Origin: Oscillospiraceae bacterium
GTDB lineage: Bacteria > Bacillota > Clostridia > UMGS1810
DNA: 39,913 bases
Assembly (NCBI GenBank): GCA_015069095.1
Contig: SVJH01000019.1
Span: 1-39,913, forward strand
Direction: 5' to 3'
Part shown: piece after piece, positions 1-39,913 of the stretch
How the letters are laid out: every line of letters starts with the position of its first letter
Numbering within the stretch: position 1 is the first letter of the stretch
Notes under the pieces: model-generated
Told to the model about the DNA's origin: nothing
What the model saw: the letters and a program-made list of their open reading frames with translations, nothing else
Database searches by the model: none
Made by a program: the position numbers and the translations under genes

Positions 1-2
1 AT

Positions 3-236
3 GAAATAATTGCAGTGTATTCAAAAAATAAAGTTATAAATCCTGATTTAAATAAAAATGTAAAAATCATAAATGCAACAAGCGATGATGTAATTTATGT
101 AAAATCAGATGTACAAAAAGATATAAATGTTCGTGTTAAAACCTGCGAAGGCGAAACATATTTTGAAGGAAAAATTTCAATTTGTGAAGGCGTAAATTGT
201 ATAAAAGTTCCTGTAAGCGGACTTATTGAATTTTAA
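3..236 (+). CDS. C-terminal fragment of an unidentified protein (5' end outside window)
   Basis: The frame is open to the left edge of the window and ends in TAA, so this is the last 77 residues or so of a longer gene; the GTG at 15 is in frame but is probably internal. The fragment alternates beta-prone stretches (NVKIINATSDDVIYVK, KINVRVKT-like) and ends in VPVSGLIEF, consistent with a terminal beta-sandwich module. No catalytic motif or membrane segment is visible and I do not recognise the family. It is followed at once by a strong hairpin, so it is the last gene of its transcript and converges on spo0A. Confidence 0.6.
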   Translation, partial: EIIAVYSKNKVINPDLNKNVKIINATSDDVIYVKSDVQKDINVRVKTCEGETYFEGKISICEGVNCIKVPVSGLIEF

Positions 237-238
237 AA

Positions 239-278
239 GAAAAAGCAAACCTTAATTTAGGTTTGCTTTTTCTTTTTT
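239..278. terminator. Bidirectional intrinsic terminator between the left-edge gene and spo0A
   Basis: A 14-bp perfect stem (GAAAAAGCAAACCT at 239-252 with AGGTTTGCTTTTTC at 259-272) encloses a 6-nt loop and is followed by a T-run on the plus strand. The complementary A/T-rich stem base also gives U residues on the minus strand. It lies between two converging genes and can serve both. Confidence 0.88.
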
Positions 279-290
279 AGGGGATAGATT

Positions 291-1082
291 TTATGAAGCA
301 TCTTTCATAGAGAGTCTTAGTTTATCTGAAATCATAGCAATAAATTCGCTGTTTGTAGGTTTTCCTTTGCTTGATAAAATTGTGTAGCCAAACATAGAAT
401 CAAGAACATCAGGATCTCCTCTGTCCCAGGCAACTTCAATTGCGTGTCTTATAGCGCGTTCAACGCGTGATGAAGTAGTAGAAAATTTTCGTGCAATTGT
501 AGGATACAAAATTTTAGTAACAGAGTTTATTGCATCCATATCTTTTATAACCATCATAATTGCTTCTCTTATGTATTGGTATCCCTTAATGTGAGCAGGG
601 ATACCAATTTTTTGTATTATTGAAGTTACGTTTGCTTCAATGTCAAATGTACCGCCTGAAAATTTTACAACATTTTTCATATTTTTTAAAGGAGAAGCAG
701 AATCTTTAAATTCTTTTATTCTTTCTGCAATAACAGAAAAATCAACAGGTTTTACTAAAAAATATTTAGCATTAAGACTCATCGCTTTTAAAGTAATCTT
801 GTCGCTTGCAATGGATGAAATAACAATAACATTTGGTTTTTTGGAAATATCAGAAGAGTTGTTTATTTTGCTAAGCGCACCAAAACCGTCAAGATGTGGC
901 ATAATAACATCCATTAAAATAACATCAGGCTTTGTAAGTATTGTCATTTCATATGCTTCTTTTCCGTCGTAGGCTACACCAACAAGTTCAATTCCGTCAA
1001 CAGTTGCAAAATAATCTTTTAAATTTCTGCAAAATTCTCTGTTATCATCCGCTACAAGAACTCTTACTTTTTCATTATTCAT
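291..1082 (-). CDS. spo0A: Stage 0 sporulation master regulator Spo0A
   Basis: Spo0A is the phosphorelay response regulator that switches cells into sporulation. The 263-aa product matches the usual length (about 265). The N-terminal receiver domain shows the acidic pair Asp12-Asp13, the phospho-acceptor Asp58 in ILMDVIMP, and Lys111 in FLVKPVDF. The C-terminal DNA-binding domain carries the family signatures [12 protein letters not shown] and [19 protein letters not shown]. The ATG at 1082 was chosen over an in-frame codon 24 nt upstream because it follows AGGAGG at normal spacing. A sigma-A-like promoter lies at 1131-1159. In many Firmicutes spoIVB is directly upstream; here a divergent NUDIX gene occupies that place. 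The gene is intact with no missing key residues. Confidence 0.97.
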
Positions 1083-1130
1083 TTTAATTCCTCCTAAAGT
1101 AAACAATAGTTTGTTTTTCTGACAATGCTA

Positions 1131-1159
1131 ATTATAAATCAACAAAAGTCTCATTTCAA
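1131..1159 (-). promoter_or_regulatory. Sigma-A-like promoter of spo0A
   Basis: On the minus strand, TTGAAA (1159-1154) and TATAAT (1136-1131) are separated by exactly 17 bp. Transcription would start near 1124, giving a leader of about 40 nt before the ATG at 1082. This could be the vegetative promoter; a sigma-H promoter was not identified with confidence. Confidence 0.65.
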
Positions 1160-1391
1160 TAAAATGCCACCAATTTTATACATTTATTACAATAATTTAC
1201 AAAAGTGGTAAATAATGTATATAAAACGACAAAAATATTTGTTCAATTTGCTTAAACTTTTAAAATTGCTTGAACTTTTAGTACAAGTTGAAGTGTAAAA
1301 AATACAGTTTTTAAGTTTTGATTATTACAAAAAAGTTAACAGAAGAAAATTTGACGTTTTTTGACATATAGGTTACAAATTTTTTATTTTG

Positions 1392-1420
1392 TTGAAAAAT
1401 CTTTTTTAATAAAGTATAAT
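1392..1420 (+). promoter_or_regulatory. Distal promoter for the NUDIX-thrC operon
   Basis: TTGAAA (1392-1397), a 17-bp spacer and TATAAT (1415-1420) face the NUDIX gene. The resulting leader would be about 130 nt. The 1083-1542 intergenic region holds this, a second plus-strand promoter and the spo0A promoter; I see no gene or riboswitch in it. Confidence 0.6.
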
Positions 1421-1494
1421 GTTAAAATAGCGGATTTTATAAAAATTGCATAATTTATAACGATATATTTTTAAAAAATTGTTGCTTTGAATTA

Positions 1495-1523
1495 TAGACA
1501 TATTTTTGAATTTCTGTTAAAAT
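1495..1523 (+). promoter_or_regulatory. Proximal promoter for the NUDIX-thrC operon
   Basis: TAGACA (1495-1500), a 17-bp spacer and TAAAAT (1518-1523, with TG one base upstream) lie just before the NUDIX gene. The -35 is less good than the distal promoter; either or both could be used. Confidence 0.45.
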
Positions 1524-1554
1524 ATATCATATTATAGGAACTGTGGTGACAACT

Positions 1555-1974
1555 ATGAAGTATGAAAAATCGTGCGGTGCACTTATATATAAAAAAGAAA
1601 ACGATAAGTATTATATTTTAATGGTAATGCATGTAAACGGGGGACATTGGTCTTTTCCAAAAGGTCATGTGGAAAAGGGCGAAACTGAAATTGAAACTGC
1701 CCTTCGTGAAATAAAAGAAGAAACACATCTTGATGTTAAACTTGATGCAACATTCAGAAGTGTTGTAACATACAGCCCAAAGACAGGTATAACAAAAGAT
1801 GTGGTGTATTTTTGTGCAACACCTATTTCTAAGAACATTGTTGCCCAAAAGGAAGAAATATTTAAAATTGAATGGTTTGAAATAGATACTGCTTTAAAAA
1901 TGGTAACTTTCGATAACGACAGAAACCTTATAAACTTATTAAAAGAACATATAGCAAAGAAAACTAACTTATGA
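1555..1974 (+). CDS. NUDIX hydrolase
   Basis: A 139-aa cytoplasmic protein with a full NUDIX box: the GHVEKGETEIETALREIKEE segment (around residues 36-55) fits Gx5Ex7REUxEExGU up to the final Gly region, which reads THLDV. NUDIX enzymes hydrolyse nucleoside diphosphates linked to another moiety; the short form with GGHWSFPKGHVE resembles diadenosine polyphosphate (Ap4A-type) hydrolases, but the substrate cannot be read from sequence. ATG 1555 was chosen because GGTGA precedes it by about 5 nt and it gives the family-like start MKYEKSCGALIY; GTG codons at 1543 and 1546 are alternatives. The stop overlaps an ATG at 1971, and thrC follows immediately, so the two genes are cotranscribed. Confidence 0.9.
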   Translation: MKYEKSCGALIYKKENDKYYILMVMHVNGGHWSFPKGHVEKGETEIETALREIKEETHLDVKLDATFRSVVTYSPKTGITKDVVYFCATPISKNIVAQKEEIFKIEWFEIDTALKMVTFDNDRNLINLLKEHIAKKTNL

Positions 1975-1988
1975 AAGGTAAGATAAAT

Positions 1989-3488
1989 ATGAAGTATCAA
2001 AGTACAAGAAATTCTAATTTAAATCTTGACAGTGCTCAGGCTATAAAAATTGGTATCGCTCCTGATGGCGGTCTTTTTGTACCGGTAAGTATTCCAAAAA
2101 TTTCAGATGAAAAAATTGCATCTTTTGCATCACTTACTTATGTTGAAATTGCAAATGAAATTCTATCTGAGTTTTTAACAGATTACACAGAAGAAGAACT
2201 TAAAGATTGTACAAAAAATGCATATACAAAAGAAAAATTTGAAACAGATGAAATTGCACCTGTTTATAAACTAAATGAAAATGAATACATTTTAGAATTA
2301 TGGCATGGTCCAACTTGTGCATTTAAAGATATGGCTCTTCAGATTTTGCCTCACTTTTTAACAAAAGCAATAAGAAAAACAGGCGAAGAAAAAGACGTTA
2401 TAATTCTTGTTGCTACAAGTGGTGATACAGGTAAAGCTGCTCTTGAGGGATTTAAAGATGTTGACGGCACAAAAATTCAGGTTTTCTATCCAAGAGACGG
2501 CGTAAGTGATATCCAAAAACTTCAGATGACAACTCAGGAAGGAAAAAACGTAAACGTAAGTGCTGTTGAAGGCAACTTTGACGATGCCCAGACAGGTGTT
2601 AAAATTATTTTCTCAAATGATGAGTTTAATAAAGAAGCAAATTCATTAGGATATGTTTTCTCATCTGCAAACTCAATTAACTGGGGAAGACTTGTTCCGC
2701 AGATTGTTTACTACTTTGCTTCATATGCAAAAATGCTTCGTGATGGGTACATTAAAAACGGAGAAAAAATCAATATTACAGTTCCGACAGGTAACTTTGG
2801 AAACATTTTAGCAGCATATTTTGCTATGGAAATGGGACTTAAAGTAAACAAACTTATTTGCGCATCAAACACAAACAATATTCTTACAGATTTTATAAAA
2901 ACAGGTATTTACGATAAAAACAGAAAATTTGAAACAACAATATCTCCTTCAATGGATATTTTAATTTCAAGTAATCTTGAAAGACTTTTATATCTTCTAT
3001 CAGATAGAGATGACAAAAAAGTTTCTGAATATATGAGCCTTTTAAATAAAGAAGGAAAATACGAAATTTCATCTGATATAAAAGAAAAATTAACATCTGT
3101 ATTTTACGGCGGATACTGCGACGATACAGATACTAAAAAAACAATCAAAAATGTGTATGACAAATACTCTTACACAATGGATACACATACTGCAGTTGCA
3201 CAAAACGTTTACGAAAATTATGTAAAAGAAACAGGCGATACTACAAAAACAGTTATAGCATCAACTGCAAATCCTTATAAATTTAACGAAAGCGTGCTTA
3301 GTGCTATAACACCTGATGCATCGCTTGACAATTTAGATGAATTTGAGCTTCTTGATTTACTTAACGAAAAAAGCGGACTTAAAATTCCAAATTCACTTGG
3401 CCTTTTAAAAGAAAAAGAAGTAAGATTCAAAAATTCTTGCAAAAAAGAAGCGCTATGGGACGAAGTTAAAAATTTCTTGACAAAGTAA
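1989..3488 (+). CDS. thrC: Threonine synthase
   Basis: ThrC is a PLP enzyme converting O-phospho-L-homoserine to L-threonine, the last step of threonine synthesis. The 499-aa product is the length of the long (fungal/enterobacterial-like) class. It has the N-terminal signature STRNSN...IAPDGGLFVP, the PLP lysine Lys113 in HGPTCAFKDMALQ, the phosphate/substrate loop VATSGDTGKAALEGF and VPTGNFGNILAAY. ATG 1989 follows AAGGT at good spacing and gives the conserved MKYQSTR start; an ATG at 1971 overlapping the NUDIX stop would add six residues. The last codons contain the -35 box of the aro promoter (3477-3482). No dedicated terminator follows; transcripts would enter the aro leader and meet its conditional terminator. 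Confidence 0.96.
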   Translation: MKYQSTRNSNLNLDSAQAIKIGIAPDGGLFVPVSIPKISDEKIASFASLTYVEIANEILSEFLTDYTEEELKDCTKNAYTKEKFETDEIAPVYKLNENEYILELWHGPTCAFKDMALQILPHFLTKAIRKTGEEKDVIILVATSGDTGKAALEGFKDVDGTKIQVFYPRDGVSDIQKLQMTTQEGKNVNVSAVEGNFDDAQTGVKIIFSNDEFNKEANSLGYVFSSANSINWGRLVPQIVYYFASYAKMLRDGYIKNGEKINITVPTGNFGNILAAYFAMEMGLKVNKLICASNTNNILTDFIKTGIYDKNRKFETTISPSMDILISSNLERLLYLLSDRDDKKVSEYMSLLNKEGKYEISSDIKEKLTSVFYGGYCDDTDTKKTIKNVYDKYSYTMDTHTAVAQNVYENYVKETGDTTKTVIASTANPYKFNESVLSAITPDASLDNLDEFELLDLLNEKSGLKIPNSLGLLKEKEVRFKNSCKKEALWDEVKNFLTK

Positions 3489-3505
3489 CTTTGCAGGCGT
3501 ATAAT
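3477..3505 (+). promoter_or_regulatory. Consensus sigma-A promoter of the aro leader/operon
   Basis: A perfect TTGACA (3477-3482) and a perfect TATAAT (3500-3505) are separated by exactly 17 bp. The -35 lies inside the last codons of thrC. Transcription should begin near 3512, about 28 nt before the leader ORF start at 3540. A full-consensus promoter suggests constitutive, strong initiation, with control moved to the downstream attenuator. Confidence 0.85.
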
Positions 3506-3539
3506 TTAAACAAATAAATAATTATTAAAGGATAAAAAA

Positions 3540-3629
3540 ATGACACATTCTATCGTTTATTCATTTATATTTTTTATCAGCTTGGTTTCTTTTGGACTAA
3601 GCTACTTTATGTGCGAAAATATAATGTAA
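3540..3629 (+). CDS. Putative Phe/Tyr-rich attenuation leader peptide of the aro operon
   Basis: A 29-codon ORF starts at an ATG preceded by AAAGGA (3527-3532) at 7-nt spacing and ends in TAA at 3627-3629. Seven of its 29 residues are aromatic: Phe9, 11, 12, 18 and 23 (all TTT) and Tyr7 and 22; there is no Trp. It lies between a consensus promoter and an intrinsic terminator upstream of aroB, and its stop codon falls inside the 5' arm of an antiterminator stem. This is the geometry of a ribosome-mediated attenuation leader peptide (compare pheL in enteric bacteria). The alternative is a genuine small membrane peptide, since the middle is hydrophobic. The functional assignment is inference; ORF, Shine-Dalgarno and hairpins are directly visible. 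Confidence 0.7.
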   Translation: MTHSIVYSFIFFISLVSFGLSYFMCENIM

Positions 3630-3679
3630 ATGAGTGTCAGTTTTAAATAGTGGCTTGTTTTGGAGAACTCATTTACATT
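3579..3679 (+). promoter_or_regulatory. Transcription attenuator: pause hairpin and antiterminator of the aro operon
   Basis: Two structures can form in the leader RNA. AGCTTGGT (3579-3586) pairs with ACTAAGCT (3596-3603) inside the leader ORF, a candidate pause hairpin. AATGTAAATGAGT (3623-3635) pairs with ACTCATTTACATT (3667-3679) as a 13-bp perfect stem. The 3' arm of that stem shares 3667-3671 with the terminator's 5' arm, so the two are mutually exclusive. A ribosome finishing at TAA 3627-3629 would cover the 5' antiterminator arm and let the terminator form. A ribosome stalled at Tyr22/Phe23 (3603-3608) would leave it free. Confidence 0.75.
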
Positions 3680-3693
3680 TGAGTTCTCTTTTT
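3663..3693 (+). terminator. Conditional intrinsic terminator of the aro leader
   Basis: GAGAACTCA (3663-3671) pairs with TGAGTTCTC (3680-3688) around an 8-nt loop and is followed by a run of T (3689-3693, then GTTTTT). It lies 28 nt upstream of the aroB ATG and competes with the antiterminator at 3623-3679. Confidence 0.85.
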
Positions 3694-3720
3694 GTTTTTA
3701 ACTATTTACGAGGTGAAAAA

Positions 3721-4770
3721 ATGAAACTTAATGTTGATGCAAAAAATTTAACATATGAAATTTTAATAGAAAAAGGCGCACTAAAAACGGCTGGAGAGCG
3801 TATTAAAAAAATTGTTTCAGATCACAAACTTTTTGTAATAACTGATGATAACGTTAATAAATATCACGGCGAAACTCTTGAAAAATCTTTAAAAGAAGCC
3901 AAAGTTGATTTTGAAATTATTGTTTTAAATCACGGCGAAAAAACCAAAAGTTTAGATAGCGCAAAGTACCTTTATGATTATTTAATACAAAATAACATAT
4001 CCCGCAAAGATTATATTGCGGCTTTTGGCGGCGGTGTAATTGGGGATTTAACCGGATTTGTTGCATCAACAATTCTTCGAGGTGTAAAATTTATTCAAAT
4101 TCCGACAACTCTTTTATCTCAGGTTGACAGCAGTGTAGGCGGAAAAGTTGCAATAAATTTAGATGGCGGCAAAAATTTGGTAGGAAGTTTTTACCCTCCT
4201 TGCGATGTAATAATAGACCCGCTTATTCTTGAAACACTGCCAAAAGAAGAATTTGCCTGCGGTATGGCTGAAGTTATAAAATACGGCGCAATTTATGATG
4301 AAAGTTTGTTTAACAAACTTTTAGAAAGTGATGCTAAAGAAAATATTGAAGAAATAATATATAGATGCGTTGATATTAAAAGAGAAGTTGTAAGTGAAGA
4401 TGAATTTGATTTAGGCGTTAGAATGATACTTAATTTTGGTCATACATTTGGCCATGTAGTTGAAAGTTATTATAACCTTGAAAAATACAATCACGGTCAG
4501 GCAATAGCCGTAGGTATGGAAAGAATAACTTACGCAACTGAAAAAATGGGTCTTACAGAAGAAGGCACTTATAATAAACTTGTGGAAATATTTAAAAAAT
4601 ACGACCTTCATTTTGAAGATGTTTCAATCTCAAAAGAAGATGGCGAAAAAATACTTTTCCATGATAAAAAATCCGAAACATCATCAATAAATTATGTTAT
4701 TATCTCAAAAATCGGCAAATGCGAAATATTAAAACTTAAAAAAGAGGAAAATCTTTTATGGAAGTATTAA
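3721..4770 (+). CDS. aroB: 3-dehydroquinate synthase
   Basis: AroB converts DAHP to 3-dehydroquinate, the second step of the shikimate pathway, using NAD and a divalent metal. The 349-aa product has the NAD-binding GGGVIGDLTGF (from Gly103), the IPTTLLSQVDSSVGGK segment, and the metal-ligand regions GMAEVIKYGA (Glu184), NFGHTFGH (His241/245) and YNHGQAIAVGM (His258). ATG 3721 follows GAGGTG at good spacing; longer readings to the left would run through the attenuator hairpins and are rejected. It is the first enzyme gene of the aro operon and overlaps aroA by 13 nt. Expression is probably gated by the leader attenuator. Confidence 0.97.
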   Translation: MKLNVDAKNLTYEILIEKGALKTAGERIKKIVSDHKLFVITDDNVNKYHGETLEKSLKEAKVDFEIIVLNHGEKTKSLDSAKYLYDYLIQNNISRKDYIAAFGGGVIGDLTGFVASTILRGVKFIQIPTTLLSQVDSSVGGKVAINLDGGKNLVGSFYPPCDVIIDPLILETLPKEEFACGMAEVIKYGAIYDESLFNKLLESDAKENIEEIIYRCVDIKREVVSEDEFDLGVRMILNFGHTFGHVVESYYNLEKYNHGQAIAVGMERITYATEKMGLTEEGTYNKLVEIFKKYDLHFEDVSISKEDGEKILFHDKKSETSSINYVIISKIGKCEILKLKKEENLLWKY

Positions 4771-6026
4771 AAATAAAAGGCAATAAAGATTTCGTAAAAG
4801 AAATAGAAGCGCCTTCATCAAAATCATTTTCTCACAGATATATTTTAGGTGCATCATTTTGCGGAGAAAAAGTAAGAGTTAAAAATATTATATATTCAAA
4901 AGATACACTTGCAACACTTGGTGCAATTGAGGCTATGGGGGCATCAGTTACAAAGGGAAATGACTATGTCGATGTATTTTTTGACATAAATAACGCAAAA
5001 AAAGAGGATGTGTGTATCGACTGCAATGAGTCTGCATCTACACTTCGTTTTATAATTCCTATATGTGCTGCACTTGGAATTAAATGTAAAATATACGGAA
5101 AACAATCTTTAATGATAAGACCTATAAGTGTATACACAAAAATGTTTGACGAAATAGGATTTGATTATGAATATAAAAAAGGCGAGTATATAAAACTTAA
5201 CGGAAAACTTTGTGGCGGAAAGTATTTAATCGATGGCGACATAAGTTCGCAGTTTATAACAGGTCTTTTGTTTGCACTTTCAGTATTAGATGAAAAAAGT
5301 GAAATTGTAATAAATAAAACATTGGAATCAAAACCGTATGTCGATATTACACTTAGTGTACTTGATTTTTACGGAATTAAAATTAAAAATAACAATTATA
5401 AAAGTTTTGAAATTGAGCCAAATCAAAAATATATTCCAAAAGATGCTTATGTTGAGGGCGACTACTCTCAGGGATGTGCATTTATTGGCGCGGGGGTAGC
5501 GTTTGGAAAGGTAAAAATTAAAAATCTTATAAAGAATTCACCTCAGGGCGATAAAGCATTTATAGATTTTGTAAAGCAACTTGGTGCAAAAGTAGAGGTG
5601 CATACCGATTATGTAGAATGTGAAAAATCAAGCCTTGTATCTGATAAAACGTTTGATGTTTCAAACTGCCCTGATATTACACCGGTGTTTAGTGCGGTAT
5701 GCGCTTTTGCAAAAGGCAAAACAACACTTGTCGGAATAGAAAGACTAAGAATAAAAGAGAGCGACAGAGTAAAATCAATCGTTACAACGCTTAATGCTTT
5801 TGGGGTTAAGGCATCAGACGAGGGCGATAAAATTGTAATTTATGGATGCAAAAACACAAAAGGCGGAGTTTTTGATTCGTTTAATGACCACAGAATTGCA
5901 ATGATGATAAGTATTCTATCACTTGGAACTGATGACGAAGTATATATTAAAACACCAATGTGTGTTGAAAAATCATATCCAAGATTTTACGATGATTTTG
6001 AAGGAATAATTACTGTTATTAAATAA
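4758..6026 (+). CDS. aroA: 3-phosphoshikimate 1-carboxyvinyltransferase (EPSP synthase)
   Basis: AroA transfers the enolpyruvyl group of PEP to shikimate-3-phosphate. The 422-aa product is near the usual length. Visible motifs are the N-terminal APSSKSFSHR, NESASTLRFIIP (the family NxGTxxR/ESGSTLRF region, with Ala where Gly is usual), SSQFITGLLFA, SQGCAFIGAG, NCPDITPVFSAVCAF, ERLRIKESDR and FNDHRIAMM. The second motif (ESASTLRF rather than ESGSTLRF) bears on glyphosate sensitivity class but does not settle it. The start at 4758 follows AAGAGGA and overlaps the end of aroB by 13 nt, indicating translational coupling; aroC follows after 10 nt. Confidence 0.96.
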   Translation: MEVLKIKGNKDFVKEIEAPSSKSFSHRYILGASFCGEKVRVKNIIYSKDTLATLGAIEAMGASVTKGNDYVDVFFDINNAKKEDVCIDCNESASTLRFIIPICAALGIKCKIYGKQSLMIRPISVYTKMFDEIGFDYEYKKGEYIKLNGKLCGGKYLIDGDISSQFITGLLFALSVLDEKSEIVINKTLESKPYVDITLSVLDFYGIKIKNNNYKSFEIEPNQKYIPKDAYVEGDYSQGCAFIGAGVAFGKVKIKNLIKNSPQGDKAFIDFVKQLGAKVEVHTDYVECEKSSLVSDKTFDVSNCPDITPVFSAVCAFAKGKTTLVGIERLRIKESDRVKSIVTTLNAFGVKASDEGDKIVIYGCKNTKGGVFDSFNDHRIAMMISILSLGTDDEVYIKTPMCVEKSYPRFYDDFEGIITVIK

Positions 6027-6036
6027 GGAGATTTTT

Positions 6037-7113
6037 ATGAATACATACGGAGAAAACATAAAATTTTCAATATTTGGCGAATCGCACGGCGTGGGAATTG
6101 GCGGTGTGATAGACGGAATAGGTGCAGGTGAAAAAATTGATTTTGAAAAAATTGATTTTCTTCTTAAACGAAGAAATCACAGAGCATCATATTCAACACA
6201 AAGAAGTGAGCCTGATAAATATGAAATCCTAAGCGGCATTGTAGATGGTGTTACAACAGGTGCGCCAATTGGGTTTATTATAAAAAATCAGGATACAAAA
6301 AGTAATCATTACAGTGTTTTATCTGAAATTATGCGTCCTTCACATTCTGATTATCCTGCATATGTAAAATACAACGGATTTAACGATGTCCGTGGCGGAG
6401 GACATTTTTCAGGCAGAATAACAGCGCCTCTTGTTATTGCTGGTGGATTTACAAAAGATATTCTTTCAAAAAAAGGTGTTAATATTATATCTCACGTAAT
6501 TCAGATTGGCGACATAAAAGGCGAAAGTTTATTAAATAAGGAAATTGATGATAAACTTATAGAAAAACTCAACTCATCTTATTTTCCTGTTTTAGATGAT
6601 AATTTAAAAGAAAAATTTATGGAAGAAATAGAAAAAACAAGATGTGATTTAAATTCTGTCGGCGGAGTTGTTGAAGTTGTAATTACAGGTCTTGATGCAG
6701 GATGTGGCGAGCCGTTTTTCTCTTCGGTTGAATCGCGTCTTGCATCTATGCTGTTTTCTGTTCCTGCCGTAAAAGGCGTGGAATTTGGTTTGGGATTTGA
6801 TATTGCATCAAAAAAAGGCTATGATGCAAATGATTTTTACTATTATGATGAAAATAAAAATGTAAAAACAAAAACAAACAATAACGGCGGAATCCTTGGC
6901 GGTATAACAAACGGAATGCCAATCGTTTTAAGAGTTGCCATAAAACCTACTGCTTCCATTTTTAAAGAGCAGGAAACAATAAACGTAAAAACAAAAGAAA
7001 ACGTAAAATTTTCTTTAGAAGGCAGACACGATGTATGCATTGTACCTCGTGCAGCAGTAGTTTTGGAATGTGCAAGTGCGCTTGCGATATTTGATATTTT
7101 AAAAAACAATTAA
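6037..7113 (+). CDS. aroC: Chorismate synthase
   Basis: AroC eliminates phosphate from EPSP to give chorismate, using reduced FMN. The 358-aa product is of usual length and opens with the conserved FSIFGESHGVGIGGVIDG. It also shows RRNHRASYSTQRSEPD, RPSHSDYPAYVKYNG, FNDVRGGGHFSGRITAP and, near the C terminus, EGRHDVCIVPRAAVVLE. AAGGAG precedes ATG 6037 by 6-7 nt. It is third in the aro operon, in tight spacing with aroA and aroE. A flavin reductase is not encoded here, so the FMNH2 must come from elsewhere in the cell. Confidence 0.97.
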   Translation: MNTYGENIKFSIFGESHGVGIGGVIDGIGAGEKIDFEKIDFLLKRRNHRASYSTQRSEPDKYEILSGIVDGVTTGAPIGFIIKNQDTKSNHYSVLSEIMRPSHSDYPAYVKYNGFNDVRGGGHFSGRITAPLVIAGGFTKDILSKKGVNIISHVIQIGDIKGESLLNKEIDDKLIEKLNSSYFPVLDDNLKEKFMEEIEKTRCDLNSVGGVVEVVITGLDAGCGEPFFSSVESRLASMLFSVPAVKGVEFGLGFDIASKKGYDANDFYYYDENKNVKTKTNNNGGILGGITNGMPIVLRVAIKPTASIFKEQETINVKTKENVKFSLEGRHDVCIVPRAAVVLECASALAIFDILKNN

Positions 7114-7131
7114 AGTGCGGAGGCGAAAAAT

Positions 7132-7920
7132 TTGAAATATGCGCTTATTGGCGAAAAACTTTCTCATTCTTTAAGTAAAGTTTTGCATAATGAGTTTTTT
7201 TCTGTTATAAACGAAAAAAGCACATACGATATGATTGAAATTGAAAAAGACAATTTTGATTGTGTATTTAAAGATGTGCTCAAAAAAGGATATACCGGCA
7301 TAAACGTAACAATTCCGTACAAATTTAAAGTTATGGATTATCTTGATAAAATAGACGATGCTGCAAAAAAAATAGGTGCAGTAAACACAATATGCTTTGA
7401 GGACGGAGTGAAAAAAGGATACAATACCGATTTTTACGGACTTATTGCAACGTATGAAAGGTTTAATGTAAAAATTAAGGATAAAGATGTTGTTATACTC
7501 GGCACAGGCGGAGCATCAAAAGCAGTTGAAAAAAGCGTAGAGCATCTTGGAGCAAAAAGTATTACTTATGTATCAAGAGATAAATCAAAAAAACTAAATT
7601 ATAAAGTGATTGATTATTTAGATAAAATAACAGGCGATGTACTAATAAATTCAACACCAGTAGGGATGTATCCGAAAATGGATTTGGCGCCTGTTTGCGA
7701 TACATCGTCATTTAGTGATGTTGTGGATTTAATTTATAATCCGTACGAAACACTTCTTTTAAAAAATGCAAAAAAAAGCGGTGCAAACACTGTAAACGGA
7801 CTTTATATGCTTGTTGCACAGGGAATTTGCTCGCAACAGTTATGGCATAAAAAAGAGTTTGATAAAAGTATCATAGACAAAATATATGAAAAAATCAAAG
7901 ATGAAATTAAGGTGAATTAA
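7132..7920 (+). CDS. aroE: Shikimate dehydrogenase
   Basis: AroE reduces 3-dehydroshikimate to shikimate with NADPH. The 262-aa product has the shikimate-binding SHSLSKVLHNEFF, the catalytic lysine region GINVTIPYKFKVMDYL, GAVNTI, GYNTDFYGL (catalytic Asp), the nucleotide loop GTGGASKAVEK and NSTPVGMYP. The start is TTG at 7132, supported by GGAGG (7119-7123) at 8-nt spacing and by the sequence MKYALIGEKLSHS that begins exactly where AroE proteins begin; no ATG fits. Its stop is one base before the TTG of aroQ, so the operon is tightly packed. Confidence 0.95.
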   Translation: MKYALIGEKLSHSLSKVLHNEFFSVINEKSTYDMIEIEKDNFDCVFKDVLKKGYTGINVTIPYKFKVMDYLDKIDDAAKKIGAVNTICFEDGVKKGYNTDFYGLIATYERFNVKIKDKDVVILGTGGASKAVEKSVEHLGAKSITYVSRDKSKKLNYKVIDYLDKITGDVLINSTPVGMYPKMDLAPVCDTSSFSDVVDLIYNPYETLLLKNAKKSGANTVNGLYMLVAQGICSQQLWHKKEFDKSIIDKIYEKIKDEIKVN

Positions 7921-7921
7921 A

Positions 7922-8359
7922 TTGAAAATACTTGTTATAAATGGTCCTAATATAAATATGCTTGGTGTAAGAGAACCTGATATTTACGGAAAAAGCACAT
8001 ACAATGACCTTATAGATTTGATAAAAAATTATGCAAAAGAAATAGACGTTAACGTTTCGTTTTTTCAAAGTAATCACGAAGGTGCACTTGTTGACGAAAT
8101 ACAAAAAGCATATTTTGATAAAATAGACGGAATTGTTATAAATCCTGCGGCGTATACTCACACATCAGTGGCACTACTCGATGCTTTAAAAAGTGTTAAC
8201 ATACCTGCAGTTGAGGTGCATATTTCAGATGTTTCAAAACGTGAAGATTTCAGACAGATTTCGTATGTAAGAAACTACTGTTTTAAAACAATATGCGGTC
8301 TTGGTTTTGACGGATACCTTCGTGCAATAGATGCATTAAAGGAGAAAATAAATGGGTAA
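7922..8359 (+). CDS. aroQ: Type II 3-dehydroquinate dehydratase
   Basis: AroQ dehydrates 3-dehydroquinate to 3-dehydroshikimate; type II enzymes form dodecamers. The 145-aa product has all family motifs: NGPNINMLGVREPDIYG (active-site Arg and Tyr loop), FFQSNHEGALVDEIQ, NPAAYTHTSVALLDAL (catalytic His) and VEVHISDVSKREDFRQISYV. The start is TTG at 7922, with AAGGTG (7909-7914) at 7-nt spacing placed in the end of aroE. The 3' end overlaps aroK by 8 nt. In the pathway it acts before AroE, so gene order does not follow reaction order. Confidence 0.96.
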   Translation: MKILVINGPNINMLGVREPDIYGKSTYNDLIDLIKNYAKEIDVNVSFFQSNHEGALVDEIQKAYFDKIDGIVINPAAYTHTSVALLDALKSVNIPAVEVHISDVSKREDFRQISYVRNYCFKTICGLGFDGYLRAIDALKEKING

Positions 8360-8852
8360 TTTTTATCTTATTGGTATGCCTGGATGCGGAAAAAGCACAA
8401 TAGGAAAAGAAATTTCAAAAAAACTTGGAATGGTACTTATTGATGCGGATTTTTATTTAGAAGAAAAAGAAAAAAGAAAAATCAGTGATATTTTTGCGCA
8501 AGATGGCGAAGCGCAATTTAGAAATCTTGAAACTAAGTATTTAAAAGAACTTTCAGAAAATAAAAATATTCTTATTTCAACCGGCGGTGGTGTAATTTTA
8601 AAAGAAGAAAACACCGACATAATGAAAAAAAGCGGAAAAGTTATTTTTATAGATACATCGTGCGAAAACATTTTAAAAAATTCCTCTCTTTTAGGAAGAC
8701 CGCTTCTAAAAGATGATAAAAACAGAATTTATAATTTGTATGAACTAAGATATGAAAAATACATAAAAAGTGCAGATTATATTTATAAAAATGACAAAGA
8801 TATAAAAAGTGCAGTGGAAGAAATTTCAAAATTTATTATAAAAAACAGATAA
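8352..8852 (+). CDS. aroK: Shikimate kinase
   Basis: AroK phosphorylates shikimate at the 3-OH with ATP. The 166-aa product has the Walker A GMPGCGKST (residues 8-16), the shikimate-binding Asp in IDADFYLEE, FRNLETKYL (Arg), the glycine triplet STGGGVIL and the lid region GRPLLKDD. ATG 8352 overlaps the end of aroQ by 8 nt and follows AAAGGAG. It closes the aro operon. No clear intrinsic terminator follows; a new promoter begins 6 nt downstream. DAHP synthase, prephenate dehydratase and chorismate mutase genes are not present in this window. Confidence 0.95.
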   Translation: MGNFYLIGMPGCGKSTIGKEISKKLGMVLIDADFYLEEKEKRKISDIFAQDGEAQFRNLETKYLKELSENKNILISTGGGVILKEENTDIMKKSGKVIFIDTSCENILKNSSLLGRPLLKDDKNRIYNLYELRYEKYIKSADYIYKNDKDIKSAVEEISKFIIKNR

Positions 8853-8857
8853 AACAC

Positions 8858-8886
8858 TTTACAAAAGTAAAAAAATATCGTAAAAT
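8858..8886 (+). promoter_or_regulatory. Promoter of the small CuAO-N protein gene
   Basis: TTTACA (8858-8863), a 17-bp spacer and TAAAAT (8881-8886) lie directly after aroK and 30 nt before the next start codon, so this gene can be expressed independently of the aro operon. Confidence 0.65.
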
Positions 8887-8916
8887 TATATTATATACTA
8901 TTAGGAGGAATTGAAT

Positions 8917-9333
8917 ATGAAAAAAGTACTTTCGATTATAATTTGTTTGGTAATTGCTCTATCGTCTGTTACATGCTTTGCTTCTGATGATGTAAAAGTT
9001 CTTGTAAACGGAAGTGAAGTTGCATTTGACCAACCACCTGTAATTCAAGAAGGAAGAACACTTGTTCCACTTCGTGCAATTTTTGAAGCACTTGGTGCTG
9101 CAGTTGGCTGGGATGGCGAAACAAGTTCAGTTATCGCATCTAAAGATGATACAGTTATCATAATGCAGATAGGACACGGAAATCTATACAAAAACAACGA
9201 AACAATAAAACTTGATGTTCCACCTGTAATCATCAATTCAAGAACACTTGTTCCTGTAAGAGCAATCGCAGAAAGCTTTGATTTAACAGTTGGCTGGGAT
9301 GATGCTACAAGAACAGTTACAATTACTAAATAA
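8917..9333 (+). CDS. Small secreted copper-amine-oxidase-N-like repeat protein
   Basis: A 138-aa exported protein: a Lys-Lys start, a hydrophobic stretch and a likely signal-peptidase cut after CFA (about residue 23). The rest is just two copies of the repeat that Pfam calls the copper amine oxidase N-terminal domain: GRTLVPLRAIFEALGAAVGWD (split here by GRTLVPLRAIF and GWDGE) and SRTLVPVRAIAESF followed by VGWDDATRTVTIT. Despite the name, these clostridial repeats are not oxidases; their role is unknown but they often sit at the N terminus of cell-surface enzymes. ATG 8917 follows AGGAGGA at 7 nt. This is the domain with nothing attached; the same domain opens three other proteins in the window. 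Confidence 0.88.
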   Translation: MKKVLSIIICLVIALSSVTCFASDDVKVLVNGSEVAFDQPPVIQEGRTLVPLRAIFEALGAAVGWDGETSSVIASKDDTVIIMQIGHGNLYKNNETIKLDVPPVIINSRTLVPVRAIAESFDLTVGWDDATRTVTITK

Positions 9334-9342
9334 GAAAACTAT

Positions 9343-9376
9343 AAAACCTGTAAATTTTAAAATTTACAGGTTTTTT
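9343..9376 (+). terminator. Intrinsic terminator after the small CuAO-N gene
   Basis: An almost loop-free palindrome pairs AAAACCTGTAAATTTT (9343-9358) with AAAATTTACAGGTTTT (9359-9374) and runs into T residues. It separates this gene from the P-type ATPase promoter. Confidence 0.85.
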
Positions 9377-9384
9377 AAATGTTA

Positions 9385-9413
9385 TTGAAATAATATCTTA
9401 TATGATGTATAAT
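9385..9413 (+). promoter_or_regulatory. Promoter of the P-type ATPase gene
   Basis: TTGAAA (9385-9390) and TATAAT (9408-9413) are 17 bp apart, 27 nt before the ATG at 9440. Confidence 0.75.
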
Positions 9414-9439
9414 AAGAATAGTGCAAAAGAGGTGAGAAA

Positions 9440-11752
9440 ATGAGGATAAATTCAAACCCGATATCAGGTCTTACATCTGACGAGGTAAAAGGACAGTTTG
9501 AATACGGACTTGACAATAAAAAAGTTGAATTTAAAAGTATAACTGTAAAAGAAATTATAAAAAATAATGTATTTACATACTTTAACCTTGTATTCTGTAT
9601 TCTTGCACTATTTATAATATCAGTAGGTTCATTTAACGATCTTGCATTTATGCCGGTAGTTATAATAAACATAATAATTGGTATTGTTCAGCAGATACGC
9701 TCAAAAAAAACACTTGATAAACTCTCTGTAATTTCAAGCCCAAAAACTACTGTTGTAAGAGACGGGGAAGAAAAAGTAATTGAAAACCACCTTTTGGTAC
9801 TTGATGATATCGTTGTATTTTCGGCAGGAAATCAAATTTGTGCCGATGCAACAGTTGTAAGCGGAAAAGTTATGGTAAATGAAGCCTTAGTTACGGGCGA
9901 AAGTAATGAAATAGAAAAAAAAGAAGGCGATTTTTTGCTTTCTGGAAGTTTTATCGTTTCTGGCTCGTGTCGTGCAAGGCTTGAAAGTGTCGGCGAAAAT
10001 TCGTATGCGTCTCGTATTAGTGTAGAAGCAAAAAAGCAAAAACGAGATAATAAATCAGAAATGATGAAATCACTTGATGTTTTAGTTAAAACAATCGGTA
10101 TAATAATTATTCCTGTTGGTATTTTACTTTTTGTAAATCAGCATTATATTCTTTCGTATCCTTTTAAAGAAAGTGTAGTATCAACAGTTGGTGCACTTAT
10201 CGGAATGATTCCTGAAGGACTTTATCTTTTAACAAGTATGGCGCTTGTTATAAGTGTAATGCGCCTTGCACTTAAAAATACACTTGTTCATGATATGGGA
10301 TGTATAGAAAGTCTGGCAAGGGTAGATGTTCTTTGCGTTGACAAAACAGGAACTATTACAGAAGAAAAAATAAATGTAGAAGATACTATTTTGGCAGATG
10401 ATAAATATTTTATAGACGATATAAAAGAAAAAATTGCACAATTTGCATTTAACATGGAAAATGACAATGCAACAATTGATGCCGTAAAATCGTATTATAT
10501 ATGTAAAAATAAAATTAAGGCAAAAAAAGTGTACTCATTTTCTTCAAAAACAAAGTACAGTGCAGTAGAATTTGAAGATGAAAATTATGTTTTAGGTGCG
10601 CCCGATGTACTTTTAAATGGCGAGAACAAAACAGTTTTATCATATACAAAAAAAGGATACAGAGTGCTTCTTTTTGCAAAATACAAAAGCGAAATAAAAA
10701 AAGAAGGCATCACACCGCTTGCTTTTATCGTTATGATAAACAAAATAAGAGATAGCGCATCTGAAACTTTTGAATATTTTAAAAAACAGGGTGTAAAAAT
10801 AAAGGTAATATCAGGAGATAATCCTATTGCAGTAAGCGAAATTGCCAAAAAAACAGGCATTGAAAATGCCGAAAATTATATAGATGCAAGAATGATTACT
10901 GATGAAAAAATGCTTTTTGAGGCGGCAGAAAAATACACAGTTTTTGGAAGGGTAACACCTACTCAGAAAAAACAACTGGTAATTGCGCTAAAAGATAAAG
11001 GTCATACAGTTGCGATGACGGGCGATGGTGTAAATGATGTTTTGGCACTTAAAGAAGCAGATTGCTCTGTTGCACTTTTGTCGGGAAGCGAAGTGGCATG
11101 TCATGCATCAAAACTTGTACTTTTAGATTCTGATTTTTCTTCAATGCCTCATGTTGTGTATGAAGGAAGAAGAGTAATAAATAACATAGAAAGAGCGGCA
11201 TCACTGTTTCTTATTAAAAATGTATTTTCGTTTTTATTTGCAATTATAAGTATTCTGGCATTTTTAAAATATCCTGTAAAACCTTCGCAGCTTACACTTG
11301 TAAGTACAACAACAATAGGTATTCCGTCATTCTTTTTGGCGCTTGAACCAAATAAAGATATGGTAAAAGGACATTTTATAAAAAATGTACTATTTAAAGC
11401 ACTTCCTGCGGGGATTACAAATGTGATTTTAATTTTATGTATGTATATATCAAATATATTTTTAAAAATCCCATCGGGCGAATTTTCTACCATGGCAACA
11501 ATTGTTATGGGAACAGTAGGACTTACAGTGCTATTTAGAATTTCAAAACCTTTTAATGCAAGAAGATTTATTATATGGTTTGGAATGCTCATGCTCTTTA
11601 CACTTGGTGCAACTGTGTTTAAATGGATATTTACACTTGATAGTCTTTCTTACAAAAGTATAGGTACACTTTTAATACTTATGACACTGATACTACCAAC
11701 AATGTATATACTTGAATATGTAGTTAAAAAAATTCAAACAAGGAGAAGTTAA
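9440..11752 (+). CDS. Cation-translocating P-type ATPase (CtpE/Exp7-like)
   Basis: A 770-aa membrane pump. Seen in order: two N-terminal membrane segments (about 43-90), the actuator motif TGES (152-155), a membrane pair ending in the ion-pocket motif IPEGL (257-261), the phosphorylation site DKTGTITE (Asp301), the hinge TGDGVNDVLALKEAD (about 526-540) and four to six C-terminal helices. There is no N-terminal heavy-metal (CxxC) domain and no CPC motif, which argues against copper or cadmium export. PEGL and the short nucleotide-binding domain fit the branch containing mycobacterial CtpE and streptococcal Exp7, for which calcium transport has been proposed; the ion is therefore inferred. It has its own promoter and shares a transcript with the next gene, which begins two bases after its stop. 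Confidence 0.9.
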   Translation: MRINSNPISGLTSDEVKGQFEYGLDNKKVEFKSITVKEIIKNNVFTYFNLVFCILALFIISVGSFNDLAFMPVVIINIIIGIVQQIRSKKTLDKLSVISSPKTTVVRDGEEKVIENHLLVLDDIVVFSAGNQICADATVVSGKVMVNEALVTGESNEIEKKEGDFLLSGSFIVSGSCRARLESVGENSYASRISVEAKKQKRDNKSEMMKSLDVLVKTIGIIIIPVGILLFVNQHYILSYPFKESVVSTVGALIGMIPEGLYLLTSMALVISVMRLALKNTLVHDMGCIESLARVDVLCVDKTGTITEEKINVEDTILADDKYFIDDIKEKIAQFAFNMENDNATIDAVKSYYICKNKIKAKKVYSFSSKTKYSAVEFEDENYVLGAPDVLLNGENKTVLSYTKKGYRVLLFAKYKSEIKKEGITPLAFIVMINKIRDSASETFEYFKKQGVKIKVISGDNPIAVSEIAKKTGIENAENYIDARMITDEKMLFEAAEKYTVFGRVTPTQKKQLVIALKDKGHTVAMTGDGVNDVLALKEADCSVALLSGSEVACHASKLVLLDSDFSSMPHVVYEGRRVINNIERAASLFLIKNVFSFLFAIISILAFLKYPVKPSQLTLVSTTTIGIPSFFLALEPNKDMVKGHFIKNVLFKALPAGITNVILILCMYISNIFLKIPSGEFSTMATIVMGTVGLTVLFRISKPFNARRFIIWFGMLMLFTLGATVFKWIFTLDSLSYKSIGTLLILMTLILPTMYILEYVVKKIQTRRS

Positions 11753-11753
11753 A

Positions 11754-12578
11754 ATGAAAAAAATATTATCTTTATTACTTGCATTAGCAGTAGCTATAAC
11801 GCCTTCTTTTGTTTTTGCAGACGAAGAAATAAGCGTTTTTGTTGATTCAAACAAAGTTGTATTTGACCAAAATCCTATTATAGAAAACGGAAGAACACTT
11901 GTTCCGCTTCGCGCAATTTTTGAGGCGCTTGGGGCTTATGTAGAGTGGAATGGAGATACAAATACAGTTGTTGCAAAAAAAGGTTTAACAACAATTGTAC
12001 TGCAGATTGGAAGTAATAGAATTTACAAAACAACACCTTCTACTGCAAATTATTTTGATATAGATGTTCCTGCAAGCCTTATAAACAGCCGTACACTCGT
12101 TCCTGTAAGGGCAATTTCAGAGGCGCTTGGTGCAAAAGTGGGCTGGGATGGAACTACTAAGACAGTAAGCATTGAAAGTGAGAATAGGAATATATTAAAC
12201 TTATTTAGAACACACGAAAACAAAAAATTAAAAGAAGATGGCAACATTGAAGTTGTATACTATGAAATGTTTATGGATTATCCGCAGATTGAAGGATATG
12301 ACAAAGCAAACGAAAGTATAAAAAATTTGTTTGAAGAAAAATTCAAAGATGTAATACGAAGAAAAGATGCAGAATCCGTGGTTGATTATGACGGCTCGTT
12401 GTTATACGGCTGGATGTTTATGCCACATAATTATGAACTTTTAGTATCAGTTGAAAGTATCGAAAATGGAAAGATAACACTTGTAGGTTATGAAATAGAT
12501 TATAACGGGGCAATTTCTCCAACAGAAAATGAAATCAGATACGTAATAGATGCCCAAACAGGAAATATATTAAATTAA
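11754..12578 (+). CDS. Secreted CuAO-N repeat protein with C-terminal DUF3298/RsiV-like region
   Basis: A 274-aa exported protein with a signal peptide ending near FVFA-DEE (residue 22). Residues 25-140 are the two-copy CuAO-N domain (GRTLVPLRAIFEALGAYVEW and SRTLVPVRAISEALGAKVGW). Residues 145-274 (HENKKLKEDGNIEVVYYEMF... to YVIDAQTGNILN) resemble the DUF4163/DUF3298 fold seen in RsiV and PdaC-like extracellular proteins; that assignment is weak. AAGGAG precedes the ATG, which is two bases after the ATPase stop, so the two are translationally linked and may act together at the envelope. No enzyme motif is visible. Confidence 0.82.
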   Translation: MKKILSLLLALAVAITPSFVFADEEISVFVDSNKVVFDQNPIIENGRTLVPLRAIFEALGAYVEWNGDTNTVVAKKGLTTIVLQIGSNRIYKTTPSTANYFDIDVPASLINSRTLVPVRAISEALGAKVGWDGTTKTVSIESENRNILNLFRTHENKKLKEDGNIEVVYYEMFMDYPQIEGYDKANESIKNLFEEKFKDVIRRKDAESVVDYDGSLLYGWMFMPHNYELLVSVESIENGKITLVGYEIDYNGAISPTENEIRYVIDAQTGNILN

Positions 12579-12684
12579 AACTTTTTAGATTAAGGTTGTG
12601 CAAAATTGGAATAAATAGAGGCTTGACAATCTTTTGAGGCTTATCGGCTGGTTTGTGAACCGCCCTGCAATATCAATAAAAATC

Positions 12685-12720
12685 CCCAAGTAACTTTAAA
12701 ATTACTTGGGTTATTTTTTT
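12685..12720. terminator. Bidirectional terminator (member of a repeated hairpin type)
   Basis: CCCAAGTAA (12685-12693) pairs with TTACTTGGG (12702-12710), followed by TTATTTTTTT. It ends the ATPase transcript and, on the minus strand, the XRE gene. Nearly the same hairpin and its left flank occur at 23500-23555, so it belongs to a dispersed intergenic repeat. Confidence 0.85.
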
Positions 12721-12751
12721 CCTTAAGACCAGTACTTATAATACTGAGTTT

Positions 12752-13066
12752 TTATTTTTCGCAATTGTTCTCTTTAAAAATCAAAAATTCAATAAATTCA
12801 TTAACATGATGAAGTTTAGATTTAGGAAGTGATCTGATTCTGCAAAATAAATCTGAATAGCATCCTTCATCAGAAGTATTACCAAGTAATTTATCAACAG
12901 AAACTCCAAGTGTTGTAGCCATTTTTACTAAAACTTCAAAATCAGGTTGGCGAGATGTATTCTCATAATTTCTATAAGTAGTAACAGGTATTCCAAGTAT
13001 TTTTGCCATTTCTATTTGCGATATTCTTTTGTCTTCTCTTATTTTTCTTAAATTTTGATTAAACAT
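12752..13066 (-). CDS. XRE-family helix-turn-helix transcriptional regulator
   Basis: A 104-aa cytoplasmic DNA-binding protein. Residues about 6-62 are a Cro/C1-type HTH: LRKIREDKRISQIEMAKILG, then IPVTTYRNYENTSRQP and FEVLVKMATTLGVSVDKLL. The C-terminal 40 residues form a short helix-rich tail with no known ligand-binding domain. The ATG at 13066 was chosen because it begins at the usual XRE position and has GGTGAT upstream; the in-frame region before it is a low-complexity extension. It is divergent from the secreted-protein gene at 13287, and a 13-bp inverted repeat lies between them, so it is a good candidate to bind there. A TATAAT at 13124-13119 (minus) could be its -10; the -35 is poor. 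Confidence 0.9.
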   Translation of the reverse strand: MFNQNLRKIREDKRISQIEMAKILGIPVTTYRNYENTSRQPDFEVLVKMATTLGVSVDKLLGNTSDEGCYSDLFCRIRSLPKSKLHHVNEFIEFLIFKENNCEK

Positions 13067-13155
13067 ACTAATCACCACAAAATATAATTCCTTAACAACA
13101 TAAAAATATACATAAATAATTATACAATAAAAGGCAATAAAAACAAAGCCAAAAC

Positions 13156-13194
13156 ACATTTTGAATTAAAAATAAAAATAATAATTCAAAATGT
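13156..13194. promoter_or_regulatory. Inverted-repeat operator candidate between the XRE gene and the 13287 gene
   Basis: ACATTTTGAATTA (13156-13168) and TAATTCAAAATGT (13182-13194) form a perfect 13-bp inverted repeat with a 13-nt centre. Half-site centres are 26 bp apart, roughly two and a half helical turns. It ends two bases before the -35 at 13196, a position suited to activation or to repression of the plus-strand promoter. The half-sites could also bind a tetramer or two dimers. Binding by the neighbouring XRE protein is inference. Confidence 0.6.
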
Positions 13195-13195
13195 A

Positions 13196-13224
13196 TTGAC
13201 AAAATGAAAAAATTGTGTTAGGAT
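13196..13224 (+). promoter_or_regulatory. Promoter of the 13287 secreted-protein gene
   Basis: Perfect TTGACA (13196-13201), a 17-bp spacer and TAGGAT (13219-13224). Transcription near 13231 would give a leader that soon folds AAGGTAA (13239-13245) with TTACCTT (13258-13264), a possible 5' stabilising hairpin. Confidence 0.8.
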
Positions 13225-13286
13225 AGTGATAATTAAAAAAGGTAACGTAAAAATTACTTACCTTAAACATTTAGGGAGGAATACTA

Positions 13287-14681
13287 ATGAACAAATTTTT
13301 AAAACGTACACTAAGTGCGGTAGTTGCAATTGCTATGCTTGGTTGTATGTCAGTATCTGCAGCCTGGGAATTTGTTGGCTATGATACATCAAATCCACCG
13401 GCTTATTCAAAACTTTATAACGAAGTTATTGATGGCCAATACACAAGTAAGCATAAAGTAGAACCGGTTGCGCCGGAAGATGTCGAATGGAAATTCGAAG
13501 GTTATGAAGAAGCATATCCACATGCTGGATATGAAAGATTGTACCTTGAAGGTAACAAACAAAATGCAATCACCAGACTTACAAACCTTTATCCACAGTG
13601 GGAAACAAGATTTTGTGATTTTATGTGGGAAGTTTGCGGAGAACATGAAATTTATCAAAGACAGCAGACAAAAATAAACAATAAATTCTGGGCTTGGGAT
13701 TTTGGTAATGAAGCGCTTGGAATTCCGGATAGCGCTGTTTTAGTTCCTACAAACAGATATGCAGATGTTGTAGATAGTTGGCAGGACAAAGGTGTTGCTA
13801 ACTTCGACAAAGATGGTAACTATGTATTTGACGAAAAAGGTAATCCGCTTGATGAAAACGGCGAATACTACAATGAATACCTATGGACTATTTATAACGG
13901 CGAATACGAAACATACGAAGGAACAAACGAAACAGTATTTGATAAATCAATGCCAAAATCAGCATTTGATCGTGTAATCAATCCTATCACAGGAAAAATT
14001 ACAAAAGAAATCGTCGATGGTACATTTTTCTCTGATGAAAATCTTAGTCAGTTAGATGGCGACGGAAGTTACGTTATTACTGATAAAATGATTGCTGAAA
14101 AACTTGACATTCCTTACACAAAATATGTTACAGGTCCATCATTCTATGGTGAAAACCCAACTAAAGATGTTGCTGATATGTACTATGATTACGGTACTGC
14201 ATGGAAATGGGATAAAGATACTGCAATCATCGAAAACAATGCAACAATTGAATGGACTGAGCCTGTTTACGAAATGGCTGAACCATACTTATACTACCAG
14301 TACCTAATTGTTAATGGTCTTGTATTTGATGGAAGAAATGATACTCCTGTTGTATACAGATACACAGGCGGAAAAGCCGATCCAAAAGTAGAATGGAAAC
14401 ATTTTGCTATAAATGATGTTGTTCCATATGAAGTTGTTGAAGTAAAATATATTGAAGATAATGACGGAAAAATGGTAATGGCAATAGAAGATGGTGCTCC
14501 TGTAGTAAGATATCCAACAGGAAGATATGCAGATAGTCATTTTGTAGTTACAGATACACATGTTGAACTTTGGGTAACAGAAGGCGACATTGATGTTAAA
14601 ATTGGTTCTATGCAGCGTAATTTAGGTGAATACGGCGATAAAACTGATGGTTTTACAGGTGGCGCATACAAAGTAAACTAA
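13287..14681 (+). CDS. Secreted acidic Tyr/Trp-rich protein of unknown function
   Basis: A 464-aa exported protein. The signal peptide ends near SVSA-AWEF (about residue 25); a Cys in MLGCM is not in a convincing lipobox. I do not recognise the family. The mature N terminus carries a short duplication: WEFVGYDTSNPPAYSKLY and, about 40 residues on, WKFEGYEEAYPHAGYERLY; a third weaker start (VEWKHFAIND) occurs near residue 370. The protein is acidic and very rich in Tyr and Trp, and has a Cys pair in FCDFMWEVCGE. There is no visible catalytic signature or anchor. AGGAGG precedes the ATG, and a consensus -35 with an adjacent operator suggests strong, regulated expression. A terminator follows, then a polysaccharide deacetylase. 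Confidence 0.85.
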   Translation: MNKFLKRTLSAVVAIAMLGCMSVSAAWEFVGYDTSNPPAYSKLYNEVIDGQYTSKHKVEPVAPEDVEWKFEGYEEAYPHAGYERLYLEGNKQNAITRLTNLYPQWETRFCDFMWEVCGEHEIYQRQQTKINNKFWAWDFGNEALGIPDSAVLVPTNRYADVVDSWQDKGVANFDKDGNYVFDEKGNPLDENGEYYNEYLWTIYNGEYETYEGTNETVFDKSMPKSAFDRVINPITGKITKEIVDGTFFSDENLSQLDGDGSYVITDKMIAEKLDIPYTKYVTGPSFYGENPTKDVADMYYDYGTAWKWDKDTAIIENNATIEWTEPVYEMAEPYLYYQYLIVNGLVFDGRNDTPVVYRYTGGKADPKVEWKHFAINDVVPYEVVEVKYIEDNDGKMVMAIEDGAPVVRYPTGRYADSHFVVTDTHVELWVTEGDIDVKIGSMQRNLGEYGDKTDGFTGGAYKVN

Positions 14682-14690
14682 TAAATATTA

Positions 14691-14716
14691 AAAAGACGCC
14701 AAAAGGCGTCTTTTTT
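14691..14716 (+). terminator. Intrinsic terminator between the 13287 gene and the deacetylase
   Basis: AAAAGACGCC (14691-14700) pairs with GGCGTCTTTT (14705-14714) over a 4-nt loop, followed by T residues. The next start codon is only 15 nt further, with no room for a promoter, so the deacetylase may depend on read-through. Confidence 0.88.
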
Positions 14717-14730
14717 ATTATGGAGGAAAA

Positions 14731-15570
14731 ATGAAAAAAGTATTATATTTATGCTTAATACTAATTTTAATGATGAATAATTCTGTTTTTGCACAAGATG
14801 TATTAAGTTATGAAATAACAGATTTAAATATAGACAAAACATTAGAAATGGAAAAACAAGATTTTACAAATTCAAATAATGAGTCGTTAAAATTATTACG
14901 AGATAACAGAGATGTTCAAGTAATTATGTATCATAAACTTTCAAATAATCCGGCTGAGTGGAGTCAGTGGTGTACATCGCCAAAAAATTTTGAAGAAGAC
15001 ATAGTTTATTTAAAGAATAAAGGATATACTTTTTTAAAAGTAAATGAACTTATGGATTTAAGGTGTTCCCATTTAAAAAAAGTTGCCATAATTACTTTTG
15101 ATGATGGTTATATGAGCGATTATGAAATGGCACTTCCTATTTTGGAAAAGCATAATGTAAAAGCAACATTTTTTGTTATTGGAGCAATGGTCGGTAAAAA
15201 TGAGTATATGGATGAAAAAGCAATTATAAAACTTTCTAATTCACCACTTGTTGAAATTGGAAATCACTCATATGATTTACATTTAAAAACATATAAGGAA
15301 ATAGAGATGCTTTTTAGTTTAAATTCCAACTATGTGTATAATGATTTTATGAAGAATAAAAGTTATCTTGAAAGTATAATTGGCAAAAAAGTAACTTCGC
15401 TTTCTTATCCAAATGGTATTTACACAAAAAGTACTGATTATTTGTTAAAAAGAAACGGGACAAAAATTACTTTTTCAACCGGAATAGAAAAGGTTGAAAA
15501 AAGTATGTTTAACGCAATCGGACGAAAAAACAGAGCGCATAATTTAACAATGGATTATTATGTGAAATAA
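14731..15570 (+). CDS. Secreted polysaccharide deacetylase (NodB fold)
   Basis: A 279-aa exported carbohydrate-esterase-4-type protein with a signal peptide ending near VFA-QDV. The NodB domain starts around residue 62: VIMYHKLS, then the catalytic/metal motif ITFDDGYMSDYE, VKATFFVIG, the metal-binding EIGNHSYDLH (HSxxxH form, as in the PgaB/IcaB-like and YxkH-like branch) and LSYPNGIY. Such enzymes remove N- or O-acetyl groups from peptidoglycan, exopolysaccharide or xylan; the substrate is not readable here. TGGAGG precedes the ATG. It follows the abundant-looking secreted protein across a terminator, suggesting a low-level companion. A strong hairpin closes the unit. Confidence 0.88.
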   Translation: MKKVLYLCLILILMMNNSVFAQDVLSYEITDLNIDKTLEMEKQDFTNSNNESLKLLRDNRDVQVIMYHKLSNNPAEWSQWCTSPKNFEEDIVYLKNKGYTFLKVNELMDLRCSHLKKVAIITFDDGYMSDYEMALPILEKHNVKATFFVIGAMVGKNEYMDEKAIIKLSNSPLVEIGNHSYDLHLKTYKEIEMLFSLNSNYVYNDFMKNKSYLESIIGKKVTSLSYPNGIYTKSTDYLLKRNGTKITFSTGIEKVEKSMFNAIGRKNRAHNLTMDYYVK

Positions 15571-15597
15571 AAAATTTAAGTTTTGCGTAAATCTTAT

Positions 15598-15634
15598 AAA
15601 AACCCCCGAGTAGTTTAAATTACTCGGGGGTTTT
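15598..15634. terminator. Bidirectional terminator between the deacetylase and the DUF3048 gene
   Basis: AAAACCCCCGAGTA (15599-15612) pairs with TACTCGGGGGTTTT (15621-15634) around an 8-nt loop. The GC-rich core and flanking A/T runs on both strands suit two converging genes. Confidence 0.9.
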
Positions 15635-15641
15635 ATAAATA

Positions 15642-16670
15642 CTATTGTATTGTTATTTCACTTGTAAGTGGCATTATCTGAATAAATGTATTTCCCGGGT
15701 TTACTTCTAAAACATTTCCATCGGCTGTCTTATAAACTGTTTTTGAGTTTCTTGCTGTTTTTTCCCATTTGATTTCTACACATTTTCCATTTGAAATATA
15801 GTAGCCTTCGCCACTTCCGATATTTTCAAGATTTTGTCTGCCAACTTCATCTATGCTATAGTTTTTAACTTTATATATAATAATATTCTTTGCTGTAAGT
15901 GCTTTTTTTGTACTTAAACTTGTATGTTCTTTTGAATTTACATATCTGTCATAAACTTTTTCATCTGCATTATATTTATATGATACCGAATATGCTGAAT
16001 TGTACGGAAGTTTAATTTCTGTTGCGTCATCGCCTTCAAGGTCTGCATCCTGTTTGGCATACGAAAGTACTCTTTCTTTTTCTGTTTCCAATCTGTATTT
16101 TGCGTTGTCTTTCGCATATTTTAAAACTTCACTAATTGATGCATATAAGTTGTGAGGAGCTCTTTTTCCGTCGGATGAATCTCTGTAAAAGTTCTTTCCG
16201 TTATTTGTATAAAGTTCGTTTACATTGTTAATTCCAAGTGCTTTTATATCGTTTGCCGCTTGTGGACTGAATCCGCAATGTGCATAAATTGCATCGTTTT
16301 CCATTACATAATCTAAAAAGTAATGTCTTGATGAACGAACAGGTCCGATTTTTTCTGCATCAGAATCTAAAAATAGAGCCATCATTCTTGTAGATGCACC
16401 TTCTACCATAATTTCATAAATCATATATGCATTTTCAAGTCCCCATTGAGGTCTTGATTCGTAAGAGTCATTGTCTATCATAATTGCAAGCGGTCTGCTT
16501 TTTGATGATGTTATTTTTTTATAAAATTCATCAGGTTCAAGCTGTGCAATCGGCTGTGTTGCTTCTGCTTTTTTTTGTTCTTCTTTTGGTTTTACTTCTG
16601 CTTTTTTACCGCATGAACATACCGATAATACCAAACATAGCACAAGTAAAACTGATAATACTTTTTTCAT
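15642..16670 (-). CDS. DUF3048 (YerB-like) lipoprotein
   Basis: A 342-aa exported lipoprotein. The signal peptide ends in VCSC, placing the lipidated Cys at residue 20, followed by a Lys/Glu/Gln linker to about residue 48. The body has DUF3048 features: RPLAIMIDND, RPQWGLENAYMIYEIMVEG, RMMALFLD, IGPVRSSRHYF, and in the second half NIIIYKVKNY and the GYYISNGKCVEIKWEK region. Its function is not established; the family is common in Firmicutes. AAGGAGTGA precedes the ATG. It ends with TAG, one of two clear TAG stops in this window. It is divergent from fructokinase and has its own promoter. Confidence 0.9.
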   Translation of the reverse strand: MKKVLSVLLVLCLVLSVCSCGKKAEVKPKEEQKKAEATQPIAQLEPDEFYKKITSSKSRPLAIMIDNDSYESRPQWGLENAYMIYEIMVEGASTRMMALFLDSDAEKIGPVRSSRHYFLDYVMENDAIYAHCGFSPQAANDIKALGINNVNELYTNNGKNFYRDSSDGKRAPHNLYASISEVLKYAKDNAKYRLETEKERVLSYAKQDADLEGDDATEIKLPYNSAYSVSYKYNADEKVYDRYVNSKEHTSLSTKKALTAKNIIIYKVKNYSIDEVGRQNLENIGSGEGYYISNGKCVEIKWEKTARNSKTVYKTADGNVLEVNPGNTFIQIMPLTSEITIQ

Positions 16671-16699
16671 TTGTAATCACTCCTTTTTTGTATACATTT

Positions 16700-16728
16700 A
16701 TTGTAACATTATTTGTCTTTCTTTTCAA
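16700..16728 (-). promoter_or_regulatory. Promoter of the DUF3048 gene
   Basis: On the minus strand TTGAAA (16728-16723) and TACAAT (16705-16700) are 17 bp apart, 30 nt upstream of the start codon. Confidence 0.7.
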
Positions 16729-16761
16729 CAAAATAGTACGCAAGGTAACATTATTTTAATA

Positions 16762-16790
16762 TTGACTATTTTTTTTGTGTGTGATATCAT
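16762..16790 (+). promoter_or_regulatory. Promoter of the fructokinase gene
   Basis: TTGACT (16762-16767), a 17-bp spacer and TATCAT (16785-16790). The start codon at 16823 is 33 nt downstream, leaving a short leader. Confidence 0.65.
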
Positions 16791-16822
16791 TTCATTAGTA
16801 AATGACATTAGGAGGATTTTCT

Positions 16823-17779
16823 ATGTACGATATAGTTTCACTTGGAGAATTACTTATAGATTTTACACCTCAGGGATTAAGCGAAAAAGGTAATTTTATG
16901 TTTGAGGCAAATCCAGGCGGTGCTCCATGTAACGTTCTTGCTCAAATGGCAAAATTAGGACTCAAAACTGCCTTTATAGGAAAAGTTGGAAAGGATACTT
17001 TTGGTCTGTTTTTAAAAGATACAATCGAAAAAATAGGCATTGACACAAAAGGTCTTAAACTTACAGACGACGCTTTTACAACACTCGCTTTTGTTACACT
17101 TGATAAAGACGGGAACAGAAGTTTTGCATTTTCAAGAAACAACAGTGCAGACGTTTGTCTTACAGAAGACGAAGTTGATGAAAATCTCATAAAAAATGCT
17201 AAAATATTCCATATAGGTACACTTTCTTTAACACATCCTTCTGTAAAAAAAGCAACTGTTAAAGCGCTGAAAATCGCAAAAGAAAACGGTGTTTTAATTT
17301 CTGTTGACCCTAACCTTCGTTTGCCACTTTGGAAAAGTGAAGACGATGCAAAAGAGGCGATTGACTTAGCACTTTCATATGCTGATATTATAAAAATCTC
17401 TGACTACGAAATTGAGTTTTTAACGGGCGAAAAAGATGTAAAAGAAGGCTCAAAAATTCTTTACAAAAAATATAATCCGTGCATTATGTTTGCAACTTGC
17501 GGAAAAGACGGTGCTTATGTTTTAAAAGATGATACCGTGCTTCATCATCCGTGTTATGACTGCGTAAAAACAGTTGATACAACAGGTGCAGGAGATTCTT
17601 TCTGCGGGGCATCACTTAAAAAACTTGTAGATTTTAATCTTGATTTTTCATCACTTACAACTAAGAATTTAGAAGAAATTATAAAATATGCATCTGGTGC
17701 GGCATCACTTACAACAACAAAATACGGTGCAATTTCCGTTATGCCAAGTGAGGATGAAATAATAAGTCTTATAAAATAA
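16823..17779 (+). CDS. PfkB-family sugar kinase, probably fructokinase
   Basis: A 318-aa cytoplasmic kinase. It has the PfkB signature 1 region NPGGAPCNVLAQMAKLG (from about residue 32), the central VDPNLRLPLW and the C-terminal signature DTTGAGDSFCGASL with the catalytic Asp of GAGD. The sequence LGELLIDFTP at the N terminus and the NPGGAP motif are typical of bacterial fructokinases that make fructose-6-phosphate, but other sugars cannot be excluded. ATG 16823 was chosen because AGGAGG (16810-16815) precedes it; an ATG 21 nt upstream lacks a ribosome site. It is monocistronic, closed by a hairpin at 17792. Confidence 0.88.
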   Translation: MYDIVSLGELLIDFTPQGLSEKGNFMFEANPGGAPCNVLAQMAKLGLKTAFIGKVGKDTFGLFLKDTIEKIGIDTKGLKLTDDAFTTLAFVTLDKDGNRSFAFSRNNSADVCLTEDEVDENLIKNAKIFHIGTLSLTHPSVKKATVKALKIAKENGVLISVDPNLRLPLWKSEDDAKEAIDLALSYADIIKISDYEIEFLTGEKDVKEGSKILYKKYNPCIMFATCGKDGAYVLKDDTVLHHPCYDCVKTVDTTGAGDSFCGASLKKLVDFNLDFSSLTTKNLEEIIKYASGAASLTTTKYGAISVMPSEDEIISLIK

Positions 17780-17791
17780 AAATGTATTACG

Positions 17792-17817
17792 GGCATCTTA
17801 AATAGATGCCTTTTTTT
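17792..17817 (+). terminator. Intrinsic terminator of the fructokinase gene
   Basis: GGCATCT (17792-17798) pairs with AGATGCC (17804-17810) over a 5-nt loop, followed by seven T. Confidence 0.88.
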
Positions 17818-17878
17818 ATGCAGTTTATACAAACAAAATTGCTTTTTTTCATTAAACTTATAAATTTTCAAAATAATG

Positions 17879-17907
17879 TTGAAATTTTAAAGTTTTTATG
17901 GTATAAT
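17879..17907 (+). promoter_or_regulatory. Promoter of the pyruvate:ferredoxin oxidoreductase gene
   Basis: TTGAAA (17879-17884) and TATAAT (17902-17907) are 17 bp apart. Transcription should start near 17914, giving a leader of about 115 nt. Confidence 0.78.
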
Positions 17908-17912
17908 GCAGT

Positions 17913-17941
17913 CGTTAAGTTATATCCATTTTTACTTAACG
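17913..17941 (+). promoter_or_regulatory. 5'-terminal mRNA hairpin of the nifJ leader
   Basis: CGTTAAGT (17913-17920) pairs with ACTTAACG (17934-17941), a perfect 8-bp stem placed right at the predicted transcript start. Hairpins at an RNA 5' end are known to slow decay; that role here is inference. Confidence 0.5.
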
Positions 17942-18028
17942 ATAAATGTACAATATATCAGTTAGTTGCTTGATAGCTAAATAAACAACTTCTTGATATG
18001 AAATATTTAAAGGAGATGAAGTTTTAAA

Positions 18029-21000
18029 ATGGCAAAAAAATTTAAAACCATGGATGGAAACTGTGCCGCTGCACATTGCGCCTATGCGTTTACAGAAGTT
18101 GCTTCCATCTATCCTATCACACCTTCTTCTACTATGGCTGAATATGTAGATGAATGGAGTGCAAAAGGCCTTAAAAATATTTTTGGCCAGACTGTTGACG
18201 TTTGCGAAATGCAATCTGAAGCAGGTGCTGCAGGTGCTGTTCACGGCTCACTTCAGGGTGGTGCTTTAACTACAACATTTACAGCGAGTCAGGGTCTACT
18301 TCTTATGATCCCTAATATGTATAAAATGGCTGGGGAACTTTTACCTTCAGTTATTCACGTTAGTGCCAGAGCAATCGCTGCTCACGCTCTTAACATTTTC
18401 GGCGACCATCAGGACGTTATGGCTTGTCGTCAGACAGGTTATGCTCTTTTAGCATCAGGCAGTGTTCAGGAAACTATGGACCTTGGCGGTGTAGCTCACC
18501 TTGCTGCTATTAAAGGAAGAGTTCCATTCCTTCATTTCTTCGATGGATTTAGAACTTCTCACGAAATTCAGAAAATCGAAGTTATGGATTATGAAGATCT
18601 TAAAAAATTAGTTGATATGGATGCTATCAAAGCATTCAAAGACAGAGCTTTAAACCCAGAACATCCTGTTCTTAGAGGTACAGCACAGAACTCTGACATT
18701 TACTTCCAGGGCAGAGAAGTAGCAAACAAATACTACGAAGCAGTTCCTGATATCGTAAATGAATATATGGCTGAAATTTCTAAAATTACTGGCAGAGAAT
18801 ACAAACCATTCAACTACTATGGTGCCGAAGATGCTACTAAAGTTATTGTTGCTATGGGTTCTGTATGCGAAGCAATTGAAGAAACAGTTGATTACTTAAA
18901 TGCAATGGGTCAGAAAGTCGGCGTACTTAAAGTACACTTATACAGACCTTTCTCTGCAAAATATTTCTTTGATGTTATGCCAAAAACTGTTGAAAAAATC
19001 GCAGTTCTTGACAGAACAAAAGAACCAGGTTCTCTTGGCGAACCTCTATATCTTGATGTATGTAACCTATACTTTGGTAAAGCTAACGCTCCACTTATCG
19101 TTGGCGGACGTTACGGTTTAGGTTCTAAAGATACAACTCCTACACAGATTGTTGCTGTATATGATAATCTTGATGCTAAAGAGCCTATCAACAGCTTTAC
19201 AATCGGTATCGAAGATGACGTTACAAATCTTTCACTTAAACTTGGCGACAGAATCAATGCTGCTCCTGAAGGCACAACACGTTGTAAATTCTGGGGATTC
19301 GGTTCTGACGGTACAGTTGGTGCTAACAAAGATGCTATTAAAATCATCGGTGATAACACAGACCTTTACGCTCAGGCTTACTTTGATTACGACTCAAAGA
19401 AAAGTGGCGGCGTAACAATGAGTCACCTTCGTTTCGGTAAAAAACCTATTAAATCTACTTACCTTCTTGATGAAGCAGACTACATTGCTTGTCATAAACC
19501 TGCTTACATCTACCAGTACGATGTACTTGAAGGTCTTAAAAAAGGTGGTACATTCCTTCTAAACTGCGTATGGAGTGAAGAAGAACTTGAAGAAAAACTA
19601 CCTGCAAACGTAAAAAGATACCTTGCTCAAAATGATATTAAATTCTACACAATCAACGCTGTAGATGTTGCCGTTAAAGTAGGTCTTGGACCAACAAGAA
19701 TTAACATGGTAACACAAGGTGCTTTCTTTAAACTTGCTAACGTTATTCCTTTTGACGAAGCAGTTGTTCTTATTAAAGACGCTATTAAGAGAACATACGG
19801 CAAAAAAGGTGATGAAATCGTTAGAATGAACTGCGATGCCGTTGACGGTGCTGTTGCAGCTCTTAAAGAAATCAAAGTTCCTGCTTCTTGGAAAGATGCT
19901 AAAGACGAAAACAAAGCTGACACTGATGCTCCTGCATTCGTTAAAAACATCTGTGAAGCAGTTAACGCTCAAAAAGGTAACAAACTTCCTGTAAGTACAT
20001 TCTTAGGTTATGAAGACGGTACTTTCGAACAGGGTACTTCAAGATATGAAAAACGTACAGTTGCAGTTAACGTTCCTGATTGGGATATTACAAAATGTAT
20101 TCAGTGTAACCAGTGTTCACTTGTATGTCCACACGCTGCAATAAGACCAGTTCTTCTAAATGAAGAAGAAATGGCTAATGCTCCAGAAGGTTTTGAAGCC
20201 AAAGATGCTATCGGACCACAGCTTAAAGGCTTAAAATTCCGTATGCAGGTTAGTGCTAAAGACTGTCTTGGTTGTGGAGTTTGTGCTCAGGTTTGTCCTG
20301 CTAAAGAAAAAGCACTTACAATGAAACCACTTGATGAAATGGTTGCAAAAGAAGCAGACAACTGGGATTACGCTATGAAAGTATCTATTAAAGATAACTT
20401 AATGGACAAAGGTACAATCAAAGGTTCACAGTTTGCTATGCCTTACCTTGAATTCTCAGGCGCTTGTGCAGGTTGTGGTGAAACACCTTACATCAAACTT
20501 ATCACACAGTTATTCGGTGACAGAATGATGATTGCCAACGCTACAGGTTGTACTTCTATCTGGGGTGGTAGTGCTCCAAGTATGCCATACTGCAAAAACG
20601 AAAAAGGTCAGGGTCCTGCATGGGCTAACTCACTATTCGAAGATAACGCAGAATTTGGTTTAGGTATGGTTCTTGCTAACAAAAAAGTAAGAAACACACT
20701 TGTTGAAAGAATGAACTCTGCTATTGAAAAAGGCATCAGCGCTGATCTTGCAGATGCATTCAAAGCATGGATTGAAGGAAAAGATAATGCTGAAGCTTCT
20801 AAAGAAGCAGCAGAAAAAATCAAAGCACTTATCGCTGATGCTGATATGAGCATTCCTGAAATCAAAGAAATTGCTGATAGATGTGATTTCCTTGTTAAAC
20901 GTTCTCAGTGGGCGTTTGGTGGAGACGGTTGGGCTTACGATATCGGTTACGGCGGTCTTGACCATGTTCTTGCTTCTGGCGAAGACATCAACATCTTCGT

Positions 21001-21541
21001 AGTTGATACTGAAGTTTACTCTAACACAGGTGGTCAGTCTTCTAAAGCTACACCAACTGCTGCAGTTGCTAAATTTGCTGCATCAGGTAAAAAAGTTAAG
21101 AAAAAAGACCTTGGTATGATTGCTACAACATACGGTTATGTATACGTTGCACAGATCGCTCTTGGTGCTAACATGAACCAGGCTATCAAAGCAATCAAAG
21201 AAGCTGAAGCTTATCCAGGTCCATCACTTATCATTGCTTACGCTCCATGTATCAACCATGGTATTAAAGTTGGTATGGCTAACACAATCTTAGAAGAAAA
21301 GAAAGCAGTTGAAACAGGTTACTGGCACCTATGGAGATACAATCCAGAAATTACAGATGGTAACCCATTCACTCTTGATTCTAAAGAACCAACAGGCGAA
21401 ATCAAAGATTTCCTTGAAGGCGAAAACAGATATCTTTCACTTAAGAAAGCTTACCCTCAGATAGCTGAACAGTTATTTGAAAAAGCTGAAAAAGACTTAA
21501 AAGAAAGATACGAAGTTTACAAAAGAATGGCAAACAACTAA
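18029..21541 (+). CDS. nifJ: Pyruvate:ferredoxin (flavodoxin) oxidoreductase
   Basis: A 1170-aa homodimer-type enzyme that oxidises pyruvate and CoA to acetyl-CoA, CO2 and reduced ferredoxin, central to anaerobic fermentation. It has the N-terminal TPP-type domain (MDGNCAAAHCAYAFTEVASI), the CoA/gamma regions, two ferredoxin-like clusters (CIQCNQCSLVCPHAA and CLGCGVCAQVCPAK, about residues 690-760), the third-cluster ligands CAGCGETPY, and the TPP-binding GDGWAYDIGYGG with VDTEVYSNTGGQSSKATP. The full length and all cluster cysteines are present. Codon choice (GCT, GGT, AAC, CTT) is visibly more selective than in neighbours, as expected of a highly expressed gene. AAAGGAGATGA precedes the ATG. 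Confidence 0.97.
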   Translation: MAKKFKTMDGNCAAAHCAYAFTEVASIYPITPSSTMAEYVDEWSAKGLKNIFGQTVDVCEMQSEAGAAGAVHGSLQGGALTTTFTASQGLLLMIPNMYKMAGELLPSVIHVSARAIAAHALNIFGDHQDVMACRQTGYALLASGSVQETMDLGGVAHLAAIKGRVPFLHFFDGFRTSHEIQKIEVMDYEDLKKLVDMDAIKAFKDRALNPEHPVLRGTAQNSDIYFQGREVANKYYEAVPDIVNEYMAEISKITGREYKPFNYYGAEDATKVIVAMGSVCEAIEETVDYLNAMGQKVGVLKVHLYRPFSAKYFFDVMPKTVEKIAVLDRTKEPGSLGEPLYLDVCNLYFGKANAPLIVGGRYGLGSKDTTPTQIVAVYDNLDAKEPINSFTIGIEDDVTNLSLKLGDRINAAPEGTTRCKFWGFGSDGTVGANKDAIKIIGDNTDLYAQAYFDYDSKKSGGVTMSHLRFGKKPIKSTYLLDEADYIACHKPAYIYQYDVLEGLKKGGTFLLNCVWSEEELEEKLPANVKRYLAQNDIKFYTINAVDVAVKVGLGPTRINMVTQGAFFKLANVIPFDEAVVLIKDAIKRTYGKKGDEIVRMNCDAVDGAVAALKEIKVPASWKDAKDENKADTDAPAFVKNICEAVNAQKGNKLPVSTFLGYEDGTFEQGTSRYEKRTVAVNVPDWDITKCIQCNQCSLVCPHAAIRPVLLNEEEMANAPEGFEAKDAIGPQLKGLKFRMQVSAKDCLGCGVCAQVCPAKEKALTMKPLDEMVAKEADNWDYAMKVSIKDNLMDKGTIKGSQFAMPYLEFSGACAGCGETPYIKLITQLFGDRMMIANATGCTSIWGGSAPSMPYCKNEKGQGPAWANSLFEDNAEFGLGMVLANKKVRNTLVERMNSAIEKGISADLADAFKAWIEGKDNAEASKEAAEKIKALIADADMSIPEIKEIADRCDFLVKRSQWAFGGDGWAYDIGYGGLDHVLASGEDINIFVVDTEVYSNTGGQSSKATPTAAVAKFAASGKKVKKKDLGMIATTYGYVYVAQIALGANMNQAIKAIKEAEAYPGPSLIIAYAPCINHGIKVGMANTILEEKKAVETGYWHLWRYNPEITDGNPFTLDSKEPTGEIKDFLEGENRYLSLKKAYPQIAEQLFEKAEKDLKERYEVYKRMANN

Positions 21542-21554
21542 TTAAAGCTTCAAT

Positions 21555-21610
21555 AGTATTAAATTCCACCCTTTTGTTAGGGTGGAATTTTAATACTTGG
21601 TATTTTTTTA
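21555..21610 (+). terminator. Terminator after nifJ
   Basis: AGTATTAAATTCCACCC (21555-21571) pairs with GGGTGGAATTTTAATACT (21580-21597) with one bulged base. A T-run follows after a few bases (21603-21609). The stem is very stable; the gap to the T-run makes it slightly atypical. Confidence 0.75.
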
Positions 21611-21661
21611 AGTTTCAAAAATAAATATATAATACGCATATTTCGAAAGGCGGAAAAACTT

Positions 21662-23377
21662 ATGGCTATTGAAAAGTCAAAACTAATAAAAAGAATTCTT
21701 TTAATAAGCGGAATAACACTTTTATCACTTATTCTTATTTTTGTCGCCATAAGCACAACTATTGCATATACAAAAGAGAATGTAATACACTCAAATATTT
21801 ATATTGCGGGTATTAAAGTGGGAGATATGAATGCTAAAGATGCCGCGCTAAAACTTGAAGAAAACTTAAACAGTGATATTTCACTTAAATTTAAATATAA
21901 TGACAAAGAATTTGAAATCTACGGCAAAGATATTGACCTTACATACAATTATATTGATTCAGCCATGAACGCATTTAATAAAGGTAAAAGTGCAAACTAT
22001 TTTGTAAAAACATTCGGAGCCGTTAAGTATACATTTTTTAAACACAACGTTCCTGTAACTGTTACATTAAATTCAAACAAACTTTTCAGACAACTTGCAA
22101 AAACTATTCCGGAAGCAATTGACAAAACAGTTTATACATCGGCATACCTTGAAGGCGAAAATATTGCTATTAAAAACGGAACAGGCGGAATGGGGGTTGA
22201 TATTCAAAAACTTTCAGACCAGATTGTAAAAAGTCTTGGCGAAGGAAATAAAGAAGTATTTACAATTAAAGTTGAACAGTGCAAACCTGTAAAATATACA
22301 GCACAGATGCTTTATGATGAATTTCATGCAGAGCCGATAGACGCTGTATTTAATCTTGATAAACAGAATCCCGAATATAAAGATTCTCAAACAGGTATAG
22401 ATTTTGATCTTAATGTCGCAGAAAAAATACTTAGAGAAAACGAAAATAACAAAGAAACATATTATATTCCTATAATAGTAACCATGCCAAAGAAAAACGA
22501 TAACTGGTTTATAGATGAAAACGGCGAGATACTTGGAACATTTTCAACAAAATATAATGCCGGTGTTATAGGAAGAAGTGAAAATATAGATATTGCTGCA
22601 AAAAAAATAAACGGACTTATTTTAAAACCGGGCGACCGTTTTTCATTTAACGATATAGTTGGCGAAAGAACAACCTCAAACGGATTTAAAACTGCATCGG
22701 TTTATGTTGGCGGTAAAGTTGTAGATGGAATTGGTGGCGGAATTTGTCAGGTTTCATCAACACTGTTTAATGCCGTAGTTTTAGCAGACCTTGAAATAGT
22801 TTTCAGAACTAATCACTCAATGCCTGTAAGTTACGTTCAAAACGGCAGAGATGCAACTGTTTCATACGGCGAAATTGATTTTATATTTGCAAATAATCAA
22901 CCATATCCTGTAAGGCTTGATGTTGTAACAAATAACGGCGAAATTACTTGCTCTGTCAAGGGAATTAAACTTGAAAATAAAGAGATAGAAATTACAACTC
23001 AGACCGTTGGAACAAGTGGATTTAGCGAAAAAATCATAGAAGATGACACATTACCTGCCGGAACAAGAAAAATCTCGCAAAAAGGAACTTACGGCTATAG
23101 TGTTAACACATATAAAACAACATATATAGATGGCGTGAAAAAAGATACAGTGCTTCTTACAAAAAGTTATTATATCCCAACAGAGCAAATTGTAATTTTA
23201 GGAACAAAACCTATTGATGAAGAAGTTGAAAATCCTGAAAATACACAAAATCCTGAAGAAAGTACAGAAACAATTGTACCAACAGTACCTGAAATTGAAA
23301 TGAACGGTACAGATGTTACAGACGAAGTGCCAATTGAGGACTTTGAAAACGTAGAAGATTTTGAAAATATCGAATAG
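21662..23377 (+). CDS. VanW-family membrane-anchored cell-wall protein
   Basis: A 571-aa protein with one N-terminal membrane segment (about 12-34) and an extracellular body. Residues about 45-200 look like the peptidoglycan-binding (PG_binding_4-type) repeat that accompanies VanW. Residues about 296-420 are the VanW domain, with NGLILKPGDRFSFND, GGKVVDGIGGGICQVSSTLF and NHSMPVSYVQNGRDATVSYG. Residues about 440-515 resemble a G5 domain. The C-terminal 55 residues are an acidic Pro/Glu/Thr-rich tail. VanW proteins occur in vancomycin-resistance clusters but are widespread in Firmicutes; no other van gene is present, so this is not evidence of resistance. The gene ends in TAG. AAAGGCGG precedes the ATG; a TATAAT at 21628-21633 is a possible -10 with a poor -35. 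Confidence 0.92.
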   Translation: MAIEKSKLIKRILLISGITLLSLILIFVAISTTIAYTKENVIHSNIYIAGIKVGDMNAKDAALKLEENLNSDISLKFKYNDKEFEIYGKDIDLTYNYIDSAMNAFNKGKSANYFVKTFGAVKYTFFKHNVPVTVTLNSNKLFRQLAKTIPEAIDKTVYTSAYLEGENIAIKNGTGGMGVDIQKLSDQIVKSLGEGNKEVFTIKVEQCKPVKYTAQMLYDEFHAEPIDAVFNLDKQNPEYKDSQTGIDFDLNVAEKILRENENNKETYYIPIIVTMPKKNDNWFIDENGEILGTFSTKYNAGVIGRSENIDIAAKKINGLILKPGDRFSFNDIVGERTTSNGFKTASVYVGGKVVDGIGGGICQVSSTLFNAVVLADLEIVFRTNHSMPVSYVQNGRDATVSYGEIDFIFANNQPYPVRLDVVTNNGEITCSVKGIKLENKEIEITTQTVGTSGFSEKIIEDDTLPAGTRKISQKGTYGYSVNTYKTTYIDGVKKDTVLLTKSYYIPTEQIVILGTKPIDEEVENPENTQNPEESTETIVPTVPEIEMNGTDVTDEVPIEDFENVEDFENIE

Positions 23378-23380
23378 AAA

Positions 23381-23500
23381 AAGAACGCACCCACATAAGT
23401 GGGGTGGTCTTAAGGATAAAATTAAAACCGAGTGAAAATAAATAAATCACTCGGTTATTTTATTTGGTTTAAATATTGCGGGCGTTTCGTGAAACGCCCC
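23381..23500. repeat. Dispersed intergenic hairpin repeat, copy A
   Basis: This stretch holds CACCCAC/GTGGGGTG (23388-23407), AACCGAGTGA/TCACTCGGTT (23426-23456, with ATTTTATTT after it, a working terminator for the VanW gene) and GGGCGTTT/AAACGCCC (23480-23499). The same order of the first two hairpins and the same spacer text (TGGTCTTAAGG, TTATTTTATT) occur at 28750-28850, so this is a repeat family rather than a unique terminator. Confidence 0.75.
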
Positions 23501-23555
23501 TACAATATCAATAAAAAACAAAATACCCAAGTAATTTTAAAGTTACTTGGGTTGT
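23501..23555. repeat. Second copy of the CCCAAGTAA hairpin element
   Basis: TACAATATCAATAAAAA is followed by CCCAAGTAA (23526-23534) pairing with TTACTTGGG (23543-23551). The element at 12667-12715 has the same order with few changes (TGCAATATCAATAAAAA, then the same stem), so the two are related copies placed in different intergenic regions. Confidence 0.7.
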
Positions 23556-23616
23556 TTTGTTTTGTCAACGCAAGGGGACTCTCTGCGGTCAAAGGTTGCA
23601 TTTATTTTAATTACAC

Positions 23617-23649
23617 AAAAAAAGGATGTCAATTTTGACATCCTTTTTT
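23617..23649. terminator. Bidirectional terminator before the small-peptide gene
   Basis: AAAAGGATGTCAA and TTGACATCCTTTT form a near loop-free stem within 23617-23649 flanked by A and T runs. It lies between the plus-strand repeat region and the minus-strand peptide gene and can end transcription in either direction. Confidence 0.85.
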
Positions 23650-23662
23650 GTTAATTCTTAAA

Positions 23663-23812
23663 TTAGTTTTTAAATAAGTTTTTAACAGCACCAATGCTGT
23701 AGCCTTTGGCAACAAGTTCCTGAACTGTAGGAGTTGATGTACCACTTGTTGTGATTACATCTTCACTAATGAAAGAATTGATTTTAACTTCCGGTTTAAT
23801 GTAATTTTTCAT
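23663..23812 (-). CDS. 49-aa peptide, MKNYxKPEV...EDVITTSG type
   Basis: A short gene with a very strong ribosome site (AAGGAGG, 23827-23821) whose first bases are the stop codon of the gene upstream (TAAGGAGG), implying translational coupling. The product begins MKNYIKPEVKINSF, continues SEDVITTSGTSTPT and ends in an amphipathic-looking helix (VQELVAKGYSIGAVKNLF). It has no signal peptide, Cys or membrane segment. From memory, short ORFs with a Tyr-x-x-Pro-Glu start and an ED(V/I)ITTSG centre recur in gut Firmicutes without a known role; I cannot verify that here. A second gene with the same start (MKN plus TA) opens at 39903 after another large secreted protein. Function unknown; a peptide precursor or a small partner are possibilities. 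Confidence 0.75.
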   Translation of the reverse strand: MKNYIKPEVKINSFISEDVITTSGTSTPTVQELVAKGYSIGAVKNLFKN

Positions 23813-23825
23813 TATTATCTCCTCC

Positions 23826-25466
23826 TTACTCTGCAATATCTTTTGTGCCAAGGTATTTAAGTTCAGCAGCATCATTTACACAATATGTAAATTCATCGCC
23901 CCAGAATGTTTTTCCACGCATTACAACAAATGGAACAGCAACAATTTTTGTGTCGAAGAATTCTTCGCCGATTCCTTCAATTAGAAGGTTAATGTAACCA
24001 TTAGCTTGTTTTAGTGGTTCCTTTCCATCTGCTCTTGATACAGTAATTGTTTCTTCTTTAGTAGTGTCATCCTGTCTGTAAACCCATACACCGAAAGAAT
24101 CATATCTTTCAATTACGTTACCTTCGTTAGAAACGTAAGAGTTAATTAAAATTGCGCCTTCTTTTTTGCTTTCATCAGAAGTGTCTGTGTAGTAACCTGC
24201 ATCTGCAGTTGTGCCAACTTTTTCTCCATCTGTATTTGTGAAGTAGTCAATTGGTGTAATTACAATGTCATCAATGTAGTATGGTATAACATTACTTGAA
24301 GCTGAAAGTGAACCTTGCGCTCTATATGTAAATACAATACCGTCTATAAAATTACTTCCACTCATCGAGCCTGTGTATACAAATTCAACTGTATTCCATT
24401 GGTTTAAAATAAGTTTTGAACTATCATCTGTTCCAATTGTGTATGAATTGATATCACTGCCAAAATAACTGTTAGAACCTGCTATACCATGTTTAGAACC
24501 AATGTTTATATGTCCGGTAGTTTCTCCCACAGGATAAATTTTAATTGAAACTTTGTAAGATTTTCCTAAATTTTCTTCTTTGTCAAAAATATTAAATAAA
24601 GTTAATCTTGAATTATTTACATTTGACGGAGAATAGTATAAGCTTTTGCCATTGCCATTTGCATCTTTTTCATCTGTTATTTCTATAGTTCCGCTTTGAC
24701 ATTCATAATCAAATTCTTTAACTATAGAAACATCTGCTCCAAGTGATTCATTGTCAAGTGATGCATCGTTAAAATCAATAGTACCGCCGTTTTCATTTAC
24801 TTTATCTTCAAAATAAGTAGTATAATTTTCTAAGTTTAGAATTTCAAAATTATCTACATAAAGTGTTGTTCTGTTAGCGGTATCTGTAAAACTCCATTTT
24901 TCAGAGTTTACCCTTGCAGTTATACCCTTTTCAATATCACTAGCAGTAGGGGTATATACTGCAGAGAGTACTGTTACCCATTCGCCGTAAGGTATGCTTT
25001 GAGTTTTATAATTGTACATAGTATAAGATGTACCTTTTAGAATGGCGAGTGTTACAGGGAAAGTGTCTGTAGTATCATTAGGGTCTTTAACAGCGTATAC
25101 TTGTGCTTTAAATACATATGTTTTTCCTTCTTCAAATGCACTTTGGTCAATAAATACTTTTCCGCCTCTTGCATCGTCGCCCGCTTTAGACGGATAAAGT
25201 TTTATACATTTTGAACCATTTACCCCTTCATTTTCGCAAAAAGCACCGTTTGAAGCGTTACCTGCTGTAGACTAACGAGCTCCGTTATCATATGTATCAT
25301 TTTTCATTTCCCATGACACATTTGAATTTGCGTCTTCTGTGTGATTTCCTTCGAAATCCTGTGTCCATACTACAGAGTTTTCATCAAATGTTACTGCTAA
25401 TGATGTGATGGAAAACATACCTATGAGCATAGTCATTGTGATTAAAATTGCAATAATTTTTTTCAC
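23826..25466 (-). pseudogene. Secreted two-CBM-like protein interrupted by one in-frame TAG
   Basis: One reading frame runs from GTG 25466 (AGGAGG at 25475-25480, 8-nt spacing) to TAA at 23826, broken only by TAG at 25274-25272 (codon 65, after NDTYDNGAR). Beyond it the frame continues with clear protein-like sequence (STAGNASNGAFCENEG...). Order: signal peptide to about 24; a jelly-roll module to about residue 220 (ending TLYVDNFEILN); a second module (about 245-420) with NGNGKSLYY and YYIDDIVITP, like those of the neighbouring xylanases; and a C-terminal module ending FVVMRGKTFWGDEFTYCVNDAA. No catalytic domain is seen. Causes could be a real nonsense mutation, a sequencing error or suppression; an ATG at 25019 could restart the distal part. 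Confidence 0.8.
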
Positions 25467-25528
25467 AAAAATTTCCTCCTTTAAAAATATATTTTTACTG
25501 TGATGTTTAAATACTATAACGCTATTTT

Positions 25529-25557
25529 ATTATACAATAATATTTGTTAAAAATCAA
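25529..25557 (-). promoter_or_regulatory. Promoter of the interrupted secreted-protein gene
   Basis: On the minus strand TTGATT (25557-25552) and TATAAT (25534-25529) are 17 bp apart; the start codon is about 60 nt downstream. The intact promoter and ribosome site suggest that the gene was active recently or still is. Confidence 0.7.
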
Positions 25558-25651
25558 CAAAAAACATAAATTTTATGTTTGTTTTTGTTTAATATGCACA
25601 AATATATTTTTAATTTTTGATATATATGCAGAATATTATTTAGAAAAAATA

Positions 25652-25782
25652 AAACTCAGGTAAAAATAAATTTACCTGAGTTTAGAATTTGAGTTTGCAA
25701 AACGTACGTTTTGCTCTATGTAAGTTTTTGATGAAACTTTTTTTAAAAAGTTTCGATTTTGGTTACTTTTTTAAAAAGTAAC
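25652..25782. terminator. Stack of four perfect hairpins after the first xylanase gene
   Basis: Reading from high to low coordinates (the direction of xylanase transcription) the stems are: GTTACTTTTT/AAAAAGTAAC (25762-25782), GAAACTTTTT/AAAAAGTTTC (25733-25754), the perfect palindrome GCAAAACGTACGTTTTGC (25697-25714) and AAACTCAGGTAAA/TTTACCTGAGTTT (25652-25683). The last is the most terminator-like. Four in a row is more than a terminator needs. Confidence 0.75.
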
Positions 25783-25795
25783 AATCAAATTATAC

Positions 25796-28567
25796 TTACT
25801 TAACAATAACTTCAACAGTTCCTGTATTTGCTTTTCTAAGCGGAATGTTAACTGTTTTTTCTACGCCGCCCACATTTACTGTAATGTCGTAATCTCCGTA
25901 GAACGCTCTTACGTCAAATTCGCCGTTTGCATTTGTTGCGCCTGCTTCTCTTGTCCACCATTTGTTATAAACAAGGTCTTCATACTGGTCGGCAGTTTTC
26001 TTTCTGTTCCAGTTTTTGTCAAATAGTAAGTATTTAGGTGTTCCGCCGTCTACAAAGCCCCAGCAGTAGAAGCCCTGAATTTTTTCGTGGCTGAATATTG
26101 TAATTAAAATGTCTCTTGTAAAACTTGCGTGAATGATTTCATCATTGATTGAAAGGTCATATTCTGTAATTTTTAACTCATCAGCATATTTTCCTAAAAC
26201 TTCAAGCTGGTCATAGAATTTTGGAGGATAGCAAGGATATGCAAAGTGTGCCTGAGAACCAATACCATCCCATTTTGCGCCTTTTGCTTTAAGTTCTTCG
26301 ATTAAAGGAACAAGGTTATCTAAGTAGTTATCTGTACCAACCATCTTGTGTTCGTTCATATAAATTTTCTGATTTCCGACGTTAGCTTCGTTAGCCATAT
26401 TAAACCATTCAACAACAATGTCATTTCCAAATGCATATCTTATGTAAGTGTCATCTCTGAAAAGTTCGTTTGTTGTATCCCAGTCTACAAGGTCATCTTT
26501 GTATTCTGCCATAACTTTTGTCATGTGTTCTTTAATATAACCTTGTACTTTATCACGATCTTTTGCATATGCTGCTTCAAGTACACGATCAGGAAGTGAT
26601 GAGTTAATACCATTGCCTGAAAGTGTTGTTTTATCCCATACAAGGGCATGACCTCTTATTGATTTAATACCGATATCTTTTAAAGTATCAACAAGTTTTC
26701 TTGGAATAGTAGGGTCAGTTTCGTAATATGTCCATTTCAAATGATTTTCAAGAACAGCACTGTTAAAGTATTTAATAAGGTTACTTCTGTATTTTTCGCC
26801 TGCTTCGCCTTCAGTAAGAAGCTGTGTGCTTACTGCAGTACCCCATTCAAATTCGTGTTCTGTCATATTAACTTTGATGTCGGCATTAGGAATGATGTTT
26901 CCGTTTTCATCTTTGATAACAAGTTTAAAGTCGCCTTTTCTGATTTTTTCAATTCTTTCAATTGCTTCTTTTCTCCACTGAGCGCCTTCTTCCATACCTT
27001 CGTACGTTTTTGTAGAAGGAAGCTGTTCTGCAGTAACGGCATCCTTATAGTTGATAATTTCAACACCACCGATTTCAAGAACCTGAGCGTAGTGTCCAAC
27101 CCTTACTGTCATATGAACATTTGTGCCAAGTGATTCATTAACGTTAAACGGCATATATGATTTTGTCCATTCATTCTGAATAACAACGCCGTCTTGCTGA
27201 AGTGCTTTGTACCAAGGTGTTTCTGCCTGTTCAATAACAAACTGAATACCACCTACGTTTGTGTCGTTGTCACCACCTGAAATTTTTCTTGATGAAACAA
27301 CAAGCATACCCATATCGCCAGGTTTAAAGTTTTTCTTTAAAGGAATTTCGTACTGAGCATCGTAAATGTTAGGAGTTCTTTCTGGGCAGGTAATTCTTAC
27401 TGCTTTCTTAAATTCCTGACCTTCTACATCAACAATTTCAGTAGAAATTTTAGAGTTTTTAGCATTACCATTTAAAAATTCTTCGTTTGTAAGCATTACT
27501 TCGCCCTGTGGAAGTGTAGGAATGATATCTTCAATATTTTTAACATCATAGTAGATTAAATCATACGGATCGCTTGATTTTGTAAACTCTGTAGGAACAG
27601 GTCTTTTTCCGTCTACTGCTTTTACAGGAGTAAATTCATCATCTTTGATATCAGCATCAGAACCTGAAACTTCTGTAACTTTAACATCGTCAATGTAAAG
27701 TGTTTCAATAAGTTTTGCGTCTGCACCTTTTTGGCAAACACCTAATTGTGTAATTGAATCGTTTGTGTGTTCGTATTTAAATTCAATTAAAGTCCATTCG
27801 TTTGCTTTAATGTTTATCATAACAGATGATGCAGGTGTAAATGCGTTTGCACTTCCCATTGCACCGTATGTACCAAGAAGAACGTTTGTTCCTTCGTTTG
27901 AGCCGTAAACATATGCAGAAACTTTAAATGTTTTTCCTAAATCTTCTTTAGAGAAAACATCTGTAAATTTAACTCTGTAGTCAATTTGTGTTCTGTTTGC
28001 CATTTTAAGTGACTGACCGTTTCCAGATGTATGGTCAACGTCTTTTGACAAAGATACATTTTTTGCTTCGTAAGCAGCACCTGTTACGAAATCTTTGTTT
28101 TCATCAAAAGTTGTAATGTTTTCAAAATCCCAAACTTTTGATGCACTGCTTTCAATAATAACTTTTCTTTCGTTTCCGTCCCAGTCAACTTTGCAGCCGA
28201 GTGATTCAGAAATGAATCTTACAGGAACAAGTGTTCTTGAGTTGACAATTTGTGCAGGAACATCAAGTGTAACTTCTTTGTTGTTAACCTTAGCAACTGT
28301 GTTGTTAATTTGAAGTGATACTGTTGTATCGCCTAAAATTCCTGTTGCTGTTTTTGTAGCATCGTCCCATTCTACTTTTGCACCAAGTCCTTCAAAAATT
28401 GCACGAAGTGGAACGAGTGTTCTTCCTTCTACAATAATAGGAGGCTGGTCCATTGTAAGTTTAGAACCGTTAAGCAAAATTTTGATTTCGTCATCAGCAA
28501 ATGCTACACAAGAAAAACAAGATATAAGCATTGATAAAGCCAAAATCATTGACAATAGTTTTTTCAT
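25796..28567 (-). CDS. Secreted multimodular GH10 endo-1,4-beta-xylanase (paralogue 1)
   Basis: A 923-aa exported enzyme expected to cleave the xylan backbone. Order: signal peptide (to about 24, AFA-DDE); CuAO-N repeats (about 27-140); a carbohydrate-binding-like jelly roll (about 145-305, with DHTSGNGQSLKM and LYIDDVKV); a second beta module (about 370-535, VMLTNEEFLNG...); the GH10 barrel (about 555-865); and a small C-terminal beta domain (about 870-923, TNANGEFDVRAFYGDYDITV). The acid/base is Glu701 in WDTTNELF, the nucleophile Glu802 in KITEYD. RGHALVWDK replaces the usual RGH-LVWH-Q, a change I associate with plant- and animal-type GH10. It has its own promoter at 28603-28631, and a close paralogue lies directly upstream. 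Confidence 0.92.
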   Translation of the reverse strand: MKKLLSMILALSMLISCFSCVAFADDEIKILLNGSKLTMDQPPIIVEGRTLVPLRAIFEGLGAKVEWDDATKTATGILGDTTVSLQINNTVAKVNNKEVTLDVPAQIVNSRTLVPVRFISESLGCKVDWDGNERKVIIESSASKVWDFENITTFDENKDFVTGAAYEAKNVSLSKDVDHTSGNGQSLKMANRTQIDYRVKFTDVFSKEDLGKTFKVSAYVYGSNEGTNVLLGTYGAMGSANAFTPASSVMINIKANEWTLIEFKYEHTNDSITQLGVCQKGADAKLIETLYIDDVKVTEVSGSDADIKDDEFTPVKAVDGKRPVPTEFTKSSDPYDLIYYDVKNIEDIIPTLPQGEVMLTNEEFLNGNAKNSKISTEIVDVEGQEFKKAVRITCPERTPNIYDAQYEIPLKKNFKPGDMGMLVVSSRKISGGDNDTNVGGIQFVIEQAETPWYKALQQDGVVIQNEWTKSYMPFNVNESLGTNVHMTVRVGHYAQVLEIGGVEIINYKDAVTAEQLPSTKTYEGMEEGAQWRKEAIERIEKIRKGDFKLVIKDENGNIIPNADIKVNMTEHEFEWGTAVSTQLLTEGEAGEKYRSNLIKYFNSAVLENHLKWTYYETDPTIPRKLVDTLKDIGIKSIRGHALVWDKTTLSGNGINSSLPDRVLEAAYAKDRDKVQGYIKEHMTKVMAEYKDDLVDWDTTNELFRDDTYIRYAFGNDIVVEWFNMANEANVGNQKIYMNEHKMVGTDNYLDNLVPLIEELKAKGAKWDGIGSQAHFAYPCYPPKFYDQLEVLGKYADELKITEYDLSINDEIIHASFTRDILITIFSHEKIQGFYCWGFVDGGTPKYLLFDKNWNRKKTADQYEDLVYNKWWTREAGATNANGEFDVRAFYGDYDITVNVGGVEKTVNIPLRKANTGTVEVIVK

Positions 28568-28602
28568 TTTATACTCTCCTTTTTTGTGTTTAATAAATTC
28601 AT

Positions 28603-28631
28603 TATATCGAATAATTTGTGTTTATTCAATA
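28603..28631 (-). promoter_or_regulatory. Promoter of xylanase paralogue 1
   Basis: On the minus strand TTGAAT (28631-28626) and TATAAT (28608-28603) are 17 bp apart, 36 nt before the ATG, so this gene need not rely on read-through from its upstream paralogue. Confidence 0.7.
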
Positions 28632-28749
28632 TAGAATTATATACAAGTAGAGGTAAAATCCTATACCCTTAATACTATTCTACATCTTTTTAGCACAGAA
28701 AACAATGGGTTATTTTACTTAATTTTAGGGGGTATTTTAATGTAATACA

Positions 28750-28870
28750 CAAGAAAGACACCCACTTAAGTGGGGTGGTCTTAAGGGAAAAATATAACCG
28801 AGTGAAACTAAAATCACTCGGTTATTTTATTGTTTGAATATTGTAGGGGACGGCGCGAAACGACGTCCCG
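28750..28870. repeat. Dispersed intergenic hairpin repeat, copy B
   Basis: CACCCAC/GTGGGGTG (28757-28777 region) followed by TGGTCTTAAGG and AACCGAGTGA/TCACTCGGTT, then TTATTTTATT and GAATATTG, matches the order and much of the sequence at 23381-23480. The third hairpin differs (GGGACG...CGTCCC in place of GGGCGTTT...AAACGCCC), keeping the fold while changing bases. Confidence 0.72.
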
Positions 28871-28872
28871 TA

Positions 28873-29005
28873 AAGCCTCCCTTGTGTAAAGGGAGGGGGA
28901 CCACATTAGTGGTGGAGGGATTGTAATTATTAAAATTACTATAGACACAATCCCTCAGTCTTTCCTTACGGAAATCCAGCTCCCTTTAGGCAAGGGAGCC
29001 TTTTT
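28873..29005. mobile_element. MITE-like long imperfect palindrome between the two xylanase genes
   Basis: The left half (AAGCCTCCCTTGTGTAAAGG... to GGAGGGATTGT, 28873-28924) and the right half read on the other strand (AAGGCTCCCTTGCCTAAAGG... to GAGGGATTGT) align along about 50 bases, around an AT-rich centre (28925-28950). Each arm contains its own small hairpin (AAGGGAGG; CCACATTAGTGG; TTTCCTTACGGAAA). There is no ORF inside. Arms with GGAGGGATTG ends are a repeat type I recall from gut clostridia. A non-autonomous element or large RNA hairpin are both possible; target-site duplications were not established. Confidence 0.55.
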
Positions 29006-29066
29006 CAAAAATCCATAAGTTGCACCAACATATGCGGATGCCTCTTTATAATTGTTGATGAAAATA

Positions 29067-31817
29067 TTATTTTATAACAACTTCAACAGTTCCTTTGTTT
29101 GCTTTTTCAAGAGGAATATTGACTGTTTTTTCTACGCCATCCACGTTAACTGTAATATCGTAGTTTCCGTAGAAACATCTTACGTCAAATTCGCCGTTTG
29201 CATTTGTTGTACCTTCTTCGTTTGTCCACCATTTATTGTAAACAAGGTCTTCGTATTGGTCAGCAGCTTTTTTTCTGTTCCAGTTTTTATCAAACAACAA
29301 GTATTTTGCTACATCGCCGTCTTTAAAGCCCCAACAGAAGAAACCTTCAACTTTTTCGTGGCTGAATATTGTAATAAGGAAATCTCTTACAAAACTTGCG
29401 TGAAGTTCCTGGTCAGGAGTTGTAAAGTCAAATTCTGTAATTTTAAGTTCATCTGCATATTTTGCAAGTGTATCAAGTTGATTATAGAATAGCGGTGGAT
29501 AGCAAGGAGATGCAAAGTGTGCCTGAACACCAATACCGTCAAATTTAGCACCTTTTGACTGAACTTCTTCAATAAGTGGAACTAAATCGTCAAGATAGTT
29601 GTCTGTACCAACCATTTTATGTTCGTTCATATAAATTTTTGCATTACCAACATTGTATTTGTTAGCCATGTTAAACCACTCTACAACAACATCGTTGCCG
29701 AATTTTTCTCTGATGTATGTATCACTTCTGAAAAGTTCGTTTGTAGCATCCCAGTCGTCAAGGTCGTCTTTAAAGTCTGCCATAACCTTTTCGATGTGAG
29801 CTTCAATAAGTGACTGAACAGTTTTTAAATCGCCTGCAATTGCAGCATCAACTGCGCCCGGTGTCATTGATGAGTTATAGTCAGGATCGTTTTCTTCGAT
29901 TTTATCCCATACAAGAGCGTGGCCTCTTAGGTATTTAATACCCATGTTTTTAAGCATATCAATCATATTTCTTGTAGTAACAGGGTCATCTTCGTAGTAG
30001 TGCCATTTAAGGTTGTTTTCAAGCACAGCACCATTAAAGTATTTTATAAGTTCGCTTCTGTATCTGTCGCCCGATTCGCCTGCTTCTAAAAGTCTTGGGC
30101 TAACGGCAGTACCCCACTGAAACTCGTGTTCTGTCATATCAACTTTAATGTTTGCATTTGGAATAACGTTTCCGTTTTCATCTTTTATAATAAGTTTAAA
30201 GTCGCCTTTTCTTATTTTTTCAATTCTTTCGAGTGCTTCTTTTCTCCACTGGGCACCGTCTTTCTGACCTTCGTAAGTTTTTGTTGTAGGAAGCTGTTTA
30301 ATAGTTTGTTTGTAGTTGATAATTTCAACACCGCCGATTTCAAGAACCTGTTCATAGTGTCCAACCCTTACTGTCATGTGTGCAGTTTTTCCAAGTTTAG
30401 AGTCAACGCTAAATGGCATATATGATTTTGTCCATGTGTTCTGGTTAACAACGCCGTCCTGCTGAAGAACTTTGTACCAAGGTGAAACATTTTGTTCAAT
30501 AACAAACTGAACACCGCCTGTGTTTGTATCGTTGTTACCACCGGAAATCATTCGTGATGAAACAACAAGCATTGCTAAATCGCCCGGTTCAAAACTTTTT
30601 GGAAGTTCTATTTCGTACTGAATATCATAAATGTTTTTAGTTTTTTCTTTTGCTGTAATTCTTACGGCTTTGTCAAATTCCTGACCTTCAACATTCACAA
30701 TTTCAAAAGCGATTTTATCTCCGCCTTTTGCTTTACCATTTAAAAATTCTTCACTTGTAAGCATCACTTCGCCTTGTGGAAGTGTAGGAATAATATCATC
30801 AATAGATACTGCGTCGTAGTAGATTAAATCTTCAGGATTTTTAGATTTTGTAAATTCGGTTGGAACAGGTCTTTTGTTTTCCATGTTTTCAACTTTAATT
30901 TCAGTTTTGGCTTCTTCTTTAATTTTTACGTTTATATCGTCGATATACATGCAAGCAAGTACACCGTTATCTGCATTTGGCTGGTCAAAACCAATCATAT
31001 TTGCAATTTCAGTATCATGTTTAAGTGTAAGTTCAACTTTTGTCCATGTGTTTTTAGGAATATTAAAGTTTTCGCCAACACGAGGTGTACCTGAATGTGC
31101 TGTGCCTGATGCAGAATATGTACCAAGTCTTAGTTCATTGTCCATATCAGGATAGTAAACGTAAGCAGAAATTACAATTTCTTTGCCTAAATAGTCTTTT
31201 TCGATAAGGTTTAAAAGTTTAACTCTGTGGTAGAACATACTTCTGCCGTCAATTTTTAAACTTTTTCCGTTTCCGGTTGTGTGGTCAAATTCAGTTGAAA
31301 GCGAGATTTTATCTGCTTTAAGACCACCGCCAAGTTCGTAATCTTTTCCTGAAACAAATTCGTTTAAATCATCAAAAGTAAGTGTTTTTCCTTCGGATGC
31401 ATCTGTAATAATAACAGTTTTTGTAGCATCGTCCCAGTCAACATTGCAACCGAGTGATTCAGAAATAAATCTTACAGGAACTAAAGTACGGCTGTTTACA
31501 ATCTGTGCAGGAACGTCAAGAGTTTTAACTTTACCGTTAACGAAAGCATCTTTTGAGCCGATTGTAATTTTAACTTTTTTGTCGCCTTTTTCGCCCGATG
31601 CGCATTTTGCAGCGTCATCCCATTCTACTTTTGCGCCAAGTCCTTCAAAAATTGCACGCATTGGAACAAGTGTTCTTCCGTCTACAATTATAGGAGCCTG
31701 GTCTGTTTCAAGGTTTTTGCCGTTGATTATAATTTTTACTTCTGTGTCTGCTAAAACAAATGAGAAAGAAGATAAAATCATAATAATGGCAAGAGTGATT
31801 GATAATAACTTTTTCAT
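29067..31817 (-). CDS. Secreted multimodular GH10 endo-1,4-beta-xylanase (paralogue 2)
   Basis: A 916-aa exported enzyme with the same module order as its neighbour: signal peptide (about 1-23, VLA-DTE), CuAO-N repeats (GRTLVPMRAIFEGLGAKVEW and SRTLVPVRFISESLG), a jelly-roll module (DHTTGNGKSLKI, MYIDDINVKI), a second beta module, the GH10 barrel and a C-terminal TNANGEFDVRCFYGNYDITV domain. The acid/base is Glu694 in WDATNELF and the nucleophile Glu795 in KITEFD, 101 residues apart exactly as in paralogue 1. The two genes are tandem duplicates: barrel and tail are closely similar throughout, while the linker after the first module has diverged. AGGAGG precedes the ATG and a promoter lies at 31853-31881. 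Confidence 0.92.
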   Translation of the reverse strand: MKKLLSITLAIIMILSSFSFVLADTEVKIIINGKNLETDQAPIIVDGRTLVPMRAIFEGLGAKVEWDDAAKCASGEKGDKKVKITIGSKDAFVNGKVKTLDVPAQIVNSRTLVPVRFISESLGCNVDWDDATKTVIITDASEGKTLTFDDLNEFVSGKDYELGGGLKADKISLSTEFDHTTGNGKSLKIDGRSMFYHRVKLLNLIEKDYLGKEIVISAYVYYPDMDNELRLGTYSASGTAHSGTPRVGENFNIPKNTWTKVELTLKHDTEIANMIGFDQPNADNGVLACMYIDDINVKIKEEAKTEIKVENMENKRPVPTEFTKSKNPEDLIYYDAVSIDDIIPTLPQGEVMLTSEEFLNGKAKGGDKIAFEIVNVEGQEFDKAVRITAKEKTKNIYDIQYEIELPKSFEPGDLAMLVVSSRMISGGNNDTNTGGVQFVIEQNVSPWYKVLQQDGVVNQNTWTKSYMPFSVDSKLGKTAHMTVRVGHYEQVLEIGGVEIINYKQTIKQLPTTKTYEGQKDGAQWRKEALERIEKIRKGDFKLIIKDENGNVIPNANIKVDMTEHEFQWGTAVSPRLLEAGESGDRYRSELIKYFNGAVLENNLKWHYYEDDPVTTRNMIDMLKNMGIKYLRGHALVWDKIEENDPDYNSSMTPGAVDAAIAGDLKTVQSLIEAHIEKVMADFKDDLDDWDATNELFRSDTYIREKFGNDVVVEWFNMANKYNVGNAKIYMNEHKMVGTDNYLDDLVPLIEEVQSKGAKFDGIGVQAHFASPCYPPLFYNQLDTLAKYADELKITEFDFTTPDQELHASFVRDFLITIFSHEKVEGFFCWGFKDGDVAKYLLFDKNWNRKKAADQYEDLVYNKWWTNEEGTTNANGEFDVRCFYGNYDITVNVDGVEKTVNIPLEKANKGTVEVVIK

Positions 31818-31852
31818 TTTTTTCCTCCTTAAGTAATTAAATGTTACAATTC

Positions 31853-31881
31853 ATTTTAACATAATTTTTAAAAAAAGTAAA
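31853..31881 (-). promoter_or_regulatory. Promoter of xylanase paralogue 2
   Basis: On the minus strand TTTACT (31881-31876) and TAAAAT (31858-31853, with TG one base upstream) are 17 bp apart, 36 nt before the start codon. Confidence 0.6.
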
Positions 31882-31915
31882 GTACCAATTACAATAACAA
31901 ACAGACTAAAAGCAA

Positions 31916-31944
31916 TTGACTAAACAGTTAAAATAGTGTATACT
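31916..31944 (+). promoter_or_regulatory. Promoter of the cwlD-ygiQ-folD operon
   Basis: TTGACT (31916-31921) and TATACT (31939-31944) are 17 bp apart, 54 nt before the cwlD ATG. Confidence 0.68.
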
Positions 31945-31997
31945 TTAAACATAAAAATGCCCAAAAGTTCATATTGTGAATTTAGAGAGGTGTTTTT

Positions 31998-32708
31998 ATG
32001 TTTGTAGTTATAAAGAAAAACAATATACTTTTTTTAGTGGCAATATTTTTTGTTTCTGTTATTATGCTTAATCTTTCTTTAAAAAACGAAATAGAAAGTG
32101 TGTTTTCGACTTCTAAAGTAGTTGTAATTGACCCAGGGCACGGAAACATTGACGGCGGTGCTGTGGGAAATAGCGGAAGTATAGAAAAGGATATTAACCT
32201 TTCAATTTGCAAAAAAATAAAAGAACATCTTAAAAAAGACGGATTTAATGTTGTCCTTACAAGAGAAGATGACAGCCCCTTAACAGATACAAACGGAAAA
32301 AATGTGCGCCAGATAAAAAGGGACGATTTAAAATATCGCAAAAAAATGCGCGATGCACAAGATACATCAATTTTTGTTAGTGTCCATATGAATAAGTTTC
32401 ACGATGAAAAACAAAAAGGTGCGCAGACATTTTATGCGAAAACACCGTCTGAAAGTAAACTTTTAGGCGAAGTTATACAAAAAAATATGATAGAATATCT
32501 TGATAAGTCAAACAGGCGTGTTGCCAAGGTTGATGAAAGTTCAATCTATATTTTAAAAGATGCAAAAACACCATCTGTACTTGTTGAATGCGGATTTTTA
32601 TCAAATGCAGATGAAGAAAAACTTCTTCTTACAGATGAATACCAAAATAAAGTTGCTTATGCGATATATAAAGGAATAAAAGAGTACTATTCGGAGATGA
32701 AACAGTGA
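31998..32708 (+). CDS. cwlD: N-acetylmuramoyl-L-alanine amidase, CwlD-like
   Basis: A 236-aa Amidase_3 zinc enzyme with one N-terminal signal/anchor segment (about 9-27). Zinc-ligand and catalytic motifs are [16 protein letters not shown] (His), [10 protein letters not shown] (Glu), FVSVHMNKF (His) and [10 protein letters not shown] (Glu). The length and the motif [10 protein letters not shown] match CwlD, which trims peptide side chains so that muramic-delta-lactam can form in the spore cortex; a general cell-separation amidase is the alternative. GAGAGGTG precedes the ATG. Its stop overlaps the GTG start of ygiQ by 4 nt. With spo0A in the same window it fits a spore-forming lineage. Confidence 0.82.
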
Positions 32709-34618
32709 AAAAGGATTTTTTACCCGTATCGAAAGAAGATATGGAAAAAAGAAAAATTAAACAACTTGACTTTGTTTATGTGTGTGGCGATGCATACGTT
32801 GACCACCCAAGTTTTGGGCATGCAATAATATCAAGAGTACTTGAAAACGCAGGATTTAAAGTGGGTATAATTGCTCAGCCAAACTGGAGAGATACGAATG
32901 ATTTTAAAAAACTTGGCGAGCCAAAACTTGGTTTTTTGGTTTCAGCAGGGAATATCGATTCAATGGTAAATCACTATACAGTAAATAAAAAAATACGCAG
33001 TGAGGATTTTTATTCTCCGGGCGGAAAGGCAGGATGCCGTCCTGACAGAGCAACAATTGTTTACTGTAACAGAATTAAAGAAGCGTACCCGAAAGCAAAA
33101 ATCATAATCGGTGGCGTTGAAGCATCGCTAAGACGTTTTGCGCATTATGACTATTGGGATAACAAAGTAAGACGCTCTATACTTTTTGATACACGAGCAG
33201 ATGTTTTAAGTTACGGAATGGGCGAAAAATCTATTTTGAAACTTGCAAATTTAATGCGCGAAGGAAAAGACATATCGCAGACAAATGTTGACGGATGCTG
33301 TTATGTAAGGACAAATATAGATTATCTAAAAGGCGAATATACAGAAGTTCCGTCGTTTGAAGAAGTAAAAGAAGATAAAGTTGCATATTCAAAAGCAACA
33401 GCATTAGAGTATTACGAGCAGGATGCGGTTCGCGGTCGTGCAATAGTGCAAAAATGTCAGGGGAAATATCTTGTGCAGAATAAACCTATGGCACCGCTTA
33501 CAACAAGTGAGCTTGACAAGGTTTATGCACTAAATTATATGAGAACGTACCATCCGATGTATGAAAAAGACGGCGGAGTTCCTGCTATAAGCGAAGTTAA
33601 GTTTTCTATTACGAATAATCGCGGATGCTATGGCGGATGCAATTTTTGCGCACTTACTTTTCATCAGGGAAGAGTTGTTACTGTACGAAGTGAAAAATCG
33701 GTTCTTTCAGAAGCCGAAAAACTTATATGGGACAAGGATTTTAAAGGATATATTCACGATGTCGGCGGTCCTACTGCAAACTTTTACGGAAGAGCGTGCG
33801 ATTTGCAGGTTGAAAACGGCGTTTGCAAAAATAAAAGATGTTTGTATCCTGAGCCTTGTAAAAACTTAAAGATAGACCATAAAAAATATATGGAACTGCT
33901 TAGAAAACTAAGAAATCTTCCTAATGTAAAAAAAGTTTTTGTTCGTTCTGGAATACGATATGACTATCTTATAGCAGATAAAGATGATGAATTTTTCTAT
34001 GAACTTTTAACGCATCATGTAAGCGGACAACTAAAAGTTGCACCTGAGCATATAAGCGATAACGTGCTTTCTAAAATGGGAAAACCATCGCGAAGTGTTT
34101 ACGATAAGTTTTCTGAAAAATTCTATAATATAAACAAAAAAATCGGTAAAGAACAGTATCTTGTGCCGTATCTTATGTCAAGTCATCCGGGAAGCACATT
34201 AAATGAGGCAATTGAACTTGCACTGTATATAAAAGAGCATAATCTTCATCCTGAACAGGTGCAGGATTTTTACCCGACACCGTTTACAATATCAACATCA
34301 ATGTTCTATACAGGGCTTGACCCGTTTACACTAAAAGAAGTTTATGTGCCTAAAGATTATGAAGAAAAGAAAATGCAAAGGGCACTGCTTCAGTTTTCTA
34401 AAAAAGAAAATTATAATCTTGTTGTTAAGGCGCTAAAAAAAGCAGGCAGGGAAGATTTAATAGGATTTTCAAAAAACTGTCTTGTAAAACCACTTAAAAA
34501 CAATAATAATTCTTATACAAAAAAAGGAGAAAATCATGGCGAAAATACTAAACGGAAAAGAAGTATCTCAAAAGGTAAAGGACAAGCTAAAAAAGGAAAC
34601 AGAAATTTTAAAAAGTAA
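32705..34618 (+). CDS. YgiQ-family radical SAM protein
   Basis: A 637-aa cytoplasmic radical S-adenosylmethionine protein of the UPF0313/YgiQ family, whose reaction is unknown. The iron-sulfur motif is CYGGCNFC (CxxxCxxC, about residues 311-318), followed by ALTFHQGR. Other family features are the N-terminal [35 protein letters not shown], and [14 protein letters not shown] with the Pro-rich VQDFYPTP. The start is GTG at 32705, in a 4-nt overlap with cwlD. The end runs 83 nt into folD: the last 27 or so residues form a Lys/Arg-rich tail ([17 protein letters not shown]), a tail type usual for YgiQ, so the overlap looks like real dual coding and not an error. Confidence 0.92.
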
Positions 34619-35387
34619 AGGTATTATACCGGGTCTTGCTGTTATTATAGTAGGCGATAATCCTGCATCAAGAGTATATGTAAACTCTAAAAAGAAAGCG
34701 TGCGAGGAAATAGGATATTATTCAAGAGAGTATGCACTTGGCGCAGATACAACAGAAGAAGAACTTTTAAATTTAGTTAAAGAACTAAATAACGATGACG
34801 AAATAGATGGCATTTTAGTTCAACTTCCGCTTCCAAAACAAATAAATGAAGAAAAAGTTTTAAATACAATTATTCCAGAAAAGGATGTAGACGCTTTTCA
34901 TCCTGTAAACGTTGGAAAAATTATGATTGGTAATTTCGATTTTCTTCCTTGTACACCTGCAGGTGTTATGGAACTTATAGACGAAGCAGGAATTGATCTT
35001 TGCGGTAAAAACTGTGTAGTTGTAGGAAGAAGTAATATCGTTGGAAAACCTCAGGCAATGCTGCTACTTCATAAAAATGCAACAGTAACAATTTGCCACT
35101 CAAAAACAGTTAATTTAAAAGAAATTTGTAAAACTGCAGATGTGCTCGTTGTTGCAGTTGGAAGAGCCGAAATGATTACAGGCGACTATATTAAAGAAGG
35201 TGCAGTTGTAATAGATGTTGGTATGAACCGACTTGAAAACAAAAAACTTGTTGGCGACGTTGAATTTGAAAGTGCTTCCAAAAAAGCATCGTATATTACA
35301 CCTGTTCCTGGCGGTGTAGGACCTATGACAATAGCAACACTTATGAAAAACACATTAACCGCAGCAAAGAAAAGAAAATTAAAATAA
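34536..35387 (+). CDS. folD: Bifunctional methylene-tetrahydrofolate dehydrogenase/cyclohydrolase
   Basis: FolD interconverts 5,10-methylene-, methenyl- and 10-formyl-tetrahydrofolate. The 283-aa product has the catalytic region [20 protein letters not shown] (Tyr and Lys), [18 protein letters not shown], the [16 protein letters not shown] motif, the nucleotide-binding [14 protein letters not shown] and the C-terminal [28 protein letters not shown] precedes ATG 34536, and [10 protein letters not shown] is the expected N terminus, so the start is secure although it lies inside ygiQ. It is the last gene of the operon, ended by the hairpin at 35487. Confidence 0.96.
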
Positions 35388-35780
35388 GTCTTTGTGCAAA
35401 TCACACATTTTAACAAAAAAATAATTGTATAATATGTATATTTACTAAGTTTTTTTAAAGTGATATAATATATGTACATAAATTTTAGCGCATTATTTAT
35501 TCGATAATGCGCTTTTATTTTTCAGCGGATTTGTGCTGTTTTTTGGCGCAAATTGAGCGAAAAAGTGCGTAGACAAATGCATAAAAAAGTATTAAAATAT
35601 TCCATAATATTAAATTTGTGTATTTACTTTATGTAATGCCATATCGTATCATAAAAGAGTATTATCATAGCATTTGGAAAATGATGAATGATACTTTTTA
35701 ATTGGTATTATGGTATTACGTTATATTACTACATTTTAGAATACAAATTTAATTTGTAAAATAAAAAGGAGGAAGAAAAA
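35388..35780. other. 393-bp AT-rich intergenic region with inverted repeats, no gene seen
   Basis: Contents: a promoter-like TTTACT-17-TATAAT (35441-35469) just before the folD terminator; that terminator; then AT-rich DNA with the inverted repeat GTATCAT (35646-35652)/ATGATAC (35688-35694) and the palindrome ACAAATT-T-AATTTGT (35743-35757) immediately before the ribosome site of the large secreted-protein gene. A clear sigma-A promoter for that gene is not evident; TAAAAT at 35757-35762 is a possible -10 but has no good -35, which hints at activator control. Confidence 0.5.
35487..35520 (+). terminator. Intrinsic terminator of the cwlD-ygiQ-folD operon
   Basis: AGCGCATTAT (35487-35496) pairs with ATAATGCGCT (35504-35513) over a 7-nt loop, followed by TTTATTTTT. 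Confidence 0.88.
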
Positions 35781-38700
35781 ATGTTAAAAAGAGTAATAAG
35801 TTTGTGTGTTATGGTAGCAATGCTTATCACAATGGTACCAACATTTGTTTTGGCAGCCGACACAGACGAAACTAATGTTATCGAAGAATTTAAAGACTAT
35901 CTTGTAAACAGTAAAATTCTTTCTGATGACGGGTATGCGCACATTCCTGTGCATATTAACACATATGTAAATGGTACAACCGACAAAAACAGTCAGGTTA
36001 TTGTTTACATAATGAATCACGCAATGGAAAGGGTTGGAACAGATTCCGATATCGATATTATCGGCGATTTATTAAACGATACAGAGTACAAAAATATCGT
36101 TGTAACAGTTGACTTTTTAAACAATCCTAAAGCGGTATCACCTCAGATTGACTACAGTGTTGCTCAAATAATTGCAGATATCCGTGATGAAGGTGCTTAC
36201 CTTAACGGAAACACATACGGACAGTATTTAATTCATGCAGTTCCATCTGGTTGCAGAATAGCAAGAGATATCTGGTATTTTGACCTTTTGGAAAACGGTG
36301 CAAAAGGTACAGAAGAAGCAATAATTGCAAGTTGGAACTCAGATGATTTTAAAAATACACACGCAAAACGCATTCCTGCCTGCGAAGGTAATAACTATCA
36401 GGAAGGCGTATGGTTTGAAGCAACAAGCATAGACCAGCTTGTTAGAAGTAAAGCAAACGGCGGAGGACCTATCGATACAGATTTAAGACTTGACATAGTT
36501 TATCCTTCAAATCCAACATCAAAACCGCCAGTTTGGATGTGGGCATCTGCATCTGAAACAAGAGCAAAATCAACACTTGGCACACCTTACAAAATCGGTT
36601 TTGCGCTAAGAGGTTATGCAGTTGTTGCATACGATCACGAATATTATCCAATGTCAAGAAATGACCACTATTCTTATTACAGTGGTTCATACGGCACAGC
36701 AAGAACAAACGGTGTTAAAACACATACTGCAGCAGCAAGATGTGTAAGATACTATGCAGACGAGTTCGGTTATGACGTAAACAGACTTTCTGTTGGTGGA
36801 CATTCAAAATCTTCATATTCTGCACTTCTTGGAAGAGATAATCCTGAACTTTTGGAAGAACTTGATGATTACACAAAATATGGATATGAAAAAGGCGAAA
36901 ACTATGGCGAACAGCCATTTTTAACATATAAAGATGGTGTAACAAAAATCCCAAGTAACGTTCAGGTTATTTACACATCAATGGGCGATGGCGCAAAACT
37001 ATATAACAGATTACTTTGTGATTCTTCAGTTCCTGCAGTAATTGCCTGCGGCAAAAACGACCAATATGGTGCGTGGGATTACTGGGATGAATTGCAGGCA
37101 GCATATATGGAATGGGATATTCCAAACCTTGCAGTCGGTATGACAGATATGGGACACTCTCTTCCAAGAGATATTGATCCAGACCTTAACTATGACAGAT
37201 ACGATGCAGTAATCGACTTTTTTGATTACTACTTAAAACCTCAAAACGGAAGCAAACCAACAGTTGTTTATACTTCTCCTGTTGACGGAAACGATACATT
37301 TGACGGTATAAGCGACGTTGTTGTTAAATTTACTGCTCCTGTAGATGAAAACGAAGTTAAATCTAAAGTTAAAGTTTTAGACGAAAACGGAAGTGAACTT
37401 AGCGGTATCTGGAAAAAATACGCAGCCGATAACGAATATCACTTTGTATCTGATGAATACGAACATGGTGTAACATACACAATCAGCGTAGATGATACTT
37501 TAAAAGCAAAAACTGGCGAAACATTTGAAAGCGGAATAGAAAGAACATTTAGCGCAGATATAGGCGATTTTAGTTATTCTTCAAAAGATGCGTATATTGA
37601 AATAGGAAATAATGCAAACTTTGGAAATGCAACTTCAATTGAAATTTCAAAAGATAAAAAACTTGGATATTTTGAATTTGACCTTTCAAACTTTATAGGT
37701 ACAAAAGATACAGGTTCATTTAGTTTCAGTGTTGCAAATGATGCTGCTCAGAAACTTAAAGTTTATGGAATTGACAGTGCCGTTTGGAACGAGGGCACAA
37801 TAAACTCATCAAATGCGCCTTCACTTTCTTTGGCTACATACATTGCAGATGTAAGTATTGCAGGCAAAGGCACATACACAGTAGATGTTTCTAACTTTAT
37901 TAAAACCGTAAAAGGAAGCAAAGTTACATTTATTTTAGAGGCACAAAAAGAAACAGGCAAAAAAGGACTTGTTCAGTCATTTGACAGTTTAACTTCACTT
38001 ACAAAAGCGAGTGTTTCTGATAACAATCCGGTTTCAGAAACTGCAATCTACAAAACAGGTGGCGACCCTCAAGGAGTTAATTTAACTTCTGATAAGGACC
38101 ACACAACAGGAAACGGAAAATCTGTTTACTTCAAACGTAATGATACCTGGGACAGAATTAAATTCTTTAATACATTTGGTCCAAACGAACTTACAGAAGA
38201 TGACATAGGCGACACATATAGAATTTCGTTCTGGGTAAACCCTGACTCAGATGTAACAGTTAAAGCAGGGCTTATGTGTTCATCTATTCCTGACAGTGAT
38301 GCTACTCATCCTCAGGCAGCATATTGCAAATACGACCAGAATTTCTTTGGAACAACTGTTAACCAAAATGCAGAAGCAGGAAAATGGACAAAAGTAAGTT
38401 TAGATTACACAATAACAAAAGATATTATAGACGGAAGAATACAGATGCTTACAATGGAATCGTCTGTTGGTGCATCAAGTTATTATATCGATGATATTGA
38501 AGTTGAACTGCTTGCAACAGATGTGTCTGTTACATCAAAAGAAGGCAAAAACCTTGCAGAAAATCAGTTTAAACCAAAACTTTCTGTTACAACGACTGTA
38601 CCTGAAAAAGTGTATAATATGCCGCTTGTAGAATTTAACTCATCAAGTGATGTAACAAACAAAACAAATACAACATATGTACCGGGCTGGTTTGGCACAA

Positions 38701-39887
38701 GTACTCAGCTTGTATATAACAGTGCAGGATATGCAAAAATATTTGGTACAGCGAATGCTACAAGCGGTGCTGTAAGAGCCGGTTTTACAACAAATGTAGA
38801 AGGTGTTACAGCCGACAATGAATTGTATATGGTTTGTAAACTTAAAATAAAACCGGGCGATGCAAAAACAAGATACAGAATTTGCTGGAAAAACGGAGAA
38901 AGCAGCGGTTCGCCGATTATCTTTACAGTAGATACAAATACAGATGGAACTTTTGCCGGTGCGGTAGGTAACTCGGAAGGCTCACAAAAATCTACAAGTT
39001 TTGGTGTTAAAATTCCAGACTATTACGGGGACGGCTGGGTAGACTGTATTGCGGTAATTGATTTAAATAATACAGATACAAATGCACCTGTAGATGTATA
39101 TATTAACGGTGTTAAAAAATCGGGAACTTTATACGAAGCAATCGCTGTTTCAGCAAGAGAAGGATATCTTTACGGATTGAGCTTCCAAAATAGTGATGTA
39201 GCAAATGACAATACATTTATCGACGACAATGCTATATACACAGTAAAAAAATCAAACCTTGTTCCACTTACTATGGAAACAGACGGAAATCAGGTTACAA
39301 TTTCAAACGAAGTAACACTTAGCCAGATTACAAATACATCAGATAAAACTCTTAGCGTAATTAAAGCAAACGGCGAGTATTTACCGCTTAGCGCAGTTAA
39401 AGTTGAAAGAGGTGCGCTAAAACTTACAATTAGCGAAGATGCACTTACCTTTGGAGATAATGAAATTGACCTATCTGAAGTAAAAGACATTTTCGGACAG
39501 AACATTTACGGCGAAAATACATTTACTATTACAAAAGAAATGCCAGTTGTTGAAGTTATTGGCGAAGATATAAAAGCATCTTACGATGACGGAAAAGGCG
39601 CAAATACTGTTACAAACAGATTCTTTGCAAATCTTGTAAATATTGAAGATATTGCAGAAGCAGGTTTTGAAATTTCGACAGTAATAGATGAAGTTACATA
39701 TGCTTGGGAAATTGTACTTGATACAGTTTACGAAAATGTTATTGCAAATGATACAGAGTATGTAACAGATGCAGGATACATTTTAACAGGTGCAATTGGC
39801 GATGTTCCAAACGATTTTGCAGGCGAATTTATTGTAAAAACATTTGTTAAAAACTTTGAAGGCGTTAAGTCTTATCTTAGTGAGTAA
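35781..39887 (+). CDS. Large secreted multimodular protein with an alpha/beta-hydrolase (esterase-like) domain
   Basis: A 1368-aa exported protein (signal peptide to about 26, VLA-ADT). Residues about 30-488 form an alpha/beta hydrolase with LSVGGHSKSSYSALLG; Ser342 lies in GHSKS (GxSxS, not GxSxG), and Asp427 (GKNDQYGAWD) and His459 (MTDMGHSL) complete a plausible triad. Then come an SbsA/Big_5-like Ig domain (about 492-592), a DNRLRE-like beta domain (about 597-725), a jelly-roll module shared with the xylanases (about 748-912, DHTTGNGKSVYF and YYIDDIEVEL), a LamG-like module (about 943-1150), an Ig-like domain and a C-terminal module (about 1253-1368). It could deacylate plant polysaccharide; the substrate is inferred from the partner modules only. 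AAGGAGG precedes the ATG. Its stop lies in the ribosome site of a following peptide gene. Confidence 0.85.
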   Translation: MLKRVISLCVMVAMLITMVPTFVLAADTDETNVIEEFKDYLVNSKILSDDGYAHIPVHINTYVNGTTDKNSQVIVYIMNHAMERVGTDSDIDIIGDLLNDTEYKNIVVTVDFLNNPKAVSPQIDYSVAQIIADIRDEGAYLNGNTYGQYLIHAVPSGCRIARDIWYFDLLENGAKGTEEAIIASWNSDDFKNTHAKRIPACEGNNYQEGVWFEATSIDQLVRSKANGGGPIDTDLRLDIVYPSNPTSKPPVWMWASASETRAKSTLGTPYKIGFALRGYAVVAYDHEYYPMSRNDHYSYYSGSYGTARTNGVKTHTAAARCVRYYADEFGYDVNRLSVGGHSKSSYSALLGRDNPELLEELDDYTKYGYEKGENYGEQPFLTYKDGVTKIPSNVQVIYTSMGDGAKLYNRLLCDSSVPAVIACGKNDQYGAWDYWDELQAAYMEWDIPNLAVGMTDMGHSLPRDIDPDLNYDRYDAVIDFFDYYLKPQNGSKPTVVYTSPVDGNDTFDGISDVVVKFTAPVDENEVKSKVKVLDENGSELSGIWKKYAADNEYHFVSDEYEHGVTYTISVDDTLKAKTGETFESGIERTFSADIGDFSYSSKDAYIEIGNNANFGNATSIEISKDKKLGYFEFDLSNFIGTKDTGSFSFSVANDAAQKLKVYGIDSAVWNEGTINSSNAPSLSLATYIADVSIAGKGTYTVDVSNFIKTVKGSKVTFILEAQKETGKKGLVQSFDSLTSLTKASVSDNNPVSETAIYKTGGDPQGVNLTSDKDHTTGNGKSVYFKRNDTWDRIKFFNTFGPNELTEDDIGDTYRISFWVNPDSDVTVKAGLMCSSIPDSDATHPQAAYCKYDQNFFGTTVNQNAEAGKWTKVSLDYTITKDIIDGRIQMLTMESSVGASSYYIDDIEVELLATDVSVTSKEGKNLAENQFKPKLSVTTTVPEKVYNMPLVEFNSSSDVTNKTNTTYVPGWFGTSTQLVYNSAGYAKIFGTANATSGAVRAGFTTNVEGVTADNELYMVCKLKIKPGDAKTRYRICWKNGESSGSPIIFTVDTNTDGTFAGAVGNSEGSQKSTSFGVKIPDYYGDGWVDCIAVIDLNNTDTNAPVDVYINGVKKSGTLYEAIAVSAREGYLYGLSFQNSDVANDNTFIDDNAIYTVKKSNLVPLTMETDGNQVTISNEVTLSQITNTSDKTLSVIKANGEYLPLSAVKVERGALKLTISEDALTFGDNEIDLSEVKDIFGQNIYGENTFTITKEMPVVEVIGEDIKASYDDGKGANTVTNRFFANLVNIEDIAEAGFEISTVIDEVTYAWEIVLDTVYENVIANDTEYVTDAGYILTGAIGDVPNDFAGEFIVKTFVKNFEGVKSYLSE

Positions 39888-39902
39888 GGAGGATTGAGTA
39901 AT

Positions 39903-39913
39903 ATGAAAAATTA
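39903..39913 (+). CDS. Start of a small 'MKN(Y)' peptide gene, cut by the window edge
   Basis: Directly after the 1368-aa gene, TAAGGAGG is followed at 10 nt by ATG-AAA-AAT-TA. The sequence up to the start (GAGTAAGGAGGA...ATGAAAAATTA) matches that in front of the 49-aa peptide gene at 23812, including the stop codon embedded in the Shine-Dalgarno. Only three full codons are visible, so identity rests on this shared context. Confidence 0.5.

Follow-up and report, generated by a model that had tools for sequence, protein, structure and literature searches.

Predicted ribosome-mediated attenuation of a clostridial shikimate operon by a Phe/Tyr leader peptide that apparently belongs to a widespread family of aromatic leaders

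Ribosome-mediated transcription attenuators of the trp/phe type, such as those formed by the trpL and pheL leaders of E. coli, are known from Proteobacteria, and the usual picture of Firmicutes is that they sense the supply of aromatic amino acids via T-boxes or TRAP. The latter view, which the original prediction had adopted for the aromatic genes of Firmicutes, is incomplete, since leader-peptide attenuators have been published for his and ilv-leu genes, together with a candidate for aroF of Acholeplasma (PMC9413887; PMC6123439; PMC8632094). Attenuators with His leader peptides have been predicted in the B. cereus group, in some Eubacteriales including C. difficile and in Erysipelotrichales (PMC9413887), and ribosome-mediated attenuation of ilv-leu genes is experimentally supported in S. 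aureus and L. monocytogenes (reviewed in PMC6123439). The uORFC-13-1 motif of Acholeplasma aroF comprises a candidate upstream ORF (uORF) with promoter, ribosome binding site and terminator before the DAHP synthase gene; its 24 representatives derive only from Acholeplasma and environmental sequences, and at least one Phe codon has been described in it (PMC8632094).

Here we analyze an element lying between thrC and aroB in a stretch of 39,913 nucleotides from an Oscillospiraceae genome (contig SVJH01000019.1), hereafter called the window. The element is very probably a ribosome-mediated transcription attenuator that controls the aroBACEQK operon through a Phe/Tyr leader peptide, a prediction which invokes a classical, already known mechanism. 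It resembles trpL and pheL in having a short leader ORF with many codons for the products of the pathway, an antiterminator set against a terminator, and a stop codon placed so that a terminating ribosome masks the 5' arm of the antiterminator (strand 2). It differs from them in being found in another phylum, in its unrelated peptide and in its presumed targets, which are the common shikimate genes under Phe and Tyr codons only. The published His attenuators of Firmicutes differ from the window in having His codons in a row, in controlling his operons and in occurring in few lineages, and those of ilv-leu in their branched-chain amino acid codons and genes. The uORFC-13-1 motif, which we could compare by its description only, shares with the clostridial leaders a candidate aromatic-codon uORF at DAHP synthase outside Proteobacteria.

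The element begins with a sigma-70-type promoter, TTGACA-N17-TATAAT (3477-3505; this and all following features lie on the + strand), which matches the consensus at 12/12 positions and whose -35 box falls within the final codons of thrC (stop codon 3486-3488). The Shine-Dalgarno sequence AAAGGA (3527-3532) follows, 7 nt before the ATG at 3540 that opens a leader ORF of 29 codons (3540-3629, stop codon 3627-3629) with the translation MTHSIVYSFIFFISLVSFGLSYFMCENIM*. This peptide, which has no match among Pfam or NCBIfam profiles, is specified by five Phe and two Tyr codons, at positions 7, 9, 11, 12, 18, 22 and 23, and by no Trp codon. An ORF of 20-45 codons with Shine-Dalgarno sequence, ATG and at least seven aromatic codons arises in 0.36% of shuffles; the proportion of 7/29 is modest by comparison with the 11-12 aromatic codons of sister leaders (binomial P of 0.015 against the usage of the operon). 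The first gene of the presumed controlled operon, aroB (3721-4770), matches TIGR01357 above its cut-off, and NCBIfam matches identify the remainder as aroA, aroC, aroE, aroQ and aroK (4758-8852), of which aroE and the shikimate kinase gene aroK were called by their best family, with scores under some curated cut-offs.

The complete leader folds more stably than any of 200 shuffles (z=-4.4). Within the leader ORF lies a pause-type hairpin (3579-3603, -10.2 kcal/mol) that none of 2000 synonymous recodings equals in stability (z=-5.7) and that, unlike the situation in the trp/phe-type attenuators of Proteobacteria, is separate from strand 2. The latter (3623-3635), inside which the leader stop codon falls, forms 13 perfect pairs with strand 3, the 3' arm of the antiterminator (3667-3679), a pairing with p=0.003-0.005 against shuffles. 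Strand 3 in turn overlaps the 5' arm and loop of an intrinsic terminator (3662-3699, -14.4 kcal/mol) that consists of a stem (3662-3671/3680-3689) and a T-rich tail, so that antiterminator and terminator are mutually exclusive. These parts had been called in the original prediction, and our calculations bear out its consensus promoter, its 29-codon ORF with a good Shine-Dalgarno sequence and seven Phe/Tyr codons, its hairpin, its 13-bp perfect antiterminator and its placement of the stop codon in the antiterminator 5' arm; the overlapping terminator is likewise present before aroB, with its stem beginning at 3662 instead of 3663.

Given that the element directly follows thrC, and that the corresponding place in one relative (genome G001) has only a hairpin with a T-run, the structure at 3662-3699 might be a plain terminator of thrC accompanied by an unrelated, spurious ORF, with aroB expressed from an unregulated promoter of its own. 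We reject this reading as highly improbable, because a perfect promoter precedes the hairpin, no second good promoter was found ahead of aroB at 3690-3721, the internal hairpin and the antiterminator exceed chance, and both leader peptide and antiterminator are conserved in the sister genus (see below).

The logic of the presumed attenuator was evaluated by partition function for the RNA transcribed as far as strand 3, to which a ribosome footprint was applied. Strands 2 and 3 paired with a probability of 0.95-0.96 when codon 22 or 23 (Tyr22/Phe23) occupied the A site and of at most 0.12 when the ribosome stood between codon 28 and the stop, which reproduces the proposal that completed translation masks strand 2 and that a ribosome stalled at Tyr22/Phe23 leaves it free. 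Once the RNA is complete, the terminator prevails at equilibrium at every ribosome position, and the switch must therefore be kinetic; known attenuators likewise decide kinetically. A possible strand 1, or anti-antiterminator (3560-3571), lies inside the leader and could form 12 pairs, including two G-U, with 3623-3634. In comparison with trpL and pheL, the classical strand 1 is only a candidate in the window, where its pairing with strand 2 reaches p=0.02 against shuffles yet is matched by 15% of synonymous recodings; as it is not significant, the untranslated leader may read through. In the sister-genus leader the partition function favours 1:2 pairing when the ribosome is absent.

From these features we infer pausing, kinetics and a response to Phe and Tyr supply in the following manner. 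Transcription would start near 3512, and RNA polymerase would make the leader ORF and probably pause at the 3579-3603 hairpin during ribosome loading. With ample Phe-tRNA and Tyr-tRNA, the ribosome would reach the stop codon and cover strand 2 (3623-3635), whereupon strand 3 would pair with strand 4 and transcription would end near 3690-3699. When charged Phe- or Tyr-tRNA is scarce, the ribosome would stall on codons 7, 9, 11, 12, 18, 22 or 23, leaving strand 2 free to capture strand 3 before strand 4 exists, and transcription would enter aroBACEQK. Most likely, then, the speed of leader translation decides whether transcription goes on into the aromatic genes.

To place the element among its relatives we used 16 genomes of the family (G000-G015), in which the window genome (G000) is the sole member of its genus. 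The original prediction had proposed that a conserved Phe/Tyr-rich leader with covarying stems in an alignment of the thrC-aroB region of related genomes would support it. The same element is present between thrC and aroB of G002 (JALEIO010000011, Oscillospiraceae MAG SUG37), a genome of the sister genus, in the order thrC, promoter (TTGACA...TATACT, in the same place as that of the window), Shine-Dalgarno sequence, leader MLTHSFTFYFIINLILFGLGYFVIDKSFCR, antiterminator, terminator and aroB. Its antiterminator, GTAGATGAG/CTCATTTAC, has changed in sequence and again includes the stop codon, while the strand 3 sequence CTCATTTAC is kept from the window. The two leader peptides share 12 identical positions, with an alignment score above that of 5000/5000 shuffles, and several of the conserved residues are encoded by different codons owing to synonymous changes. 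On the other hand, G001, which belongs to the same genus as G002, has neither promoter nor leader ORF in its thrC-aroB region (locus L003, 2560-2640, minus strand), and the hairpin with T-run found there is apparently a degenerated attenuator or a plain terminator. A scan of AroB among GTDB genomes showed that the aroB-type leader is shared only with G002/SUG37, other hits having required a broader profile.

The window genome does contain five T-boxes, and the terminator might in principle be controlled by a leader sensing tRNA or protein (T-box, TRAP or another RNA-binding antiterminator). We nevertheless give this a negligible chance and reject a T-box at the aroB leader: neither RF00230 nor any other Rfam family matches the window, none is found at the related leader loci, the five T-boxes sit at other genes, and the 150-nt leader, being mostly coding, is too small to accommodate a T-box stem I. 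These T-boxes (L125-L129, on contigs C36, C44 and C25) precede genes for AMP-dependent or phenylacetate-CoA ligase-like proteins and for a LeuA-like protein, none of them an aromatic biosynthesis gene; two of the ligase-like genes carry an N-terminal XRE-cupin part.

A second Phe/Tyr attenuator is present in the window genome on contig C8, upstream of pheA-tyrA-aroF, where the leader MNLFLTTSKYFFSFSVVFYFGYAYFAMKKLLVS (11/33 aromatic codons) is accompanied by an antiterminator and a terminator. Leaders of the type MKKLFA(A/-)V(K)EY...YFGYYF, with 11-12/27 aromatic codons, lie before DAHP synthase in both G001 and G002. In G014 two aromatic-rich leader ORFs, MKQFSANFAYNYYYYYHNER and MTFKYTAQFAVWYFYFQRRYEK, stand in tandem before one DAHP synthase gene (L133). 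A two-leader profile had no believable relatives outside its two genomes, and its best outside hit was rejected as antisense in a sortase-like gene (L112). No clear His-rich leaders were found upstream of hisG in the family of the window.

Profiles built from 7 and then 21 leaders, a group to which the leader of the window belongs, were run against 391 Clostridia genomes and returned 53 hits at E<0.0017, matches weaker than E of about 0.0018 being mostly due to chance. In 52/53 cases the gene that follows on the same strand is aroF, pheA, tyrA or aroB, lying within about 400 nt of the leader, and L247 is the single exception. Some 37 of the hits lie outside the training set of the profile, and together the hits span at least 17 family labels. 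Further examples with species names, both before aroF, come from the loci of the AroB scan: Clostridium gallinarum (L067) and Candidatus Metaruminococcus caecorum (L050). In one genome (G268, locus L251) the leader is followed by two successive DAHP synthase genes. No Rfam family is found at the related loci, and the other leaders show only sub-threshold chance matches in Pfam and NCBIfam.

A terminator-like hairpin lies ahead of the aromatic gene in each of the 61 distinct leaders examined, a count that is weak alone because the selection rule took the best hairpin within 170 nt. Antiterminator pairing, between the 5' arm of the terminator and the stretch around the leader stop, reaches p<=0.05 against shuffles in 41/61 leaders (3 expected), and strand 2 lies within -30 to +15 of the leader stop in 56/61. 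The combined Fisher value for this pairing is 7e-35, which overstates independence because the leaders are related. Compared with synonymous recodings that drew on the codons of the downstream gene, the leader ORFs are more structured (mean z of -2.2; 39/61 below -1.64).

The leaders share a motif composed of an aromatic block, G-Y/F-F and then C and K, and this similarity raises the question of whether conservation reflects the peptide and not its control codons. The leader ORF would then encode either a small conserved membrane protein or an arrest peptide that detects a free ligand, like TnaC, which senses free Trp. The leaders are indeed hydrophobic, and the motif ending in G-Y/F-F, often with C-x-K, is common to different operons and families. 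However, all clear hits precede aromatic genes with overlapping terminator and antiterminator, the aromatic residues are the main constant, the fold is destroyed by synonymous recoding, and serines at three motif columns are encoded by AGC or AGT in 98/98 cases and never by TCN, a bias better explained by RNA pairing than by the residue itself. We thus regard a peptide of this kind as very unlikely. Peptide-anchored RNAalifold of 46 leaders yielded no single consensus hairpin, each subfamily having its own register, so that the peptide itself may make some contribution. In view of the excess structure of the ORFs and the serine codon bias, much of the shared motif probably consists of an RNA hairpin plus aromatic codons. 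It is unlikely, if somewhat less so, that the growing peptide chain responds on its own to aromatic amino acids or modulates stalling, in which case these would be class-wide sensory leaders of aroF, pheA, tyrA and aroB operons.

Returning to attenuation by control codons, the choice of codons can be set beside the biosynthetic capacity of the genomes. Anthranilate synthase component I (TrpE, PF04715) was found in 0/16 genomes of the window family versus 14/14 controls, and the whole family has apparently lost Trp biosynthesis. Phe and Tyr thus seem to be the only amino acids that these bacteria require from the pathway for protein synthesis, which fits the restriction of the window control codons to Phe and Tyr. 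Many leaders from other Clostridia families (e.g. L224 and L234-L256) include a single Trp codon within the motif (SWGYFYF), and those of the trpE-less window family are nearly all devoid of it, the exception being one of the two leaders of G014. The Trp codon may track the presence of trp genes, a relationship predicting Trp codons in leaders where these genes are present and none where they are absent.

The searchable literature yielded no account of a Phe/Tyr leader from Clostridia, and the family seems undescribed in it; as subscription papers lie outside the coverage of the search, this absence is no proof of novelty. The element of the window apparently belongs to a widespread, uncatalogued clostridial family of aromatic leader-peptide attenuators, whose leaders precede aromatic genes in at least 52/391 of the sampled Clostridia genomes and have no Rfam, Pfam or NCBIfam entry. 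With attenuators of both the shikimate operon and pheA-tyrA-aroF in one genome, this family would call for a revised picture of how aromatic biosynthesis is regulated in a major gut lineage.
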